Shown here piece after piece: positions 1 through 64,000 of a DNA stretch of 64,000 nt. The DNA is from Micromonospora luteifusca (GTDB taxonomy: Bacteria; Actinomycetota; Actinomycetes; Mycobacteriales; Micromonosporaceae). Positions within the stretch are counted from its first letter, which is position 1, and each line of letters opens with the position of its first letter. The notes beneath the pieces are model-generated. The model saw only the letters and a list, made by a program, of their open reading frames with translations. It ran no database searches and was not told the origin of the DNA. Both the position numbers and the translations under genes were made by a program. Location: NCBI RefSeq assembly GCF_016907275.1, contig NZ_JAFBBP010000001.1:4082001-4146000 (forward strand). Direction: 5' to 3'.

Positions 1-3000
1 ACCGCCCCGGCGGCGCTGCGCCCGTTTGCGGTGGCCGCCGTCGCGGCCGATCCTGACGGCGCCGGTGGTGGGGCCGGGCGACCGGTGCTGGCGGTGACCG
101 CCACCACCCGCGAGGCCGACGATCTCGCCGCCGCGCTGGCTGGGCTGTTGCCGGCCGAGCAGATCGTGGTCTTCCCCTCCTGGGAGACGCTGCCCCACGA
201 GCGGCTCTCCCCACGCTCGGACACGGTGGGTCGTCGGCTGGCGGTGCTGCGCCGGCTGGCGCACCCGGAGGCGACCGACGCGCACGGCGGCACCGGGCCA
301 CTTCGGGTGGTCGTGGCCCCGGTTCGCTCGCTGCTGCAACCGCAGCTCAAGGGCCTCGGCGACCTGGAGCCGGTGCAGCTGGCCGCCGGCGAGGAGGCAG
401 ACCTGGAGGAGGTCGCCCGCCGTCTGATCGACATGGCGTACGCCCGGGTCGACCTGGTCACCAAGCGCGGCGAGTTCGCGGTGCGCGGCGGCATCCTGGA
501 CGTCTTCCCGCCCACCGACGAGCACCCGTCCCGAGTCGAGTTCTGGGGCGACGAGGTGGAGGAGATCCGCACCTTCGCCGTCGCCGACCAGCGGACCATC
601 GAGCAGGTTCCGCTGCTGTGGGCGCCGCCCTGCCGGGAGTTGCTGCTCACCCCGGCGGTCCGCGATCGGGCCGCCGCACTCGCCGAGCAGCACCCCGAGC
701 TGGCCGAGATCCTCGACAAGCTGGCCGAGGGCATCCCGGTGGAGGGGATGGAGTCCCTCGCTCCGGTGCTGGTCGGCCCCGACTCGCTGGAGCTGCTGCT
801 GGACGCCATGCCGGCCGGCACCCACGTGCTGCTGTGCGACCCGGAGCGGATCCGCACCAGGGCGCACGACCTGGTGCGTACCTCGGAGGAGTTTCTGCAG
901 GCCAGTTGGGCCGCCGCCGCGGTCGGCGGCCAGGCCCCGGTGGACGTCGGCGCCGCCGCCTTCCGGACCCTCGGGGAGGTCCGCGCCACCGCGGGCAAGC
1001 TCGGCCAGCCGTGGTGGACGCTGTCCCCGTTCGGTCTGGTGGAGGCGGAGACCGCCGAGACGCGGCAGCCCTGGGAGGACGCGCCGGAGCAGGCCGCCGT
1101 CACCCCGGACGACGCCATCGCGGTGACCCTGTCCGCCCAGCCGGCCCCGCTCTACCACGGCGAGACCACGCGGGTGGTCGACGACCTCAAGCGCTGGGCC
1201 AGCGAGGGCTGGTCGATCGCGCTGGTCTTCGAGGGGCACGGCCCCGCCCAGCGGGCGGTCGAGGTGCTGCGTGACGCCGGCCTGGGCGCGCGGTTGACCG
1301 AGGAGGTGCCGACCGCGCCCGTTCCCGGCGAGCTGGTGGTCACCTGTGGGGCGCTGAGCAGCGGATTCGTCGACGAAGCGTCCCGTTTCGTGCTGCTCAC
1401 CGGCAACGATGTGACGGGTGGTCGGGGCACCTCGACCCGGGACATGCGCAAACTGCCGAGCCGGCGGCGCAACACCATCGATCCGCTGGAGCTGAAGGCC
1501 GGCGACTTCGTGGTGCACGAGCAGCACGGCATCGGCCGTTACGTCGAGCTGGTGCAGCGCACGGTCAACGGCGCCAGCCGCGAATACCTGGTCATCGAAT
1601 ACGCGGCCAGCAAGCGCGGCCAGCCCGGCGACCGCCTCTTCGTCCCCACCGACCAGCTCGACCAGCTCTCCCGCTACGTGGGCGGCGAGCAGCCGACCCT
1701 GCACAAGATGGGCGGCTCGGACTGGCAGAAGTCCAAGGCCCGGGCCCGTAAGGCGGTTCGGGAGATCGCCGCGCAGCTGATCCAGCTCTACGCCGCCCGC
1801 AAGGCGTCCAAGGGCCACTCGTTCGGCCCGGACACCCCCTGGCAGCGGGAGTTGGAGGACGCCTTCCCCTGGCAGGAGACGCCGGACCAGCTCGCCGCGA
1901 TCGACGAGGTCAAGCGGGACATGGAACAGACCGTCCCGATGGACCGGCTGATCTGTGGCGACGTCGGCTACGGCAAAACCGAGATCGCCGTCCGGGCGGC
2001 GTTCAAGGCGGTGCAGGACGGCAAGCAGGTGGCGGTGCTGGTGCCGACGACCCTGCTGGTGCAGCAGCACTACAACACGTTCGCCGAGCGGATGAGCCAG
2101 TTCCCGGTGGAGATCCGACAGCTGTCCCGGTTCCAGACGCCGAAGGAGACCGAACGGACGCTGGAGATGGTCGCCGACGGCACCGTCGACATCGTCATCG
2201 GCACCCACCGGCTGTTGCAGACCGCCACCCGCTTCAAGCAGTTGGGGCTGGTGGTCGTCGATGAGGAGCAGCGCTTCGGCGTCGAGCACAAGGAGCACCT
2301 GAAGACGCTGCGCGCGTCGGTCGACGTGCTGAGCATGTCGGCCACCCCGATCCCGCGCACCCTGGAGATGGCGATCACCGGCATCCGGGAGATGTCCACC
2401 ATCGCCACCCCGCCGGAGGAGCGGCACCCGGTGCTCACCTTCGTGGGCGCGCAGGACGACCGGCAGGTGGCCGCCTCCATCCACCGCGAGTTGCTCCGCG
2501 ACGGGCAGGTCTTCTACCTGCACAACCGGGTCGAGTCGATCGACCGGGCGGCGCGGCGACTGCGGGAGCTGGTGCCCGAGGCCCGGGTCGCGGTGGCGCA
2601 CGGCCAGATGAGCGAGGACGCCCTGGAGAAGGTCATGGTCGGCTTCTGGGAGAAGGAGTTCGACGTCCTGGTCTGCACCACGATCGTCGAGTCGGGCATC
2701 GACATCCCGAACGCCAACACGCTGATCGTGGAACGGGCTGACCTGCTCGGCCTGGCCCAGTTGCACCAGATCCGTGGTCGGGTCGGCCGGGGCCGGGAGC
2801 GGGCGTACGCCTACTTCCTCTACCCGCCGGAGAAGCCGCTCACCGAGCACGCCCACGAGCGGTTGGCGACCATCGCCCAGCACACCGAGTTGGGCGCCGG
2901 CATGTACGTGGCGATGAAGGACCTGGAGATCCGGGGCGCCGGCAACCTGCTCGGCGGCGAGCAGTCCGGGCACATCGAGGGCGTCGGCTTCGACCTGTAC

Positions 3001-3540
3001 GTGCGGATGGTCGGCGAGGCGGTCTCCGCGTTCAAGGGTGAGCGGTCGGAGGACGAGCCCGACGTCAAGATCGACCTTCCGGTCGACGCGCACCTGCCGC
3101 ACGACTACGTGAGCGTGGAGCGGCTGCGCCTGGAGATGTACCGCAAGCTCGCCGAGGCACGCGACGAGGAGCGGCTGCGCGAGGTGGTCGCTGAGATGAC
3201 CGACCGGTACGGCGAGCCACCGGCCCCGGTGCAGAACCTGGTGGAAGTGGCCCGGTTCCGCCTGTTGGCTCGCCGGTACGGCCTGACCGACGTGTCCATG
3301 CAGGGCAAGCACGTACGGTTCGGCCCGCTGCCCCTACCGGACTCGAAGCAGCTGCGGCTCAAGCGCTACCACCCGGACGCCGTCTACAAGCTGGCCACCG
3401 ACCAGGTCAGCGTGCCCCGGCCGACCACCCGGCGGGTCGGTGGCGAGCCGCTGCGTGACCAGGCGCTGCTCCAGTGGTGCGCGCAACTGCTCTCCGATGT
3501 GCTGGGTGCACCCGCCCAGCTCGCCGTCGCGGCGGGGTGA
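1..3540 (+). CDS. mfd: Transcription-repair coupling factor Mfd (5' end outside window)
   Basis: Mfd is the ATP-driven translocase that removes stalled RNA polymerase from damaged DNA and recruits UvrA. The frame is already open at the first base, so the N-terminus lies upstream of the window; a GTG at 31 is in frame but is probably internal. Of about 1180 visible codons, the first third is the UvrB-like module, followed by the CarD-like RNA-polymerase-interaction domain (about residues 490-600) and the RecG-like helicase core. The Walker A motif GDVGYGKT starts at about residue 653 and the DEEQ box lies at about residue 754. The C-terminal TRCF domain is complete. The length fits actinobacterial Mfd (about 1200 residues). 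It opens the conserved mfd-mazG-eno block. Confidence 0.97.
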
Positions 3541-3604
3541 GGTGCGCCCCGGGGTGAGGTGGGGGCCGTCACAGCATGGGAGAGGGCATGAGAGAGTGAC
3601 TGGC

Positions 3605-4459
3605 ATGCGTGCTCGCCGTGTGATCGCCGCCGCCAGCGTCGCGGCCCTGGGTGTCCTTTCCCTCGCTGCCTGCGGCAAGTCCGCACCGGGCGTCGCCGCG
3701 TACGTCGGTGACACCGCCTATTCGGTGGATCGGGTCGATGCGATTCACGCCGAGGCGCAGGCAAAGTACGAGACGACCGTCCGGACGGCGTTCCAGCAGC
3801 AGAACGGGCCGTCCGCGTCTCCTTCGCCGGAGACTCTCCAGATCGGCGCGACCCCGCAGGACATGCTCAACCTGCTCGTCGGGATCGACCTGGCCAAGCG
3901 GATCATCGCGGAGAAGAAGATCCCGGTGCAGGACCAGCTCAAAGCCGAGGAGTTGGGTGAGAGCTTCGGGGCCCCTGGCACCGAATACGCGAAGCTCGCC
4001 GCCGACTGGTACGACCTCTTCCTTTCCCTCCAGGCGGGCCTGCCGCCGGCCGAGCTGACTGACGACATGCGCGCCACCGTCTACGACAAGCTGGTGGAAG
4101 GCAAGGTTGCCCCTCCCGGCTGGACGGTCGAGCAGCAGCGTGAGGCGTTCGCCGATCCGGCCATTGCCCAGCAGGTTTCGGCGGTGGTGGCCCTCAGCGC
4201 GGCCTTCCAGGAGGAGGTGAAGCGGGAGGACGTCTCCGTCAACCCTCGTTACTCCACGCTGGAAATTCCGGCCCTGCTCCAGGTGCCGAACAGCGGCTTC
4301 GGCAGGTACAACCTGCCCTACCTCGACCAGGACAGCACGGTCACTGACATCTCCACTCCGGATCCGGCGCCGTCGACCGGTGGCCCGGACGCCGGCCCGG
4401 ACGCCGGACCAGGCACCGACCCCGACGCTGGCCCGGGCACCGAGGGCACGGCCAGCTGA
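3605..4459 (+). CDS. SurA N-terminal-like lipoprotein
   Basis: A 284-residue exported lipoprotein. The lipobox LAAC places the lipidated Cys at residue 23 after an Arg-rich n-region and a hydrophobic stretch. The body resembles the helical SurA N-terminal (chaperone) domain; no parvulin PPIase domain is visible, so catalysis is unlikely. The last 30 residues are a low-complexity D/A/G/P/T tail, probably a linker at the cell surface. The start is ATG 3605, preceded by an AGAGAG run; GTG 3596, in frame and nine bases upstream behind GGGAGAGG, is a real alternative. The stop is 2 nt before mazG, so the two are probably co-transcribed. Function inferred: extracytoplasmic folding helper. Confidence 0.8.
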   Translation: MRARRVIAAASVAALGVLSLAACGKSAPGVAAYVGDTAYSVDRVDAIHAEAQAKYETTVRTAFQQQNGPSASPSPETLQIGATPQDMLNLLVGIDLAKRIIAEKKIPVQDQLKAEELGESFGAPGTEYAKLAADWYDLFLSLQAGLPPAELTDDMRATVYDKLVEGKVAPPGWTVEQQREAFADPAIAQQVSAVVALSAAFQEEVKREDVSVNPRYSTLEIPALLQVPNSGFGRYNLPYLDQDSTVTDISTPDPAPSTGGPDAGPDAGPGTDPDAGPGTEGTAS

Positions 4460-4461
4460 GG

Positions 4462-5433
4462 ATGACGGCACGGATCGTCCTCCTGGTCACCTCGCCCCGG
4501 CTGCCGGCGGGCCTGCTGACCTCCGCAGCCTGGGACGTCGTACGCCAGCACCCGGTGTTGACCGGCGCGGAGAGCGAGTTGGCCACGGCCGTGCGGCAGG
4601 CGGGCGCCGAGGTGACAGTCGTGGACGGGCCAGCGACGCAGCCGTTGCTGGATGCGGTGGCGACGCATGGCACGGCCGTGTGGCTGGCCGGCCCCGCAGG
4701 CGACGAGGCGCTGGCCCGGGAGTTGGGCCTGCGGTTGGCCCGGCAGCCAGGGTTGGCCGAGATGGAGCTGATGTACGGCTCGTGGGACCCACCGGGCGCC
4801 CGGCTGCTCGACGCGGTGGCCGTGCTGGACCGGCTGGCCTCGCCGGGCGGCGACCCGTGGAAGCGGGCGCAGACGCACCGTAGCCTCGCCGGTTACCTGC
4901 TGGAGGAGAGCTACGAGGCGTACGACGCGATCAGCGCCGACGACACCGACGCGCTGCGCGAGGAGTTGGGCGACGTGTTGTTGCAGGTGGTCCTGCATGC
5001 GCGGCTCGCCGAGGAGTTGCCCGAGGACGAACGCTGGACCATCGACGACGTGGCGGGTGGCCTGGTCGACAAGATGATCCGGCGTAATCCGCACGTCTTC
5101 GCCGGTGCGGAGGCGGGCACGCTGGAGGAGATCACCGAGAACTGGGAGCGGATCAAACGCGCCGAGAAGGCGCGGAGCTCGGTGCTGGACGGCGTGGCGC
5201 TGAGCCAGCCCGCACTGGCGCTGGCCGCGCAGATCCTGGGCCGTGCCGCCCGTGCCGGCCGAGCGGTTCCGCCACCACTGGCCGACACCCAGGTGGACCC
5301 GGAGGCGCGATTGGGCGCCAGCCTCCTGGCAACGGTCGCGGCCGCCCGCGAGGCGGGCATCGACCCGGAAGCGGCCCTCCGCCGCGCCACCCTCGCCTAC
5401 GCCGAGGCCATCCGCGCCGCCGAGACCGACTGA
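4462..5433 (+). CDS. mazG: MazG-family nucleoside triphosphate pyrophosphohydrolase
   Basis: MazG hydrolyses (d)NTPs to the monophosphates and PPi, cleaning aberrant nucleotides from the pool. The 323-residue product has a single MazG domain in its second half. The Mg-binding EExxE motif is at residues 148-152 and the matching ExxD at 168-171, the spacing typical of the fold. The N-terminal 120 residues form a separate domain seen in actinobacterial MazG and of uncertain role. ATG 4462 follows the preceding stop by two bases, and the upstream lipoprotein end supplies a GAGG-like ribosome-binding site. In mycobacteria this gene sits between mfd and eno, as here, except that an accessory block intervenes. 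Confidence 0.9.
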   Translation: MTARIVLLVTSPRLPAGLLTSAAWDVVRQHPVLTGAESELATAVRQAGAEVTVVDGPATQPLLDAVATHGTAVWLAGPAGDEALARELGLRLARQPGLAEMELMYGSWDPPGARLLDAVAVLDRLASPGGDPWKRAQTHRSLAGYLLEESYEAYDAISADDTDALREELGDVLLQVVLHARLAEELPEDERWTIDDVAGGLVDKMIRRNPHVFAGAEAGTLEEITENWERIKRAEKARSSVLDGVALSQPALALAAQILGRAARAGRAVPPPLADTQVDPEARLGASLLATVAAAREAGIDPEAALRRATLAYAEAIRAAETD

Positions 5434-5453
5434 CCGCAGTGTCTCCCTGACCA

Positions 5454-5477
5454 CTGAGCCGGCAGTAGGTGGCTCAG
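5454..5477. terminator. Hairpin between convergent mazG and immunity gene
   Basis: CTGAGCC (5454-5460) and GGCTCAG (5471-5477) form a 7-bp stem with a 10-nt loop. It sits where mazG (+) and the SUKH-3 gene (-) converge and overlaps the latter's stop codon. No U-tract is present, as is common in actinobacteria. Confidence 0.5.
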
Positions 5478-5917
5478 GGGCGTCGACCGGTGACCAGGTT
5501 GGCGATGGCCTCGGCACCGGTGCCGATCCGCCGGCACTCGTTGCCGAAGAGCATGAACACGGTGGAGTCCTCGTCGATCGCGAGGATCGCGTGCCCGCCA
5601 CCGGCGTCACCGATCGGGTAGAGCTCGCCACGAGCCGGGCAGCCGAGACTGCGGAACCAGTCCCGGCGGCCCTCACCGTTGCGGGGATCCAGCTCGAAGG
5701 TGACCGAGGCGACTTCGTGCCCGAGGCCACGGATGCGGGGAACGTTGAGCCCGCCGAACTCGCTCAGGAAGCGGGCTGCCGCGGCATGCAGGTGGAAGCC
5801 GCTGCCATCGGCCAGCTCCTGAGCCCAGTCGTGCAGGTCGACCTGCCGCTCGGGCTGCCAACCGGCCGTGGTCAGGTGCGCGACGACTTCCGACGCCCAG
5901 TCGTGTGCCTCGGCCAT
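5474..5917 (-). CDS. SUKH-3 family immunity protein
   Basis: A 147-residue acidic protein matching the SUKH-3 immunity family. It has the FLSEFGGLNV core followed by a YPIGDAGGGHAILAIDE segment and a downstream FGNE motif. SUKH proteins bind and neutralise cognate nuclease or deaminase toxins of polymorphic toxin systems. ATG 5917 overlaps the stop of the upstream deaminase gene (TGATG), and an AAGGG ribosome-binding site lies inside the toxin's last codons; GTG 5920 is an alternative start. Placement immediately downstream of a deaminase-type toxin on the same strand is the classic toxin-immunity order, so neutralising that toxin is the likely role. Confidence 0.88.
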   Translation of the reverse strand: MAEAHDWASEVVAHLTTAGWQPERQVDLHDWAQELADGSGFHLHAAAARFLSEFGGLNVPRIRGLGHEVASVTFELDPRNGEGRRDWFRSLGCPARGELYPIGDAGGGHAILAIDEDSTVFMLFGNECRRIGTGAEAIANLVTGRRP

Positions 5918-6615
5918 CACATCGCCCTTCTCAGGTCCAGCTCGTCGAACAGCGGCTCACAACTATCACACGGCGGGACGTACCGCCCGTGGGTTCGGCT
6001 GCCTGGCGGACCGATCTGGGACGAGCCGACCGACGCTCCCCGGAAGTCCTCCAGGTCAAGTCCGTCCCGGACCATCCCGTCCTCAATGGCGCGGGGCAGG
6101 GCGCAGTGCCCGTGCCAGTCGGCGCGAGGGTCCGCCCGGTCGATCACCGCCTTCACCCCCGGTTCGTGCACAGGGTAGGAGGTGTCCGAGCTACTGGCCG
6201 TGTATTCGCGGCCATCAGGGGTTACCACGGACTCGGAGACACCCTCCTCACGTCCCTCGCGCTGACGGCGGTCCGCGTTCTCCGCGGCGAGCTGCCGGGC
6301 CCGGGCGTCCCTCTCGGCCGGCGTCATGCCGCCACCCTGCGCCGGCGGCCCGGGATCGGCAGGACCCCCGGGACCTGTGGGACCCCCGGGACCTGCTGGA
6401 CCTGCTGGACCTCCGGGACCATCTGGCGGGAAGTCGAAGTACTCATTGGCCGGCGAGGCCATGCCTCGGCCACCGCGACTGCCACGGCCATCGCGACCAT
6501 CGCGACCATCGCGGCCATCGCGACCACTGCGGCCATCGCGCCCGTCCCGGCCATCGCGACCGCGATCGGCGTTGTTGCCACCCCGGTCCCGACCACCCCG
6601 GCCGCCTCTAGCCAT
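5917..6615 (-). CDS. YwqJ-like deaminase toxin module with Gly-rich and collagen-like N-terminus
   Basis: A 232-residue protein. Residues 1-52 are R/G/D repeats (RDGRDGRDG). Residues about 60-95 are collagen-like Gly-Pro-X. A charged helix follows, then a C-terminal domain that fits the nucleic-acid deaminase fold of the YwqJ type. That domain carries a DWHGHCALPRAI first motif and a PPCDSC second motif (CxxC, zinc ligands). In the superfamily the first motif normally reads H/C-A-E; here the Glu position is Leu, so activity needs testing. The start ATG 6615 overlaps the stop of the upstream CpnT-N-like gene by 8 nt with no separate ribosome-binding site, so translation is coupled or the two were once one protein. 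Prediction: secreted toxin, cognate to the adjacent SUKH-3 protein. Confidence 0.72.
   Translation of the reverse strand: MARGGRGGRDRGGNNADRGRDGRDGRDGRSGRDGRDGRDGRDGRGSRGGRGMASPANEYFDFPPDGPGGPAGPAGPGGPTGPGGPADPGPPAQGGGMTPAERDARARQLAAENADRRQREGREEGVSESVVTPDGREYTASSSDTSYPVHEPGVKAVIDRADPRADWHGHCALPRAIEDGMVRDGLDLEDFRGASVGSSQIGPPGSRTHGRYVPPCDSCEPLFDELDLRRAM
6476..6600. repeat. In-frame 9-bp tandem repeats encoding RDG units
   Basis: Degenerate copies of a 9-bp unit of the form SACCATCGC (plus-strand reading) run through the 5' part of the deaminase gene and encode the R-D-G peptide repeats. The repeat keeps the reading frame, so copy-number change would alter linker length only. Confidence 0.7.
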
Positions 6616-7102
6616 TGAGGATCATGTCCAGGGCCATTCCGACGAGCTGGTCGATGATCAGCTCGCTGATCATCTTGAAGATCGGTATCTCGAGCAGGGA
6701 GGCGCCCGCCGTGGCCACCGCGGTGGCGATCGCCTGGGCGACCTGGACGGCGAGTAGTGCCAACTGCACGATCACGCTGATTTTCAGCGCCAACACGATT
6801 CCGGCGCAGACGATCATCGCCACGCCCAGGATCCGTGCGCCCTGCCCGGCATTCTCCAGGTTGACGGCCGGTGACCTCTGGGCGGTCCAGGCGGCTTGAA
6901 AGGCGTCGATTGCCTCACCCGCGTTGCTCTGCCACAGGCTGGTGGCGGCGTTCGACGAGGTGGTGACCGGGACGGCGACCTCGTCGGCCAACCGCAACCA
7001 GGTCTGGCCGAACTCGAACATCCGCTCCTCGTCGGCCTCCGGCCAGGAAAAACCCAGCCAGCCGAGCACTGACACGAGCTCTTCGGGAAGTTGCAGACCC
7101 AT
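6608..7102 (-). CDS. CpnT N-terminal-like (WXG100-like) secretion-domain protein
   Basis: A 164-residue protein beginning MGLQLPEELVSVLGWLGFSWP, the pattern of the CpnT-like N-terminal domain found at the head of actinobacterial type VII-exported toxins. A helical WXG100-like half (with LWQSNAGEAI as the turn) is followed by two hydrophobic segments (about residues 88-135). In related proteins this domain leads directly into a toxin; here it ends with a TAG and the deaminase starts in another frame 8 nt earlier. ATG 7102 lies 3 nt after the stop of the WXG100-like gene. Likely role: recognition and/or delivery partner for the deaminase. Confidence 0.78.
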   Translation of the reverse strand: MGLQLPEELVSVLGWLGFSWPEADEERMFEFGQTWLRLADEVAVPVTTSSNAATSLWQSNAGEAIDAFQAAWTAQRSPAVNLENAGQGARILGVAMIVCAGIVLALKISVIVQLALLAVQVAQAIATAVATAGASLLEIPIFKMISELIIDQLVGMALDMILNG

Positions 7103-7105
7103 CGT

Positions 7106-7447
7106 TCACCCCTGCCGGGCGTCGCTGTCGAGGGCTCGCCCCATGTCCAGCATGAGCTGAGTGTTCGTCTCTTCCACCCGCACGTACGCCTCGGCCATCC
7201 CGCGCAACCTGTCGGCGTACTCCCACAGGGCGTCGGTGTTGGCCTCCAGGCAGTCGGCGGCCAATTCGAAGGCACCGCCGAAACACTCACCGATGAGGAA
7301 GCCCAGGTCGTCGCCGCCCCATACCTCCCCGGCCGTCGCGAGTTGGCCGCTCACCTGCTGGACCAGCGCGTCCACCCGCTCCGCAGCCGAGTCGAGTGCA
7401 CCACCGGTCTGCCGCAGCAGCTCCGGGTCCACGTTCAGCGGCTTCAC
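7106..7447 (-). CDS. WXG100-like type VII secretion target
   Basis: A 113-residue all-helical protein of ESX-target size with a central W-G-G-D turn (EVWGGDDLG) between two helices. This matches the WXG100/EspC-like fold of small proteins exported by type VII systems, usually as dimers. It starts at GTG 7447, overlapping the upstream YbaB-like stop by four bases (GTGA), which implies translational coupling. No ESX core genes (eccC, mycP) are in the window, so export would depend on a system encoded elsewhere. A chaperone or co-secreted partner for the following toxin pieces is the likely role. Confidence 0.72.
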   Translation of the reverse strand: MKPLNVDPELLRQTGGALDSAAERVDALVQQVSGQLATAGEVWGGDDLGFLIGECFGGAFELAADCLEANTDALWEYADRLRGMAEAYVRVEETNTQLMLDMGRALDSDARQG

Positions 7448-7923
7448 CTGCGCCGCATTTGCTGGAGGGTCTCGTTGATCGTCTGAGAGAACGTCGCCAT
7501 CTGCCGAAGGCTCTCGGACTGAATCCGCTCGATCCGTTCCCCGAGTGCGTCGAGGTCGACCTGGGGTACGTCGTCCGGAAGCGTCGGCTGCGCGGCGGCC
7601 CGTGCTTCGGCCAGCGCCACGTTGACCGCCTGCCGTACGCCGTCGGCGACATCGGTCAGCGACACGCGCAGCACCCTGGGGTCCAGGGTGAGGTCCGACA
7701 GGGTGCCGTCCGCGTTTGCGACCGCCCGCACCAGACCGTTCAGGGCCTCGCCCACCGCCTCAGCGGCGCCCAGCCCGCTGACGTCGGTGGCTGTCGTGGC
7801 CCGGCGGGTCGACGCCAGCGTGTCCCGTGCCTGCTGGAGGAGCCGGTCGAACTCCTCCGTGCCGAGGCCCTGGCCACCCAGCCGCCCGTCCGTGCGCGGA
7901 ACCCGCACGCCTTCGTCTTCCAC
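7444..7923 (-). CDS. YbaB/EbfC-like protein at head of toxin operon
   Basis: A 159-residue protein whose middle (about residues 40-110) resembles the YbaB/EbfC fold: a helix, a GTVTVTV-like strand set (here ADGTLSDLTLDPRVL) and a second helix. Such proteins often head actinobacterial WXG100/toxin operons, where their role is not settled. The start is GTG 7923 with AGGAGG at 7930-7935 on the reverse strand, the strongest ribosome-binding site in the cassette, so this is the first gene of the operon. It overlaps the WXG100-like gene by 4 nt. Confidence 0.7.
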   Translation of the reverse strand: MEDEGVRVPRTDGRLGGQGLGTEEFDRLLQQARDTLASTRRATTATDVSGLGAAEAVGEALNGLVRAVANADGTLSDLTLDPRVLRVSLTDVADGVRQAVNVALAEARAAAQPTLPDDVPQVDLDALGERIERIQSESLRQMATFSQTINETLQQMRRR

Positions 7924-8057
7924 GATAGGACCTCCTGACGCCGCCAGTTGATGAGGCTATCGACAACCGTCAAACCATTCAGCCCCGTTCCGGTGGCCAT
8001 CGGCTCAACAGGGTGTGCCAGGGGTTGGTGCGGCTGATCGGGGTCAGGGGTGCCGTC

Positions 8058-8063
8058 TAGGGT
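8058..8063 (+). promoter_or_regulatory. -10 hexamer TAGGGT, probable leaderless start
   Basis: TAGGGT lies 6 nt before ATG 8070, and there is no ribosome-binding site. This spacing puts the transcription start at or beside the start codon. Confidence 0.5.
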
Positions 8064-8069
8064 CGGGGC

Positions 8070-9689
8070 ATGGAGTCCTTCGTGCCACTGGCTGAGCGGA
8101 TCGTCGAGGCGGTGTTGGAGAGCCGGCCCGGGCTCGCCACCTCCGTGGGGGACCACCGTTACGACGACCGACTGCCGGACCTCTCGGCCGGCGCGGTCGC
8201 CGCCGACCGGGCAATGCTCAAGGAGGCCGCCGACGCGCTCTCCGACATCGATCCATATGCTCTGGACCTCGAGGAGCAGGTCGACCACGCGCTGCTCAGC
8301 TCACTGGTGGACCGGGGGCTGTTCGAGTCGACCGAGATGCGGGCCCACGAATGGGACCCGCTGCGGCACAATCCCGGCCCGCTGCTGCACGCCCTCCTCG
8401 CCCGCCCGTTCGCTCCCGCGGACGTCCGGCTGACCAGCCTCGCCGGCCGGCTCGCCGCCGTACCGGATGCTCTCGCCACCGCCCGCGCGACGCTGCGGGA
8501 CATGCCGCGGATCCACGCGGAGACGGCGGTCGGGCAGTTCACCGGCACGGCCGCGCTGATCCGCGACGAGCTGCCGGCGCTGCTCGCCCAGGCGCCGAGC
8601 CAATTCGACCGGGTCGAGCCCGCGGCGACCGCGGCGATCGCCGCGCTGGAGGAGTTCGTCGCCTGGCTGCGGGTCGGCCTGGCCGCCGACGCCAGCCCCG
8701 GCCGTGACCCGCGACTGGGCCGACGCCGCTGGGAGGCCCGCCTCTGGCACACCCTGGACACCGAGCTGGGCGCCGCCGAGATCCAGCGCCGCGCCTGGGC
8801 CAACCTGGACCGGATCACCGCCGAGATCCGCGAGGCGGCCGTCGAGCTGGTCGGTGGTCGGGCCGACGACGCGGCGGTACGCCAGGCGCTGGACCTACTC
8901 GCCGCCGAGCACCCGAACGACGGCACCATCGTCGAGCTGGCCGGGGTGACCCTGGACGAGGCCACCGACTTCGTCCGCGCGCACGACCTGATCACCCTGG
9001 TCGACGACAAGTGCGTGATCCAGGAGATGCCGGAGTTCGCCCGTGGTGTGGCGGTGGCGTACTGCGACTCGCCCGGTCCGCTGGAGACCGCGAACGTGCC
9101 CACCTTCTACTGCATCGCGCCCACCCCCACGGACTGGCCGGCGCACAAGGTCGAGTCTTTCTACCGCGAGTACAACGACCACATGATCCGCAATCTGACG
9201 GTGCACGAGGCGATGCCGGGGCACTTCCTCCAGCTCGCCCACGCTCGCCGCTACGTCGGTGGCACCCGGGTCCGGGCACTGGCCGAGTCCGGCCCGTTCA
9301 TCGAGGGCTGGGCGGTGTACGCGGAGGAGCTGATGGCCGGGCTCGGCTTCGGCGGCCTGCCGGTGCGGTTGCAGCAGCTCAAGATGCAGCTGCGGATGAC
9401 CATCAACGCGCTGCTCGACCAGTTGGTGCACGCCGAGGACCTGTCCGAGGCCGAGGCGATGGCGTTGATGACCGAGCGTGGCTTTCAGGAGGAGGGAGAG
9501 GCGGCCGGCAAGTGGCGCCGGGCGCAGCTCACCTCCACGCAGCTCTCCACCTACTTCGTCGGCTACACCGAGGTCGCCGAGATCGCCGCGGCACGCCCGG
9601 ACGGGGTGTCGATCCGCGACTGGCACGACGCGATGCTCGCCCACGACTGCCCGCCCCCGCGCCACCTGCGCACTCTGCTCGGTCTCTGA
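8070..9689 (+). CDS. DUF885 family metal-dependent hydrolase/peptidase
   Basis: A 539-residue cytoplasmic protein of the DUF885 family, related to zinc carboxypeptidase-like enzymes. The family signature HEAMPGH is at residues 379-385, and a downstream E-GWAVYAEEL motif supplies further probable metal ligands. No signal peptide is seen. Substrate unknown; peptide or amino-acid derivative cleavage is inferred from the motif. The gene converges with a lipoprotein gene across a repeat-rich spacer. It has no Shine-Dalgarno sequence and a -10-like hexamer just upstream, so the message may be leaderless. Confidence 0.88.
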   Translation: MESFVPLAERIVEAVLESRPGLATSVGDHRYDDRLPDLSAGAVAADRAMLKEAADALSDIDPYALDLEEQVDHALLSSLVDRGLFESTEMRAHEWDPLRHNPGPLLHALLARPFAPADVRLTSLAGRLAAVPDALATARATLRDMPRIHAETAVGQFTGTAALIRDELPALLAQAPSQFDRVEPAATAAIAALEEFVAWLRVGLAADASPGRDPRLGRRRWEARLWHTLDTELGAAEIQRRAWANLDRITAEIREAAVELVGGRADDAAVRQALDLLAAEHPNDGTIVELAGVTLDEATDFVRAHDLITLVDDKCVIQEMPEFARGVAVAYCDSPGPLETANVPTFYCIAPTPTDWPAHKVESFYREYNDHMIRNLTVHEAMPGHFLQLAHARRYVGGTRVRALAESGPFIEGWAVYAEELMAGLGFGGLPVRLQQLKMQLRMTINALLDQLVHAEDLSEAEAMALMTERGFQEEGEAAGKWRRAQLTSTQLSTYFVGYTEVAEIAAARPDGVSIRDWHDAMLAHDCPPPRHLRTLLGL

Positions 9690-9707
9690 GGACGCCCGAC
9701 CGCCGCT

Positions 9708-9783
9708 CCCCGCGCAGGATCCACACCCCCGCGCAAGGTCCACACCCCCGCGCAAGGTCCGCGTCCCCGCGCAAGATCCGCAC
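9708..9783. repeat. Four tandem 19-bp repeats
   Basis: GCGCAAGGTCCACACCCCC-type units start at 9712, 9731, 9750 and 9769, an exact 19-bp period with 1-4 substitutions. The array sits just past the DUF885 stop. There is no spacer structure, so it is not a CRISPR. Confidence 0.85.
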
Positions 9784-9792
9784 AACGTCGCC

Positions 9793-9830
9793 GATGTTGC
9801 TGTTTCCACCGCGCCGGAAGCAGCAACATC
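9793..9830. terminator. 15-bp stem dyad at convergent junction
   Basis: GATGTTGCTGTTTCC (9793-9807) pairs with GGAAGCAGCAACATC (9816-9830) with one G-U pair and an 8-nt loop. An outer CAAGATC (9772-9778)/GATCTTG (9845-9851) pair could extend the structure. Probable bidirectional terminator between DUF885 and the lipoprotein gene. Confidence 0.6.
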
Positions 9831-9846
9831 CCCGAACTTGCGTTGA

Positions 9847-12168
<2,322 letters not shown>

Positions 12169-12191
12169 AGCCTCGGGGGAGGGGTGTGACG

Positions 12192-12833
12192 ATGCAGCAG
12201 CGCCGCACACCGGGTGGTCAGCGTCCTGCCCGCCGGCCGGGTCAGTCCGGCCGGCCGGGTGGTGGCCGGGTCACCCGGGGATCGGTCCGCGAGGCCGGCG
12301 TACGCGCCGAGCCGCGTGGTGCCGCCGGTCGGGCGCCGGGCGCGGCCCGGGGCGCCGAGGGCGTTCGCTCCGCGAATCGTCCTGCCGCCGCTCGGCGTAC
12401 TGCCGCCGGTGGTGCGGTCAAGCGGCTCGCCGCACCCCACCCACGTCGCTTCACCGGTCGGGCCACCGTGCTGTTCGCGGTCCTGATCGCGCTCGCGCTG
12501 GCCTACACGTACCCGGTCCGGGTCTACCTCGACCAGCAGGCCGACATCGAGCGGATGGAAGCGGCCCAGGCGGTGCAGGAGGCGGAGATCGCCAAGCTCG
12601 CCGCCGAGGCCGCCAACTGGAACGACCCGGCGTACATCACGACGCAGGCTCGCGAGCGGTTCTTCATGGGCCGCCCGGGCGAGAAGATGATGGTGGTGCT
12701 GCACGATCCGGAGGGCGCTGCCCGGGACGCCGGGAAGTCGGCCGGTTCGGGCACGCCGGCCGGACCGGTCACCTGGTACGACACGCTCTGGTCGAGCGTG
12801 CGGGCGGCGGACAGCCAGCAGCCGGGCAAGTGA
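12192..12833 (+). CDS. FtsB/DivIC-type septum formation initiator
   Basis: A 213-residue bitopic membrane protein of the divisome. The long basic, Arg/Pro/Gly-rich cytoplasmic N-terminus (about 85 residues) is followed by one transmembrane segment (about residues 92-110, VLFAVLIALALAYTYPV), then a coiled coil (IERMEAAQAVQEAEIAKLAAEA) and the conserved WNDPAYITTQARERF motif of the FtsB/DivIC family. It partners FtsL and FtsQ in septal peptidoglycan activation. ATG 12192 lies behind GGGGGAGGGG; GTG 12186 is a nearby alternative. The order eno-ftsB-DUF501-ppx is the mycobacterial one. Confidence 0.92.
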   Translation: MQQRRTPGGQRPARRPGQSGRPGGGRVTRGSVREAGVRAEPRGAAGRAPGAARGAEGVRSANRPAAARRTAAGGAVKRLAAPHPRRFTGRATVLFAVLIALALAYTYPVRVYLDQQADIERMEAAQAVQEAEIAKLAAEAANWNDPAYITTQARERFFMGRPGEKMMVVLHDPEGAARDAGKSAGSGTPAGPVTWYDTLWSSVRAADSQQPGK

Positions 12834-12858
12834 TCCACCGATCAGCACACCAGGAGAG

Positions 12859-13425
12859 ATGGGCACCGTGACTGTCGTACCACCGTCGGAGCCGGCGGCG
12901 GCTTCCGTACCCCTGCCGCAGCGTGAGCCGGCGACCGAGGCCGACCTGGCCGCGGTGGCCGCGCAGCTCGGCCGGACGCCCCGCGGCACCCGGGCGGTGG
13001 CCCACCGTTGCCCGTGCGGCCTCCCGGACGCGGTGGAGACGACTCCCCGCCTCTCCGACGGCACCCCGTTCCCCACGCTCTACTACCTGACCTGCCCCCG
13101 GGCCACCGCGGCGTGCAGCCGGTTGGAGTCGGCGGGGCTGATGAAGGAGATGGCGGACCGGCTGACGACGGATCCCGAGTTGGCCGCCCACTACCGTGCC
13201 GCGCACGAGGACTACCTCGCCCGTCGGGAGGCGATCGGTGAGGTGCCGGAGATCGCTGGCATCTCGGCGGGCGGGATGCCGGGCCGGGTGAAGTGCCTGC
13301 ACGTGCACCTGGGGCACGCGCTGGGCGCCGGCCCCGGGGTGAACCCGTTCGGTGACGAGACGTTGGCGCTGGTCGAGCCCTGGTGGACGGCCGGCCCGTG
13401 CGTGGACGTGCCGGCGGGCGAATGA
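12859..13425 (+). CDS. DUF501 family protein
   Basis: A 188-residue protein of the actinobacterial DUF501 family, function unknown. The core VAHRCPCGLPDAVETTPRL...FPTLYYLTCPRA has conserved Cys and His that could bind metal or a cofactor, and a second conserved part is GRVKCLHVHLGHAL. ATG 12859 is only 2 nt from AGGAG (12852-12856), so GTG 12868, in frame at 11 nt, could be the true start. Its stop overlaps the next gene (ATGA), implying coupling. Confidence 0.88.
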   Translation: MGTVTVVPPSEPAAASVPLPQREPATEADLAAVAAQLGRTPRGTRAVAHRCPCGLPDAVETTPRLSDGTPFPTLYYLTCPRATAACSRLESAGLMKEMADRLTTDPELAAHYRAAHEDYLARREAIGEVPEIAGISAGGMPGRVKCLHVHLGHALGAGPGVNPFGDETLALVEPWWTAGPCVDVPAGE

Positions 13426-13958
13426 GCGCGCAGGCCGGGTCGTCGGCACCCGAGAGTCAGATCCTGGTGCGGCGGGCCCGCACCGGGGATGTGCGCGGCA
13501 TCCGGCGGCTGATCGACACGTACGCCGACGACCGGCGGCTGCTGAGCAAGGCCACCGTCACCCTCTACGAGCAGGTGCCGGAGTTCCGGGTGGCGGTCCG
13601 CCCCTCCGACGGCACGGTGGTGGGCTGCGGCGCGCTGCACGTGATGTGGGAGGACCTGGCCGAGATCCGTACGGTCGCGGTGGATCCGTCCTGTCGGGGC
13701 CGGCGGATCGGGCATCGGCTGGTGGGCGAGCTGATCGACGCGGCCCGCGAGTTGGGCGTGGCACGGATCTTCGTGCTCACCTTCGAGACGCAGTTCTTCG
13801 GCGCGTTCGGTTTTCAGGAGATCGACGGCGCGCCGGTGCCGCAACCGGTGTACGAGCAGCTGCTGCGCTCGTATGACGAGGGTGTCGCGGAGTTTCTGGA
13901 TCTGGAGCGGGTCAAGCCGAACACACTGGGCAACGTCCGGATGCTGCTGCGGCTGTAA
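13422..13958 (+). CDS. argA: Amino-acid N-acetyltransferase (N-acetylglutamate synthase, GNAT type)
   Basis: A 178-residue stand-alone GNAT enzyme that matches the actinobacterial short NAGS (mycobacterial Rv2747 type), transferring acetyl from acetyl-CoA to glutamate at the head of arginine synthesis. Visible features are GALHVMWEDLAEIRTVAVDP, the acetyl-CoA loop RGRRIGH, the VLTFETQFFGAFGF segment and the family-specific tail LERVKPNTLGN. It lacks the kinase-like domain of E. coli ArgA, as expected. ATG 13422 overlaps the DUF501 stop by 4 nt. Its place between DUF501 and ppx is not the mycobacterial arrangement. Confidence 0.88.
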   Translation: MSAQAGSSAPESQILVRRARTGDVRGIRRLIDTYADDRRLLSKATVTLYEQVPEFRVAVRPSDGTVVGCGALHVMWEDLAEIRTVAVDPSCRGRRIGHRLVGELIDAARELGVARIFVLTFETQFFGAFGFQEIDGAPVPQPVYEQLLRSYDEGVAEFLDLERVKPNTLGNVRMLLRL

Positions 13959-14004
13959 GCGGTTGCCGCCCGACCAAGCCGCTGGGTGGCCGTTCGTCCT
14001 GCCG

Positions 14005-14010
14005 TAAGGT
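14005..14010 (+). promoter_or_regulatory. -10 hexamer TAAGGT, probable leaderless start of ppx
   Basis: TAAGGT lies 7 nt before GTG 14018, with no purine-rich ribosome-binding site between. Confidence 0.45.
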
Positions 14011-14017
14011 TGCTGCC

Positions 14018-14959
14018 GTGACGACGCGTGTGGCGGCCATCGACTGCGGGACCAACTCGATCCGACTGCTGGTCGCCGACCTGCCCGAGGAGTCGGCCGG
14101 GTCGCAGGCGCCGCTGGTCGACCTGACCCGACGGATGGAGATCGTCCGGTTGGGGCAGGGGGTGGATCGCACCGGCCGGCTGGCACCGGAGGCGATCGAA
14201 CGGACCCGGGTGGCGCTGGCGTCGTACGCCGCCGACATCGAGAAGTTGGGCGCCGAGCGGGTGCGGATGTGCGCCACCTCGGCCTCGCGGGACGCCGCAA
14301 ACGCCGCCGACTTCACCGAGATGGTGCAGCGTACCCTCGGTGTCGCGCCCGAGGTGGTCACGGGCGACGAGGAGGCCCGGTTGTCGTTCACCGGCGCCGT
14401 GCGCGGGCTGCCGGCCGACGCGAAGGAGCCGTTCCTGGTCGTCGACATCGGCGGCGGTTCCACCGAGTTCGTGGTCGGTGACCGGGCCGGTGGGGTGCGC
14501 GCGGCAGTCTCGGTGGACATCGGCTGTGTCCGGATGACCGAGCGGCACCTGCCCGGCGACCCGCCGACGCCCGAGCAGGTCGCGGCGGCGCAGGCCGACA
14601 TCGCGGCCGCCGTCGACCGTGCGCTCGCCGTGGTGCCCGGCCGCGAGGCGGCCACCCTGGTCGGCCTCGCCGGGTCGGTCACCACCGTGGTCGCTCTCGC
14701 TGAGGGCCTGCGGGAGTACGACCCGGAGCGCATCCACCACGCCCGGGTGTCGTACGAGGCGGTCGCCCAGGTGACCGCGGACCTCCTGGGTCAGACCCGT
14801 GAGCTGCGGTTGGTGAACCCGGTGATGCACCCGGGCCGGGCCGACGTGATTGGCGCGGGCGCGCTGGTGCTCCGGGTGATCATGGAGCGAGCGGGGATGC
14901 CGTCGGTGGTCGCCTCGGAGCACGACATTCTCGACGGCATCGCCTGGAGCCTTTCGTAG
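14018..14959 (+). CDS. ppx: Ppx/GppA family exopolyphosphatase
   Basis: A 313-residue single-domain member of the Ppx/GppA phosphatase family (ASKHA fold), hydrolysing polyphosphate or pppGpp. The phosphate-1 loop DCGTNSIRLLVAD is at residues 9-21 and the phosphate-2 motif DIGGGSTEFVVG starts at residue 143. The C-terminal HD-like extension of E. coli Ppx is absent, as in mycobacterial short forms. The start is GTG 14018. It closes the conserved eno-ftsB-DUF501-ppx cluster. Confidence 0.93.
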   Translation: MTTRVAAIDCGTNSIRLLVADLPEESAGSQAPLVDLTRRMEIVRLGQGVDRTGRLAPEAIERTRVALASYAADIEKLGAERVRMCATSASRDAANAADFTEMVQRTLGVAPEVVTGDEEARLSFTGAVRGLPADAKEPFLVVDIGGGSTEFVVGDRAGGVRAAVSVDIGCVRMTERHLPGDPPTPEQVAAAQADIAAAVDRALAVVPGREAATLVGLAGSVTTVVALAEGLREYDPERIHHARVSYEAVAQVTADLLGQTRELRLVNPVMHPGRADVIGAGALVLRVIMERAGMPSVVASEHDILDGIAWSLS

Positions 14960-15040
14960 ACCCCGTCTCCGTTGGTGTCGTTCGCCGAGCTCGTGTCAAT
15001 CATCAGCGTGTCGGGGCGAAGCGCTGGCGGTAGTGTGGAT

Positions 15041-15056
15041 TGCACAGTAGTGTGCA
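15041..15056. promoter_or_regulatory. 16-bp dyad, probable PadR operator
   Basis: TGCACA-N4-TGTGCA, a perfect inverted repeat, ends 4 nt before the padR start codon. It overlaps a candidate -10 (TAGTGT, 15048-15053). A direct repeat TAGTGTG occurs at 15031 and 15048. Autoregulation by PadR is the obvious inference. Confidence 0.6.
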
Positions 15057-15060
15057 TCGC

Positions 15061-15393
15061 GTGGACACCACACAGTTACTGAAGGGCGTGCTCGATCTGG
15101 CCGTCCTGGCCGTGCTCCGGGAGGAGGACGGCTACGGTTACGACATCCTGCGCCGGTTGCGCGAGGCCGGCCTGGAGGAGGTCGGCGACGCCTCGGTCTA
15201 CGGGACGCTGCGCCGCCTCTTCGCCGCCGGCCTGCTCACCACGTACGTCGTGCCGAGCGAATCCGGGCCGCACCGCAAGTACTACTCACTCAACGCCGCG
15301 GGGCGTGACCAGCTGACCCGCTCCGGCAAGCTCTGGCGCTCGTTCGCCACCACCATGGACAGTCTGCTCGACGATCGGGGGATGGCGGCATGA
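15061..15393 (+). CDS. PadR family transcriptional regulator
   Basis: A 110-residue winged-helix regulator. The PadR signature is clear: LLKGVLDLAVLAVL, GYGYDILRRL, SVYGTLRRLFAAGLL and KYYSLNAAGR. Members of this subfamily pair with a HAAS-domain membrane protein, as here, and repress their own operon. I prefer GTG 15061 over the upstream in-frame TTG 15040 and GTG 15052, because the family start is MDTTQLLKG and a dyad occupies the upstream DNA. Codon 6 is TTA (15076-15078), so translation needs the rare tRNA-Leu(UAA). The stop overlaps the next start (ATGA). Confidence 0.9.
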   Translation: MDTTQLLKGVLDLAVLAVLREEDGYGYDILRRLREAGLEEVGDASVYGTLRRLFAAGLLTTYVVPSESGPHRKYYSLNAAGRDQLTRSGKLWRSFATTMDSLLDDRGMAA

Positions 15394-16412
15394 CCGTCAC
15401 GGAGCAGGAGATCACCGACTATGTGGCACGGGTGCGAGCAGCTCTGGCCGACCTGCCGCCCACACAGCGCGACGAGCTGATCGAAGATCTTGGCGACCAC
15501 CTCACCGAGGTCGCCGCCGAGGCGGAGGGCACCCTCGTCGAGCGGTTGGGCGAGCCCGAGACGTACGCCGCTGAGCTGCGTGCCGCAGCCGGCGCCGCCC
15601 CGGGTGGTGGGCGCAACCTCGACCAGCGGGTCGCGACCGCGGTGGTCCGGGTCCGCACCCGGCTGCGCGCGCTCGACATCCGGCTCGGCCCACCCCTGGG
15701 GTACGCGACGGCCAGCGACTTCCTCCGGTTGCTGCGCCCCGGCTGGTGGGTGGTGCGCGGCTACCTGGCGGCGATGCTGGTCACGGTGATCAGCACCGGC
15801 GGCAGTTTCGGGCTGCTGCCGAGGTTCGGTGGCGAATTGCTCGCCGGCCTGATCATGTTGGTCGGCTTCGTGCTCGCCTCCATCTGGATCGGCCGCGGTT
15901 CCGCCCGGCTGACCCGCTGGCCGCGCTCGGCGGTGCAGGTCGGCAGCGCGGTGCTGGTGGTCTTCGCGTTCGCCGCTCTGATGCAGGCCGAGGACCGGAT
16001 GCGCTACGGCGACTACGGCTACGACCAGACCTCGGTCGACAGTCCGTACGACCGGATCCGGGACGTCTTCGTCTACGACAGTGAGGGCCGGCTGGTGGAG
16101 AACGCCCGGCTCTTCGACCAGAACGGCGATCCGATCCGACTGGGCTACCCGGACTGCTCGCACGACGCCTATGGCAATGCCAAGACGATGTTGCGGCCGT
16201 ACCCGTACTGCCCGGAGCAGGCCCCCTTCGCGCCCCGCGCCCCCTTCGCGCCCGTCCCCTCCGAACCACCCACCACCGTGCCGGGCGCGACCAGCACTCC
16301 GGACCCGACCACCACGCCGATCCCGACCGGGACGGCCACCGGCCAGCCCACGGCGGGCCCGACCGGGACCGGCGCACCGAGCGCCGCGCCGAGCCCCAGC
16401 GCGACGAGCTGA
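15390..16412 (+). CDS. HAAS domain membrane protein
   Basis: A 340-residue membrane protein. The N-terminal 75 residues (VRAALADLPPTQRDELIEDLGDHLTEV) are the HAAS signalling helix bundle typical of PadR partners. Transmembrane segments lie at about residues 128-145, 150-168 and 183-200. The C-terminal 70 residues are a Pro/Thr/Ala/Gly-rich flexible tail. It overlaps padR by 4 nt, so the pair is one operon; the membrane protein probably transmits a signal that releases the regulator. The signal is unknown. Confidence 0.85.
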   Translation: MTVTEQEITDYVARVRAALADLPPTQRDELIEDLGDHLTEVAAEAEGTLVERLGEPETYAAELRAAAGAAPGGGRNLDQRVATAVVRVRTRLRALDIRLGPPLGYATASDFLRLLRPGWWVVRGYLAAMLVTVISTGGSFGLLPRFGGELLAGLIMLVGFVLASIWIGRGSARLTRWPRSAVQVGSAVLVVFAFAALMQAEDRMRYGDYGYDQTSVDSPYDRIRDVFVYDSEGRLVENARLFDQNGDPIRLGYPDCSHDAYGNAKTMLRPYPYCPEQAPFAPRAPFAPVPSEPPTTVPGATSTPDPTTTPIPTGTATGQPTAGPTGTGAPSAAPSPSATS

Positions 16413-16542
16413 GTCCCGATGTGAACTGGATCATGCGGATGAAGCTGGGAAATAGCTGAACGGACGAGGCGAGCGGGACGGCACCGGAAATCAATGATCG
16501 TTACGGTGTCGTCTGCTCATCAACCCCTCGGAAGGAACCCCC

Positions 16543-17112
16543 GTGTCAGAGCAGGTCGCACCGCCCCCCGTGTCCGACGCCGCAACCCCTGAGCCGGCCG
16601 TCGACACGCCGCAAGCGGCCGCGCCGCAGCAGGCCGAGCCACAGTCGGCCGCCGAGACGCCGCAGGCGGTCGAGACGCCGCAGGCGGTCGAGACGCCGCA
16701 GGCGGTCGAGCCGAAGGCGGAGAAGTCCGGTGCAAAGAAGGCCCTCGGCATCGTCGGTGCGATCCTCGCCGTCGTCGTCATCGCCGGCCTCAAGTTCGGT
16801 GTCGCCTCGGCGATCGGCAACTACTTCAACAAGGACGAGACCGCTGCCGCCAAGGCGGGCGACTGCATCGCCGAGCTGCCGGAGGTCACGGGCACCGAGC
16901 AGGAGACGGTCGATGGCGCCAAGGTAGTCGATTGCACCTCCACCGACGCGGCGTACAGCGTGGTCGGTCGGGTGAACGACCAGAACGAGGCCCAGGCCAA
17001 CGCCGACACCACCTGTGAACAGTTCTTCAAGGAAGGCGAGCAGGGGTACATCTACTCCAGCATCGAGCCGGGCAAGACGGGCTATGTGCTCTGCCTGACC
17101 AAGAAGGCCTGA
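16543..17112 (+). CDS. LppU/SCO3897-like membrane-anchored protein
   Basis: A 189-residue protein with an acidic Pro/Ala/Gln-rich N-terminus (with three ETPQAV repeats), one transmembrane segment (about residues 68-90) and a small extracytoplasmic domain. That domain has paired Cys (AGDCIAEL, VVDCTST, TTCEQFF, YVLCLTKK) in the pattern of the LppU/SCO3897 family. Orientation is N-in, C-out by the positive-inside rule. The start GTG 16543 follows GGAAGGA. Function unknown. It stands alone. Confidence 0.78.
   Translation: MSEQVAPPPVSDAATPEPAVDTPQAAAPQQAEPQSAAETPQAVETPQAVETPQAVEPKAEKSGAKKALGIVGAILAVVVIAGLKFGVASAIGNYFNKDETAAAKAGDCIAELPEVTGTEQETVDGAKVVDCTSTDAAYSVVGRVNDQNEAQANADTTCEQFFKEGEQGYIYSSIEPGKTGYVLCLTKKA
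16654..16707. repeat. Three exact 18-bp in-frame repeats
   Basis: GAGACGCCGCAGGCGGTC occurs three times back to back and encodes ETPQAV x3 in the cytoplasmic tail of the LppU-like protein. Confidence 0.9.
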
Positions 17113-17310
17113 CCGGAGCGGTAGATCGGCATCGGCGGCGGCGGGGACCTACCCCGCCGCCGTCGGCGTACCCGGAGTCACCGGCCGGCGAACAGGAGGT
17201 GAATGCCACTGTTCCGGTGTCTTCCCGGCGGCGGCGCGGCATGGCAGGCTACCGGCACTAGGACCACTGGGCGACCAGCCAACGATGACTGACCGCTAGG
17301 AGGACGGCCC

Positions 17311-17997
17311 ATGGGCGAGATGGTGAGCTACCGCAGCAACGGCGGCACGAGCGAGGGGTATCTCGCGATACCCGCCAGCGGCATGGCCAGCCCCGCGGTC
17401 ATCGTCATCCAGGAATGGTGGGGCCTGGTCCCGCACATCCGGTCGGTGGCGGACCGCTTCGCCGAGGCCGGCTTTGTCGCCCTCGCCCCGGACTTCTACC
17501 ACGGTGAGACGACCAGCGAGCCGGACGAGGCACAGCGGTTGCTGATGGCGATGCGGATGGACGACGCGGCGAAGGACATCGCCGGCGCCGCCGACTATCT
17601 CGCGGGGCGGCCGGAGGTCACCGGCAAGGTCGGTGCCGTTGGCTTCTGCGCCGGCGGCAGCCTTGCCCTCTGGTCGGCCACCATCTCCGAGCGGATCGTC
17701 GCCACCGCCGGCTTCTATCCCGTGCTGCCCTGGGAGTCGATGCGCCCCGACTGGGTCGACTACGCCGGCAAGGCCGCGGTCATCCACTGCTCGGAAGAGG
17801 ACGGCACCTCGGCCGACGAGGGCATCCAGACCGCCCGTCGGGCCATCGAGGAGGCCGGCGGCGACTGCCACCTCTACGACTACCCGGGCACCTCGCACGC
17901 CTTCTTCAACGACGACCGGCCGGAGGCGTTCGACCAGCGTGCCGCCGCCAGCGCCTGGGCCCGCACCCTCGAACTCTTCCGGGCCAAGCTTGGCTGA
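17311..17997 (+). CDS. Dienelactone hydrolase family protein
   Basis: A 228-residue alpha/beta hydrolase of the dienelactone hydrolase (carboxymethylenebutenolidase) family. The triad is visible: Cys 113 in GFCAGG, Asp 164 in CSEEDGT and His 196 in GTSHAFF. The conserved QEWWGL supplies the Glu that activates the Cys. Cytoplasmic. The natural substrate cannot be told from sequence; related proteins cleave cyclic esters or lactones. ATG 17311 follows AGGAGG. Its stop overlaps the next gene by 8 nt. Confidence 0.88.
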
Positions 17998-18730
17998 GTC
18001 GCGTACCCCCGAGCAGGTGGTCGCCCGCGCAGCGCGGGCGACCGACCTCGCTCGCCTCGACGCGGCGGTGAGCGACTGTTTCGCCTGCCCCCGGTTGGTC
18101 CGGTGGCGGGAGGAGGTCGCCCGCACCCGCCGGGCCGCATTCCGCGACCAGGAATACTGGGGCCGGCCGGTGCCCGGCTTCGGCACCGCTGACCCGCGGA
18201 TCGCGATCCTCGGGCTGGCGCCCGCCGCGCACGGCGGCAACCGCACCGGCCGGATCTTCACCGGCGACCGGTCGGGTGACGTGCTCTTCGCCGCGCTGCA
18301 CCGGGCCGGGCTGGCCAACCAACCGACCAGCGTCGCCGCCGACGACGGGCTCGCCCTGCGGGACCTGCGGATCTTCTCGGCCGTCCGGTGTGCGCCTCCG
18401 GACAACAAGCCGACCCCGGAGGAACGGGACACCTGCGCACCCTGGCTGCACCGCGAGGTCACGCTGATCCGGCCCACCCTGCGCGTCGTGGTCGCGCTGG
18501 GCGCATTCGCCTGGGCAGCGTGGTGGCCGGTCCTACGTCAGGTGTACGGGCAGCGCCCGCCCAGCCCGCGACCGGCGTTCGGTCATGGGGCACACTGGTC
18601 CGGCGCGGACGCTCCGGACGTGTTGGGCTGCTACCACGTCAGCCAACAGAACACCTTCACCGGGCGGCTGACACCAGAGATGCTGGACGACGTCTTCGGC
18701 CAGGCCAAACAGCTGGCCGAAGTGGACTGA
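17990..18730 (+). CDS. Family 5 uracil-DNA glycosylase (UdgB type)
   Basis: About 246 residues, removing uracil or hypoxanthine from DNA. Family-5 signatures are intact: Cys pairs for a 4Fe-4S cluster ([24 protein letters not shown]), motif [21 protein letters not shown], and motif [17 protein letters not shown]. Motif A lacks the catalytic polar residue of families 1-4, normal for UdgB. The likely start is TTG 17990 (AESRTPEQ...), overlapping the hydrolase stop; GTG 18017 is an alternative. The overlap suggests co-expression, although no functional link is obvious. Confidence 0.87.
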
Positions 18731-18749
18731 GACGCGTGGGGCGGTGGCG

Positions 18750-19541
18750 ATGACAGACGGAACACGCCCGCCCACACCGTACGAGGCCGCCGAGCCAGGG
18801 GTGTTGCCCCCGGCGCTCGGCCTGCTTCGCCGGTGGTGGCCGGTGGGCGCGGTCGCCGCGTTGCTTGCCGGTGCCGCGCTGACGTCAGCCCATTCGTCGA
18901 TCGGGGCCAGCCGGATTCCGCCAGCCGCGGAGAGCCTGCCGTGGGTGCCCGAGTACCCAACCGCCGAGCCGCCGCCGTCGATTCCGGTCGAACCGCGCGA
19001 CGCCGGCGAGGCCACCCAGGCGCACATTCCAGAGTGGATCGCGACCGTGGCGACGGTGTTGCTCGGTCTCGCCATCCTCGCAGCGCTCGGTTACCTCGCC
19101 TGGATCCTGCTGCGGGGCTTCCGACGTCGCCGGGCCATCCGCTCGCTGCCCGCGAACCGGGCCCGGCGTACAGCCGAGGGCACCGCCCGCGACGTGGTCG
19201 CCGCCCTCGACGCCGGCTTGGAGGAGCTCGACGACACCGACACCGATCCCCGGGTGGCGGTGATCGCCTGCTGGGTGCGCCTGGAGGAGGCCGCTGCCGC
19301 GGCCGGTGTGCCGAGACTGACCGGGGACACGCCCACCGACCTGGTCAGCCGGCTGCTGCGCGGCGACCCGGCGGCCGGGGTGCCGGCGATCGTCAGCACC
19401 GACGTGCTGGGCGAGTTCGCGCACGTCTACCGGGAAGCCCGGTACGCCACCCGCCCGGTCAACGAGCGCACCCGGGACCAGGCCCGCGCCGCGCTGCGCC
19501 GGCTGCGCGGCGAACTGTCAGCGGTGGCGACACATGAGTAG
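18750..19541 (+). CDS. DUF4129-domain membrane protein
   Basis: A 263-residue protein with two transmembrane segments (about residues 29-47 and 101-122) flanking a Pro-rich extracytoplasmic loop, then a cytoplasmic C-terminal DUF4129 domain (AVIACWVRLEEAAAAAGVPR, with the ARYATRPVNERTRDQARAALRRL end). This domain is typical of operons with MoxR and DUF58 proteins, as here. It is the first gene of a five- to six-gene coupled operon. ATG 18750 follows GTGGGGCGG; GTG 18744 is possible. It overlaps the next gene by 8 nt. Confidence 0.83.
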   Translation: MTDGTRPPTPYEAAEPGVLPPALGLLRRWWPVGAVAALLAGAALTSAHSSIGASRIPPAAESLPWVPEYPTAEPPPSIPVEPRDAGEATQAHIPEWIATVATVLLGLAILAALGYLAWILLRGFRRRRAIRSLPANRARRTAEGTARDVVAALDAGLEELDDTDTDPRVAVIACWVRLEEAAAAAGVPRLTGDTPTDLVSRLLRGDPAAGVPAIVSTDVLGEFAHVYREARYATRPVNERTRDQARAALRRLRGELSAVATHE

Positions 19542-20118
19542 CACCAGCATCGACGATCTGCTCACCTTCGAGGAGGAGGCGGCGCCGGCCGGCCCGCGGG
19601 CGCGCGGCTCCCGGGTCGGCCCGGTGCTGCGTTCGCTCGCGTGGGCCGCCGGCGTGGTCGCGGTGCTGGTCGTCGGCCTCCGCGCGGTCGGCCTCCAGGT
19701 GTCGCTGCCCGTACTCATCGCCGGGGTGCTCGCCGTGCTGGCGGTCCGCCGAATCACCACCCTGCTCGCGCCGCCACCCCCGCCGCCGGCGGGTGGCCGG
19801 GCCGCGACGGGTGAGGAGGACGGCAGCTACAACTGGGGTGCACGGGACTCGCTGCGTTCCGCGATCAACCGCTGGGAATGGCCACTGGACTGGTCAAACA
19901 CCAGACCCGAACGTTTCACCGAGGTGGTCCTGCCTCGGATCGGTGAACTGGCCGACGAGCGGATGCGCCTGAAGCACGGCGTCACCCGTGAGTCGGATCC
20001 GGCCCGCGCCCGTGCCCTGCTGGGCGACCGGCTGTGGACGTTCCTGGAGACCCCACCTCGCCGCACCCCGTCGCCGCGCGACCTCGCGGTGATCGTCGCC
20101 GAACTGGAGAAAATCTGA
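19534..20118 (+). CDS. Small membrane protein of the MoxR operon
   Basis: A 194-residue protein with two adjacent transmembrane segments (about residues 32-48 and 53-72) followed by a soluble region (RWEWPLDWSNTRPERFTEVVLPRIGELADERMRLKHG). It matches the conserved hypothetical protein that sits between DUF4129 and moxR in actinobacteria. No catalytic motif is seen. It is coupled on both sides: it starts 8 nt inside DUF4129, and its stop and the moxR start share one base (TGATG). Confidence 0.78.
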   Translation: MSSTSIDDLLTFEEEAAPAGPRARGSRVGPVLRSLAWAAGVVAVLVVGLRAVGLQVSLPVLIAGVLAVLAVRRITTLLAPPPPPPAGGRAATGEEDGSYNWGARDSLRSAINRWEWPLDWSNTRPERFTEVVLPRIGELADERMRLKHGVTRESDPARARALLGDRLWTFLETPPRRTPSPRDLAVIVAELEKI

Positions 20119-21125
20119 TGAACGACGTGGACCGGAGCATTGCCCCCGCCGAGGTCGGCCAGCTGGCTCGGGCGGTCCTGGACGCGGTCGGCACCGTCGT
20201 GGTCGGCAAGCGGGACGCGTTGGAACTGGTCCTCGCCGGCATCCTCGCGGGCGGCCACGTGCTGCTGGAGGACCTGCCCGGGCTGGGCAAGACACTCACC
20301 GCACGGTCGTTCGCCCAGGCGCTCGGGTTGGACTTCCGGCGGTTGCAGTTCACCCCCGACCTGCTCCCCGCCGACGTCACCGGCTCGTTCCTCTACGACC
20401 AGCGCAACGGCGACTTCACCTTCCGGGCCGGGCCGGTCTTCACCAACCTGCTCCTCGCCGACGAGATCAACCGGACGCCGCCGAAGACCCAGTCCGCGTT
20501 GCTGGAGGCGATGCAGGAGAAGCAGGTTTCGGTGGAGGGCGTGACCTACAAGCTGGACGAGCCGTTCCACGTGCTGGCCACCGCCAACCCCATCGAGTAC
20601 GAGGGCACGTACCCGCTGCCCGAGGCGCAACTGGACCGATTCCTCCTGCGGGTGTCCTTCGGCTACCCGCAGCACGAAGAGGAGTGGGAGGTGCTGCGCC
20701 GTCGGATGAGCCGACGCCGCGAGGAGGCGGACATCAAGGCGGTGGTCGACGCCGCCACGCTCCGGGCCATGCAGGCCGCACTGGAGGACGTGGTGGTGGA
20801 GGACTCCATCGGCCGTTACATCGTGTCCCTCACCGCGGCCACCCGTGAGCACCCGTCGGTGCTGGTCGGAGCCTCGCCTCGCGGTTCACTGGCGCTGCTC
20901 CTGCTGGCCCGGGTCCGCGCGGTGTTCGGCGGACGGGACTACGTGGTGCCGGAGGACGTCAAGGAGGTGGCGGCGCCCGCCCTGGCCCACCGGATCACCC
21001 TGCGCCCGGAGATGTGGCTGCGTCGCGTCGACCCGGCGTTCGTGGTCGGCGAGGTGCTGGAGGCCACTCCCGCCCCGGCGAGTGGCGCGCTACCCAGCTA
21101 CGCCGCCGGCGGGCCCCGGCACTGA
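20118..21125 (+). CDS. MoxR family AAA+ ATPase
   Basis: A 335-residue MoxR-type AAA+ ATPase, thought to act as a chaperone that matures or activates partner protein complexes. Walker A is GLGKT (Lys 58), Walker B is LLLADEIN (Asp 115, Glu 116), and sensor 1 lies in ATANPIEYEGTYPLPEAQLDRF, followed by the lid domain. Its neighbours are DUF58 and DUF4129 proteins, the usual von Willebrand A-like substrates and membrane partners. The start ATG 20118 overlaps the preceding stop. Confidence 0.94.
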   Translation: MNDVDRSIAPAEVGQLARAVLDAVGTVVVGKRDALELVLAGILAGGHVLLEDLPGLGKTLTARSFAQALGLDFRRLQFTPDLLPADVTGSFLYDQRNGDFTFRAGPVFTNLLLADEINRTPPKTQSALLEAMQEKQVSVEGVTYKLDEPFHVLATANPIEYEGTYPLPEAQLDRFLLRVSFGYPQHEEEWEVLRRRMSRRREEADIKAVVDAATLRAMQAALEDVVVEDSIGRYIVSLTAATREHPSVLVGASPRGSLALLLLARVRAVFGGRDYVVPEDVKEVAAPALAHRITLRPEMWLRRVDPAFVVGEVLEATPAPASGALPSYAAGGPRH

Positions 21126-22603
21126 TGGCGGGACCGACCGTGCCGAGAGCCACCGAGCCGGAACCGGCTGCCGGCTGGGCGCCCACCCGGGCGCTCGGCC
21201 GGGCGGTGCTGCTCGCCGGCCTGCTGCTGGTGGCAGGGGTGCTGCTGGGCCGGGTCGACCTGATCGTGCTGGCCGCTCCGTTCGCGCTGGGCACCGCGTA
21301 CGCGCTGCGCCGACGGCCCACGGCGCTGCCGCAGGTGTGGATCACCTCGGGTGACGACGGGCCGTTGGTCGAGGGCGGCGAGGTGACCGCCGCGGTGAGC
21401 GTCGGCAACCCGGACGTGGTCGACTACGACCTGGTGGTGCTGCGTTCCCGCGTGTCGCCGTGGCTGCGCGTCGACCGGGCCGGCTTCGCCCAGGACGAGT
21501 CCGTCGACGACGGGCCGACCGTCACTGCGACGCCAACCGCCACTCCGACGCCAACCGTCACTGCGACGCCAACCGCCACTGCGACGCCGGCCAGCGGCAC
21601 GGGCCGCTCCATCGCCGACCGGCCGTTCGTGACGTCGGTGCCCACCGGTGCGGCGGTGGACCTGGAACTGGCCGGCCGTGCCCTGCGCTGGGGCCGGCAC
21701 CCGGTCGGCCCGGCCGGTGCCCGGGTCGCCACGGCGGGTGGCCTGCTGGTTTCCCGGGCGGTGATCAGCGAGCCGGTCCGGGTGCGGGTGTACCCGCGTA
21801 CCGAGCCGTTCGAGGCGGTGGAGGCCATGCCCCGCGCCGCCGGCCTGGTCGGGGCACACCACTCCCGTCGCCCCGGTGAGGGCGGCGAGCTGGCCGGCGT
21901 ACGGATCTTCGGCCCCGGGGACCGGCTGCGCCGCATCGATTGGCGGGTGTCGTTGCGCGCCCGGCAACTGCACGTGGCCGCCACTCTCTCCGACCGCGAC
22001 GCGGAGGTGGTGGTGCTGCTCGACGTGCTCGCCGAGGCTGGCCGCTCCGGCGGGGTGAGCGGGGCCGCCTCGGTGCTGGACACCACCGTCCGGGCCACCG
22101 CCGCGATCGCCGAGCACTACCTGCACCGCGGCGACCGGGTGTCCCTGCTGGAGTACGGGCCGGCAGCTCGCCGGCTGCGGCCGGCCGCCGGGCGTCGGCA
22201 GTATCTGACGGTCCTGGAGTGGCTTCTCGACGTCCGCGTCCAGTCGTCCTCGCACGAGCCGTACGACCAGGTGTTCGGCCCGCAGTTGCTGTCCTCGGAC
22301 GCGCTGGTGGTGGTGCTCACCCCGCTGCTGGACGAACGGTCGGCACAGATGCTCGCCCGGCTGGCCCGTGCCGGGCGGTTCGTGGTGGCTGTCGACACGT
22401 TGCCGACCGAGCTGGCGCCGCCGAGGGACCAGACCTGGGCCGAGGTGGCGTACCGGCTGTGGCGCTTGGATCGCGAAGTCATGATTGGGCAGCTCCGCGA
22501 GCACGGCGTACCGGTGGTGCGCTGGGCCGGCGCCGGCAGTCTGGACCAGGTGTTGCGGGATGTGGCCCGGTTGGCGACGGCACCACGGGTCGGTGGCCGG
22601 TGA
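21125..22603 (+). CDS. DUF58 (vWA-like) membrane protein
   Basis: A 492-residue protein. Two transmembrane segments lie at about residues 25-60, then an extracellular-type beta domain interrupted by a Thr/Ala/Pro repeat (TVTATPTATPTP), then the DUF58 core GPGDRLRRIDWRVSLRARQLHV and a von Willebrand A-like region with VVVLLDVLAE as the MIDAS-type strand. DUF58 proteins are presumed MoxR partners, acting in cell-envelope assembly or stress; that role is inferred. ATG 21125 shares a base with the moxR stop. Confidence 0.88.
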   Translation: MAGPTVPRATEPEPAAGWAPTRALGRAVLLAGLLLVAGVLLGRVDLIVLAAPFALGTAYALRRRPTALPQVWITSGDDGPLVEGGEVTAAVSVGNPDVVDYDLVVLRSRVSPWLRVDRAGFAQDESVDDGPTVTATPTATPTPTVTATPTATATPASGTGRSIADRPFVTSVPTGAAVDLELAGRALRWGRHPVGPAGARVATAGGLLVSRAVISEPVRVRVYPRTEPFEAVEAMPRAAGLVGAHHSRRPGEGGELAGVRIFGPGDRLRRIDWRVSLRARQLHVAATLSDRDAEVVVLLDVLAEAGRSGGVSGAASVLDTTVRATAAIAEHYLHRGDRVSLLEYGPAARRLRPAAGRRQYLTVLEWLLDVRVQSSSHEPYDQVFGPQLLSSDALVVVLTPLLDERSAQMLARLARAGRFVVAVDTLPTELAPPRDQTWAEVAYRLWRLDREVMIGQLREHGVPVVRWAGAGSLDQVLRDVARLATAPRVGGR

Positions 22604-22713
22604 GCGCGAGGAGTGAGCTTGCGAGCCCCGCAGTCGCGAACGAGAGGGCGGGCGCGGTGAGCGCGAGGAGTGAGCTTGCGAGCCCCGCAGTCGCGAACGA
22701 GAGGGCGGGCGCG
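22600..22713. repeat. Two perfect 57-bp tandem repeats
   Basis: Copies at 22600-22656 and 22657-22713 are identical over 57 bp (19 codons). A degenerate third piece follows to about 22757. The repeat begins GTGAGCGCGAGGAGTGAGC. Confidence 0.95.
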
Positions 22714-22761
22714 GTGAGAGCCGCGAACGAAGGGCCCGTGAACGAGGGTGGGCGCAGATGA
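22600..22761 (+). CDS. 53-codon repeat-encoded ORF bridging DUF58 and the next gene
   Basis: GTG 22600 overlaps the DUF58 stop (GTGA), and its own stop overlaps the next ATG (ATGA). The product is two identical 19-residue units (SARSELASPAVANERAGAV) plus a degenerate third. It is made of a perfect 57-bp tandem repeat, so it may be a repetitive element captured in the operon rather than a functional protein. Coupling at both ends means ribosomes could travel through it. Confidence 0.4.
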   Translation: MSARSELASPAVANERAGAVSARSELASPAVANERAGAVRAANEGPVNEGGRR

Positions 22762-23321
22762 TCGACGCTGTCACTGGGCGGGTCCGGGCGGCCCAGCACG
22801 CTGTCGCTCGGATCAGCGTTGCCCCGCTGTTGGTTCGGGCCGGGATCTTCGTCACCGTCTTTGCCGGGTTCGTCCTGGCTTTTCCCGCCGAGGTGCTTCC
22901 CGGGCGGCCGATCCTGTTCCTGGCGGTTGCCGCACTGTTTCCCGCGTTCGGCCCGCGCCGGGTCTGGGCGACCTTCACGGCGTTGGTCACGGTCGGCGGC
23001 TGGCTGCTCGCCACCGACGGGTACGGCCGCCCGGTCGCCCTCTGGCGGCTGCTCGCCATCGCCGCCCTGCTCTACCTGGCGCACACCCTCTGCGCGCTGG
23101 CGGCGCTGCTGCCCTACGACGCGGTGGTGGACCCCGAGTTGATCACCCGTTGGTTGCTGCGGTCGGCAGCCGTCGTGCTGGGCACCGCAGTGCTGGGGGT
23201 CCTGTTGTTGCAGGCCGCAGACATCGGCGGGGGAGCCGGATATCAGTGGGTGACAGTGCTGGGGCTCTTGGTGGCCGTGGGGACAGCCGCGTTGCTGGGT
23301 TGGCTCCTGCGGCGCCGGTGA
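22758..23321 (+). CDS. Multi-pass membrane protein, last gene of MoxR operon
   Basis: A 187-residue hydrophobic protein with about five transmembrane helices (near residues 23-43, 50-65, 72-87, 95-117, 133-150 and 162-183) and a short basic C-terminus. I recognise no catalytic motif. Close linkage (ATGA overlap) to the preceding repeat ORF and to DUF58 suggests it works with the MoxR membrane complex. Confidence 0.75.
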   Translation: MIDAVTGRVRAAQHAVARISVAPLLVRAGIFVTVFAGFVLAFPAEVLPGRPILFLAVAALFPAFGPRRVWATFTALVTVGGWLLATDGYGRPVALWRLLAIAALLYLAHTLCALAALLPYDAVVDPELITRWLLRSAAVVLGTAVLGVLLLQAADIGGGAGYQWVTVLGLLVAVGTAALLGWLLRRR

Positions 23322-23423
23322 CTCCCGTGAAATGAGAGTTACGCAGCTCACAGGGGTTGTGCTCCGTCACAGATGGGGGCCGCGAGCGGGATTACCTGAG
23401 CCGGCCGGGGAAAGATAGACAAC

Positions 23424-24755
23424 GTGAATCCGAAGCGGATCCTTGTGGTTGGTGCCGGGCACGTCGGTCTGTACGCCGCGCTGCGCCTGTCGAAGAAGCT
23501 CAGCTCCCGTGAGGCTGAGGTCATGGTGGTGGATCCCCAGCCACACATGACCTATCAGCCGTTCCTGCCTGAGGCGGCGGCGGGCAACATCTCCCCGCGG
23601 CACTCTGTGGTGCCGCTGCGGCGGGAGTTGCGGCGGTGCAAGATGGTGGCCGGCACGGTCACGCGGATCGAGCACGACCGCAAGGTGGCCACCGTACAGC
23701 CGATCAGCGGCCCGGCCCGGGAGATCACGTACGACCACGTGATCGTCGCCCCGGGTTCGGTCTCCCGCACCCTGCCGATCCCCGGTCTGCACGAGCAGGG
23801 GATCGGGTTCAAGACCATCGGCGAAGCGATCTACCTGCGCAACCATGTGCTGGACCGTCTCGACGTGGCAGCGGCCACGCCGGATGAGGACGTCCGCCGT
23901 TCGGCGCTGACCTTCACCTTCGTCGGCGGTGGGTACGCCGGCATCGAGGCGCTCGCCGAGATGGAGGACATGGCTCGTGACGCCCTGCGTTACTACCCCG
24001 AGCTGAAGCAGGACGAGGTTCGGTGGGTGCTGGTCGAGGCCACCCAGCGGGTGCTGCCCGAGGTCGACCGGGACATGGGCGCCTACACCGTGCAGCAGTT
24101 GCTGAAGCGCAACATGGACATTCGGCTGGACACCCGGCTCGAGTCCTGTGTCGACGGGGTGGTCAAGCTCTCCGACGGTGACAGCTTCCGGTCCGACACG
24201 ATCGTGTGGACGGCCGGCGTGAAGCCGTCCCCGATGTTGGACTCGACCGACTTCCCGCGCGACGACCGTCGGCGGGTCACCTGCCTGCCCACTCTTCAGG
24301 TGGTGGACGGTGACCGGGTGGTCGAGGGCGCGTGGAGCGCCGGCGACTGCGCCGCCGTGCCGGACCTGACGAAGGAGCCGGGCAACTTCTGCTCGCCGAG
24401 CGCGCAGCATGCGGTGCGCCAGGCCGCCCGGATGGCCGACAACATCGCGGCCGTGATCCGGGGCCGTGAGCCGGTCGACTACAAGCACAAGCACGTCGGC
24501 AGCGTCGCGAGCCTCGGTCTGCACAAGGGCGTCGCCCAGGTGTACGGGATCAAGATGACCGGCTGGCCGGCCTGGGTCATGCACCGGACATACCACATGA
24601 GCCGGATTCCGTCGTTCAACCGCAAGGTCCGCGTGTTGGTGGACTGGTCGTTGGCGTTCTTCCTCAAGCGTGAGGTGGTCGCCCTGGGTCAGCTGCACGA
24701 CCCGCGTGAGGAGTTCGTCGAGGCGTCCCAGCCGGTAGGCGCGCCGCGCGTCTGA
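23424..24755 (+). CDS. ndh: Type II NADH dehydrogenase (NDH-2)
   Basis: A 443-residue FAD enzyme that passes electrons from NADH to menaquinone without proton pumping, at the inner face of the membrane. The first dinucleotide fold is RILVVGAGHVGLYAA (FAD) and the second is FTFVGGGYAGIEA (NADH). The FAD-binding AWSAGDCAAVPDL and the quinone-side SAQHAVRQA are intact, and an amphipathic C-terminal region gives membrane attachment. GTG 23424 follows GGGGAAAG. It is convergent with the next gene across a long dyad. Confidence 0.9.
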   Translation: MNPKRILVVGAGHVGLYAALRLSKKLSSREAEVMVVDPQPHMTYQPFLPEAAAGNISPRHSVVPLRRELRRCKMVAGTVTRIEHDRKVATVQPISGPAREITYDHVIVAPGSVSRTLPIPGLHEQGIGFKTIGEAIYLRNHVLDRLDVAAATPDEDVRRSALTFTFVGGGYAGIEALAEMEDMARDALRYYPELKQDEVRWVLVEATQRVLPEVDRDMGAYTVQQLLKRNMDIRLDTRLESCVDGVVKLSDGDSFRSDTIVWTAGVKPSPMLDSTDFPRDDRRRVTCLPTLQVVDGDRVVEGAWSAGDCAAVPDLTKEPGNFCSPSAQHAVRQAARMADNIAAVIRGREPVDYKHKHVGSVASLGLHKGVAQVYGIKMTGWPAWVMHRTYHMSRIPSFNRKVRVLVDWSLAFFLKREVVALGQLHDPREEFVEASQPVGAPRV

Positions 24756-24781
24756 CCCAAGCAGGACCGCTCGCCCCTGCT

Positions 24782-24859
24782 CCGCCGATCTTGCACTTCC
24801 GGACGCCGTTATGTGGCTGTCAGTACGTCTTGTCCGGGCAGTAAGTGCAAGATCGGCGG
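24782..24859. terminator. Long dyad at convergent junction (GATCTTGCA type)
   Basis: Perfect 17-bp arms: CCGCCGATCTTGCACTT (24782-24798) and its complement (24843-24859). An inner CCGGAC/GTCCGG pair (24799-24804/24832-24837) lengthens the stem. It sits between the ends of ndh and a reverse-strand gene. Probable bidirectional terminator and member of a repeated dyad family in this window. Confidence 0.7.
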
Positions 24860-24875
24860 GGTGGGGGCGGCGGCG

Positions 24876-26735
24876 TCAGACCCGCCAGGTCCAGGCGTCG
24901 GCCAGCCGGGTCGCGGGGCCGTAGAGCCGCTCCAGGGTGGCTCGGAGGGCTTCGGCGTGTGGGGCGTCGTCGGTTAGCGCCACGCAGGAGGCACCCCAGA
25001 AGTCCACGTCCCGGGCGGCCTGACGGCGCTGCTCGTCGCCGATGGCCGGCTGGTCACCGCGCCGGGCGACGTCCGCCAGCAGAGCGGAGGTCGGCTGCTT
25101 GAAGGTGCCCAACGCTGCGGTACCGCCCCGCCCGTAGGGGCCGATGAAGAACCCCTCGGGTACACCGAAAGCGGCGTTGGCGGCGGTCGGCCAGCGCATC
25201 GGCCAGGGCTCCTTGGGCGTGGGCAGCGGCACCGGCACCAGCACCCCGCCGGGGCGTACGCACTCCCGCCAGTGGCCGTCGCTGATGAATTCCGGCACGG
25301 CCGGCCGTTCGGCGGTCGGCAGGGGCGTCGGGAAGATCGGCAGCAGTGCCGCTCCGACGGCCAGTGGCATCAGCCGCCGCACCCGACCGGTGCTGCGCAG
25401 CGCCCGGTCGACCGCCAGCACCAGCAGCGTCGCGATGATCGGCAGCAATGCCAGCGCGAACCGCATCGGCAACGCGCCGTCCACCATCGGTAGCCCGCCG
25501 ATCAGGGCGTACGGGCCGGGTAGCGCCGTCCTGGTGCCGCCGAGCACCACCTCGGGGCCGAGCGACAGCGCACCCATCACCAGGCCCGCCACGACGCAGG
25601 CGAAGACCAGTCGGCGTCGCCCGACCCAGATCGCGCAGGCCACGGCTACCAGCAGCAGGGGCCAGCCGAGGAAGGTGTTGTATTCGGCCGGACCGGTGGT
25701 CAGTCGGGCGGATTCGGCGCTGCCGGCCACCGACAGCGGGGAGACCGCCCACCAACTGCTCAGGTCGGCGGAGAAGTAGGCCGGGGTGAACACCCCGTCG
25801 GCAACCCCCTGCGGCCCGGCGAACTGGAACCAGAGCGGGTAGCCGAGCACCAGCAGGGCGAGCCCGGCGGCGATCGCCAGCCCGCGGGCGAAGCCAGGCA
25901 GTGCCCGTCGGGCCAGGTCCCGGTCCACCACGGCATAGCTGATCGCCATCGCCAGCAGCGTGACGGCGGCGAGGAAGAGCACCTCCTCGCCGATGAAGAC
26001 CTGCGCGGTGATGGCGGCGGCCAACCCCGCCGCCGAGGTGAACATCCGTCGGCGATCCGGCCCGGCGGGCCGGGTGCGACCGGTCTCGTCGGGTACCGCG
26101 GGCCCCGGGTCGGCCGCTCGCAGCAGGCGGACCACCAGCCAGACGATCACCGGCACCAGCCACTGGGCGGTCATGTGCAGGTGGCTGTTGGTCTGCGAGA
26201 CCATGCCGGGGCCGAACCCGCACAATCCCCCGCCGAGCGCGGCGGCGAACGGGCGGGCGCGCAGCGTGCGATGGAACAGCAGGTACCAGGCGAGGGCGGT
26301 GCCGGCGAGGTTGGCGGCGGCCAACAGCGCGAAGGTGACCGGCGCGCCCAGCAGCAGGGTGACCGGCGCGAAGACGATGCCGAGCGCGATCACCGACGTG
26401 TTGGCCATCAGGTTGACGCCATCGGGCGCGTTGAGTCGGTCGGTGAGCAGGTTGAAGTCGCCGAGCAGCGCGCGGGCGTCGACCGCCAGGAACCACTCGT
26501 AGAGGGTCTGGTCCTCCGGGTTGAGTGCCAGGATGCGGCCGGTCGGGTCGGGCCACAGTCCGTGGGTGAGCCAGCCGGCCAGCACCACGCAGATCAGAGC
26601 GACAAGCAGATCTGGCCGGTGTCGGCTGACGGCGGCCAGCAGACGGGCGGCCCGAGGTCGGCCCTTGACCCGACCGGCGAGGCGGAAGGCCTGCTCAGGG
26701 GCGGCGTCGGGGGCCGTGGGGGCTGCGCTGCTCAC
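24876..26735 (-). CDS. GT-C-like multi-pass membrane protein (possible glycosyltransferase)
   Basis: A 619-residue integral membrane protein with about 11-12 transmembrane helices and a 120-residue extracytoplasmic C-terminal domain. The first outer loop has acidic residues (LNPEDQTLYEW), as in GT-C polyprenyl-phosphate-sugar transferases, and GLPMVDGALPMRFALALLP recalls the same class. That makes a sugar transferase the best guess, but no diagnostic motif settles it. The start GTG 26735 is 7 nt from a TAGGGT hexamer and lacks a ribosome-binding site. Confidence 0.7.
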   Translation of the reverse strand: MSSAAPTAPDAAPEQAFRLAGRVKGRPRAARLLAAVSRHRPDLLVALICVVLAGWLTHGLWPDPTGRILALNPEDQTLYEWFLAVDARALLGDFNLLTDRLNAPDGVNLMANTSVIALGIVFAPVTLLLGAPVTFALLAAANLAGTALAWYLLFHRTLRARPFAAALGGGLCGFGPGMVSQTNSHLHMTAQWLVPVIVWLVVRLLRAADPGPAVPDETGRTRPAGPDRRRMFTSAAGLAAAITAQVFIGEEVLFLAAVTLLAMAISYAVVDRDLARRALPGFARGLAIAAGLALLVLGYPLWFQFAGPQGVADGVFTPAYFSADLSSWWAVSPLSVAGSAESARLTTGPAEYNTFLGWPLLLVAVACAIWVGRRRLVFACVVAGLVMGALSLGPEVVLGGTRTALPGPYALIGGLPMVDGALPMRFALALLPIIATLLVLAVDRALRSTGRVRRLMPLAVGAALLPIFPTPLPTAERPAVPEFISDGHWRECVRPGGVLVPVPLPTPKEPWPMRWPTAANAAFGVPEGFFIGPYGRGGTAALGTFKQPTSALLADVARRGDQPAIGDEQRRQAARDVDFWGASCVALTDDAPHAEALRATLERLYGPATRLADAWTWRV

Positions 26736-26742
26736 GGCATCG

Positions 26743-26748
26743 ACCCTA
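26743..26748 (-). promoter_or_regulatory. -10 hexamer TAGGGT for the GT-C-like gene
   Basis: On the reverse strand TAGGGT ends 7 nt before GTG 26735, consistent with a leaderless transcript. Confidence 0.45.
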
Positions 26749-26835
26749 TGTGGCCAGCCCTGCTGGGTACGTCGGGTCGCCGCTAACCGGCTACGGTGAC
26801 ACTGCACCCTGCGTGTCGGCGCGCGGGTGCCACCC

Positions 26836-26919
26836 GCCCGGGTGGTGGAACGGCAGACACGGCCGCCTTAAAAGCGGCTGCCGAAAGGCGTGCGGGTTCG
26901 ATCCCCGCCCCGGGCACCA
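26836..26919 (+). tRNA. tRNA-Leu(UAA), bldA-type
   Basis: An 84-nt class II tRNA. The acceptor stem is GCCCGGG/CCCGGGC with discriminator A and encoded CCA (26917-26919). The anticodon stem GCCGC/GCGGC encloses loop CTTAAAA with anticodon TAA at 26869-26871, followed by a variable arm and the T-loop GGTTCGATCC. It reads UUA (and possibly UUG). In Streptomyces this tRNA is bldA, which limits expression of TTA-containing genes. TTA codons are very rare in this window. Confidence 0.97.
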
Positions 26920-27023
26920 GTCACCTCGACACATTCTCATTCGTGATCACCAGGACTTGGCTGCGCCGTTTACTCTTGGAGGGCACGTTCACGTGCAAAC
27001 GACCCCCTGAGGGAGGCCAGACA

Positions 27024-27839
27024 GTGAAGACCTCGAACCCGGTGCTCGCCCGGCTCGGCCAGGCGGCCGAGCGGGAGCGCTCCGCCGGGTACGCCCCGGC
27101 CGGGCCGTACGGACAGCCCGGCATTCCCCAGCAGTACCCGTCCCAGGCCGGTTACCCGGCCGCGCCGCCGACCGTGGCGCCGATGACTGTCGACGACGTC
27201 GTCGTCAAGACCGTCGCTCTGCTCGGCATTCTCGGCATCACCGCCGCGGCGGCCTGGGTGCTCGTGCCCGACGGGCTCGTCGGCACCGCCTGGATCGGCG
27301 CGCTGGTGGTCACCCTGGTGCTCGGCATGATCATCTCGTTCTCCCGGATGGCCAACCCGGCGCTGGTCATCGCGTACGCGGTCGTCGAGGGCGTGCTGGT
27401 CGGCATGATCAGCAAGGCCTTCGAGTCGGCCTACGACGGCATTGTGCTCCAGGCAGCCGTGGCCAGCTTCGGCATCTTCTTCCTGATGACGATGCTCTAC
27501 CGGGCGAAGGTCATCCGGGCCACCCCGGTCTTCGTCAAGGGCATGATCGCGGTGATGGCCGGCCTCTTCGCGGTCATGCTGATCAACTTTGTGCTGGCCA
27601 TCTTCGGCGTCAACACCGGACTGCGCGACGGCAGTCCGCTGGCGATCGGCTTCAGCCTGGTCTGCATCGTGGTCGCGTCGCTGAGCTTCGTGCTCAGCTT
27701 CAAGGAGATCGAGGACGGCGTCCGGATGGGCCTGCCGCAGCGCTACTCCTGGACGGCCGCGTTCGGCATCATGGTCAGCCTGGTCTGGCTCTACATCGAG
27801 ATCCTGCGCCTGCTGAGCTACTTCCAGGGCGACGACTGA
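27024..27839 (+). CDS. YccA/Bax inhibitor-1 family membrane protein (copy 1)
   Basis: A 271-residue protein with a 55-residue Pro/Tyr/Gln-rich cytoplasmic N-terminus, then seven transmembrane helices of the Bax inhibitor-1/YccA family. Landmarks are MTVDDVVVKTVALLG, SRMANPALVIAYAVVEGVLVG and the closing WLYIEILRLLSYF. E. coli YccA modulates FtsH; related proteins leak calcium. The role here is inferred only. GTG 27024 follows GGGAGG at 27011-27016. A paralogue follows on the same strand. Confidence 0.88.
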   Translation: MKTSNPVLARLGQAAERERSAGYAPAGPYGQPGIPQQYPSQAGYPAAPPTVAPMTVDDVVVKTVALLGILGITAAAAWVLVPDGLVGTAWIGALVVTLVLGMIISFSRMANPALVIAYAVVEGVLVGMISKAFESAYDGIVLQAAVASFGIFFLMTMLYRAKVIRATPVFVKGMIAVMAGLFAVMLINFVLAIFGVNTGLRDGSPLAIGFSLVCIVVASLSFVLSFKEIEDGVRMGLPQRYSWTAAFGIMVSLVWLYIEILRLLSYFQGDD

Positions 27840-27975
27840 CCTCGTCCGCACTGCCGACCGGCGCCCGTTCCCGCTCTGGCGGGGGCGGGCGCCGTCGTCA
27901 GCGCCGTTTTCCCGCCGCCGCCGGGCCGCCCGGGGCAGAGTGACTGCGAGGGGTACGCGGGCGAAGGAGGCAGCG

Positions 27976-28734
27976 GTGCGCAGTAACAACCCGGTGCTCA
28001 ACCGGCTGGACGAGACCGGCCGGGTGGAGGCCCGGGTGCTCGGCGCCCGCGACGTCGAGCCGATGACGGTCGACGACGTGGTGATCCGTACCGTCGGGTT
28101 GCTGCTGGTCACTGGCGCGGCCGCGGTGGTGTCCTGGGCGGTGATCCCCGACGCGGCGTGGCTCGGCGCCGCGCTGGCCGGTAGCGCGCTCGCCTCCATC
28201 GCGCTGGTTCTGGTCATCTCGTTGCGGGGGATCACCAACCCGGTGCCTATCGTCGGCTACGCCGTGCTCCAGGGCCTGCTGCTGGGGGTGGCGAGCCGCA
28301 CCTTCGAGCAGGTCTACCCGGGCATCGTGGTGCAGGCGGTGGCCGGCACCTTCGGCGTCTTCCTCGGCATGGCGGCGCTCTACCGGGCCCGGGTGATCCG
28401 GGCGACGCCCCGGCTGGCTCGCCTGGTGATCGGCACGTTGCTCGGCATCGCCGTGCTCAGCGTGGTCAACCTGGTGTCGTACCTGATCTCCGGGCGACCG
28501 GGCCTGGCGGTCTACAGCGTCAGTGGGGAGGTCGGTTGGCTGCCGTACGCCTTCTCGGTGGTGGCCATCATCGCCGGGGCGTTCAGCTTCATCCTCGACT
28601 TCGACCTCGTCGAGCGTTCGGTGCGCGACGGTCGACCCCGCCGGTACGCGTGGTTGAGCGCGTTCGGCCTGCTCACCGGGTTGGTCTTCCTCTACTGGCA
28701 GATCCTGCGGCTGCTCAGCTACCTCCGCCGTTGA
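27976..28734 (+). CDS. YccA/Bax inhibitor-1 family membrane protein (copy 2)
   Basis: A 252-residue paralogue of the preceding gene, sharing the SNNPVLNRL N-terminus, MTVDDVVIRTVGLLL, YRARVIRATPRLARL and the WQILRLLSYL end, but with a shorter cytoplasmic head. Seven transmembrane helices are predicted. GTG 27976 follows GGAGG at 27966-27970. The 136-bp gap from copy 1 holds no gene. The pair looks like an old tandem duplication. Confidence 0.87.
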   Translation: MRSNNPVLNRLDETGRVEARVLGARDVEPMTVDDVVIRTVGLLLVTGAAAVVSWAVIPDAAWLGAALAGSALASIALVLVISLRGITNPVPIVGYAVLQGLLLGVASRTFEQVYPGIVVQAVAGTFGVFLGMAALYRARVIRATPRLARLVIGTLLGIAVLSVVNLVSYLISGRPGLAVYSVSGEVGWLPYAFSVVAIIAGAFSFILDFDLVERSVRDGRPRRYAWLSAFGLLTGLVFLYWQILRLLSYLRR

Positions 28735-28766
28735 CCGGCCCGCCGTGGCGTGGTCGGTGCCGGCCG

Positions 28767-28772
28767 TAGACT
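28767..28772 (+). promoter_or_regulatory. -10 hexamer TAGACT
   Basis: TAGACT lies 8 nt before ATG 28781. There is no ribosome-binding site between, so the message is probably leaderless. Confidence 0.45.
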
Positions 28773-28780
28773 CGGCGGCG

Positions 28781-29101
28781 ATGAGCGCAGCGGAGTTGGA
28801 TCAGGCCGTGCAGTTGCTGGTCCGTCAGGTCGGGCACTGGCAGCCGCCGCGGTGGGCAGCGGTGGCGACCACCGGCAACGTGTCCCGTGCGGACCTGGTG
28901 CACCGGTTGGTGCAGGAGATCGCCAACCTGGCCGCTGACGCCGAGGGTGAGCCCCGGCGGGTGGTGCCCCGGCTCGACAACGACCTGGCGTTGCCCGACC
29001 AGTTGCGGGTGGTGGCGGCAGACCTGGTGGCCGCCGACCCGGGGGGCGAGACGCTGGCGCGGGCCGCCGCCGAGGTGACGGCGACCCGCAGCGCGCTCTG
29101 A
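28781..29101 (+). CDS. Conserved-looking hypothetical protein
   Basis: A 106-residue helical, acidic protein (DQAVQLLVRQVGHWQPPRW near the N-terminus; DLVHRLVQEIANLAADAEG in the middle). I recognise no family. Coding potential is supported by strong GC3 bias, a likely leaderless promoter and a clean stop before the thiolase terminator palindrome. Confidence 0.65.
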   Translation: MSAAELDQAVQLLVRQVGHWQPPRWAAVATTGNVSRADLVHRLVQEIANLAADAEGEPRRVVPRLDNDLALPDQLRVVAADLVAADPGGETLARAAAEVTATRSAL

Positions 29102-29110
29102 CGCCGACCC

Positions 29111-29124
29111 GGCTCAGCTGAGCC
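29111..29124. terminator. 14-bp perfect palindrome at convergent stops
   Basis: GGCTCAGCTGAGCC overlaps the thiolase stop codon (-) and lies 10 nt after the preceding (+) stop. Short, but it fits the pattern of a dyad at each convergent junction. Confidence 0.35.
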
Positions 29125-30376
29125 GTTCGAGCACCATGGCCATGCCCTGGCCACCGCCCACGCACATGGTCTCCAGACCGATGGTCTTGTCGTGCCATTC
29201 GAGGGCGTTGAGCAGGGTGCCGGTGATCCGGGCGCCGGTCATGCCGAACGGGTGACCGACCGCGATCGCGCCGCCCATCACGTTCAGCTTCTCCTCCGGG
29301 ATGCCCAACTCGCGGTAGGAGGGGATGACCTGTGCGGCGAACGCCTCGTTGATCTCGACGAGGTCGACGTCGTCGATGGTCATGCCGGCCCGGCGCAGCG
29401 CCTGCCGGGACGCCTCGACCGGCCCGAGACCCATGATCTCCGGCGACAGGGCGGTCACACCGGTGGAGACGATCCGGGCCAGCGGGGTGAGACCGAGTTG
29501 CTCGGCCCGCTGGGCGCTCATCACCACCACTGCCGCCGCGCCGTCGTTGAGCGGGCAGCAGTTGCCTGCGGTGATCCGGCCGTCCGGGCGGAACACCGGC
29601 TTCAGGCCGGCGACCGCGTCGAGGCTGACGCCGGCGCGGGGACCGTCGTCGGTGCTCACCACGGTGCCGTTCGGCGTGGTGACCGGGGTGATCTCCCGGG
29701 CCCAGAAGCCGTCGGCGATGGCCTTCTCCGCGAGGTTCTGACTGCGTACGCCGAATTCGTCCATGTCGGCGCGGGTCACGTCGTACACCTGGGCCAGGTT
29801 TTCCGCGGTCTGCCCCATGGTCAGGTAGATGTCGGGCAGCTCACCGGCCTCGCGCGGGTCGGTCCACGTCTCGGCGCCGCCCTGCGCGCGGCGCTTCGAG
29901 CGCTCGCCGGCCGCCCCGAACCGCGGATTTTCCCAGCCGCCGCCGACCAGGGCCTGCGCCTCGGGTGGCAGCCCGTCGGAGCTGCCCCGGGCGTAGCGGG
30001 ACACCATCTCCACACCGGCGGAGACGAACACGTCGCCCTCGCCGGCCCGGATCGCGTGCATCGCCATCCGCGTGGTCTGCAACGACGAGGCGCAGTAGCG
30101 GGTCAGCGTGGCGCCGGGCACAGTGTCCAGACCGAGGAGGGTGGTGACCACCCGGGCCATGTTGAAGCCCTGCTCGCCGCCGGGCAGACCGCACCCGAGG
30201 TAGAGGTCGTCGATCGTGGTCGGGTCGAGCTGGGGGATCTTGTCCAGGGCGGCCTGGACGATGGTCGCGGCGAGGTCATCGGAGCGGACGTCGCGCAGGG
30301 AACCCTTGTGCGCCCGGCCGATGGGGGAGCGGGCGGTGGCGACGATGACGGCGTCGCGGGACGACTCAATCGGCAT
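29114..30376 (-). CDS. Acetyl-CoA C-acyltransferase (thiolase)
   Basis: A 420-residue type I/II thiolase that makes or cleaves 3-ketoacyl-CoA in fatty-acid metabolism. Active-site residues are in place: nucleophile Cys 95 (RYCASS), His 375 (GHPFGMTG) and Cys 405 (CVGGGQG), with NEAFAAQ before them. It resembles the FadA-type degradative thiolases; mycobacterial fadA3 sits in the same gene order, ahead of an SGNH esterase and cbs. ATG 30376 is 6 nt from a TAACGT hexamer. Confidence 0.93.
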   Translation of the reverse strand: MPIESSRDAVIVATARSPIGRAHKGSLRDVRSDDLAATIVQAALDKIPQLDPTTIDDLYLGCGLPGGEQGFNMARVVTTLLGLDTVPGATLTRYCASSLQTTRMAMHAIRAGEGDVFVSAGVEMVSRYARGSSDGLPPEAQALVGGGWENPRFGAAGERSKRRAQGGAETWTDPREAGELPDIYLTMGQTAENLAQVYDVTRADMDEFGVRSQNLAEKAIADGFWAREITPVTTPNGTVVSTDDGPRAGVSLDAVAGLKPVFRPDGRITAGNCCPLNDGAAAVVVMSAQRAEQLGLTPLARIVSTGVTALSPEIMGLGPVEASRQALRRAGMTIDDVDLVEINEAFAAQVIPSYRELGIPEEKLNVMGGAIAVGHPFGMTGARITGTLLNALEWHDKTIGLETMCVGGGQGMAMVLERLS

Positions 30377-30382
30377 GGACCA

Positions 30383-30388
30383 ACGTTA
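30383..30388 (-). promoter_or_regulatory. -10 hexamer TAACGT for the thiolase gene
   Basis: On the reverse strand TAACGT ends 6 nt before ATG 30376. No ribosome-binding site is present; probable leaderless start. Confidence 0.45.
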
Positions 30389-30453
30389 ACCCGCCAGTAA
30401 CATGGCGCGGAAGAAGCCGGCGCGGCGGGAAATGTCACCCTGGCCGGGGCGAT

Positions 30454-31266
30454 CTAGCGTCGGGTCGCGACCGTCGCCGCCGCAGCGATGGCCGGCAGCA
30501 GCGCGTGCGCCCACACCCGGTAGCCGTCCGCGGAGGGGTGGAAGCCGTCGTGGCAGAGCGTGCCCGCGTCGGCTCGGAACACCGGCCCGGTCTCGGTGGC
30601 CAGGTCGACCACCGACCCGCCCGCATCCAGCACAGCGGTGGTCTGTGCACGGGCCATCCGACGCCCGGACCAGCCGACCACCTGGCGGAGCGGAGGCGCG
30701 ATGGCTCGAACCGCGCCGAGATCGGGGCAGGTGCCCACCACCACCTCGACCCGTGCCTCGCGCAGCCGGTGCACCGCCGCGCCCAGATAGGCCGAAGCGT
30801 CGGAGGGCCGGCGCAGCCCGGTCGCGTCGTTCGCGCCGATCAGGATCAGCGCCACGTCCGGCCGTTCACCAAGCAGGGCCCGGGCCACCTGGGTGGCCAG
30901 GTCCGTCGAGCGGGACCCGGAGACGCCGACGCTGGACAGGTGCACGCGCCGGCCGGTCGGGCCCTCGGCGAGCAGGTTGGCCAACTGTCCGCCGATGGTG
31001 TCCTCGAGACGGTCGACACCCACCCCCAGTGCCGACGAGTCGCCGAGCAGCACCAGTCGCAGCGGCGGTGCACCCGATCGGCCGATCGTGGCCCGTAAGG
31101 CCAGCCCCAACTCCGGTTGGGCGTAGCGGCGGTGCCGGGCGACGAACGCCTCACCGGCCAGGACGGCGGCGCCTCCCACAGTGCCGGCCAGCAGCGAGAT
31201 TGCCGCCGCCCGACCCATTCGGCCGGCGAGGCCGGCGGTCACGCCCCGCTCGCTGCGCTCGTTCAT
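30454..31266 (-). CDS. SGNH/GDSL hydrolase (second of pair)
   Basis: A 270-residue SGNH-fold esterase. Block I is VLLGDSSALGVG (Ser nucleophile), Block III is LILIGANDATGL (Asn) and Block V is DGFHPSADGY (Asp and His). An N-terminal transmembrane or signal-anchor segment (about residues 18-38) suggests it faces the outside. It overlaps its upstream paralogue (ATGA). A TTA codon at position 57 (31096-31098) makes it dependent on tRNA-Leu(UAA). Possible substrate: acyl groups on lipid or glycan, not determined. Confidence 0.87.
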   Translation of the reverse strand: MNERSERGVTAGLAGRMGRAAAISLLAGTVGGAAVLAGEAFVARHRRYAQPELGLALRATIGRSGAPPLRLVLLGDSSALGVGVDRLEDTIGGQLANLLAEGPTGRRVHLSSVGVSGSRSTDLATQVARALLGERPDVALILIGANDATGLRRPSDASAYLGAAVHRLREARVEVVVGTCPDLGAVRAIAPPLRQVVGWSGRRMARAQTTAVLDAGGSVVDLATETGPVFRADAGTLCHDGFHPSADGYRVWAHALLPAIAAAATVATRR

Positions 31267-32315
31267 GCCAGTCCCTCCACTGTCGAGGCGTCCGGGGCGG
31301 ACCCGTGCTGCGGCACCGCGCCGACACCGAAGAACGCCCGGCGGCGCAACTGCGCCCACCGGCCGGCCGGCCCTCGGTCGTGGCCCCGGACCTGGGCGCC
31401 GCTCACCTCCGTGCCGCCGTGCCGGGCCGCCTCCTGCGCGGCCTCCGCCAGCGACCGTACGCCCTCGCCCCGCGTCGGTGTGGCCCGTCGTTCCTGCCCT
31501 GCGCCGAGCACGGACAGCATCGTCGGCAGAAGTGCGGCGGCGGCCATCGCGTAACCCTCGGCGGAGGGGTGGAACCGATCCCAGGCGAACATGCGGGTCG
31601 GCTCGGCCGCGAACCGCGGGCCGAGCAGATCACCGAGGGAGACCGTCCAACCGCCCGCCTCGACCACCGCGACCGTCTGGGCTGCGGCGAGCTGCCGGCT
31701 CCACCGGTGGGCCAGCCAGCGCAGAGGCGGCTGGATCGGGCGGATCGCGCCCAGGTCGGGGCAGGTACCGACGACCACCTCGCAGCCGGCGTCGCGCAGG
31801 CTGTGCACCGCCTCGACCAGGTAGCGCACCGCCAACCCGCGTGGGGTGCGGTTGGTGATGTCGTTGCCGCCGATGAGGATCACCGCGATGTCGGGTCGGC
31901 ACTCCAACGCCGCCTCCACCTGGTGGCGGAGCGCCGCGGAGATGGCACCCACCACCGCGAAGCGGTGCACCTGCACCGGCCGGTGCAGTCGACGGGACAG
32001 GCCGGTGGCGAGCAGCGCGCCGGGTGTCTCCCGACGGCGGTGCACGCCGTAGCCGGCAGCCGACGAGTCGCCGAGCACGACCATGGTGAGTGTTGGGCCG
32101 GGGAACTTCGCGCCGTAGATCCCGTCGCAGCGCGGCGGCGGCGCCTCGGCCATCGGGATGGTGCGTCGGGCCTGCCGGGCCTGGCCGAGCAGCACCCCGC
32201 CGGTCGCCACCGCGGCCGCCGCGGTGGCGCCCGTCCCGATCGCCGCCAGCCGAGCGAACCGCCGGGCCTGCCGCCAGCGCTCACCACCGGGTACGACGGA
32301 ATCAGCCACCCCCAT
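31263..32315 (-). CDS. SGNH/GDSL hydrolase (first of pair)
   Basis: A 350-residue paralogue of the following gene with the same blocks: MVVLGDSSAAGYG, VILIGGNDITNR and DRFHPSAEGY. An N-terminal hydrophobic segment (about residues 21-45) anchors it. An 80-residue Ala/Gly/Arg-rich C-terminal tail is absent from the paralogue. Mycobacterial Rv1075c/LipU occupy this position next to cbs. ATG 32315 follows TAATGT by 6 nt. Confidence 0.86.
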   Translation of the reverse strand: MGVADSVVPGGERWRQARRFARLAAIGTGATAAAAVATGGVLLGQARQARRTIPMAEAPPPRCDGIYGAKFPGPTLTMVVLGDSSAAGYGVHRRRETPGALLATGLSRRLHRPVQVHRFAVVGAISAALRHQVEAALECRPDIAVILIGGNDITNRTPRGLAVRYLVEAVHSLRDAGCEVVVGTCPDLGAIRPIQPPLRWLAHRWSRQLAAAQTVAVVEAGGWTVSLGDLLGPRFAAEPTRMFAWDRFHPSAEGYAMAAAALLPTMLSVLGAGQERRATPTRGEGVRSLAEAAQEAARHGGTEVSGAQVRGHDRGPAGRWAQLRRRAFFGVGAVPQHGSAPDASTVEGLA

Positions 32316-32317
32316 AC

Positions 32318-32332
32318 CGCGACATTATCGCG
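32318..32332. promoter_or_regulatory. 15-bp dyad over a -10 element in divergent promoter region
   Basis: CGCGA-CATTA-TCGCG is a perfect inverted repeat that contains the reverse-strand -10 TAATGT (32322-32327). A repressor bound here would block the SGNH pair. It lies in the 150-bp divergent spacer before the DUF1232 gene. Confidence 0.45.
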
Positions 32333-32465
32333 CCGGTCCGACACGCCGCTGTCGTCGTGACGGCACACGGGTGCCTGGAAACCGACGCGACGGGGTATCT
32401 GTGCAGAAGAGGCCGACCGGCTTGCGTCGACCCGCCACGCTGATCCGGCGGAGAGGAGCGCGACG

Positions 32466-32822
32466 ATGGGGAAGACACTGAAGCGCAGCGCGGCGTTCAC
32501 GGCCCTGGCGCGGGCACTGGCAGCCGGGGCACGCGGGGGGCCGTCGCTGGGCACCCGGTTGGCCGCGTTGCCCCGGATGATCCGGGCCACCACCAGAGGG
32601 GAGTACGACGGCGGCCTTCGGCTGGCCCTGATGACCGCGGCGACGGCGTACATCGTCTCGCCGATCGACCTGCTACCGGAGATTCCGCTGGCCATCTTCG
32701 GATTGGCCGACGACGCGGTCATGATCACGTGGTTGGCCGGCAGCGTGCTCGCCGAAACCGATCGCTTCCTGGAGTGGGAGGCCCGCCGCAGCTCTGTCAT
32801 CCCCGGGCGGCTGGTGCCCTGA
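32466..32822 (+). CDS. DUF1232 (YkvA-type) membrane protein
   Basis: A 118-residue protein with the DUF1232 signature TAAYIVSPIDLLPEIPLAIFGLADDAVM and one or two hydrophobic helices. Function unknown; YkvA-type proteins are small membrane-associated proteins. ATG 32466 follows GGAGAGG at 32450-32458. It lies just upstream of cbs. Confidence 0.88.
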   Translation: MGKTLKRSAAFTALARALAAGARGGPSLGTRLAALPRMIRATTRGEYDGGLRLALMTAATAYIVSPIDLLPEIPLAIFGLADDAVMITWLAGSVLAETDRFLEWEARRSSVIPGRLVP

Positions 32823-32894
32823 CGACACGTACGCTGGGCGACGAGGAAACGTCTGCCCGGCCGCCATCGCCGGCGCCGCAACGAAGGGCACACC

Positions 32895-34265
<1,371 letters not shown>

Positions 34266-34357
34266 ACGAGTACGTCCTGACCCTGTCTGGGGCCGTCGGC
34301 GCGCCCGGCGGCCGGGGGGTGACCGTCGGTCACCTCCGTGGGGGGCGGATGCGGTAG

Positions 34358-34407
34358 TGAGCGGTATACCTCAGAGTCATATTCATACCTCTGCGGTATA
34401 CCGCTCA
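34358..34407. terminator. GGTATACC-containing hairpin between convergent genes
   Basis: TGAGCGGTATACC (34358-34370) pairs with GGTATACCGCTCA (34395-34407). After one mismatch, CAGAG/CTCTG continue the stem to a 12-nt AT-rich loop. Each arm contains the 8-bp palindrome GGTATACC. It lies in the 244-bp spacer between cbs (+) and a GNAT gene (-); no gene is seen there. Terminator or a paired protein-binding site. Confidence 0.6.
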
Positions 34408-34509
34408 ACAGCGCATCGACATGGCGGAGCCAGCCCTTTCTCCACCACCCGCAGATCGGCACCGGACACCCCTGCTCAGGGCGGTCGGTCTGCTTCCGGG
34501 CTGGGCAGT

Positions 34510-35019
34510 TCAGAGGGGGCGGGCGTAGCGGACCTGCGGGGTGAGGGCCGTGCCGATGTGCTCTGCGCGCTCCACGCCCGTCGACGTCCAGCCGCCGCGC
34601 TGGTAGAAGGCGCGGGCGTGGGCGTTGTCCCGGAGCACCCAGAGCGCGGCGCGCCGCCAGCCCCGGGCCCGCATGGCGTCCAAGGCGTCCACCATCAGGG
34701 TGCGGCCGGTGCCGCGACCCTGCTCGGCCGGCTCGAGGTGCAGTGCGTTGAGCAGCCCGGTGGCCGGGTCGTCCTCGTCGTCCGGGCCCAGGTGGCTGAA
34801 CCCGACCAACGCCCCGGCCCGCTCGGCCACGATCAGCCGGTGCGTGTCCCGTTCCCAGTGCCACCGCTCGGTCCAGTACTGCCCCATCGCCTCCGGCGTC
34901 GGGTTCGCCAACGCCTCGGCCGGCAGAAAGGCCGAGTACGCGGCGACCCGGGAGCGCTGGTGCAGGGCACCCACCGCCATCAGGTCGGCATCGGTCGCGG
35001 GGCGGAGCGTGACGGTCAC
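34510..35019 (-). CDS. GNAT family N-acetyltransferase
   Basis: A 169-residue acetyltransferase. Core motifs: [36 protein letters not shown] (acetyl-CoA loop) and [21 protein letters not shown]. Substrate unknown. GTG 35019 overlaps the rnz stop by 4 nt (GTGA), so it is translated with rnz. Confidence 0.87.
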
Positions 35020-35945
35020 TCGGCCGAGGCTACCCGGCGGGGTGGGAGCTGCACCGTGGTCAGGTCCTCGGCGATGATCAGGTCACCGTCGAAGTGCGCG
35101 CGTGCCTCGTCGTGGAACCGGCGCGGGTCGCTGTAGCGCTGGGAGAAGTGGGTGAGCACGAGCCGGCGTACCCCGGACTCGGTCGCCACCCGGGCGGCCT
35201 GCGCCGCGGTCAGGTGGCCGACTTCGGCGGCGAGCGCGGTCTCCGACTCCAGGAACGTCGACTCGATGACCAGCAGGTCGGCGTGCTCGGCGAGGGCGTA
35301 CACGCCGTCGCAGAGGCCGGTGTCCATCACGAACGCGAACCGCTGCCCCGGCCGGGGCACGCTCACCTCGTCGCGGGTGATGCGGCGTCCGTCCAGGTCC
35401 AGGTGTCCGACGCGGATCAGTTCGCCGACGGCCGGCCCGGCGATGCCGTACGCGGTCAGCTTCTCCGGCAGCATCCGGTGGCCGTCCGGCTCGACCAGCC
35501 GGTAGCCGTACGTCTCGATGGGGTGCCGTAGTCGGCGTGCCTCCAGCGTGCCGCAGCTCAGGGCGATGCGCTGGCCGTCCGCCTCGATCGGGGTGACCCG
35601 CAGCTCGGCGGTCTCGTGGAAGGAGGTGGCGTGCCGGAGTCGGGCGAAGTATTCGGCACCGCCAGCCGGGAAGTGCACCGCGACCGGGTGTGGCACCCGG
35701 TCCAGGGAGAGCCGCTGGATGGTGCCGGGCAGGCCGAGGCAGTGGTCGCCGTGGAAGTGGGTGACGCAGATCCGGGTCAGGTCGGTGGCGGTGACCGTGG
35801 TGTGCAGGAGTTGGCGCTGACTGCCCTCACCCGGGTCGAAGAGGATCACCTCGTCGTCCCACCGCAGCACGTACCCGTTGTGGTTGCGCTGGCGTGTCGG
35901 CGCCTGGCTGGCCGTCCCCAGCACCACCAGTTCGCGCATGGACAT
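35016..35945 (-). CDS. rnz: Ribonuclease Z
   Basis: A 309-residue metallo-beta-lactamase-fold endonuclease that cuts the 3' trailer of pre-tRNAs. The zinc motif THFHGDH gives His 63, His 65, Asp 67 and His 68; the MDTGLCDG and LTHFSQRY motifs supply the remaining ligands. The product-release arm is short, as in bacterial RNase Z. ATG 35945 follows GGAGG (reverse strand, 35953-35957). It has an unusual 366-bp upstream region. Confidence 0.92.
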
Positions 35946-36311
35946 CGCCGGTCCTCCGGATATGGAGCGACCCCCGGGGCGCTCCGCGCTGGTGCGCGGG
36001 CCGGCTGGACTTGGCCGGCACCCCGGGGGTCGGGTGGCTGTCGTGGATTCGCCGCACCGCTGCCACACGGTCCCGACGATGGTGCTAATGCCCGCCTTGC
36101 GGCGGACCGATCACTGTCGAGGACAGCGGCTAGCTGACAGCCACCTCACGAGTCCGATTGCTATACAAGTCTGGACCACCTCCTTTCACGTGTACGGCCA
36201 CGCTATCGAGTCCCGGCCAGGCTCCGCAACGGATTTGAATCACAGGCAAAGTGGGAAGCTCAGCTGTCGAGGACGCTGCGGGTTTGGTAGCCCGGAACTG
36301 AACGACAGGTT
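35946..36311 (-). other. Structured leader-like region upstream of rnz
   Basis: A 366-bp spacer between msrA and rnz, both on the reverse strand. It holds an extended Shine-Dalgarno (36173-36187), a possible 12-codon ORF, a CCGCC-GCAA-GGCGG tetraloop hairpin (36092-36105) and two copies of GTCCTCGACAG. No larger ORF is convincing. It looks like a transcribed 5' leader or small RNA for rnz. Confidence 0.45.
36130..36168 (-). CDS. Candidate 12-residue leader peptide
   Basis: TTG 36168 opens [12 protein letters not shown] and ends at TAG. It lies 10 nt after the GGAGG of GAAAGGAGGTGGTCC, which can pair with the last 15 nt of 16S rRNA with a single G-U. Such a strong site before such a short frame suggests a regulatory uORF, or an RNA that sequesters ribosomes. 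Speculative. Confidence 0.3.
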
Positions 36312-36974
<663 letters not shown>

Positions 36975-37050
36975 GGTGGGGATCTCCTCTCGTACCTCTC
37001 CCAGCGTGTAACACCGGTGGGTCTTCCTTCCTTACCCGTGCACGCGTGAG

Positions 37051-37473
37051 TCAGGCCCCGCCCGGGAGAGCGGCGGCGACCTGGTCGGCGTACGTCTGGG
37101 CCTGGGTGTCGTCGTCGTAGCGGGTGCGTGGCCAGAAGAACCCGCGCAGCCCGTCCCCCTTCGTCCGGGGAACCACATGGGTGTGCAGGTGGGGCACCGA
37201 CTGGGACACCTTGTTGTTCATCGCCACGAACGTCCCACCAGCCCCGAGACCGGTCTCCACGGCCACCGCCACCCGCCGCACCAGCGCGAAGTATCCGGGC
37301 AGCAGGTCGGGCGGCAACTCGGCCAGGGTCACCAGATGGACCCGGGGCACCACCAGCACGTGCCCCTTGAACACCGGCCGGGTGTCCAGGAACGCGACCC
37401 CGTCCGGGGTGTCGGCGACCCGGAAGGCCGGCACCTCACCCGCGACGATCCCGCAGAACACGCAACCGCTCAT
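37051..37473 (-). CDS. HIT family protein
   Basis: A 140-residue histidine-triad nucleotide hydrolase or transferase. The triad HLHTHVV gives His 95, 97 and 99, and a CVFCGIV pair near the N-terminus could bind zinc. Substrate probably an AMP-linked nucleotide. ATG 37473 is preceded by TAGCCT at 6 nt, divergent from metB. Confidence 0.93.
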   Translation of the reverse strand: MSGCVFCGIVAGEVPAFRVADTPDGVAFLDTRPVFKGHVLVVPRVHLVTLAELPPDLLPGYFALVRRVAVAVETGLGAGGTFVAMNNKVSQSVPHLHTHVVPRTKGDGLRGFFWPRTRYDDDTQAQTYADQVAAALPGGA

Positions 37474-37479
37474 CGGCCC

Positions 37480-37485
37480 AGGCTA
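37480..37485 (-). promoter_or_regulatory. -10 hexamer TAGCCT for the HIT gene
   Basis: Reverse-strand TAGCCT, 6 nt before ATG 37473; leaderless arrangement. It shares the divergent spacer with the metB promoter. Confidence 0.45.
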
Positions 37486-37551
37486 GGCGGGCGTCCCGGC
37501 AACGACAGCCGCGGGAGCGTGGGTTCCGTTCCAGCCCTCTCCGACGGGCAC

Positions 37552-37557
37552 TAGCCT
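37552..37557 (+). promoter_or_regulatory. -10 hexamer TAGCCT for metB
   Basis: TAGCCT, 7 nt before ATG 37565, no ribosome-binding site. It is the same hexamer as on the divergent HIT side. Confidence 0.45.
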
Positions 37558-37564
37558 CACCAGA

Positions 37565-38707
37565 ATGAGTCACGGCTTCGAGACGCTCGCCATCCACGCC
37601 GGTCAGGACCCTGAGGCCCGTACCGGCGCGGTGATTCCTCCGATCTACCAGACCAGCACGTACGCGCAGGACGCCGTCGGCGCGCCCCGCCTCGGCTACG
37701 AGTACAGCCGCTCGGGCAACCCGACCCGCGACGCGCTCCAGGAGTGCCTCGCGGCGCTGGAGGGCGGGCCGGTGGGGCTCGCCTTCGCCAGCGGCCTGGC
37801 GGCCGAGGACACCCTGCTGCGGGCCGTGTGCCAACCGGGCGACCACGTGGTGATCCCGGACGACGCGTACGGCGGCACGTACCGGCTGTTCGCCCGCGTC
37901 GCCCAGCGCTGGGGCCTGGAGTTCACCCCGGCCAAGGTCTCCGACCCGGCCGCGATCCGGGCGGCCGTGCAGCCCGGTCGCACGAAGATCGTCTGGCTGG
38001 AGACGCCGACGAACCCGCTGCTCGGCATCGCCGACATCGCCGCCCTGGCCTCCGTGGCACACGACGCGGGCGCGCTGCTGGTGGTGGACAACACCTTCGC
38101 CTCGCCGTACCTGCAGCAGCCGATCGCGCACGGCGCGGACGTGGTGGTGCACTCCACCACCAAGTACATCGGCGGGCACTCCGACGTGGTCGGTGGCGCG
38201 CTCGTCGTTGCCGACGCCGCACTCGGCGAGGAGTTGCGCTACCACCAGAACGCGATGGGCGCGATCAACGGCCCGTTCGACGCCTGGCTCACCCTGCGCG
38301 GCATCAAGACCCTCGGGGTACGCATGGACCGGCACTGCGACAACGCCGAGCGGCTCGCCGCGTACCTCGACGGGCACGCCAAGGTGGCCGAGGTGATCTA
38401 CCCCGGGCTGCCCTCGCACCCTGGTCACGAGGTGGCCGCGAAGCAGATGCGCCGGTTCGGCGGCATGATCTCGTTCCGCGCCGCCGGCGGTGAGGACCAC
38501 GCCGTGGACATCTGCAACCGGGCCAAGCTCTTCGTGCTCGCCGAGTCGCTGGGCGGCGTGGAATCCCTGATTGAGCATCCGGGTCGGATGACACACGCAA
38601 GTGCTGCCGGCTCGCCGCTTGAAGTTCCCGGCGATCTCGTGCGACTGTCTGTCGGCATCGAGACGGTCGACGACCTACTCGCTGATCTGGAGCAGGCGTT
38701 GGGCTGA
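37565..38707 (+). CDS. metB: Cystathionine gamma-synthase
   Basis: A 380-residue PLP enzyme of the Cys/Met metabolism family, joining O-acyl-homoserine and cysteine to cystathionine (a gamma-lyase activity cannot be excluded by sequence). The PLP Lys is residue 200 in HSTTKYIGGHSD; YEYSRSGNPTRDALQ and the C-terminal SLGGVESLIEHPGRMTHAS are diagnostic. With cbs it completes both directions of transsulfuration. The order cbs-metB-greA is the mycobacterial one. Confidence 0.92.
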   Translation: MSHGFETLAIHAGQDPEARTGAVIPPIYQTSTYAQDAVGAPRLGYEYSRSGNPTRDALQECLAALEGGPVGLAFASGLAAEDTLLRAVCQPGDHVVIPDDAYGGTYRLFARVAQRWGLEFTPAKVSDPAAIRAAVQPGRTKIVWLETPTNPLLGIADIAALASVAHDAGALLVVDNTFASPYLQQPIAHGADVVVHSTTKYIGGHSDVVGGALVVADAALGEELRYHQNAMGAINGPFDAWLTLRGIKTLGVRMDRHCDNAERLAAYLDGHAKVAEVIYPGLPSHPGHEVAAKQMRRFGGMISFRAAGGEDHAVDICNRAKLFVLAESLGGVESLIEHPGRMTHASAAGSPLEVPGDLVRLSVGIETVDDLLADLEQALG

Positions 38708-38725
38708 CCGCTGGGGAGGATGGCC

Positions 38726-40129
38726 GTGCAGGACATCATGGCGACCTGGGTCGGGGCGACCGCCAAGCAGATCGCCCGGGGCGTGCGCCGGGGTGACGTG
38801 TCGGCCACCCAGGTCGTCGCCGACCACCTCGAGTACATCGGCCGTGCCGACCGTGAGCTGGCCGCGTTCCGTGCCGTGCGCGGCGGCGAGGCGATCACCG
38901 AGGCGGAGAAGGTCGACGAGCAGGAGGACCTAGCCAACCTGCCGCTGGCCGGGGTGCCGGTGGCGGTCAAGGAGAACACTCCGGTCGCCGGTCTGCCCAC
39001 CTGGAACGGCTCGGCGGCCGCGCGCACCGACGTCGCGGAGGCTGACCACGAGGTGGTGCGTCGGTTGCGCGGCGCCGGCGCGGTGATCCTCGGTGTGACC
39101 CGGATGCCCGAGCTGGGGCTGTGGGCGCTGACCGACGACGACAGCGCGGTGACCCGCAACCCGTGGGACAGCACGCGTACCCCTGGCGGGTCCTCCGGTG
39201 GCGCCGCCGCCGCAGTGGCCGCCGGGCTGGTGCCGATCGCCCACGGCAACGACGGTCTCGGCTCGATCCGCATCCCCGCGGCCTGCTGCGGGCTGGTCGG
39301 GCTCAAGCCCGGTCGGGGCGTGGTGCCCTGCCAGCTCGGCGCGGACGACTGGTTCGGCCTCACCGAGCACGGCATGCTGACCAGCACCGTCGCCGACGCG
39401 GCGGTCGGCTTCTCGGTGCTCGCCGGCCGGCGTCCCGAGAAGCTGGTCCCGCCGCAGCGGCTACGGGTGGGCGTCTCGCTGCGCTCCCCGGTGCGCGGCG
39501 TCGCACCGGACGCGCCCAACCGGGACGCCGTCGCCGCCGCCGGCCGGCTTCTCGCCGCTGCCGGGCACGACACGGTGCCAGCCGATCCGGTCTATCCCAC
39601 CGCGCTGGGCCTGCAGGGCATCGCCACCTGGTTCGCCGCCGCCGCCACCGACGTCCGGGCCTCCGGGTTGGACCGACGTGGCCTGCAACGGCGTACCCGG
39701 CGGCACGTCGCGCTCGGCGAATGGGCGCAGCGTCGCGGCTACGTGCGGGAGGCTGACCGGGCCGCCTGGCGGCAACGGTCGGTGGACTTCTTCACCGACC
39801 ACTCGGTGGACCTGCTGCTCACCCCGGCGCTGGCCACCGCACCGCCGGAGGCGGCACGCTGGTCGGAGAGGTCCTGGCGGGCGAACATGACAGCCAACAT
39901 CCGGTACGCCCCGTACGCCGCGCCGTGGAACATCGCCGGCCTGCCGGCGGTCGTGGTGCCGGTCGGCCGCCGTCCGGACGGCCTGCCGGTCGCCGTGCAA
40001 CTGGTCGGTCCGCCGGGCTCGGAGCTGCTGCTGCTCGGTGTGGCCGGCCAGTTCGAGATGGCCGCTCCGTGGGCACGCCACGCCCCCGGTTACCCCAGGG
40101 TCGGCACGGGGTCCCCAGCCACTGCCTGA
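38726..40129 (+). CDS. Amidase (amidase-signature family)
   Basis: A 467-residue Ser-Ser-Lys hydrolase. Catalytic Lys 82 lies in GVPVAVKEN, the signature TPGGSSGGAAAAVAAG carries the cis-Ser, and GNDGLGSIRIPAACCGL carries the nucleophile Ser. The C-terminus has the usual NIAGLPAVVVPVG. Substrate unknown (aliphatic or aryl amide). I prefer GTG 38726 because GGGGAGG ends at 38719, directly against ATG 38720. Confidence 0.88.
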   Translation: MQDIMATWVGATAKQIARGVRRGDVSATQVVADHLEYIGRADRELAAFRAVRGGEAITEAEKVDEQEDLANLPLAGVPVAVKENTPVAGLPTWNGSAAARTDVAEADHEVVRRLRGAGAVILGVTRMPELGLWALTDDDSAVTRNPWDSTRTPGGSSGGAAAAVAAGLVPIAHGNDGLGSIRIPAACCGLVGLKPGRGVVPCQLGADDWFGLTEHGMLTSTVADAAVGFSVLAGRRPEKLVPPQRLRVGVSLRSPVRGVAPDAPNRDAVAAAGRLLAAAGHDTVPADPVYPTALGLQGIATWFAAAATDVRASGLDRRGLQRRTRRHVALGEWAQRRGYVREADRAAWRQRSVDFFTDHSVDLLLTPALATAPPEAARWSERSWRANMTANIRYAPYAAPWNIAGLPAVVVPVGRRPDGLPVAVQLVGPPGSELLLLGVAGQFEMAAPWARHAPGYPRVGTGSPATA

Positions 40130-40231
40130 TCGTCACCGGGTGCGCGGGTCAGCGCTGCCCAGCGAGCCCACCCCGGGCAACCCCCGGTGTCGCCGCCGAC
40201 AGCTCGGGAGGCGGGTGGCACGATCGGGGGC

Positions 40232-41452
40232 ATGACGGAACTGGTCGGTCTCGACGACGTGCGGGCCGCACGGGAGTTGCTCGCAGGTGTCATCCGGACC
40301 ACCCCGCTGGAGCCCTCCCGCCCGCTCAGCGCGGCGCTGGGCGGGCCGACCTGGCTCAAGTGCGAGAACGTGCAGCGCGCCGGCTCCTACAAGGTGCGCG
40401 GCGCGTACGTGCGAATCTCCCGGTTGTCGGCGGCGGAGCGGGAGCGCGGCGTGGTCGCGGCGAGCGCGGGCAACCACGCGCAGGGCGTGGCCCTCGCCGC
40501 CGGCCTGGTCGGCACACACGCCACCGTCTTCATGCCGGTCAACGCGCCGCTGCCGAAGGTGGCCGCCACCAAGGGGTACGGCGCACAGGTCGAGTTGGCC
40601 GGCAACACCGTCGACGAGTCGCTGGTCGCCGCTCAGACGTATGCGGAGCGCACGGGCGCCGTGTTGATCCACCCGTTCGACCACCACGATGTGATCGCCG
40701 GTCAGGGCACGGTGGCGCTGGAGATCCTCGAACAGTGCCCGGAGGTGAAGACAATCATCACCGGGGTCGGTGGTGGCGGACTGATCTCGGGCATGGCGGT
40801 GGTCGCGAAGGCGTTGCGGCCGGACGTCCGGATCATCGGCGTCCAGGCGGCCGGCGCGGCGGCGTTTCCGCCCTCGCTGGTGGCCGGGGAGCCGGTGCGG
40901 CTGCGCGCCTTCTCCACGATCGCCGACGGCATCGCGGTCGGCCGGCCGGGGGAGATCACCTTCAACCACGTGCGCAAGCTGGTCGACGAGATCGTGACGG
41001 TCTCCGAGGAAGACATCTCCCGGGCCCTGTTGATGCTCCTGGAGCGCGGCAAGCAGGTGGTCGAGCCGGCCGGGGCGGTCGGCGTCGCCGCGTTGCTGGC
41101 CGGCGTGGTCGAGGTGGAGACGCCGGTGGTCGCGGTGCTCTCCGGCGGCAACATCGACCCGCTGCTGATGATGCGGGTGATCGAGCACGGCCTGGCCGCC
41201 GCGGGTCGCTATCTGCGGGTGACCGTGCGCTGCTCGGACCGGCCGGGGCAACTCGCGTCGCTGCTCAGCCAGATCGCCGAGCACCGGGCCAACGTGGTGG
41301 ACGTCGAGCACCAGCGGGCGAACCCGCACCTCAGCCTCGGCGAGGTGGAGGTGGCGCTGTCGGTGGAAACCCGGGGCGTGGAGCACTCGGACACCCTGAT
41401 CAGCGCGTTGCGCGCCAGCGGTTACCAGGTGGTCTTCGCCGCCGAGGCGTGA
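40232..41452 (+). CDS. ilvA: Threonine ammonia-lyase (biosynthetic)
   Basis: A 406-residue PLP enzyme converting threonine to 2-oxobutanoate, the first step of isoleucine synthesis. PLP Lys 54 is in QRAGSYKVRGAY; SAGNHAQGVA and GVGGGGLISG are the phosphate and glycine loops. The C-terminal 75 residues (LRVTVRCSDRPGQLASLLSQIAEH) form one ACT regulatory domain, so feedback control is likely. ATG 40232 follows GGGGG. A terminator hairpin overlaps its stop. Confidence 0.93.
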   Translation: MTELVGLDDVRAARELLAGVIRTTPLEPSRPLSAALGGPTWLKCENVQRAGSYKVRGAYVRISRLSAAERERGVVAASAGNHAQGVALAAGLVGTHATVFMPVNAPLPKVAATKGYGAQVELAGNTVDESLVAAQTYAERTGAVLIHPFDHHDVIAGQGTVALEILEQCPEVKTIITGVGGGGLISGMAVVAKALRPDVRIIGVQAAGAAAFPPSLVAGEPVRLRAFSTIADGIAVGRPGEITFNHVRKLVDEIVTVSEEDISRALLMLLERGKQVVEPAGAVGVAALLAGVVEVETPVVAVLSGGNIDPLLMMRVIEHGLAAAGRYLRVTVRCSDRPGQLASLLSQIAEHRANVVDVEHQRANPHLSLGEVEVALSVETRGVEHSDTLISALRASGYQVVFAAEA

Positions 41453-41474
41453 CACCGGTGGTGCCACGCCTCGG
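41442..41474. terminator. 10-bp stem terminator between ilvA and greA
   Basis: CCGAGGCGTG (41442-41451) and CACGCCTCGG (41465-41474) pair perfectly around a 13-nt loop. The left arm overlaps the ilvA stop codon; greA converges from the right. Confidence 0.7.
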
Positions 41475-41513
41475 GTGCGGTGTTGCTGAGCGGGGTCGTG
41501 CGGCCGGCGACGG

Positions 41514-42011
41514 TCAGCCGGAGAACGGCTCGAAGCTGACCACGGTCACCTTGATGTCGGCACCGCTCGGCGCCGTGTAGGTGCAGGTCTGCCCAGGTCG
41601 GCCGCCCAGGATCGCCTTGCCGAGCGCAGACTCGGGGCTGTAGACGGTCAGGTCGGTGGTGGCCGCGATCTCCCGCGAACCGAGCAGGAAGGTCTCGGTG
41701 TCGTTGGCGTCGTCGTCGAAGTAGATCGTCACGACCATGCCCGGCGACACCGCGTCCGCCGTCGGCGCCTCGCCAACCTTCGCGGTGCGCAGCAGCTCCT
41801 GCAGGTAGCGGATACGACCCTCGGCCTTGCCCTGCTCCTCGCGGGCGGCGTGGTAGCCGCCGTTCTCCCGCAGGTCGCCCTCCTCGCGCCGAGCGTTGAT
41901 CTCGGCGGCGATTGCCGGACGGTTGGCGATGTGCTCGTCGAGCTCGGCCTGGAGGCGGTCGTGCGCGTCCTGCGACAGCCAGGTGGCGGGCGCCTCGTTG
42001 CCAGTGGACAC
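41514..42011 (-). CDS. greA: Transcription elongation factor GreA
   Basis: A 165-residue GreA: an N-terminal antiparallel coiled coil (residues 10-80, with the acidic tip REEGDLRENGGYHAAREEQG) that enters the RNA-polymerase secondary channel and triggers cleavage of backtracked RNA, and a C-terminal FKBP-like domain (SPESALGKAILGGRPGQTC). The start GTG 42011 follows GAGGAGA. Confidence 0.96.
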   Translation of the reverse strand: MSTGNEAPATWLSQDAHDRLQAELDEHIANRPAIAAEINARREEGDLRENGGYHAAREEQGKAEGRIRYLQELLRTAKVGEAPTADAVSPGMVVTIYFDDDANDTETFLLGSREIAATTDLTVYSPESALGKAILGGRPGQTCTYTAPSGADIKVTVVSFEPFSG

Positions 42012-42167
42012 AGGCGTTCTCCTCAGTTGTGCGTGGCTGGCTGACAGGTGAACTACCAAGTTACCAGTGCGGTACGACACAGCGTGTCGGCCATCACCGC
42101 CGGTGTCCGGGTCCGACACCGGGGGTAGGCGCGTTGCGGGCCTCGTTCGCAGAGCCGTTTGGGCAGC

Positions 42168-42608
42168 TCAGGACGGAGGTTGGCAGCGCAGGACCTCGCC
42201 GATGAACGGCCGCTCGGTGGTGGCCAGGCGGTGCCGGGTCGTGACGTGCCGGTTGCCGGGCTCGGCGGTCACGGTGACTTGGTCACGGGCCACCTCGGCA
42301 CCCGCGTGGGTTCGGGCCCGCAGCACGCAGACCGCCGATCCGCCCGGCGGCACGGTCACCCGGAAGTCGACCACCACCTGACTGTCCGTGATGTCGGTGT
42401 ACGTGATCACTTGGGCGTCGTAGAGCGGATCGCCGTACTGGCGGTAGAGCCGGAACGAGATCACGGTCAGCGTCGACACGAGTGCCACCAGCACCAGCGC
42501 GGCCAGCAGCGTACGACGGCGCTTGCCGCCGGACTCCCGCCGACGGCCGTAGCGCCCGGCCGGAAAAACCGGAGCACCTGCTGAAATTGTGGTGTGCGTC
42601 TCGGTCAC
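42168..42608 (-). CDS. DUF4307 membrane protein
   Basis: A 146-residue protein with a basic cytoplasmic head ([15 protein letters not shown]), one transmembrane segment (about residues 33-52) and an extracytoplasmic domain with an [19 protein letters not shown] core, matching DUF4307 (mycobacterial Rv1081c). Function unknown. GTG 42608 follows AGGAGA. It is divergent from mca. Confidence 0.87.
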
Positions 42609-42810
42609 CGGCGGGTATCTCCTGGCGTTGTTGTCGGCGGCATCGGCAAGAATGACAGAGTCCATCCTCCCACCCGGTCCAGCGGCAGGAATAGCAGGTC
42701 ACTCCCTGCGGCGCTGGCCGGCGACAGGGTGCGATGAGGAACGATCCCGGCAGGTCAGCCGGTCGAGCCCGGTCGGGTCCACCGGCCGGCACAGACGAGG
42801 AGTGCCGAAG

Positions 42811-43692
42811 TTGGCAGAGCAGCTGCGTCTCATGGCCGTGCACGCGCATCCCGACGACGAGTCGAGCAAGGGTGCGGCGACCATGGCCAAGTACGTCGCC
42901 GAGGGCGTGGATGTCCTGGTCGTGACGTGCACCGGCGGGGAGCGCGGCAGCGTGCTCAACCCCAAGCTCGACCGCCCCGACGTCTGGGCCAACATCGGCG
43001 AGATCCGTCGCGCCGAGATGGACGCCGCCCGGGCGATCCTCGGCGTCGAGCAGGCATGGCTCGGCTTCGTCGACTCCGGGCTGCCCGAGGGCGACCCGCT
43101 GCCACCGCTGCCCGGGGGCTGTTTCGCCCTGCAGGACGTCGAGGTGGCCGCCGGTCCACTGGTGCGGCTGATGCGCGAGTTCCGTCCGCACGTGGTGACC
43201 ACGTACGACGAAGAGGGCGGCTACCCGCACCCGGACCACATCATGTGCCACAAGGTGACGGTGGCCGCGTTCGAGGCCGCCGGTGACCCGGAGCGCTTCC
43301 CGGAGCTGGGTGCGCCCTGGCAGCCACTGAAGCTGTACTACGACATCGGCTTCTCCAAGGCCAAGATCATGGCCCTGCACGAGGGCATGTTGGCCGCGGG
43401 TAAGGAGTCGCCGTACGAGGAGTGGCTCAAGCGCTGGGAGGACCGGCCGGACAAGGGCCCGCGGATCACCACTCGGGTGGAGTGCTCCGAATACTTCCCG
43501 GTCCGCGACGACGCGCTGCGCGCCCACGCCACCCAGGTCGACCCGGACGGCTTCTGGTTCCACGTTCCGATGGAGCTGCAGCGCCACGCCTGGCCGACCG
43601 AGGATTTCGAGCTGGCCCGCTCAGTTGTCGACAGCCCGCTGCCCGAGTCCGATCTCTTCGCGGGCGTGCGGGAGACGGCGCACGCACGCTGA
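42811..43692 (+). CDS. mca: Mycothiol S-conjugate amidase
   Basis: A 293-residue zinc amidase that cleaves mycothiol conjugates to release mercapturic acids in detoxification. Zinc ligands are visible: AHPDDE (His 13, Asp 16) and YPHPDH (His 143). [19 protein letters not shown] near the C-terminus is typical of Mca rather than MshB. TTG 42811 is chosen because GAGGAG ends at 42801; GTG 42802 would touch it. Its presence implies mycothiol-based redox chemistry. Confidence 0.93.
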
Positions 43693-43740
43693 TCCCAGGC
43701 GGGGCTACGCTGGTTACCAATCGCACATCGGAGGAACGTC

Positions 43741-44034
43741 ATGCTGACCGCTGCCCAGGTGCTCGCGGAGAACAACTTCGGGGACACCCGCACGGGTGGT
43801 CTGGCCGGGCCGATGGGCCTCTTCCTCATCCTGCTGCTGGCCGCCGCGACCATCCTGCTGATCCGCAACATGAACGCGCGGCTGCGCCGCCTGCCTGACC
43901 GGTTCCCGCAGCAGACGGGGCCGGCCGATCCGACCAGGGCCGATGCCGCAGTCGCCGATCCGACAGACGGGACCGGAGGGCATGATTCATCCACGCCCGG
44001 TCCCAATGGTCACCAGCAGCACCGGAACGGGTAG
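43741..44034 (+). CDS. Small single-pass membrane protein downstream of mca
   Basis: A 97-residue protein with one transmembrane segment (about residues 24-41, GPMGLFLILLLAAATILLI) and a hydrophilic Pro/Asp/Gly-rich tail. It corresponds in position and layout to mycobacterial Rv1083. Function unknown. ATG 43741 follows GGAGGA. Confidence 0.82.
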   Translation: MLTAAQVLAENNFGDTRTGGLAGPMGLFLILLLAAATILLIRNMNARLRRLPDRFPQQTGPADPTRADAAVADPTDGTGGHDSSTPGPNGHQQHRNG

Positions 44035-44095
44035 TCAGCACGTGATTCACGCCGAACCGGTTGGTCGCCCCCTGTTGCGGCCACCCGGTTTGGCT

Positions 44096-44126
44096 TAGCC
44101 TTCCGCCGGGGGGACCAAAAGTCCCC
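44096..44126 (+). promoter_or_regulatory. Candidate promoter and 5' hairpin of the GGDEF-EAL gene
   Basis: TAGCCT (44096-44101) is a -10 candidate with TTGCGG 15 nt upstream. Transcription would start near 44108 and open with hairpin GGGGAC-CAAAA-GTCCCC (44110-44126). It could instead be a DevR-like protein site or the terminator of the preceding gene. Confidence 0.35.
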
Positions 44127-44151
44127 GAGCCGTGTGCGGGAGGGGGCGCCG

Positions 44152-44217
44152 ATGACCAGCACAGCACCGGCCGCCCGCCGCGACGTCGGTCGGTCGGCTG
44201 ACGGGGGAGGTCGATGA
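44152..44217 (+). CDS. 21-codon uORF coupled to the GGDEF-EAL gene
   Basis: ATG 44152 has GGGAGGGGG just upstream and ends at TGA 44215-44217, overlapping the main ATG 44214 (ATGA). The peptide is [21 protein letters not shown]. It would make translation of the c-di-GMP protein depend on the leader. Confidence 0.4.
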   Translation: MTSTAPAARRDVGRSADGGGR

Positions 44218-46754
44218 CCTCCGGGCCGGCCGGTGACCCATTCGACCGGCTCGGGGTGCGAGGCACGCCGGGCCGCCTGCTCGTGCTCACCGCCGCCGTC
44301 ACCCTGACCGCCCTGGTCGCCTCCGTGGTCGGGTTGACCCTCCCGGCCAGGCTGCCGGCCGACGACCCCCTCGGCGGTCCGGCGCGGTTCGGCATCGCTG
44401 TCGCCGTCCTCGCTCTCGCCCAGCTCGCCCGGCTGCGGTTCCGCTCAGCCGCGGGCATGGTCAGCATCACCTGGGGCGAGGCCGCGCTGATCGTCTGCCT
44501 CCATCTGACGCCGGCCGGCTGGCTGCCGTCTGCCACGCTGCTCGGCGCCGGCCTGGCCTGGACGATGCTCTCGCTGCACAACGACCGCCGTCCGGCCCTG
44601 GAGATCGTCCGGATCGCCGCGTCGCTGGCCGCCGCGTCGGCACTGGCCGTCTCCGTGGCCACCGCGCTCGGCCGGCCGTTGCTCGCCCAGCCCACCCCGA
44701 TGCTGGCGGTGGCCGTGATCGCCGGGTCGGTGACCTACCTCCTGGTGACCGCCTGGCTCGGTGGGGTGACGCTGGGGCTGCGGCACGGGCTGCCCATCGG
44801 GCCGCCGTTGCTCGCCGCGCTGCGCGGCAAGATCATGATGTTCGTCGGCAACGTAGCGGTCGGTCTCGTGGTGGTGGCACTGCTGGAGCTCGACGCACGC
44901 TGGTTGCTGTTGCTGCCGCCGCTGCTCTGGCTGCTGCAGCAGACCTACCGCTACCGGCTGCGCTCCGATCAGGAGCGCCGCACCTGGCGAGCCTTCGCCG
45001 AAGCCACGGCAGCCCTCAACCAGCTCGACGAACGAGGTGTGGCCAGCGCGGCGGTCACCGGGGCGCTGGCGCTGTTCAACGCCGAACTGGTCGACGTCGA
45101 CGTGGCTCGGAGCGACGGCCGGTGGCATCGGTACCGAGGCGACGCCGGCGGCCAACTCGTCGACCGTGAGACGGACCCCCCGGACCCCCCGGACCGGTCG
45201 GTGCCGGACGAGCACGAGCTGAGCCGGGAACTGTCGGTCGGCGCCGCCCCGGTCGGTCGGCTGCGGGTCCGGTTCCCCCGTGCTGCCCCGCCCAACGCCC
45301 GGGAACGCGACGCGGTGGCCGCGTTTGGCGACGCGCTGGCCGCCGCGCTGCACGACGCCGCAACTCACCGCGAGCTGCGGCTGGTGACCGCCCGTTCGTC
45401 GTACGAGGCGGTGCACGATCCGCTCACCGGGTTGGCCAACCGGGCGGCGATGCTCGGCAAGGGCGATCAGTCGCTGCGGCAGCTCGCGCACGATCACCCG
45501 GTGGCGTTGCTGCTGCTGGACATCAACCAGTTCAAGGAAGTCAACGACACACTCGGTCACGCCGCCGGTGACCAGTTGCTGCGGCTGACCGCGAACCGGC
45601 TCAGCGCGCTGGCCCGTCCGGGCGACCTGCTCGGCCGGCTCGGCGGCGACGAATTCGCGCTGCTGCTCACCGCCGTGCCGGTGCTCGGTGACCGGGCCGC
45701 CCCGATGGCCCACGCACTGCGCCAGGCCCGTGAGATCGCCGAGCGGCTGGCCGCCCCGACCGAGGTGGCCGGCGTACGGATGTCGATAGAAGTCTCCGTC
45801 GGGGTGGTGGTGGCCGACGCCGGCACCGCCGATCTGACCGAGTTGCTGCGCCGGGCCGACATCGCGATGTACCAGGCCAAGGAGGGCGGCGGCAACGTCG
45901 CCGCGTACGACGGCACTCGCGACGCGGCCAGCACCGACCAGCTCGCCCTGCTGGCGGAGCTACGCGAGGCGCTGAAGGTCGACGATCAGCTGGTGCTGGC
46001 GTTGCAACCGGCGGTCGACCTGGCCACCGGCGCGCCCACCGGTGTGGAGGCGCTGATCCGCTGGCAGCATCCCCGCCGTGGGTGGCTGAGCCCGGCCGAC
46101 TTCATCCGGCCGGTGGAGAACAGCGAGCAACTGGGCACCTTCACCCGGTACGTGCTGGACAAGGCCCTCAGCGTGGCCGCCGGCTGGGCCCGGGAAGGTC
46201 TGGACGTCCCGATCTCGGTCAACCTGTCGGCGCGCAGCCTGCTCGACCCCCGGTTGCCGGCGGAGATCGCCGAGGCGCTGCGCCGCCATCAGGTGCCGCC
46301 GCACCGGCTCGTCCTGGAGATCACCGAGACGGTGGTGATGAGTGAGCTGGAGGTCATCGACGAGGTGCTGGCCACGCTCCGGTCGATGGGCGTGCAACTC
46401 GCGGTCGACGACTTCGGCACCGGCTTCTCGTCGCTGACCTTCCTCACCCGGATCGCGGTGGACGAGTTGAAGGTGGACCGCTCCTTCGTGATCCGGATGG
46501 CCGACTCCCCGGAGGCGGCGGCGATCGTACGGACGACCGTGGGCCTCGCCCACGAGTTGGGGCTGCGCGTGGTCGCCGAAGGGGTGGAGACCGCCGAGCA
46601 GCGGATGGCCCTGACCGAGCTGGGTTGCACCTCCGCGCAGGGTTACCACTTCTTCAAGCCGATGCCGGCGGACAAGATCGGCGCGGTCCTGGGGTCGCTA
46701 CGCGACTCGGCGGAGTCGAATGTGTTCCGGCTCCGCGCCGACGGCGCCTCCTGA
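44214..46754 (+). CDS. Membrane GGDEF-EAL protein (cyclic di-GMP turnover)
   Basis: An 846-residue signalling protein. About eight hydrophobic helices occupy residues 20-240 (a MASE-like sensor region), then a GAF-like linker (to about residue 390), a GGDEF domain with intact GGDEF at 477-481, and an EAL domain with EAL at 612-614 followed by [13 protein letters not shown] and AEGVET. Both active-site signatures are intact, so it could make and/or degrade c-di-GMP. The start ATG 44214 follows GGGGGAGG and overlaps a short upstream ORF. Confidence 0.93.
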
Positions 46755-46770
46755 CCTCACCCGGAGGCAC

Positions 46771-46776
46771 TATGGT
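46771..46776 (+). promoter_or_regulatory. -10 hexamer TATGGT for the DUF255 gene
   Basis: TATGGT, 6 nt before GTG 46783; no ribosome-binding site between. Leaderless pattern. Confidence 0.45.
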
Positions 46777-46782
46777 CGTCGG

Positions 46783-48819
<2,037 letters not shown>

Positions 48820-48894
48820 GCCCACCGCCACGCCCGGTAGTGGCCGCGCCGCCCGTCGGGTGGTTCCTCCAGCGCTTCCGAGGTTGGTCGCCGG

Positions 48895-48918
48895 CCCTCC
48901 GGAGGGGCCCACCGGTGG
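48895..48918. other. Two adjacent palindromes upstream of purK
   Basis: CCCTCCGGAGGG (48895-48906) and CCACCGGTGG (48909-48918) sit side by side before the purK promoter. Possible terminator of the DUF255 gene or regulator site. Confidence 0.3.
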
Positions 48919-48924
48919 CCCGGA

Positions 48925-48930
48925 TAGGCT
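48925..48930 (+). promoter_or_regulatory. -10 hexamer TAGGCT for purK
   Basis: TAGGCT ends 9 nt before ATG 48940, and no ribosome-binding site is visible. Confidence 0.4.
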
Positions 48931-48939
48931 GGCCGCGCT

Positions 48940-50115
48940 ATGGATTCCCGTACCGGACTGCCTGTTGTCGGCATGGTGGGTGGCGGCCAGTTGGCCCGGA
49001 TGACCCATCAGGCCGCGATCGCCCTCGGCCAGTCACTGCGTGTGCTCGCGACCGCCCCCGACGACGGTGCGGCGCTCGTCGCTGCCGACGTCCAGTACGG
49101 CGATCACACCGACCTGGCCGCCCTGCGAACCTTCGCCAAGAGCTGCGACGTGGTCACCTTCGACCACGAGCACGTGCCCAACGAGCACATCCGCACGCTG
49201 ACGGCGGAAGGGGTGACCCTGTACCCGCCGGCGGACGCGCTGCTGCACGCCCAGGACAAGCAGGTCATGCGGGAACGCCTGACCGAGCTGGGTGCGCCCA
49301 ACCCGGCGTGGCGGCCGGTCGGCGAGCCCGCCGACCTGGTCGGCTTCGGTGAGCAGGTCGGCTGGCCGGTGGTGCTCAAGGCGGCGCGGGGTGGCTACGA
49401 CGGCCGGGGCGTCTGGATGGTCGATGACGCCGCCCAGGCCACCGAGCTGGCAGCCACACTGCTCGCCGGCGGCACCCGGCTGATCGTCGAGGAGCGGGTG
49501 CCGTTGCGCCGGGAGCTGGCCGTACAGGTGGCCCGGTCGCCGTTCGGTCAGGTGGCCGCGTACCCGGTTGTCGAGACGGTGCAGCGGGACGGCATCAACG
49601 TGGAGGTGCTGGCCCCGGCGCCCGACCTCGACGAGGAGTTGGCGGTCTCCGCCCAGCAACTCGCCATCGACCTGGCCACCGCGCTCGGTGTGATCGGTCT
49701 GCTGGCCGTGGAACTCTTCGAGGTGCGCGACGATGCCGGCCGGCCCACGATCGTGGTCAACGAGCTGGCGATGCGCCCACACAACTCCGGGCACTGGACC
49801 ATCGAGGGTTCCCGGACCTCGCAGTTCGAGCAGCACCTGCGGGCAGTACTGGACTACCCGATGGGCGACACCTCGCTGACCGCGCCGGTGGTGGTGATGG
49901 CGAACGTGCTCGGCGGCGAGCCGGGCGGAATGTCGATCGACGAGCGGCTGCATCACCTCTTCGCCGCCGAGCCGGGTGCGAAGGTGCACCTCTACGGCAA
50001 GCAGGTGCGACCCGGCCGGAAGATCGGGCACGTCACGGTGCTCGGCGACGACCTGGACGACGTACGCGCGCGGGCCGCACGAGCCGCGCGGTGGCTGCGC
50101 GAGGGGCACGAGTGA
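48940..50115 (+). CDS. purK: N5-carboxyaminoimidazole ribonucleotide synthase
   Basis: A 391-residue ATP-grasp enzyme converting AIR, bicarbonate and ATP to N5-CAIR in purine synthesis. The N-terminal [11 protein letters not shown] loop, the [19 protein letters not shown]-grasp strand and the C-terminal [31 protein letters not shown] signature are complete. It is followed immediately by purE. Confidence 0.96.
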
Positions 50116-50141
50116 CCCCCACGGTCGAGAAGGAGACCCCA

Positions 50142-50633
50142 GTGAGCACGGTCGGGCTGATCATGGGCAGCGACTCGGACTGGCCGACCATGCGGGCCGC
50201 CGCAGAGGTGTTGGACGACTTCGGCGTGGCGTACGAGGTGCGGGTGATCTCGGCCCATCGGACCCCGGTCGCAATGATCGAGTACGGCCGCGACGCCGCC
50301 GACCGCGGTCTGAAAGTGATCATCGCCGGGGCCGGCGGTGCTGCCGCGCTGCCGGGCATGGTCGCCTCGGTGACACCACTGCCGGTGATCGGGGTGCCGG
50401 TGCCGCTGAAGCACCTCGACGGCATGGACTCGCTGCTGTCCATCGTGCAGATGCCGGCCGGGGTTCCGGTCGCCACCGTCTCGATCGGCAACGCCCGCAA
50501 CGCGGGCCTGCTCGCCGTGCGGATCCTCGGCGCCACCGACGAGAACCTCCGCGCCAAGATGTCGACCTACCAGCAGGACCTGGAGAAGCTGGTAGCCACC
50601 AAGGAAGCCGCCCTCCAAGCAACCCTCTCGTGA
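50142..50633 (+). CDS. purE: N5-carboxyaminoimidazole ribonucleotide mutase
   Basis: A 163-residue class I PurE, converting N5-CAIR to CAIR. Motifs: [16 protein letters not shown] (catalytic His) and [17 protein letters not shown] 50142 is favoured by AAGGAG at 50130-50135 and by family length; GTG 50112, overlapping the purK stop, is a longer alternative. Confidence 0.96.
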
Positions 50634-50643
50634 CCCCAGCCAC

Positions 50644-50718
50644 GTCGATCATGCAGTTGTGGTGCCGGTAACAATGCACCCTGGGGTTTTTGTCACCCAC
50701 CACAACTGCAAGATCGAC
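50644..50718. terminator. Long dyad at convergent junction (GATCTTGCA type)
   Basis: 21-bp arms 50644-50664 and 50698-50718 pair with one mismatch around a 33-nt loop; the right arm begins CACCACAACTGCAAGATCG. It lies between purE (+) and the large membrane protein gene (-) and shares the GATCTTGCA core with the dyad at 24782. Confidence 0.7.
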
Positions 50719-50780
50719 CCAGGCGCCGAACCCGGCCCACTCACCGCGCCCGCTCACTCAGGCCGCCGTGACCCTCCGAT

Positions 50781-53700
50781 TTATCTCATTCCGCGTAGGG
50801 CGGTCTGCAGGCGGTCCTGGGCGCGGCGGCGGCGCTCATTGCTCGCGCCGAGCACGAGCAGCAGGATGCCCACCGGGATGAGCGCCAGCCACGGGCCGAG
50901 GCTGAACAACGCGTGGATCGCGGTGATCGCGGTGACCGACGCGCCGACGATCACCGGTGCCTGCTGCCGGCTGGACGAGCCGAAGATCAGCACCGCGACC
51001 GCGCCGAGGAGCAGCAGCATCTGCCGCAGCGTGCTGGACTCGGTGGCCAGCACGATGGCCAGCGTCGGTACGAAGGCGGTGACCAGTGCCGGCCCGTACG
51101 CCACCCAACTGCTCATGTCCGGTCGGTGGCGCAGCTCCAGGACGCCGACGAGGAGGGCCAGCGCGGCGAACGGCAGCGTGTACGCCTCGGGCAGCGCCAC
51201 GTCGGCGACCCGCATCAGGATCCACCATGCGGTGATCTCGCAGATCACCACCGCCCAGAACAGGATCCGGCGTTCCACCGGCCGGCGACCGGGGCGGGTC
51301 GCCGACACTCCGAGAACCGCGCCCCAGGCGGCGAGCAGGGCGGCGATGTGTCGGGGCGAGTCGAAGGCGAGGGCCAACGCGATCAGCGCGGCGGCATGAC
51401 CGGTCCATTCGACGGTGGACGCCTCCCGCTGCGCCTCGGGACGGCGCAGCCGGGGCAGGGTCGCGGCGAGCACCTGGAGGACCGCCCCGACCGCGAGCAC
51501 CCCGAACGCGGACCAGACCGCGGCCAGCCCGGCGACCAGGCCAGCGGTGAGGACGAAGAGCTGCGCCATGAGTGAGGCGAAGAGCCATCCGAGGATGCGC
51601 GCCCGCTGGGTGGTGCCGAACAGTGCCGCCACCGCGCCCACCCCGACACCGCTGCCGAGGGTGAACAGGGTCAACTGTCGGTCGGCCAGGCTGCCGGAGA
51701 GCCCGGCGCTGCCGCTGGCCAGACCGATGGCGAACACCAGCACCCGGGCCAGCCGTAGCGAGCGGGCCCGCTCGGCCAGCGGTGGCGGTGGGGTCAGCGC
51801 GAGACCGAGCATCGCGATGGTGAAGACCGAGAGCGCGGCGACGGTGCTGGCGGGCCAGCCCCGGCCCAACGCGATGGGTGCGATCAGCAGGGTGACGGCG
51901 GCCCCGGGCAACACCACCGGCACGGCCCGGGAGCGCCGCCCGCCGCTGAACCCGGTGGCGGCCAGCGCGGCGGTCGCGGTGAGCAGCAGCGCCGTCAGCA
52001 CGTGCGTCGGGTTGACCACATCTGGCGGCGGGGTGAGCAGTTCCGGCGGCGGGCCCTGCCAGATCCGGGTCAGTGTGCGGTGCGGCTCGACTAGTGCGGC
52101 GACCAGCGCGGGTGCGATCGAGGCGAGTGCCAGGGCGGTCGGAAGGGCCGCGGCGGCCAGTGCACCCGCAGCCGGGTTGACTCGCCACCGCCGTCGTTCC
52201 GGGTCGTCCGGTAGTCGCCGTAGCGCGCCGTCGAGGCGTACCGCCCAGCGCCGGACCGGTTGAGCGGACCCGGTCGGCGGCACGGTGGCCGCGCGGATCA
52301 ACTCGGCCAGCACACCGAGCAGGGCCGCGGCGGCCGCGTAGACGCCTGCGGGTAGGCCGGTGGGGATGGCGGCGAGGGCGCTGATGGTGGCTCCGCCGAC
52401 CACCGCCGCGCTGACCCAGGGCAGATATTGCGGCACCTGCCGGCGGACTGCGGCCACGGCGGCCAGGCCGAGGCTGGACGCGGCCAGGGCGGCGGTCAAC
52501 ACCACCTGCCCCGAGTGTTCGAATTCCGCGGCCAGCGCCGCCACCGCACCGGGGAGGGCCAGCAGCGCGGCGCCGATCGCCGCACCACCGATCTGCACCA
52601 GGTGCGGTGGCATTCCCTCGGTTTCGATGTCGGTCACCCGTGGGCGGGCCAGGACGCGAGCCAGCATGGCCACGACCACGCCGATCAGCGCGATGCTGCC
52701 CAGCGCCAGTGCTGTGGTCCATGGCCGGACCAGGCCGGCTCCGGCGGCGTGCAGCGCGACCACCCCGGCCACGGTGGCCCGCGACAGCCCGGCGCGCGCC
52801 TCCTCCGTGGCGACTGCGGCCATCCCGTACATGGTGGCGACCATTCCGCCGACCAGGACGGGCGACCACCAGGCCAGATCGAACGCCGCCGGTGCGCCGA
52901 TCGTGGCGAGCACCACCGCCACGCCGGACACGTCCCACCGCCAGGGCGGGGGGAGCAGGATGCCGGCGGCGAGGGCCAACAGTGCCAGCGCCACCGGTGC
53001 CTGCCAGGTGGCGCCGCCGACCGGCGCGGCCGGCCAGCCGCTCAGGTCGCCGTTCCAGATCGGGCCGGGGGTGGCCAGCACGCCGACCCCACCGCGCACC
53101 GCCGACCAGCCGGCGAGTACGCCGATGAGGAGCCCGCCGATGGCGAGGCCGAGGATCGGCCCCCGTCGCCACTCCTCCGGCATGCTGCGGGCACCCACGG
53201 CGACCATCAGGACCAGGGCGGCGGCCACCGCCAACTGCCCGCCCGGGGCGAGCACCGCCCCGATTCGCACCAGCGTGGCGATCAGGGCGGTGGTGACCGC
53301 CGCGGCGGCCAGGTCCGAGCCGTCGAGGGAGAGGTCGGCACGACGGCCGGCGTCGATGGATGGGGCCAGGAAGAGCAGCACCGCCGCGACCAGCAGCAGC
53401 GCGCCCACCCAGGCGTCGGCCACGGTCGCTCCGGGTGCGCCGAACGCGGCGGCGGTGACCAGTAACGCGCCCAGCCCGGTGCCGACCGACAGCGGGGCGG
53501 GGATGCGGCGCTGCGAGACCTGTACGACGGCGGCGTAGCCGAGGGTCACGCAGACCGCCAGGAAGCTGGCCGCCAGGACCGGGACGGTCACCTCCCGGAG
53601 GCTGGCCGGGGTGGGGGTCGGGTCCTTCGGCAAGCTGGCGGCCACGAACGCGGCCACCGCCCCGGGCAGCGCGAACGCCGCGCCTCCGGCGGCCCAGGCG

Positions 53701-55676
53701 GTGACCGTGTCGGAGGCGGCCGAGGCGATCCGGACCCGGGGTGCCAGCGCGACCAACGTGCCGGCGGCGAACAGGGTGAGCAGGACCGCAGCGGTGAGCG
53801 TGGGACGGGACAGGCTGGCGCCGGCGCCGAAGAGGCCCACCACGGCCGCCCCGACGGAGTGCGCCACCGCGGCTCGGTCGGTGCGGGCGGAGAGCCCGAT
53901 GACTCCGATGCCGATCGCCGTGATCACCATCGGCCAGGGTGCTGCCGCCCAGCCGAGACCGAGCGAGGCCGGTACCGCGAGCGCGGTCAGCGCCGCGCCG
54001 GCGACCGCGAATTCACGACGGATCTCCGGGGGTAGGGCCAGCACCGCCGCGACGGTGAGCAGGAACGCGGCGCCCGCGAGTTGCCAGGTGGTCGGCCCGA
54101 CCGCGGCGGCAAACTCGCTCGGGTACCGGTCGAGGTCGGCACCCCAGGCGGGCAGTGCCGCCCGGACCGGTGCCACCCCGGCGCGTAGCGCGCCTCCGGC
54201 GACCACCAGACCGCTGACGGTCAGCGCCACCGCCGAGGCGATCTGTGGGCCCCGGCGGGCCGCCTCGGGGACCGCGCGTACCGCCAGCCCGGTCACCGTG
54301 ATGACCGCCGCGATCAGCAGCAACGCCCGACCGGGGAAGGCCACCGAGGCGATTCGGCTGAGCGCGCCGATCACGGCCAGGGTGACGATGCCGGCCGCGA
54401 CGTCGGGCAGCGGCGGGCGACGCAGCACCAGTGCGCCGGCCAACCCGACCGTGGCGGCCAGCAGCAGCACCACGCCGGCGCCGGTCGCGATCGGCACGGT
54501 CTGCGCCCGGAGGAGGGCGGTGACCGCGTACGCCAGGGCGACCGCGACCGCCACCGAGTGCAGCAACCAGGTCAGCTCGCGCAGCCCGGGCACCGGGCGG
54601 GTCGGTCGCGTGTCGACGGAGCCCGCGCTGGCGTCGATCAGCTCGGCGGCTTCCTCCGGGTCGCCCTCGGGCCGGGTCTCGGCGCCGCGCTGACGGGGTG
54701 CCGAGGTGGTGCCCGGCGGCGGCAGGTCCTGCCGGACGGGGCGCTCCAGGGCCACGCCGGAGCGGGCCAGCCAGAGGTCGACGAGGGCGACCAGGGCCAG
54801 CACCAGCGCCCAGCCGCCCGGTCCGGTGATCCGGTCGTACGCCAGCAGTGGCAGCACCGGCTGCGCGGCGAGCACGGTGGCGAAGCGGGGTGCGCGCAGA
54901 CCCGTCCAGCCGGCGTACGCGAGGGCGACGCCGGCGGTGACCGCGAAGATCACCCCGGCGAAGACCGTGGCGGAGGCGCCGTCGGCGCCGATCCGTTCCA
55001 CGGCCCAGAGGGCGTTGCCGGCGAGCGGCACCAGCAGCAGGCCGACCGCGGCGATGGTCTCGGCGGTCGAGGTGAGCCCGCGCCGGGCCAGCGCCGGTGG
55101 GGCGAGCAGCATCAGCACGGTGGCCAGGAGCAGGATGCCGAGCCGGGCCAGCGCGTCCATCGAGCTGGTCGCCACCGCGGCGAAGACCACCGCGGCCACC
55201 CCGAGCAGCAGCGCGCCCAGCCCGAGGGGGATGTTCTGCACCTCGCGCGACGAGGCCTCCGGGGGGTGTTCCGGGTCGTCCGCGTCCAGCCAGGTCGCCC
55301 GGGGCGGAGGCGGCGGCGGGTCCTCCGGGGCGGGCGGGTTGCCCTGGCGGGGCACCCGGGGCGGCGCGCTGGTGGTGGCGGTCGGGGGCCGCCGGCCGGG
55401 GCGTCGGCGTAGCACCCGGCGTGGCCGGGTGGCCTGCTTGAGTCGCTCCTCGCCGGCGTGGGCGAGGATGTCCCGCTGGAAGAGCGCGGCCTGCATCTTG
55501 GCGGCGATCTGCCGCTGCTCGCGGGCGATGGCGGCATCGCGTGCCTTCATCTCCGCGATCGAACGCTCGATGTCCGCGAGGTGCTCGACCCACTGTGGCT
55601 GGTCAGCCCCGCAGTGCGGGCAGTGGACGGCCGGCTTGATCTCCCGACCGCACGAGGAGCATTGAAAGTTCGCCAC
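50781..55676 (-). CDS. Giant multi-pass membrane protein with zinc ribbon (SCO7613-like)
   Basis: A 1631-residue protein. The first 30 residues form a zinc ribbon (CSSCGREI...CPHCGADQ), followed by a coiled coil (about residues 32-75), a basic Pro/Arg-rich linker to about residue 160, and then roughly 40 hydrophobic helices to the C-terminus. The layout matches SCO7613-type actinobacterial membrane proteins of unknown function. No transporter or glycosyltransferase motif is obvious. GTG 55676 follows GGAGGGG. One TTA codon (53463-53465, codon 738) makes it a tRNA-Leu(UAA)-dependent gene. Confidence 0.82.
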   Translation of the reverse strand: MANFQCSSCGREIKPAVHCPHCGADQPQWVEHLADIERSIAEMKARDAAIAREQRQIAAKMQAALFQRDILAHAGEERLKQATRPRRVLRRRPGRRPPTATTSAPPRVPRQGNPPAPEDPPPPPPRATWLDADDPEHPPEASSREVQNIPLGLGALLLGVAAVVFAAVATSSMDALARLGILLLATVLMLLAPPALARRGLTSTAETIAAVGLLLVPLAGNALWAVERIGADGASATVFAGVIFAVTAGVALAYAGWTGLRAPRFATVLAAQPVLPLLAYDRITGPGGWALVLALVALVDLWLARSGVALERPVRQDLPPPGTTSAPRQRGAETRPEGDPEEAAELIDASAGSVDTRPTRPVPGLRELTWLLHSVAVAVALAYAVTALLRAQTVPIATGAGVVLLLAATVGLAGALVLRRPPLPDVAAGIVTLAVIGALSRIASVAFPGRALLLIAAVITVTGLAVRAVPEAARRGPQIASAVALTVSGLVVAGGALRAGVAPVRAALPAWGADLDRYPSEFAAAVGPTTWQLAGAAFLLTVAAVLALPPEIRREFAVAGAALTALAVPASLGLGWAAAPWPMVITAIGIGVIGLSARTDRAAVAHSVGAAVVGLFGAGASLSRPTLTAAVLLTLFAAGTLVALAPRVRIASAASDTVTAWAAGGAAFALPGAVAAFVAASLPKDPTPTPASLREVTVPVLAASFLAVCVTLGYAAVVQVSQRRIPAPLSVGTGLGALLVTAAAFGAPGATVADAWVGALLLVAAVLLFLAPSIDAGRRADLSLDGSDLAAAAVTTALIATLVRIGAVLAPGGQLAVAAALVLMVAVGARSMPEEWRRGPILGLAIGGLLIGVLAGWSAVRGGVGVLATPGPIWNGDLSGWPAAPVGGATWQAPVALALLALAAGILLPPPWRWDVSGVAVVLATIGAPAAFDLAWWSPVLVGGMVATMYGMAAVATEEARAGLSRATVAGVVALHAAGAGLVRPWTTALALGSIALIGVVVAMLARVLARPRVTDIETEGMPPHLVQIGGAAIGAALLALPGAVAALAAEFEHSGQVVLTAALAASSLGLAAVAAVRRQVPQYLPWVSAAVVGGATISALAAIPTGLPAGVYAAAAALLGVLAELIRAATVPPTGSAQPVRRWAVRLDGALRRLPDDPERRRWRVNPAAGALAAAALPTALALASIAPALVAALVEPHRTLTRIWQGPPPELLTPPPDVVNPTHVLTALLLTATAALAATGFSGGRRSRAVPVVLPGAAVTLLIAPIALGRGWPASTVAALSVFTIAMLGLALTPPPPLAERARSLRLARVLVFAIGLASGSAGLSGSLADRQLTLFTLGSGVGVGAVAALFGTTQRARILGWLFASLMAQLFVLTAGLVAGLAAVWSAFGVLAVGAVLQVLAATLPRLRRPEAQREASTVEWTGHAAALIALALAFDSPRHIAALLAAWGAVLGVSATRPGRRPVERRILFWAVVICEITAWWILMRVADVALPEAYTLPFAALALLVGVLELRHRPDMSSWVAYGPALVTAFVPTLAIVLATESSTLRQMLLLLGAVAVLIFGSSSRQQAPVIVGASVTAITAIHALFSLGPWLALIPVGILLLVLGASNERRRRAQDRLQTALRGMR

Positions 55677-55826
55677 GACACCCCTCCACCCGCACTGTGG
55701 ACTCCCACTGTCGCAGCATGCCCAAAGCTGGCGCGGATTTCGACTCTTGTCGGCGGGTCCGGGGCAAACAGACGACACCGGCCGGCCACCGAGACGCTCG
55801 ATGGCCGGCCGGCGTGTGTCGTTGCG

Positions 55827-57254
55827 TCAGGGGCGGCCCATACCCCGGTACTCCCAGCCGGCCTGGGTCCAGAGCGCCGAGTCGAGGCAGTTGCGGCCGT
55901 CGACCACCTTGCGGCCGTTGACCAACTCGCCCAGGGCGACCGGGTCGGCGTTGCGGAAGTCGGCCCACTCGGTGAGGACGCAGACCAGGTCCGCGCCGGT
56001 GACCGCCTCGTTGATGCCGGCCTCGTAGGTCAGCTCGGGGACCGCGCGGCGGGCGTTCTCGGTGCCCTGCGGGTCGTACACGTGCACGTCGGCGCCGGCC
56101 TTGTGCAGCAGTGCGGCGACGGCGAGCGCCGGGGCGTCGCGGACGTCGTCGGTGTTGGGTTTGAAGGTGGCGCCGAGCACGGCGATCCGGGTGCCGGAGA
56201 AGTCCGGGCCGGCCGGACCGGAGCGGCGGCCGAGCAGGTCTGCTGCGAGCTGGAGCACCCGGGTACGACGGCGCAGGTTGATCAGGTCGACCTCGTGCAG
56301 GAAGCGCAACGCCTCGCCGGCGCCCAGCTCCTGGGCGCGGGCCTGGAAGGCCCGGATGTCCTTGGGTAGGCAGGCGCCGCCGAAGCCGAGGCCGGCCTGC
56401 AGGAACCGGTTGCCGATGCGCGGGTCGTACCCGATCGCGCGGGCAAGTTGGGTGACGTCGCCGCCGGATGCCTCGCAGACCTCGGCCATCGCGTTGATGA
56501 AGGAGATCTTGGTGGCGAGGAAGGCGTTCGCGGCGACCTTGACCAGCTCGGCGGTGGCGAAGTCGGTGACGACCAGGGGCACCTCGCGGTCCTCGGTGGC
56601 GGCCAGGTCGAACACGCCCTTGTGCGCGGCGTAGAGCATGCCGTTGGCCCACTCGCTCTTCACGCCGACCACGATCCGGTTGGGCCGCAGGACGTCGTCG
56701 ACGGCGAAGCCCTCCTGGAGGAACTCGGGGCTCCACGCCACCTCGACGCCCAGGTCGTGGGGGGTGTGCTTGCCGACCAGTTGCTCCACCCACTCGGCGG
56801 TGCCGACCGGCACGGTGGACTTGCCGACGATGAGCGCCTTGCGGGTCAGGTGCTGCGCGAGGCTGGTGACCGACGCCTCGACGTACGACAGGTCGGCGCC
56901 CATCCCGTCGGCCCGCTGGGGGGTGCCGACGCAGATGAAGTGCACGTCGCCGAAGTCGGCGGTCTCGGCGATGTCGGTGCTGAACCGCAGACGGCCGGCG
57001 GCGAGGTTGCGCCGGAGCAGCTCGTCCAGGCCGGGCTCGTGGATCGGCACCTGACCGGCGTTCAGCATTGCGATCTTGTCTGCGTCGACGTCGAAACCGA
57101 GCACTTCGTAGCCCAGTTCGGCGTAGCAGATGGCGTACGTCGCACCGAGGTAGCCGGTCCCCAGGAACGTCACCCGCGGCCGCGGCGCGCCCGAGGGCGG
57201 TGTCACCGCGGCGATGGCGGGGGTCGGCTGGATGGTGGGGTAGGGGATCGTCAC
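55827..57254 (-). CDS. UDP-glucose/GDP-mannose dehydrogenase family protein
   Basis: A 475-residue NAD-dependent sugar-nucleotide dehydrogenase, most like UDP-glucose 6-dehydrogenase, which makes UDP-glucuronate for envelope or capsule glycans. The NAD fold is VTFLGTGYLGATYA, the catalytic Cys 295 is in GFGGACLPKD, and the C-terminal substrate domain has GATFKPNTDDVRDAPA. GTG 57254 has GGAGAAG six bases upstream; in-frame ATG 57356 would add 34 basic residues. Confidence 0.9.
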   Translation of the reverse strand: MTIPYPTIQPTPAIAAVTPPSGAPRPRVTFLGTGYLGATYAICYAELGYEVLGFDVDADKIAMLNAGQVPIHEPGLDELLRRNLAAGRLRFSTDIAETADFGDVHFICVGTPQRADGMGADLSYVEASVTSLAQHLTRKALIVGKSTVPVGTAEWVEQLVGKHTPHDLGVEVAWSPEFLQEGFAVDDVLRPNRIVVGVKSEWANGMLYAAHKGVFDLAATEDREVPLVVTDFATAELVKVAANAFLATKISFINAMAEVCEASGGDVTQLARAIGYDPRIGNRFLQAGLGFGGACLPKDIRAFQARAQELGAGEALRFLHEVDLINLRRRTRVLQLAADLLGRRSGPAGPDFSGTRIAVLGATFKPNTDDVRDAPALAVAALLHKAGADVHVYDPQGTENARRAVPELTYEAGINEAVTGADLVCVLTEWADFRNADPVALGELVNGRKVVDGRNCLDSALWTQAGWEYRGMGRP

Positions 57255-57502
57255 GCCTGTCTTCTCCGCTCGCACTGGCGGCGCGTCGTCGCGTCGCATT
57301 CTGCTGCGGCGCCTGGGCGGGGCACCGGTGGGTGGCTCACTGTTGTCCACCATCATTGTCCAGCGGCGTGGGTGACCCTCATGCCCATACCTACGCGCCG
57401 GTAACATCTCCTGAACTGCAGTCGTTAGTCTTCAGTCTGCGCCGTCGGCGGTCAGGAGTCGCCACAGACTGCGCATGATAGCGGTGAAGGGGAGGGGCCA
57501 AC

Positions 57503-58666
57503 ATGGCCGCAGGCGAGTTGTTCGACGTCTACCGGTTGCCGGAGGAGCACGAGGCGATCCGGGAGGCGGTGCGTGAGGTCTGCGCGGCGAAGGTCGCCCC
57601 GAACGCGGCCGAGGCCGACGAGACCGGAGAGTTCCCCAAGGCGTCCTACGACGCGCTGCGGGCGGCCGACTTCCACGCCCCGCACATCCCCGAGGAGTAC
57701 GGCGGCGCGGGCGCGGACGCGCTGGCCACCGCCATCGTGATCGAGGAGGTCGCCCGTGCCTGCGCGTCCTCCTCGCTGATCCCCGCGGTGAACAAACTTG
57801 GCACGATGCCGCTGCTGTTGTCCGGTTCCGAGGAGCTCAAGCGCCGTTACCTGACGCCGGTCGCGGCCGGTGACGCCATGTTCTCGTACTGCCTGTCCGA
57901 GCCGGAGGCGGGCAGCGACGCCGCCTCGATGACGACCCGGGCGGTGCGTGACGGGGATCACTGGGTGCTCAACGGGGTGAAGCGCTGGATCACCAACGCC
58001 GGCGTGTCCGAGTTCTACACCGTCTTCGCCGTCACCGATCCGGCTGCCCGCTCCCGGGGCATCTCGGCGTTCGTGGTTGAGAAGTCCGATTCCGGCGTGA
58101 GCTTCGGCGCGCCGGAGAAGAAGCTCGGCATCAAGGGCTCGCCGACCCGCGAGGTCTACCTCGACAACGTGCGGATCCCCGCCGACCGGATCATCGGCGC
58201 GGAGGGCACCGGCTTCGCCACCGCGATGAAGACCCTGGACCACACCCGGGTCACCATCGCCGCGCAGGCCGTCGGGATCGCGCAGGGCGCGCTCGACTAC
58301 GCCAAGGGGTACGTGGCGGAGCGCCGCCAGTTCGGCAAGGCGGTCGCCGAGTTCCAGGGCGTCCAGTTCATGCTCGCCGACATGGGCATGAAGCTGGAGG
58401 CGGCCCGGCAGCTCACGTACGCCGCGGCTGGCAAGTCCGAGCGTGGCGACGCGGATCTCACCTACTTCGGTGCGGCGGCCAAGTGCTTCGCCTCCGACGC
58501 CGCCATGGAGATCACCACCGACGCCGTGCAGTTGCTCGGCGGTTACGGCTACACGCGGGACTACCCGGTCGAGCGGATGATGCGGGACGCCAAGATCACC
58601 CAGATCTACGAAGGAACGAACCAGGTGCAGCGGATCGTCATGGCGCGGGAGCTCCTGAAGGGCTGA
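57503..58666 (+). CDS. Acyl-CoA dehydrogenase
   Basis: A 387-residue FAD enzyme of fatty-acid or branched-chain acyl-CoA oxidation. [16 protein letters not shown] and the [12 protein letters not shown] motif are standard, and the catalytic base is Glu 370 in [14 protein letters not shown] 57503 follows GGGGAGGGG. Its last codons lie in a 49-bp sequence repeated exactly at 63712, which suggests that the 3' end is an integration or rearrangement site; the C-terminus here reads MARELLKG, against MARQLLSGIV at the second copy. Confidence 0.95.
58596..58644. repeat. 49-bp direct repeat, left copy (candidate att site)
   Basis: Identical over 49 of 49 bases to 63712-63760. It begins TCACCCAGATCTACGAAGG and lies inside the 3' end of the acyl-CoA dehydrogenase gene. 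Confidence 0.9.
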
Positions 58667-58899
58667 GAGGCTACGTTTGCGCAGGTCAAAGCGCTGATGT
58701 TGATGGGTCTCTATCCGACGGAGTGGTTGGTGCGGCGCCGAGATGTCAGTAATCTACGGATGCGCTCCGGCGATGCCCGGGTCGGAGCGTTTCCGCAGGT
58801 AGAGACCTAGCGGCCGGGTCGCCGGTTGTCGTTCGACCGCACTGCGGCCGAATGCATCCTGGGCAAATCCTGGGGTTGGGATCCCCTGTGGACATCCGC
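58667..58899. other. Non-coding spacer inside the repeat-bounded region
   Basis: No convincing gene. It contains AAATCCTGGGG (58865-58875), which recurs at 63650-63660 just inside the other end of the region. Confidence 0.5.
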
Positions 58900-60648
58900 T
58901 CATTGATTGGGGAGGGAGCCGACCCATCGGTATCGTCGTTTGGGGCTTCGTGCTGCTCCGACGGCGATGACGGTGTCAGCCCCGACCAGCGCGCGTAGGT
59001 GGTTGAGGACGGCGGTGCGTGACAGTCCGGTGAGTTCGACGAGCTCTCCTGCTGTCGCTTCTCCCCGGTTCCTGAGCGCCTGGCTGACGTCAGGCAGGAG
59101 GCTGGTGAAGAGGTCAGGCTCCTTTGCCCGACCGGCTGCTGTGGGATCGAGTACGTACTGTGCGTAGCGCCGCCCGCCCTCCTTTACGGCCAGTCCTTGG
59201 TCAACGAGATCCCTCAGGACCTGACCGGCAGCGATGCGGTCTACGCCCCATTGCCGCAGCATCTCGTTCGTGAGGTAGTTCTCGCGCAGCATCGCGAGGG
59301 CGATCTCGTGCGCGGGTGTGGGCAGGTGCACGTGCAGCCCGGCGATCCAGCGGCGAACTTCGGGATTGAGGAGTTCGGAGCGGGCCATGGTGACCACGAA
59401 GCTGGCGATGGAACTCCTGAAGTTCGGCCGTGGCAGGCCCCGGCGTCGCGCTACAGCGAGCATCGCGGGGATGCCTGAAGACCTGTTTTCGGCGACGAGT
59501 TCGTTCGACGACGGGAGGTAAGTGTCTGCGAGGAGGCTCGCCAAGACGGCATTGCGCGACGACGAGATGCCTTCCTCGCCCAGTTCGTCGACGACGACGC
59601 CCCCGTAGAGGCCACCTGGGCTGCGGACGACAAGGCGGTCGGGGAACAGCTCAACCTGCACCTGGGTGCCTCTCGTCACAGGGCTGTAGTCGCGGTGCAG
59701 CAGGGCGTTGACGACCGCCTCGCGGACGGCTTCGAGCGGGTACTCGACCTCATCCATGCGTCCACCGTGATCGCTGATGACTGCGCGGATTGAGAGGCTG
59801 CGGCGGAGTACCGAAAGGGTGGTCTCGACCATTTCAGGGATGGAGCCCCGGACTGTCTGGTTGTCGAGGAACCTTACGCCGGAGGCCGGATCCGGGCCGT
59901 GCACGACCACCGAGACCATCAGTTGAGGGAAGTGCTGTTGCGGAAATTGCCCGTAGGCCAGAAGCCCGGCGAGCGTCAACGACGATTCGGTTGCGGGCCC
60001 CGCCGTTATGCCGAGCCGGTAGAGGACGGTGGCGTCGTCGGACTGGGCGAGCTTTGGGTATCCGGTCCGCATCCTCCGCAGCGTGCGGCGCACGGCCTCG
60101 TCGTCCAGGTCGTCCGCAGAGGTCCCGTCAACGGGTTCGCGGTCGTACATCGGTTGAGTTCGGGCGGCCGTGACCATCGCGATCTCTGCCTGGGTCATGT
60201 GGCGGTCGCCGTCGCCCCCACGTAGATATGAGCCCCCGGAGATGCCTTGCGCGGTGACGTAGACCGGACGCTGGTCCGCCGGGGTGGGCGGCACCTCCGC
60301 GACCACCAGTCGGTGCCCGTCGACCTCGACGATCTCGGTGCTGATGCGCAGTGCGGGTGTGAGGTCGTCTCGTGACATCTGCACCAGAGCGTTCCGGAGT
60401 CCAGCGGGATCGGTCAGCTCGACGAGGGTGAACCCACTCTGCTCGTCGACGCCGAGCAGGACCGTCCCGCCTTCGGTGTTCGCGAAGGCGGAGAGCGTCT
60501 CGCGAACGGACTTCGGCAGCCCTTCGGCGGCCCGCTTCGCTTCGACACCCGAAGGCTCACCGCCTATCCGACGCAGAGTAGCGAGCATCTCGATAACGTC
60601 GTCAGCAATCACAGCAGCTATGACATCACCGAACTTCGCACTTAGCAA
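58900..60648 (-). CDS. AlbA_2/Schlafen-like ATP-binding protein
   Basis: A 582-residue protein. The N-terminal AlbA_2 domain (GVEAKRAAEGLPKSVRETLSAFANTEGGTVLLGVDE) is followed by a GHKL-type ATPase-like C-terminal module (AVREAVVNALLHRDYS, LVVRSPGGLYGG) and a winged-helix end (GEATAGELVELTGLSRTAVLNHLRALV). Such proteins act as regulators or appear in defence and mobile loci; the function here is not known. Start uncertain: TTG 60648 opens the frame, but GTG 60612 or ATG 60588 fit the family better. Codon use is less GC-biased near the 5' end. Confidence 0.82.
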   Translation of the reverse strand: MLSAKFGDVIAAVIADDVIEMLATLRRIGGEPSGVEAKRAAEGLPKSVRETLSAFANTEGGTVLLGVDEQSGFTLVELTDPAGLRNALVQMSRDDLTPALRISTEIVEVDGHRLVVAEVPPTPADQRPVYVTAQGISGGSYLRGGDGDRHMTQAEIAMVTAARTQPMYDREPVDGTSADDLDDEAVRRTLRRMRTGYPKLAQSDDATVLYRLGITAGPATESSLTLAGLLAYGQFPQQHFPQLMVSVVVHGPDPASGVRFLDNQTVRGSIPEMVETTLSVLRRSLSIRAVISDHGGRMDEVEYPLEAVREAVVNALLHRDYSPVTRGTQVQVELFPDRLVVRSPGGLYGGVVVDELGEEGISSSRNAVLASLLADTYLPSSNELVAENRSSGIPAMLAVARRRGLPRPNFRSSIASFVVTMARSELLNPEVRRWIAGLHVHLPTPAHEIALAMLRENYLTNEMLRQWGVDRIAAGQVLRDLVDQGLAVKEGGRRYAQYVLDPTAAGRAKEPDLFTSLLPDVSQALRNRGEATAGELVELTGLSRTAVLNHLRALVGADTVIAVGAARSPKRRYRWVGSLPNQ

Positions 60649-61282
60649 GCGGTGCGTGAAGTAGGTGTTAAGCTTGGCAAGGTTCAGGCCAGGGTCACGG
60701 AGTGATCGACGCCTGACTCCAGGACCCCGGGGTGGGGATATGCCCAGATTGCTGTGAGGTCGCCGAGTCGCGTGCCTGCTCCCGGGCGGGGCCGGTGCGG
60801 GGGCGTTGGATCAGCGTGCCACGCCGCCGACACGCACCTGAACACCGGTGCCGATGATCCTCGACTGCGAGCTAAGGCACTCCGCGGCCAGGTTTTTGCC
60901 TAAATGCACCCGAGGGTCTGCCGCCACCGCCGCACGCTCAGAGGATTCTCTTCGCGTGCGGCGATGGCGCAGCAGACTCCGGTTTCAATCTCGGTCAGAG
61001 CTTCGCTGAGTCGCCGCCACACAGCATGACCAACGCAAGGTCAACAATCTCAATCACGGAGGGTTCCGATGATTTCGTCAGATCACAGATTTCTGAGACT
61101 GAGCTTGATCTTTAACCTGCGCAGCGTGGTCGGGGATTCGTCGATTTCTACTTGTTGGACTTCAGGTCCGTGGTGTCGCTGCTGGTGACGGTATGGACAT
61201 CGTGGCGGCGGGTGGGTTGGCGGTTGGGTCGTCCGGGTCTTTGCCACGGCCGCGCAGGTGCGGTACCGCAGCCGAGGTCGGG
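60649..61282. other. 634-bp gene-poor, AT-richer spacer
   Basis: No well-supported gene. It holds the hairpin at 60928-60963, an AT-rich patch at about 61030-61160, and a weak 39-codon ORF (ATG 61069-61188, GGAGGG upstream). Composition differs from the core genome, suggesting acquired DNA. Confidence 0.5.
60928..60963. terminator. Strong two-part hairpin
   Basis: CGCCGCACGC (60928-60937) pairs with GCGTGCGGCG (60954-60963). A 2x2 internal loop then leads to AGAG-GATT-CTCT with a 4-nt loop. It lies in non-coding DNA. Could be a terminator, a small structured RNA or a recombination hairpin. Confidence 0.5.
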
Positions 61283-62413
61283 TCAGCCGGTGCGTCCGCC
61301 GGGCATCACCACGATGGCGTTCTGCGGGAGGGTGGCCACCTCACGCAGATTAAGGCCGTCCATCGACAGCACGATCGTCCGAGGGCCGTCCGAGCTCAGA
61401 TTGACCTGCCGGCCGAGAAAGATCCGCTCGCCGTCCGAGCCGATGACGTACCAGCGGCCGGAGTCCATCGGTACCTGCTGCTCGGAGTGGATCCGACCGC
61501 TCAGGTCGACATCGAGCACCCGAGTAGGACGATCACCGTCCATCGTAGTGACGACGACCCGTAGCCGGCTGTCGTCGCGGCTCGGATACAACATGCCGGA
61601 CCGGTCGATCGTTTCGTCGGGTCCGATCCGGTCCCTGACCTCGACCGTGACCGGGGGCGATGTGCCCGTCAGGCCGGCGGTGACGGTCAGCGTGGTCAGG
61701 CGCGTCTGATCCCGCCGGCGTGGGATAGACAGCGGTTCGCCTCCCCGCCTCACCCCGATCACCTCGGCTGGTGAACCCGGGATCCGTCGCTGCGTGCCGG
61801 AGCTCAGACCGACGAGGACGAACTCTCCGCCCTCTGTCGACGCGGATTCGTCGAGGAGGAGCCAGCCCGAGTCCGGCGACCAGGCCCGTCCGGTGACCCG
61901 ACCAGCCGTGGACTTCGGCTCGATCGACAGGACCTGCCCGCCTTTCAGGTCGCGTACCAGGTACCGGCTTGCGTTGGGATACCCCAACCACCGTCCGTCG
62001 GGGGACAGGGCCACGCCGATCGGGCTGGCCACCGGAAGTGTGAACTGCTGGCCGTCCGGGAGCAGGAGCCGTGGTGCGCAACCGGCCGCGCACGTGGCGT
62101 AGACGAGAGTGGCGTGGCCGACGCCCGTCGACGGCAGTGCTGGCGCCGGGGCGAGCGAATCGACCGCCAGCGGTGCGAGGCCGGCCGGCCTGCCGGAGGC
62201 TGTCGACCCCGGCGTGGTCGGTCCGACCTCCCCGTACGGTTGCATGACCACCCCCGCCGCCGTCACGACCGCAAGGACCCCGGCGCAGGCAGACACCCCG
62301 ACCGTGAGGTTCATCCGGCGGCGCCGAGCGACGGCGATCGCCCGGTCGGGATCGACGTAGTTGCGGCCGTGCTCGGCCAGATCTTGGTAAACACGACGGA
62401 ACGCGTCAGACAT
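61283..62413 (-). CDS. TolB-like membrane protein coupled to sigma factor
   Basis: A 376-residue protein. A short cytoplasmic head (DAFRRVYQDLAEHGRNYVDPDRAIAVARRRR) is followed by a transmembrane segment (about residues 36-57) and an extracytoplasmic beta-propeller-like region (GVALSPDGRWLGYPN, RAWSPDSGWLLLDES). It starts (ATG 62413) inside the sigma gene's last codons, so the two are one operon. By position it may act as the sensor or anti-sigma partner, but no zinc-anti-sigma motif is seen. Confidence 0.72.
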   Translation of the reverse strand: MSDAFRRVYQDLAEHGRNYVDPDRAIAVARRRRMNLTVGVSACAGVLAVVTAAGVVMQPYGEVGPTTPGSTASGRPAGLAPLAVDSLAPAPALPSTGVGHATLVYATCAAGCAPRLLLPDGQQFTLPVASPIGVALSPDGRWLGYPNASRYLVRDLKGGQVLSIEPKSTAGRVTGRAWSPDSGWLLLDESASTEGGEFVLVGLSSGTQRRIPGSPAEVIGVRRGGEPLSIPRRRDQTRLTTLTVTAGLTGTSPPVTVEVRDRIGPDETIDRSGMLYPSRDDSRLRVVVTTMDGDRPTRVLDVDLSGRIHSEQQVPMDSGRWYVIGSDGERIFLGRQVNLSSDGPRTIVLSMDGLNLREVATLPQNAIVVMPGGRTG

Positions 62414-62948
62414 GGTCAACCTCCGACGGCTGGACGCCTTCGAACGCGGTGGGCGGAGTTGAGGGAATGTGCCGTCGCAGGCGGACCAGGGCGTCGTGGA
62501 CGTGCCGCTTTACAGTGCCGACGCTGCATCCGAGTTGACGGGCGGTCTCCACTTCCGATAGATCCTCGTAAAAGCGCAGGTATAGCGCCGCCCGCTGGCG
62601 CGCGGGCAGGGTAGCGAGTGCGCATGCCACGGTGAGCCGCGTAGCGGTGTCGCCGGCGAGGTCGTCGCCGGACGCCGCGTCGGGAACCGCCTCGGAGATC
62701 ACCTCGGTAGGTCGCCGCCGGCGGCGCCAGGAGCGAAGCTGATTGAGCATCACCGTGCGGACGTAGGCTTCCGGGTGGCCGCCGGTCTGCACTCGACGCC
62801 AGTGCCGGGCCGTCTTCGCCAGCGACTCCTGAAGCAGGTCCTGTGCCTCCTGGTGATCGCCGACGAGCAGGTAGGCGGTCCGCGAGAGGGTCGGTCCGCG
62901 CGCGAGGGCGAACTCGCGGAACCCGGCGTACCTGTCCGCACCGCTCAT
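62406..62948 (-). CDS. SigE-family ECF RNA polymerase sigma factor
   Basis: A 180-residue ECF sigma of the actinobacterial SigE family. Region 2 is FREFALARGPTLSRTAYLLVGDHQEAQDLLQESLAK; region 4 is LPARQRAALYLRFYEDLSEVETARQLGCSVGTVKRHVHDALVRLRR with its helix-turn-helix. ATG 62948 follows AAGGAGG. It is translationally coupled to the TolB-like gene. Its targets are unknown. Confidence 0.92.
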   Translation of the reverse strand: MSGADRYAGFREFALARGPTLSRTAYLLVGDHQEAQDLLQESLAKTARHWRRVQTGGHPEAYVRTVMLNQLRSWRRRRRPTEVISEAVPDAASGDDLAGDTATRLTVACALATLPARQRAALYLRFYEDLSEVETARQLGCSVGTVKRHVHDALVRLRRHIPSTPPTAFEGVQPSEVDHV

Positions 62949-63040
62949 CCTGCCTCCTTCTGCGTCCTACCCGTATTAACGCCGTCCGCCCGTCCCGAGG
63001 TTGAGTCGGAGGACTGCCGGAATGATCCGGCACCCTCGGC

Positions 63041-63063
63041 GCCGGTCCGAAGTTCGGACCGGC
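63041..63063. other. 23-bp palindrome
   Basis: GCCGGTCCGAA-g-TTCGGACCGGC: 11-bp perfect arms about one central base. It sits between the sigma gene start (-) and the end of the upstream frameshifted gene. Possible operator or terminator. Confidence 0.4.
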
Positions 63064-63091
63064 CATCGCGGACGGGCGCGCGACTCACCGG

Positions 63092-63482
63092 TCACCCCGC
63101 CTGCAACTGCGGCTGCGCCCGGTCGATGCCCGTCACAATGAGATCCCGGTATGCGATGATCTCTGTCTCGTGTTCGACCACGTAGGTGGCGCACAGCTCG
63201 CCGAAGACCGAACGGCTGATCTCGTCGAGGCGCTCGTTCTCGGCGCAACGGGCGTGTGCGGTCGCGATCGCGACCTCCCACTCGCGGGCTGCAGTGGGCC
63301 CCAGCGGCAGTGAGCCCTCGCCGCCGAGCTTTCAGGCGGACCTGGACCGGGGCTTCGTCGCCGTCCAGCGGCGGCTCGCCAGCGAGGCGCTGGGCAAGTA
63401 CGTGCTGACCTTCGGCGGTGGTTATTTCTTCGTGCCTGCCGGCCAAACGGGGGTCGGTCTTCCAAGGTAACGGGACCGTCAG
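63092..63482 (-). pseudogene. Frameshifted hypothetical gene
   Basis: Two reading frames that read like one protein: an upstream part (VPLPWKTDPRLAGRHEEITT...) and a downstream part (AAREWEVAIATAHARCAENE...RDLIVTGIDRAQPQLQAG, stop at 63092) joined by a frame change near 63328. No good start codon is seen for the first part, and it contains an in-frame TTA (63468-63470). The intact product would be about 130 residues; family not recognised. Confidence 0.55.
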
Positions 63483-63711
63483 GTGCTCTTGACGCTGCGT
63501 AAAGGCTACGACTTCTGAGTACGGCGGAGGTCTGGGCTTGAACCTCGACCTGGTGCTACCTGGCATCGCATATGGCTGGTCGTCGCGACGACGCGAGCTA
63601 ACCGAAGGTGAGCTGATTGGCTGCACGAGGCAGCGGGCGGGCTCTGGGGAAATCCTGGGGAAAGCGCCGCAGGGGCGAGTTTTCCCAGCTCAGTGCCCTC
63701 GTCTCCGTTGT

Positions 63712-63760
63712 TCACCCAGATCTACGAAGGAACGAACCAGGTGCAGCGGATCGTCATGGC
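63712..63760. repeat. 49-bp direct repeat, right copy (candidate att site)
   Basis: Perfect copy of 58596-58644. Upstream sequence is unrelated; downstream the coding similarity continues for about eight codons and then ends. Confidence 0.9.
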
Positions 63761-63787
63761 AAGACAGCTGCTCAGCGGCATTGTTTA
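63712..63787 (+). pseudogene. Orphan 3' end of an acyl-CoA dehydrogenase gene
   Basis: Encodes [24 protein letters not shown] and a TAG stop, the last 24 residues of an acyl-CoA dehydrogenase, with no gene body upstream. Either the original 3' end of the gene at 57503 displaced by insertion, or the remnant of a deleted paralogue. Confidence 0.75.
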
Positions 63788-63839
63788 GGCCCCCACCGAG
63801 CCGGGCCGGTAATCGATGATCAGAAGGTCGCGGACCTGC

Positions 63840-64000
63840 GCGGGCGAGCTGGCCGTGAAGGCGGAGGTCGCGGCGACCCTCGGCATCGGGATCGGTGACC
63901 GGGTGGATCTCGACGGTCGTAGGCGGTAGGTGGTGGGCCTGGTGGAGAACCCGAGTGACCTGCACGACGCGTTCGCCCTGGTCGCTCCGGACCATCCGGA
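63840..64000 (+). pseudogene. Decayed FtsX/MacB-like ABC permease fragment (runs off window)
   Basis: The frame reads AGELAVKAEVAATLGIGIGDRVDL, then a TAG (63927-63929), then VVGLVENPSDLHDAFALVAPDHP. This matches the periplasmic-core segment of FtsX-like permeases (GLVENP...LVAP), broken by an in-frame stop and lacking its 5' end. Confidence 0.6.

What the first reader, a model, noticed from the sequence alone, without database searches (positions are those of the whole stretch)
58596..63787. Perfect 49-bp direct repeats bracket a 5.1-kb region at the acyl-CoA dehydrogenase 3' end
58596-58644 and 63712-63760 are identical. The left copy completes an intact gene ending MARELLKG; the right copy is an orphan tail ending MARQLLSGIV. 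This is what integration into a gene's 3' end leaves (attL/attR with the gene end restored). The cargo is unlike its surroundings, yet no integrase is seen. AAATCCTGGGG also recurs near both inner edges.
Basis: partly seen in the sequence, partly recalled or inferred. Interest (0 to 1): 0.75.

Follow-up and report, generated by a model that had tools for sequence, protein, structure and literature searches.

The report
Mobile island in a metabolic gene's tail
The repeated 49 bases mark the two ends of a small, probably mobile DNA island that slots into the tail of a fat-burning gene and rebuilds that tail; related islands, some with their own integrase and anti-virus genes, use the same slot in other soil actinobacteria.

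Summary
In detail: 58596-58644 and 63712-63760 are identical, 5116 bp apart. The reading is supported with amendments. The relative G062 has one acd (acyl-CoA dehydrogenase) gene whose end resembles the RIGHT copy, followed by the same downstream block at 98.8%. No tandem acd pair was seen in the fetched loci. The site recurs: 12 orphan acd 3' ends were read in 10 of 67 Actinoplanes-type genomes. At those limits 0 of 59 distinct intact acd ends have either. Integrase genes adjoin orphan ends in G227, G201 and G211; G211's arm matches the window's. Close homologues of the window's AlbA_2/HATPase gene occur in 10 of 354 family genomes, each within 4.4 kb downstream of an acd end. The window's 5.1 kb has no detectable integrase, so it is a decayed or trans-mobilised member. 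The kind is known; this target was not found in the papers searched.

The parts
57503..58666 (+). acyl-CoA dehydrogenase gene (acd), the target; its last ~22 codons are inferred to be element-supplied
   Evidence: Pfam Acyl-CoA_dh N, M and C-terminal domains; match at E 1e-200 or better in 158 of 160 genus genomes
58596..58644 (+). left 49-bp copy (attL core)
58598..58602 (+). inferred crossover segment ACCCA (left copy; right copy 63714-63718), between inverted arms; consensus by eye at orphan sites TCGTAGATC-ACCCA-GATCTACGA
   Evidence: 13 orphan and 14 left or intact sites printed side by side; 12 of 13 listed orphan matches start at query 59-62, one (G252) at 54; inference
58645..58666 (+). 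replacement gene tail ending in MARELLKG*, unlike the tails of 10 of 14 close relatives looked at
58675..58689 (+). P' proximal motif GTTTGCGCAGGTCAA just after the stop codon
   Evidence: a like motif (up to 3 mismatches) lies downstream of 10 of 59 distinct intact acd ends: nine at element-bearing acd genes and G062
58859..58874 (+). left arm-type tandem repeat CTGGGCAAATCCTGGG
   Evidence: strict pattern found only at element ends among the 90 loci then held (1.1 Mb, some overlapping)
58900..60648 (-). cargo: SLFN_AlbA_2 + HATPase_c_4 protein with a C-terminal winged-helix-like region, 582 aa
   Evidence: strong DNA match in G012 and G018, both after acd
61283..62419 (-). cargo: ORF without a Pfam match, overlapping the ECF sigma gene (possible anti-sigma partner; inference)
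62406..62948 (-). cargo: ECF sigma factor
   Evidence: Pfam Sigma70_r2, Sigma70_r4_2
63186..63470 (+). ORF holding a fragment of a Dyp-type peroxidase C terminus; apparently decayed region near the right end
   Evidence: PF20628, residues 48-87
63644..63659 (+). right arm-type tandem repeat CTGGGGAAATCCTGGG, 73 nt upstream of the CAGATCTACGA anchor
   Evidence: same place (-73/-74) in 9 of 13 orphan sites at 0-1 mismatch
63677..63693 (+). P motif GAGTTTTCCCAGCTCAG, 40 nt upstream of the anchor
   Evidence: 10 of 13 orphan sites at exactly -40; 0 of 59 distinct intact acd ends
63712..63760 (+). right 49-bp copy (attR core)
63761..63788 (+). displaced older gene tail, MARQLLSGIV*
   Evidence: 63712-63790 is 89.9% identical to the single acd end of G062; 63712-63797 is 86% to G004

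Best explanation
The 5.1 kb between the repeats is a small integrase-less integrated element at the 3' end of acd. A tyrosine integrase binds inverted core arms around ACCCA at the left edge of the 49-bp repeat and tandem arm sites (CTGGsnArATCCTGG) on both sides, and recombines there. The element thereby supplies the last ~65 bp of acd (left copy, MARELLKG) and the older end is pushed to the far side (right copy, MARQLLSGIV). Related elements in Actinoplanes-type genomes use the same site, and three have an integrase gene next to the orphan end. The window's element either lost its integrase or was moved in trans. Shown: both copies, the unoccupied relative, conserved arms and spacing, integrases at sister sites. 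Inferred: crossover position, enzyme, loss versus trans mobilisation. Not shown: excision or movement.
For: Perfect 49-bp pair. G062: one acd, end like the right copy (89.9% over 79 bp), then the block 64324-67920 at 98.8%, no AlbA segment. The AlbA unit is 95% identical in G012 (1788 bp) and G018 (1000 bp; a further 437 bp at 89.7%), against 86-90% for their acd regions; these are the 3 strong matches in 160 genus genomes, all after acd. Family-wide, 10 of 10 close AlbA genes (E 1e-150 or better, 354 genomes) lie within 4.4 kb downstream of an acd end, two directly beside an orphan end. In 67 Actinoplanes-type genomes 13 orphan copies in 11 genomes were listed, 12 starting at query position 59-62 and one at 54 of 130. 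P motif at -40 in 10 of 13 and arm at -73/-74 in 9 of 13 orphan sites; 0 of 59 distinct intact ends have the motif (up to 3 mismatches) or the arm (up to 1) upstream. Integrases: G227, ORF reaching to about 245 nt from an orphan end that lies 26 kb from the intact acd; G201, 92% identical, interrupted; G211, split in two frames, about 360 nt from an orphan end whose arm CTGGGTAAATCCTGG matches the window's.
Against: No integrase or remnant in the segment. G012 and G018 carry the AlbA unit without a right-hand copy. Crossover at the left edge predicts that the rest of the repeat has two sources, yet all 49 bp match, including GAAGGAACG, which none of the other loci listed has in full: this needs an attP from a very close relative or later gene conversion. 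G002 has the same 22 nt after the core (MARELLKG) without this element, and G106 and G159 have LLQG and LLKG ends without an orphan copy, so such tails can exist without the present insertion. The intact second-type integrase in G233 lies between its acd and an orphan end but about 32 kb from the latter, with no core within the 1 kb beside it. 3 of 13 orphan sites lack the window-type motif and arm. At 3 mismatches the arm pattern also turns up upstream of 10 of 59 intact ends.
Confidence: 0.87

Rival explanations
1. Homologous exchange between strains at a variable locus: foreign cargo arrived with flanking acd sequence and left a short acd duplicate, without a site-specific recombinase.
For: The interval from acd to the next conserved gene is highly variable (0.07 to 50 kb, 166 kb in G139; my subtraction of positions) and holds what look by eye like NRPS/PKS clusters in G106 and G159 without an orphan acd end. 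G012 and G018 carry AlbA without a right copy.
Against: Orphan ends in another genus start at nearly one position and most carry the same upstream motif and arm at fixed distances, absent from 59 intact ends at the same limits; integrases sit beside three of them. Homologous exchange predicts none of this.
Confidence: 0.08
2. The right copy is the remnant of a deleted second acd gene (tandem paralogue).
For: The right tail is a plausible gene end; some genus genomes have a second acd elsewhere, e.g. G012, G008, G006.
Against: No tandem acd pair in any fetched locus. The sequence upstream of the right copy is not acd but an arm region, 72% alike over 132 bp (core included) to that of A. solisilvae.
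Confidence: 0.02
3. A version of the best explanation, not exclusive of it: the ends belong to the site-specific system, but the present 5.1 kb is a composite of several old insertions and deletions rather than one unit that ever moved as such.
For: AlbA homology to G012 ends at 60701; a peroxidase fragment lies near the right end; a stretch at 61097-61238 recurs elsewhere in many genomes; tandem accretion is seen in A. solisilvae and G224.
Against: Both ends carry matching arms, so it is still bounded as one unit.
Confidence: 0.4

Closest known systems
Tyrosine-integrase genomic islands in gene 3' ends (tDNA islands of Islander, abstract start seen in a listing, PMC4383910; islands at dusA and trmE, abstract start seen in a listing, PMC8409611)
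   Same: Direct repeats at the ends, target gene regenerated by island DNA, displaced fragment at the far end, integrase beside att in relatives
   Different: The target is an acyl-CoA dehydrogenase gene with ~65 bp (about 22 codons) replaced; no integrase in the window copy
Actinomycete integrative and conjugative elements (AICEs; passages of PMC3218068 read)
   Same: Actinobacterial, tyrosine integrase, 3'-end sites
   Different: That survey reports tyrosine-integrase AICEs mostly in tRNA gene 3' ends; no replication or transfer domain was recognised in the five segment ORFs scanned here
Cis-mobilisable elements (CIMEs, att-flanked decay products of ICEs; recalled)
   Same: att-flanked, integrase-less, in tandem accretion next to related elements
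   Different: Mobilisation not shown; larger relatives here are not shown to be conjugative
Defence islands with type I restriction (recalled)
   Same: At the same acd site G227's element holds HsdR, HsdM and a GmrSD-AlbA_2 protein, and G012 holds HsdR, HsdM and an AIPR/AbiU-like protein
   Different: The window copy keeps only the AlbA_2/HATPase gene of this sort

Membership tests
Tyrosine-integrase genomic island at a gene 3' end | Direct repeats bounding the segment, target gene kept whole | tested here: met
Tyrosine-integrase genomic island at a gene 3' end | Relative with unoccupied site | tested here: met
   G062: single end like the right copy, same downstream block, no AlbA segment; it has ~350 bp of its own in between
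Tyrosine-integrase genomic island at a gene 3' end | Integrase gene inside this segment | tested here: not met
   none by Pfam scan, tblastn or profile search; present in sister elements
Tyrosine-integrase genomic island at a gene 3' end | Arm-type and inverted core-type sites | tested here: met
   by sequence only; the window's own right core arm is imperfect; binding not tested
Tyrosine-integrase genomic island at a gene 3' end | Excision or integration activity | not testable with these tools
   needs PCR or an assay
AICE | Replication initiator and FtsK/TraB-like transfer gene | tested here: not met
   no such domain in the five segment ORFs scanned; not tested for the whole G227 element
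Prophage | Phage structural genes; attP in phage records | tested here: not met
   no phage domain in the five segment ORFs; core region without match in phages and a degenerate core pattern without match in viral contigs
CIME | att-flanked, no integrase, derived from an ICE | tested here: inconclusive
   first two met; ICE ancestry not shown
Integron gene cassette | attC folded site and IntI-type integrase | not tested
   sites here look like double-arm att sites in a coding gene; only the style (small units, tandem arrays) is alike

The most novel reading that the evidence does not exclude
The acd 3' end is the docking port of a cassette-like system: short integrase-less units (1.7 kb in G224, 3.1 kb in G233, 5.1 kb here), each carrying the last ~65 bp of acd plus conserved double arms, stack in tandem and are shuffled between genomes by an integrase supplied in trans from larger islands, so that the end of a housekeeping gene works as an integration platform for defence and regulatory genes.
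Probability: 0.3. Interest if true: 0.75.

Novelty: new member of a known kind. Interest (0 to 1): 0.55.

Why it matters
It points to a recurrent, protein-coding integration site in the genera around Actinoplanes and the window's own genus, with candidate integrases (A. regularis protein P0092; A. octamycinicus protein P0001) and arm sequences. That would help delimit defence islands in these actinobacteria and could give new site-specific integration vectors. The tandem, integrase-less units make it testable whether such cassettes are mobilised in trans.

Tried and rejected
Tandem paralogue remnant: no tandem acd in the fetched relatives. Phage or plasmid attP: no match in phages or viral contigs; the plasmid matches were 80-90% or lower, 47 of 103 in Sinorhizobium, and look like diverged acd genes. 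The G227-type integrase gave no match in plasmids or phages at E 1e-20 and no confirmed relative in viral contigs. Intervals of 10-12.5 kb after acd in G011, G067, G169, G135, G084, G124, G126 and G157 looked like elements but share one resident cluster. Family searches of 20 chosen genus genomes for PF00589 (list truncated) and PF00239 listed no hit inside the acd-to-next-gene interval. Rfam on 56000-64000: nothing above a gathering score. The exact core variant gave no match in genome contigs, where the window's own genome may be left out. Structure prediction was not used: the cargo's fold was not the question.

Literature: searches brought up no report of a tyrosine integrase using an acd 3' end; most of their hits I saw only in listings, and papers outside the held library were not searched. 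Seen as passages: PMC7890619 (a phiC31 pseudo-attB within a putative Streptomyces rimosus acyl-CoA dehydrogenase gene, disrupting it: another enzyme and outcome), PMC3218068, PMC7466150 (acyl-CoA dehydrogenases as island cargo). CIMEs, integron features and the general design of tyrosine-recombinase att sites are recalled.

Full report
OBSERVATION. The two 49-bp copies at 58596-58644 and 63712-63760 are identical, far beyond 60 resampled windows (20 bp at most). The left one completes acd (acyl-CoA dehydrogenase, 57503-58666); the right one is an orphan ending MARQLLSGIV*. AAATCCTGGGG occurs only at 58865 and 63650 in the window. Five ORFs of the segment were scanned: an AlbA_2/HATPase protein, an ECF sigma factor, a peroxidase fragment and two without a Pfam match; no integrase. 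Searches for remnants of both integrase types found none in the segment (best tblastn E 0.035, none at 0.01).

UNOCCUPIED SITE. The window lies in G000, an unnamed 7.16-Mb genome. acd matches in 158 of 160 genus genomes at E 1e-200 or better. Of 14 close relatives whose acd end I read, 10 end in MARQLL plus a short tail rich in A, G, D, N, S and V (G029, G028, G034, G024, G030, G004, G017, G070, G062, G183); G002 (MARELLKG), G106 (LLQG), G159 (LLKG) and G114 (LLGSRQA) do not. G062, 97% alike in acd, has one end whose last 79 bp match the window's right copy at 89.9%, and after some 350 bp of its own it shares the block 64324-67920 at 98.8%. So the right copy keeps the older end, and the left tail came with the insert or with an earlier one. 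G002 has the same 22 nt after the core without this element, which the scheme does not explain.

RELATED UNITS. The AlbA unit (58914-60701) is 94.9% identical in G012; in G018 1000 bp are 95.0% and 437 bp 89.7% identical, with a gap between. Both follow the acd stop codon, without a right-hand copy. They and G000 are the strong matches among 160 genus genomes; 48 others had only short weak ones. Of 354 family genomes 10 have a close AlbA gene. Seven follow an intact acd by 4.4 kb or less (G012, G018, G222, G207, G244, G210, G241); G201's follows an orphan end near a contig start; G238's follows an orphan end with the intact acd 6.7 kb upstream; the window's follows the restored gene. Homologues in Cellulomonas and two MAG contigs show no acd within the stretch held; the Cellulomonas one sits among what look by eye like type I restriction genes.

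THE SITE IS RECURRENT. A 130-bp acd-end query in 67 Actinoplanes-type genomes listed 13 orphan copies in 11 genomes, 12 starting at query position 59-62 and one (G252) at 54; the list was cut off. Twelve, in 10 genomes, were read in DNA; the G207 copy on contig 32 is degenerate and was not aligned. In G224 two orphans 1710 bp apart bound a unit with an AbiEii gene; DNA 88-96% identical over 1.1 kb lies beside acd ends in G252, G211 and G236.

ARMS. With the window's, 13 orphan sites were compared. Ten have GAGTTTTCsCAGyTCAG (0-3 mismatches) starting exactly 40 nt upstream of CAGATCTACGA; nine have the tandem arm CTGGsnArATCCTGG (0-1 mismatch) at -73 or -74. G201 and G217 have neither; G227 has no motif and only a 3-mismatch arm at -52. 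Among 59 distinct intact acd ends 0 have the upstream motif, and the arm lies upstream of 0, 0, 2 and 10 at up to 0, 1, 2 and 3 mismatches (an earlier count with duplicates gave 0 and 12 of 84). A related motif lies just downstream of 10 of 59: nine element-bearing acd genes and G062. In the 90 loci then held (1.1 Mb, some overlapping), the strict arm occurs only at element ends of G000, A. solisilvae and P. durhamensis. The pattern arm-plus-motif without mismatch is in 2 of 354 family genomes, G000 and G238. Around the left edge of the core the orphan sites read, by eye, TCGTAGATC-ACCCA-GATCTACGA, an inverted repeat as expected of a tyrosine-recombinase core; the window's right copy fits it imperfectly (inference).

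INTEGRASES. G201 has an interrupted tyrosine integrase (PF00589) and a small ORF without a Pfam match, excisionase-like by eye, beside its orphan end. A homologue, 92% identical, lies in G227 beside an orphan end 26 kb from the intact acd; these are 2 of 354 genomes at E 1e-40. G227's element carries HsdR, HsdM and a GmrSD-AlbA_2 protein; TGTGTGAC pairs lie near both its ends and near the G201 orphan end, and nowhere else in the loci then held. G211 has a second type (SAM-like domain in one piece, just under Pfam's cut-off, PF00589 in the other), split in two frames, next to an orphan end with window-type arms. Full-length homologues exist in Actinoplanes, Micromonospora, Catellatospora and other genera. 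The A. regularis one equals G233's, which lies between its acd and an orphan end but 32 kb from the latter; G211 and G233 are 2 of 67 genomes with it.

EXPLANATION AND DOUBTS. The simplest account is site-specific insertion at ACCCA, with the element supplying the last ~65 bp of acd. Open points: identity of all 49 bp on both sides, uncommon bases included; missing right copies in G012 and G018; the G002 tail; the missing integrase. The locus is variable in general, so homologous exchange also acts there.

NOVELTY. Islands of this kind are well known; this target and its arms I did not find in the searches made.

Noticed in passing
L031:9632-11462 (G000, just beyond the window): Block of WXG100/ESX-like and YbaB-like genes (named by eye) right of the orphan end, shared with G062 at 98.8%; G062 has TTTTCCCAGCTCAG after its acd stop, so this block may itself have come by an older insertion.
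   Followed up: partly
61097-61238: A ~140-bp stretch recurs at about 70-83% identity, in some genomes at two listed places, in many genus genomes; no Rfam match above a cut-off; nature unknown.
   Followed up: partly
acd-to-next-gene interval in relatives: General hotspot: what look by eye like NRPS/PKS clusters in G106, G159 and G127 and another cluster in G170; a type I restriction island in G012.
   Followed up: partly
L163:17670-19380 (G224): 1.7-kb unit with an AbiEii nucleotidyltransferase gene between two orphan acd ends; similar DNA beside acd ends in three other genomes.
   Followed up: partly
L090 near 6746-6775 and 10037-10076 (G062): Sequence like window-side 67891-67930 (40 bp) appears at two places about 3.3 kb apart in G062, perhaps another insertion.
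   Followed up: no
9853-9956 and 22598-22718: Tandem repeats: a 25-bp-period array of about four copies, and an overlapping 64-bp exact repeat with a 57-bp offset, the longest exact direct repeat in the window.
   Followed up: no
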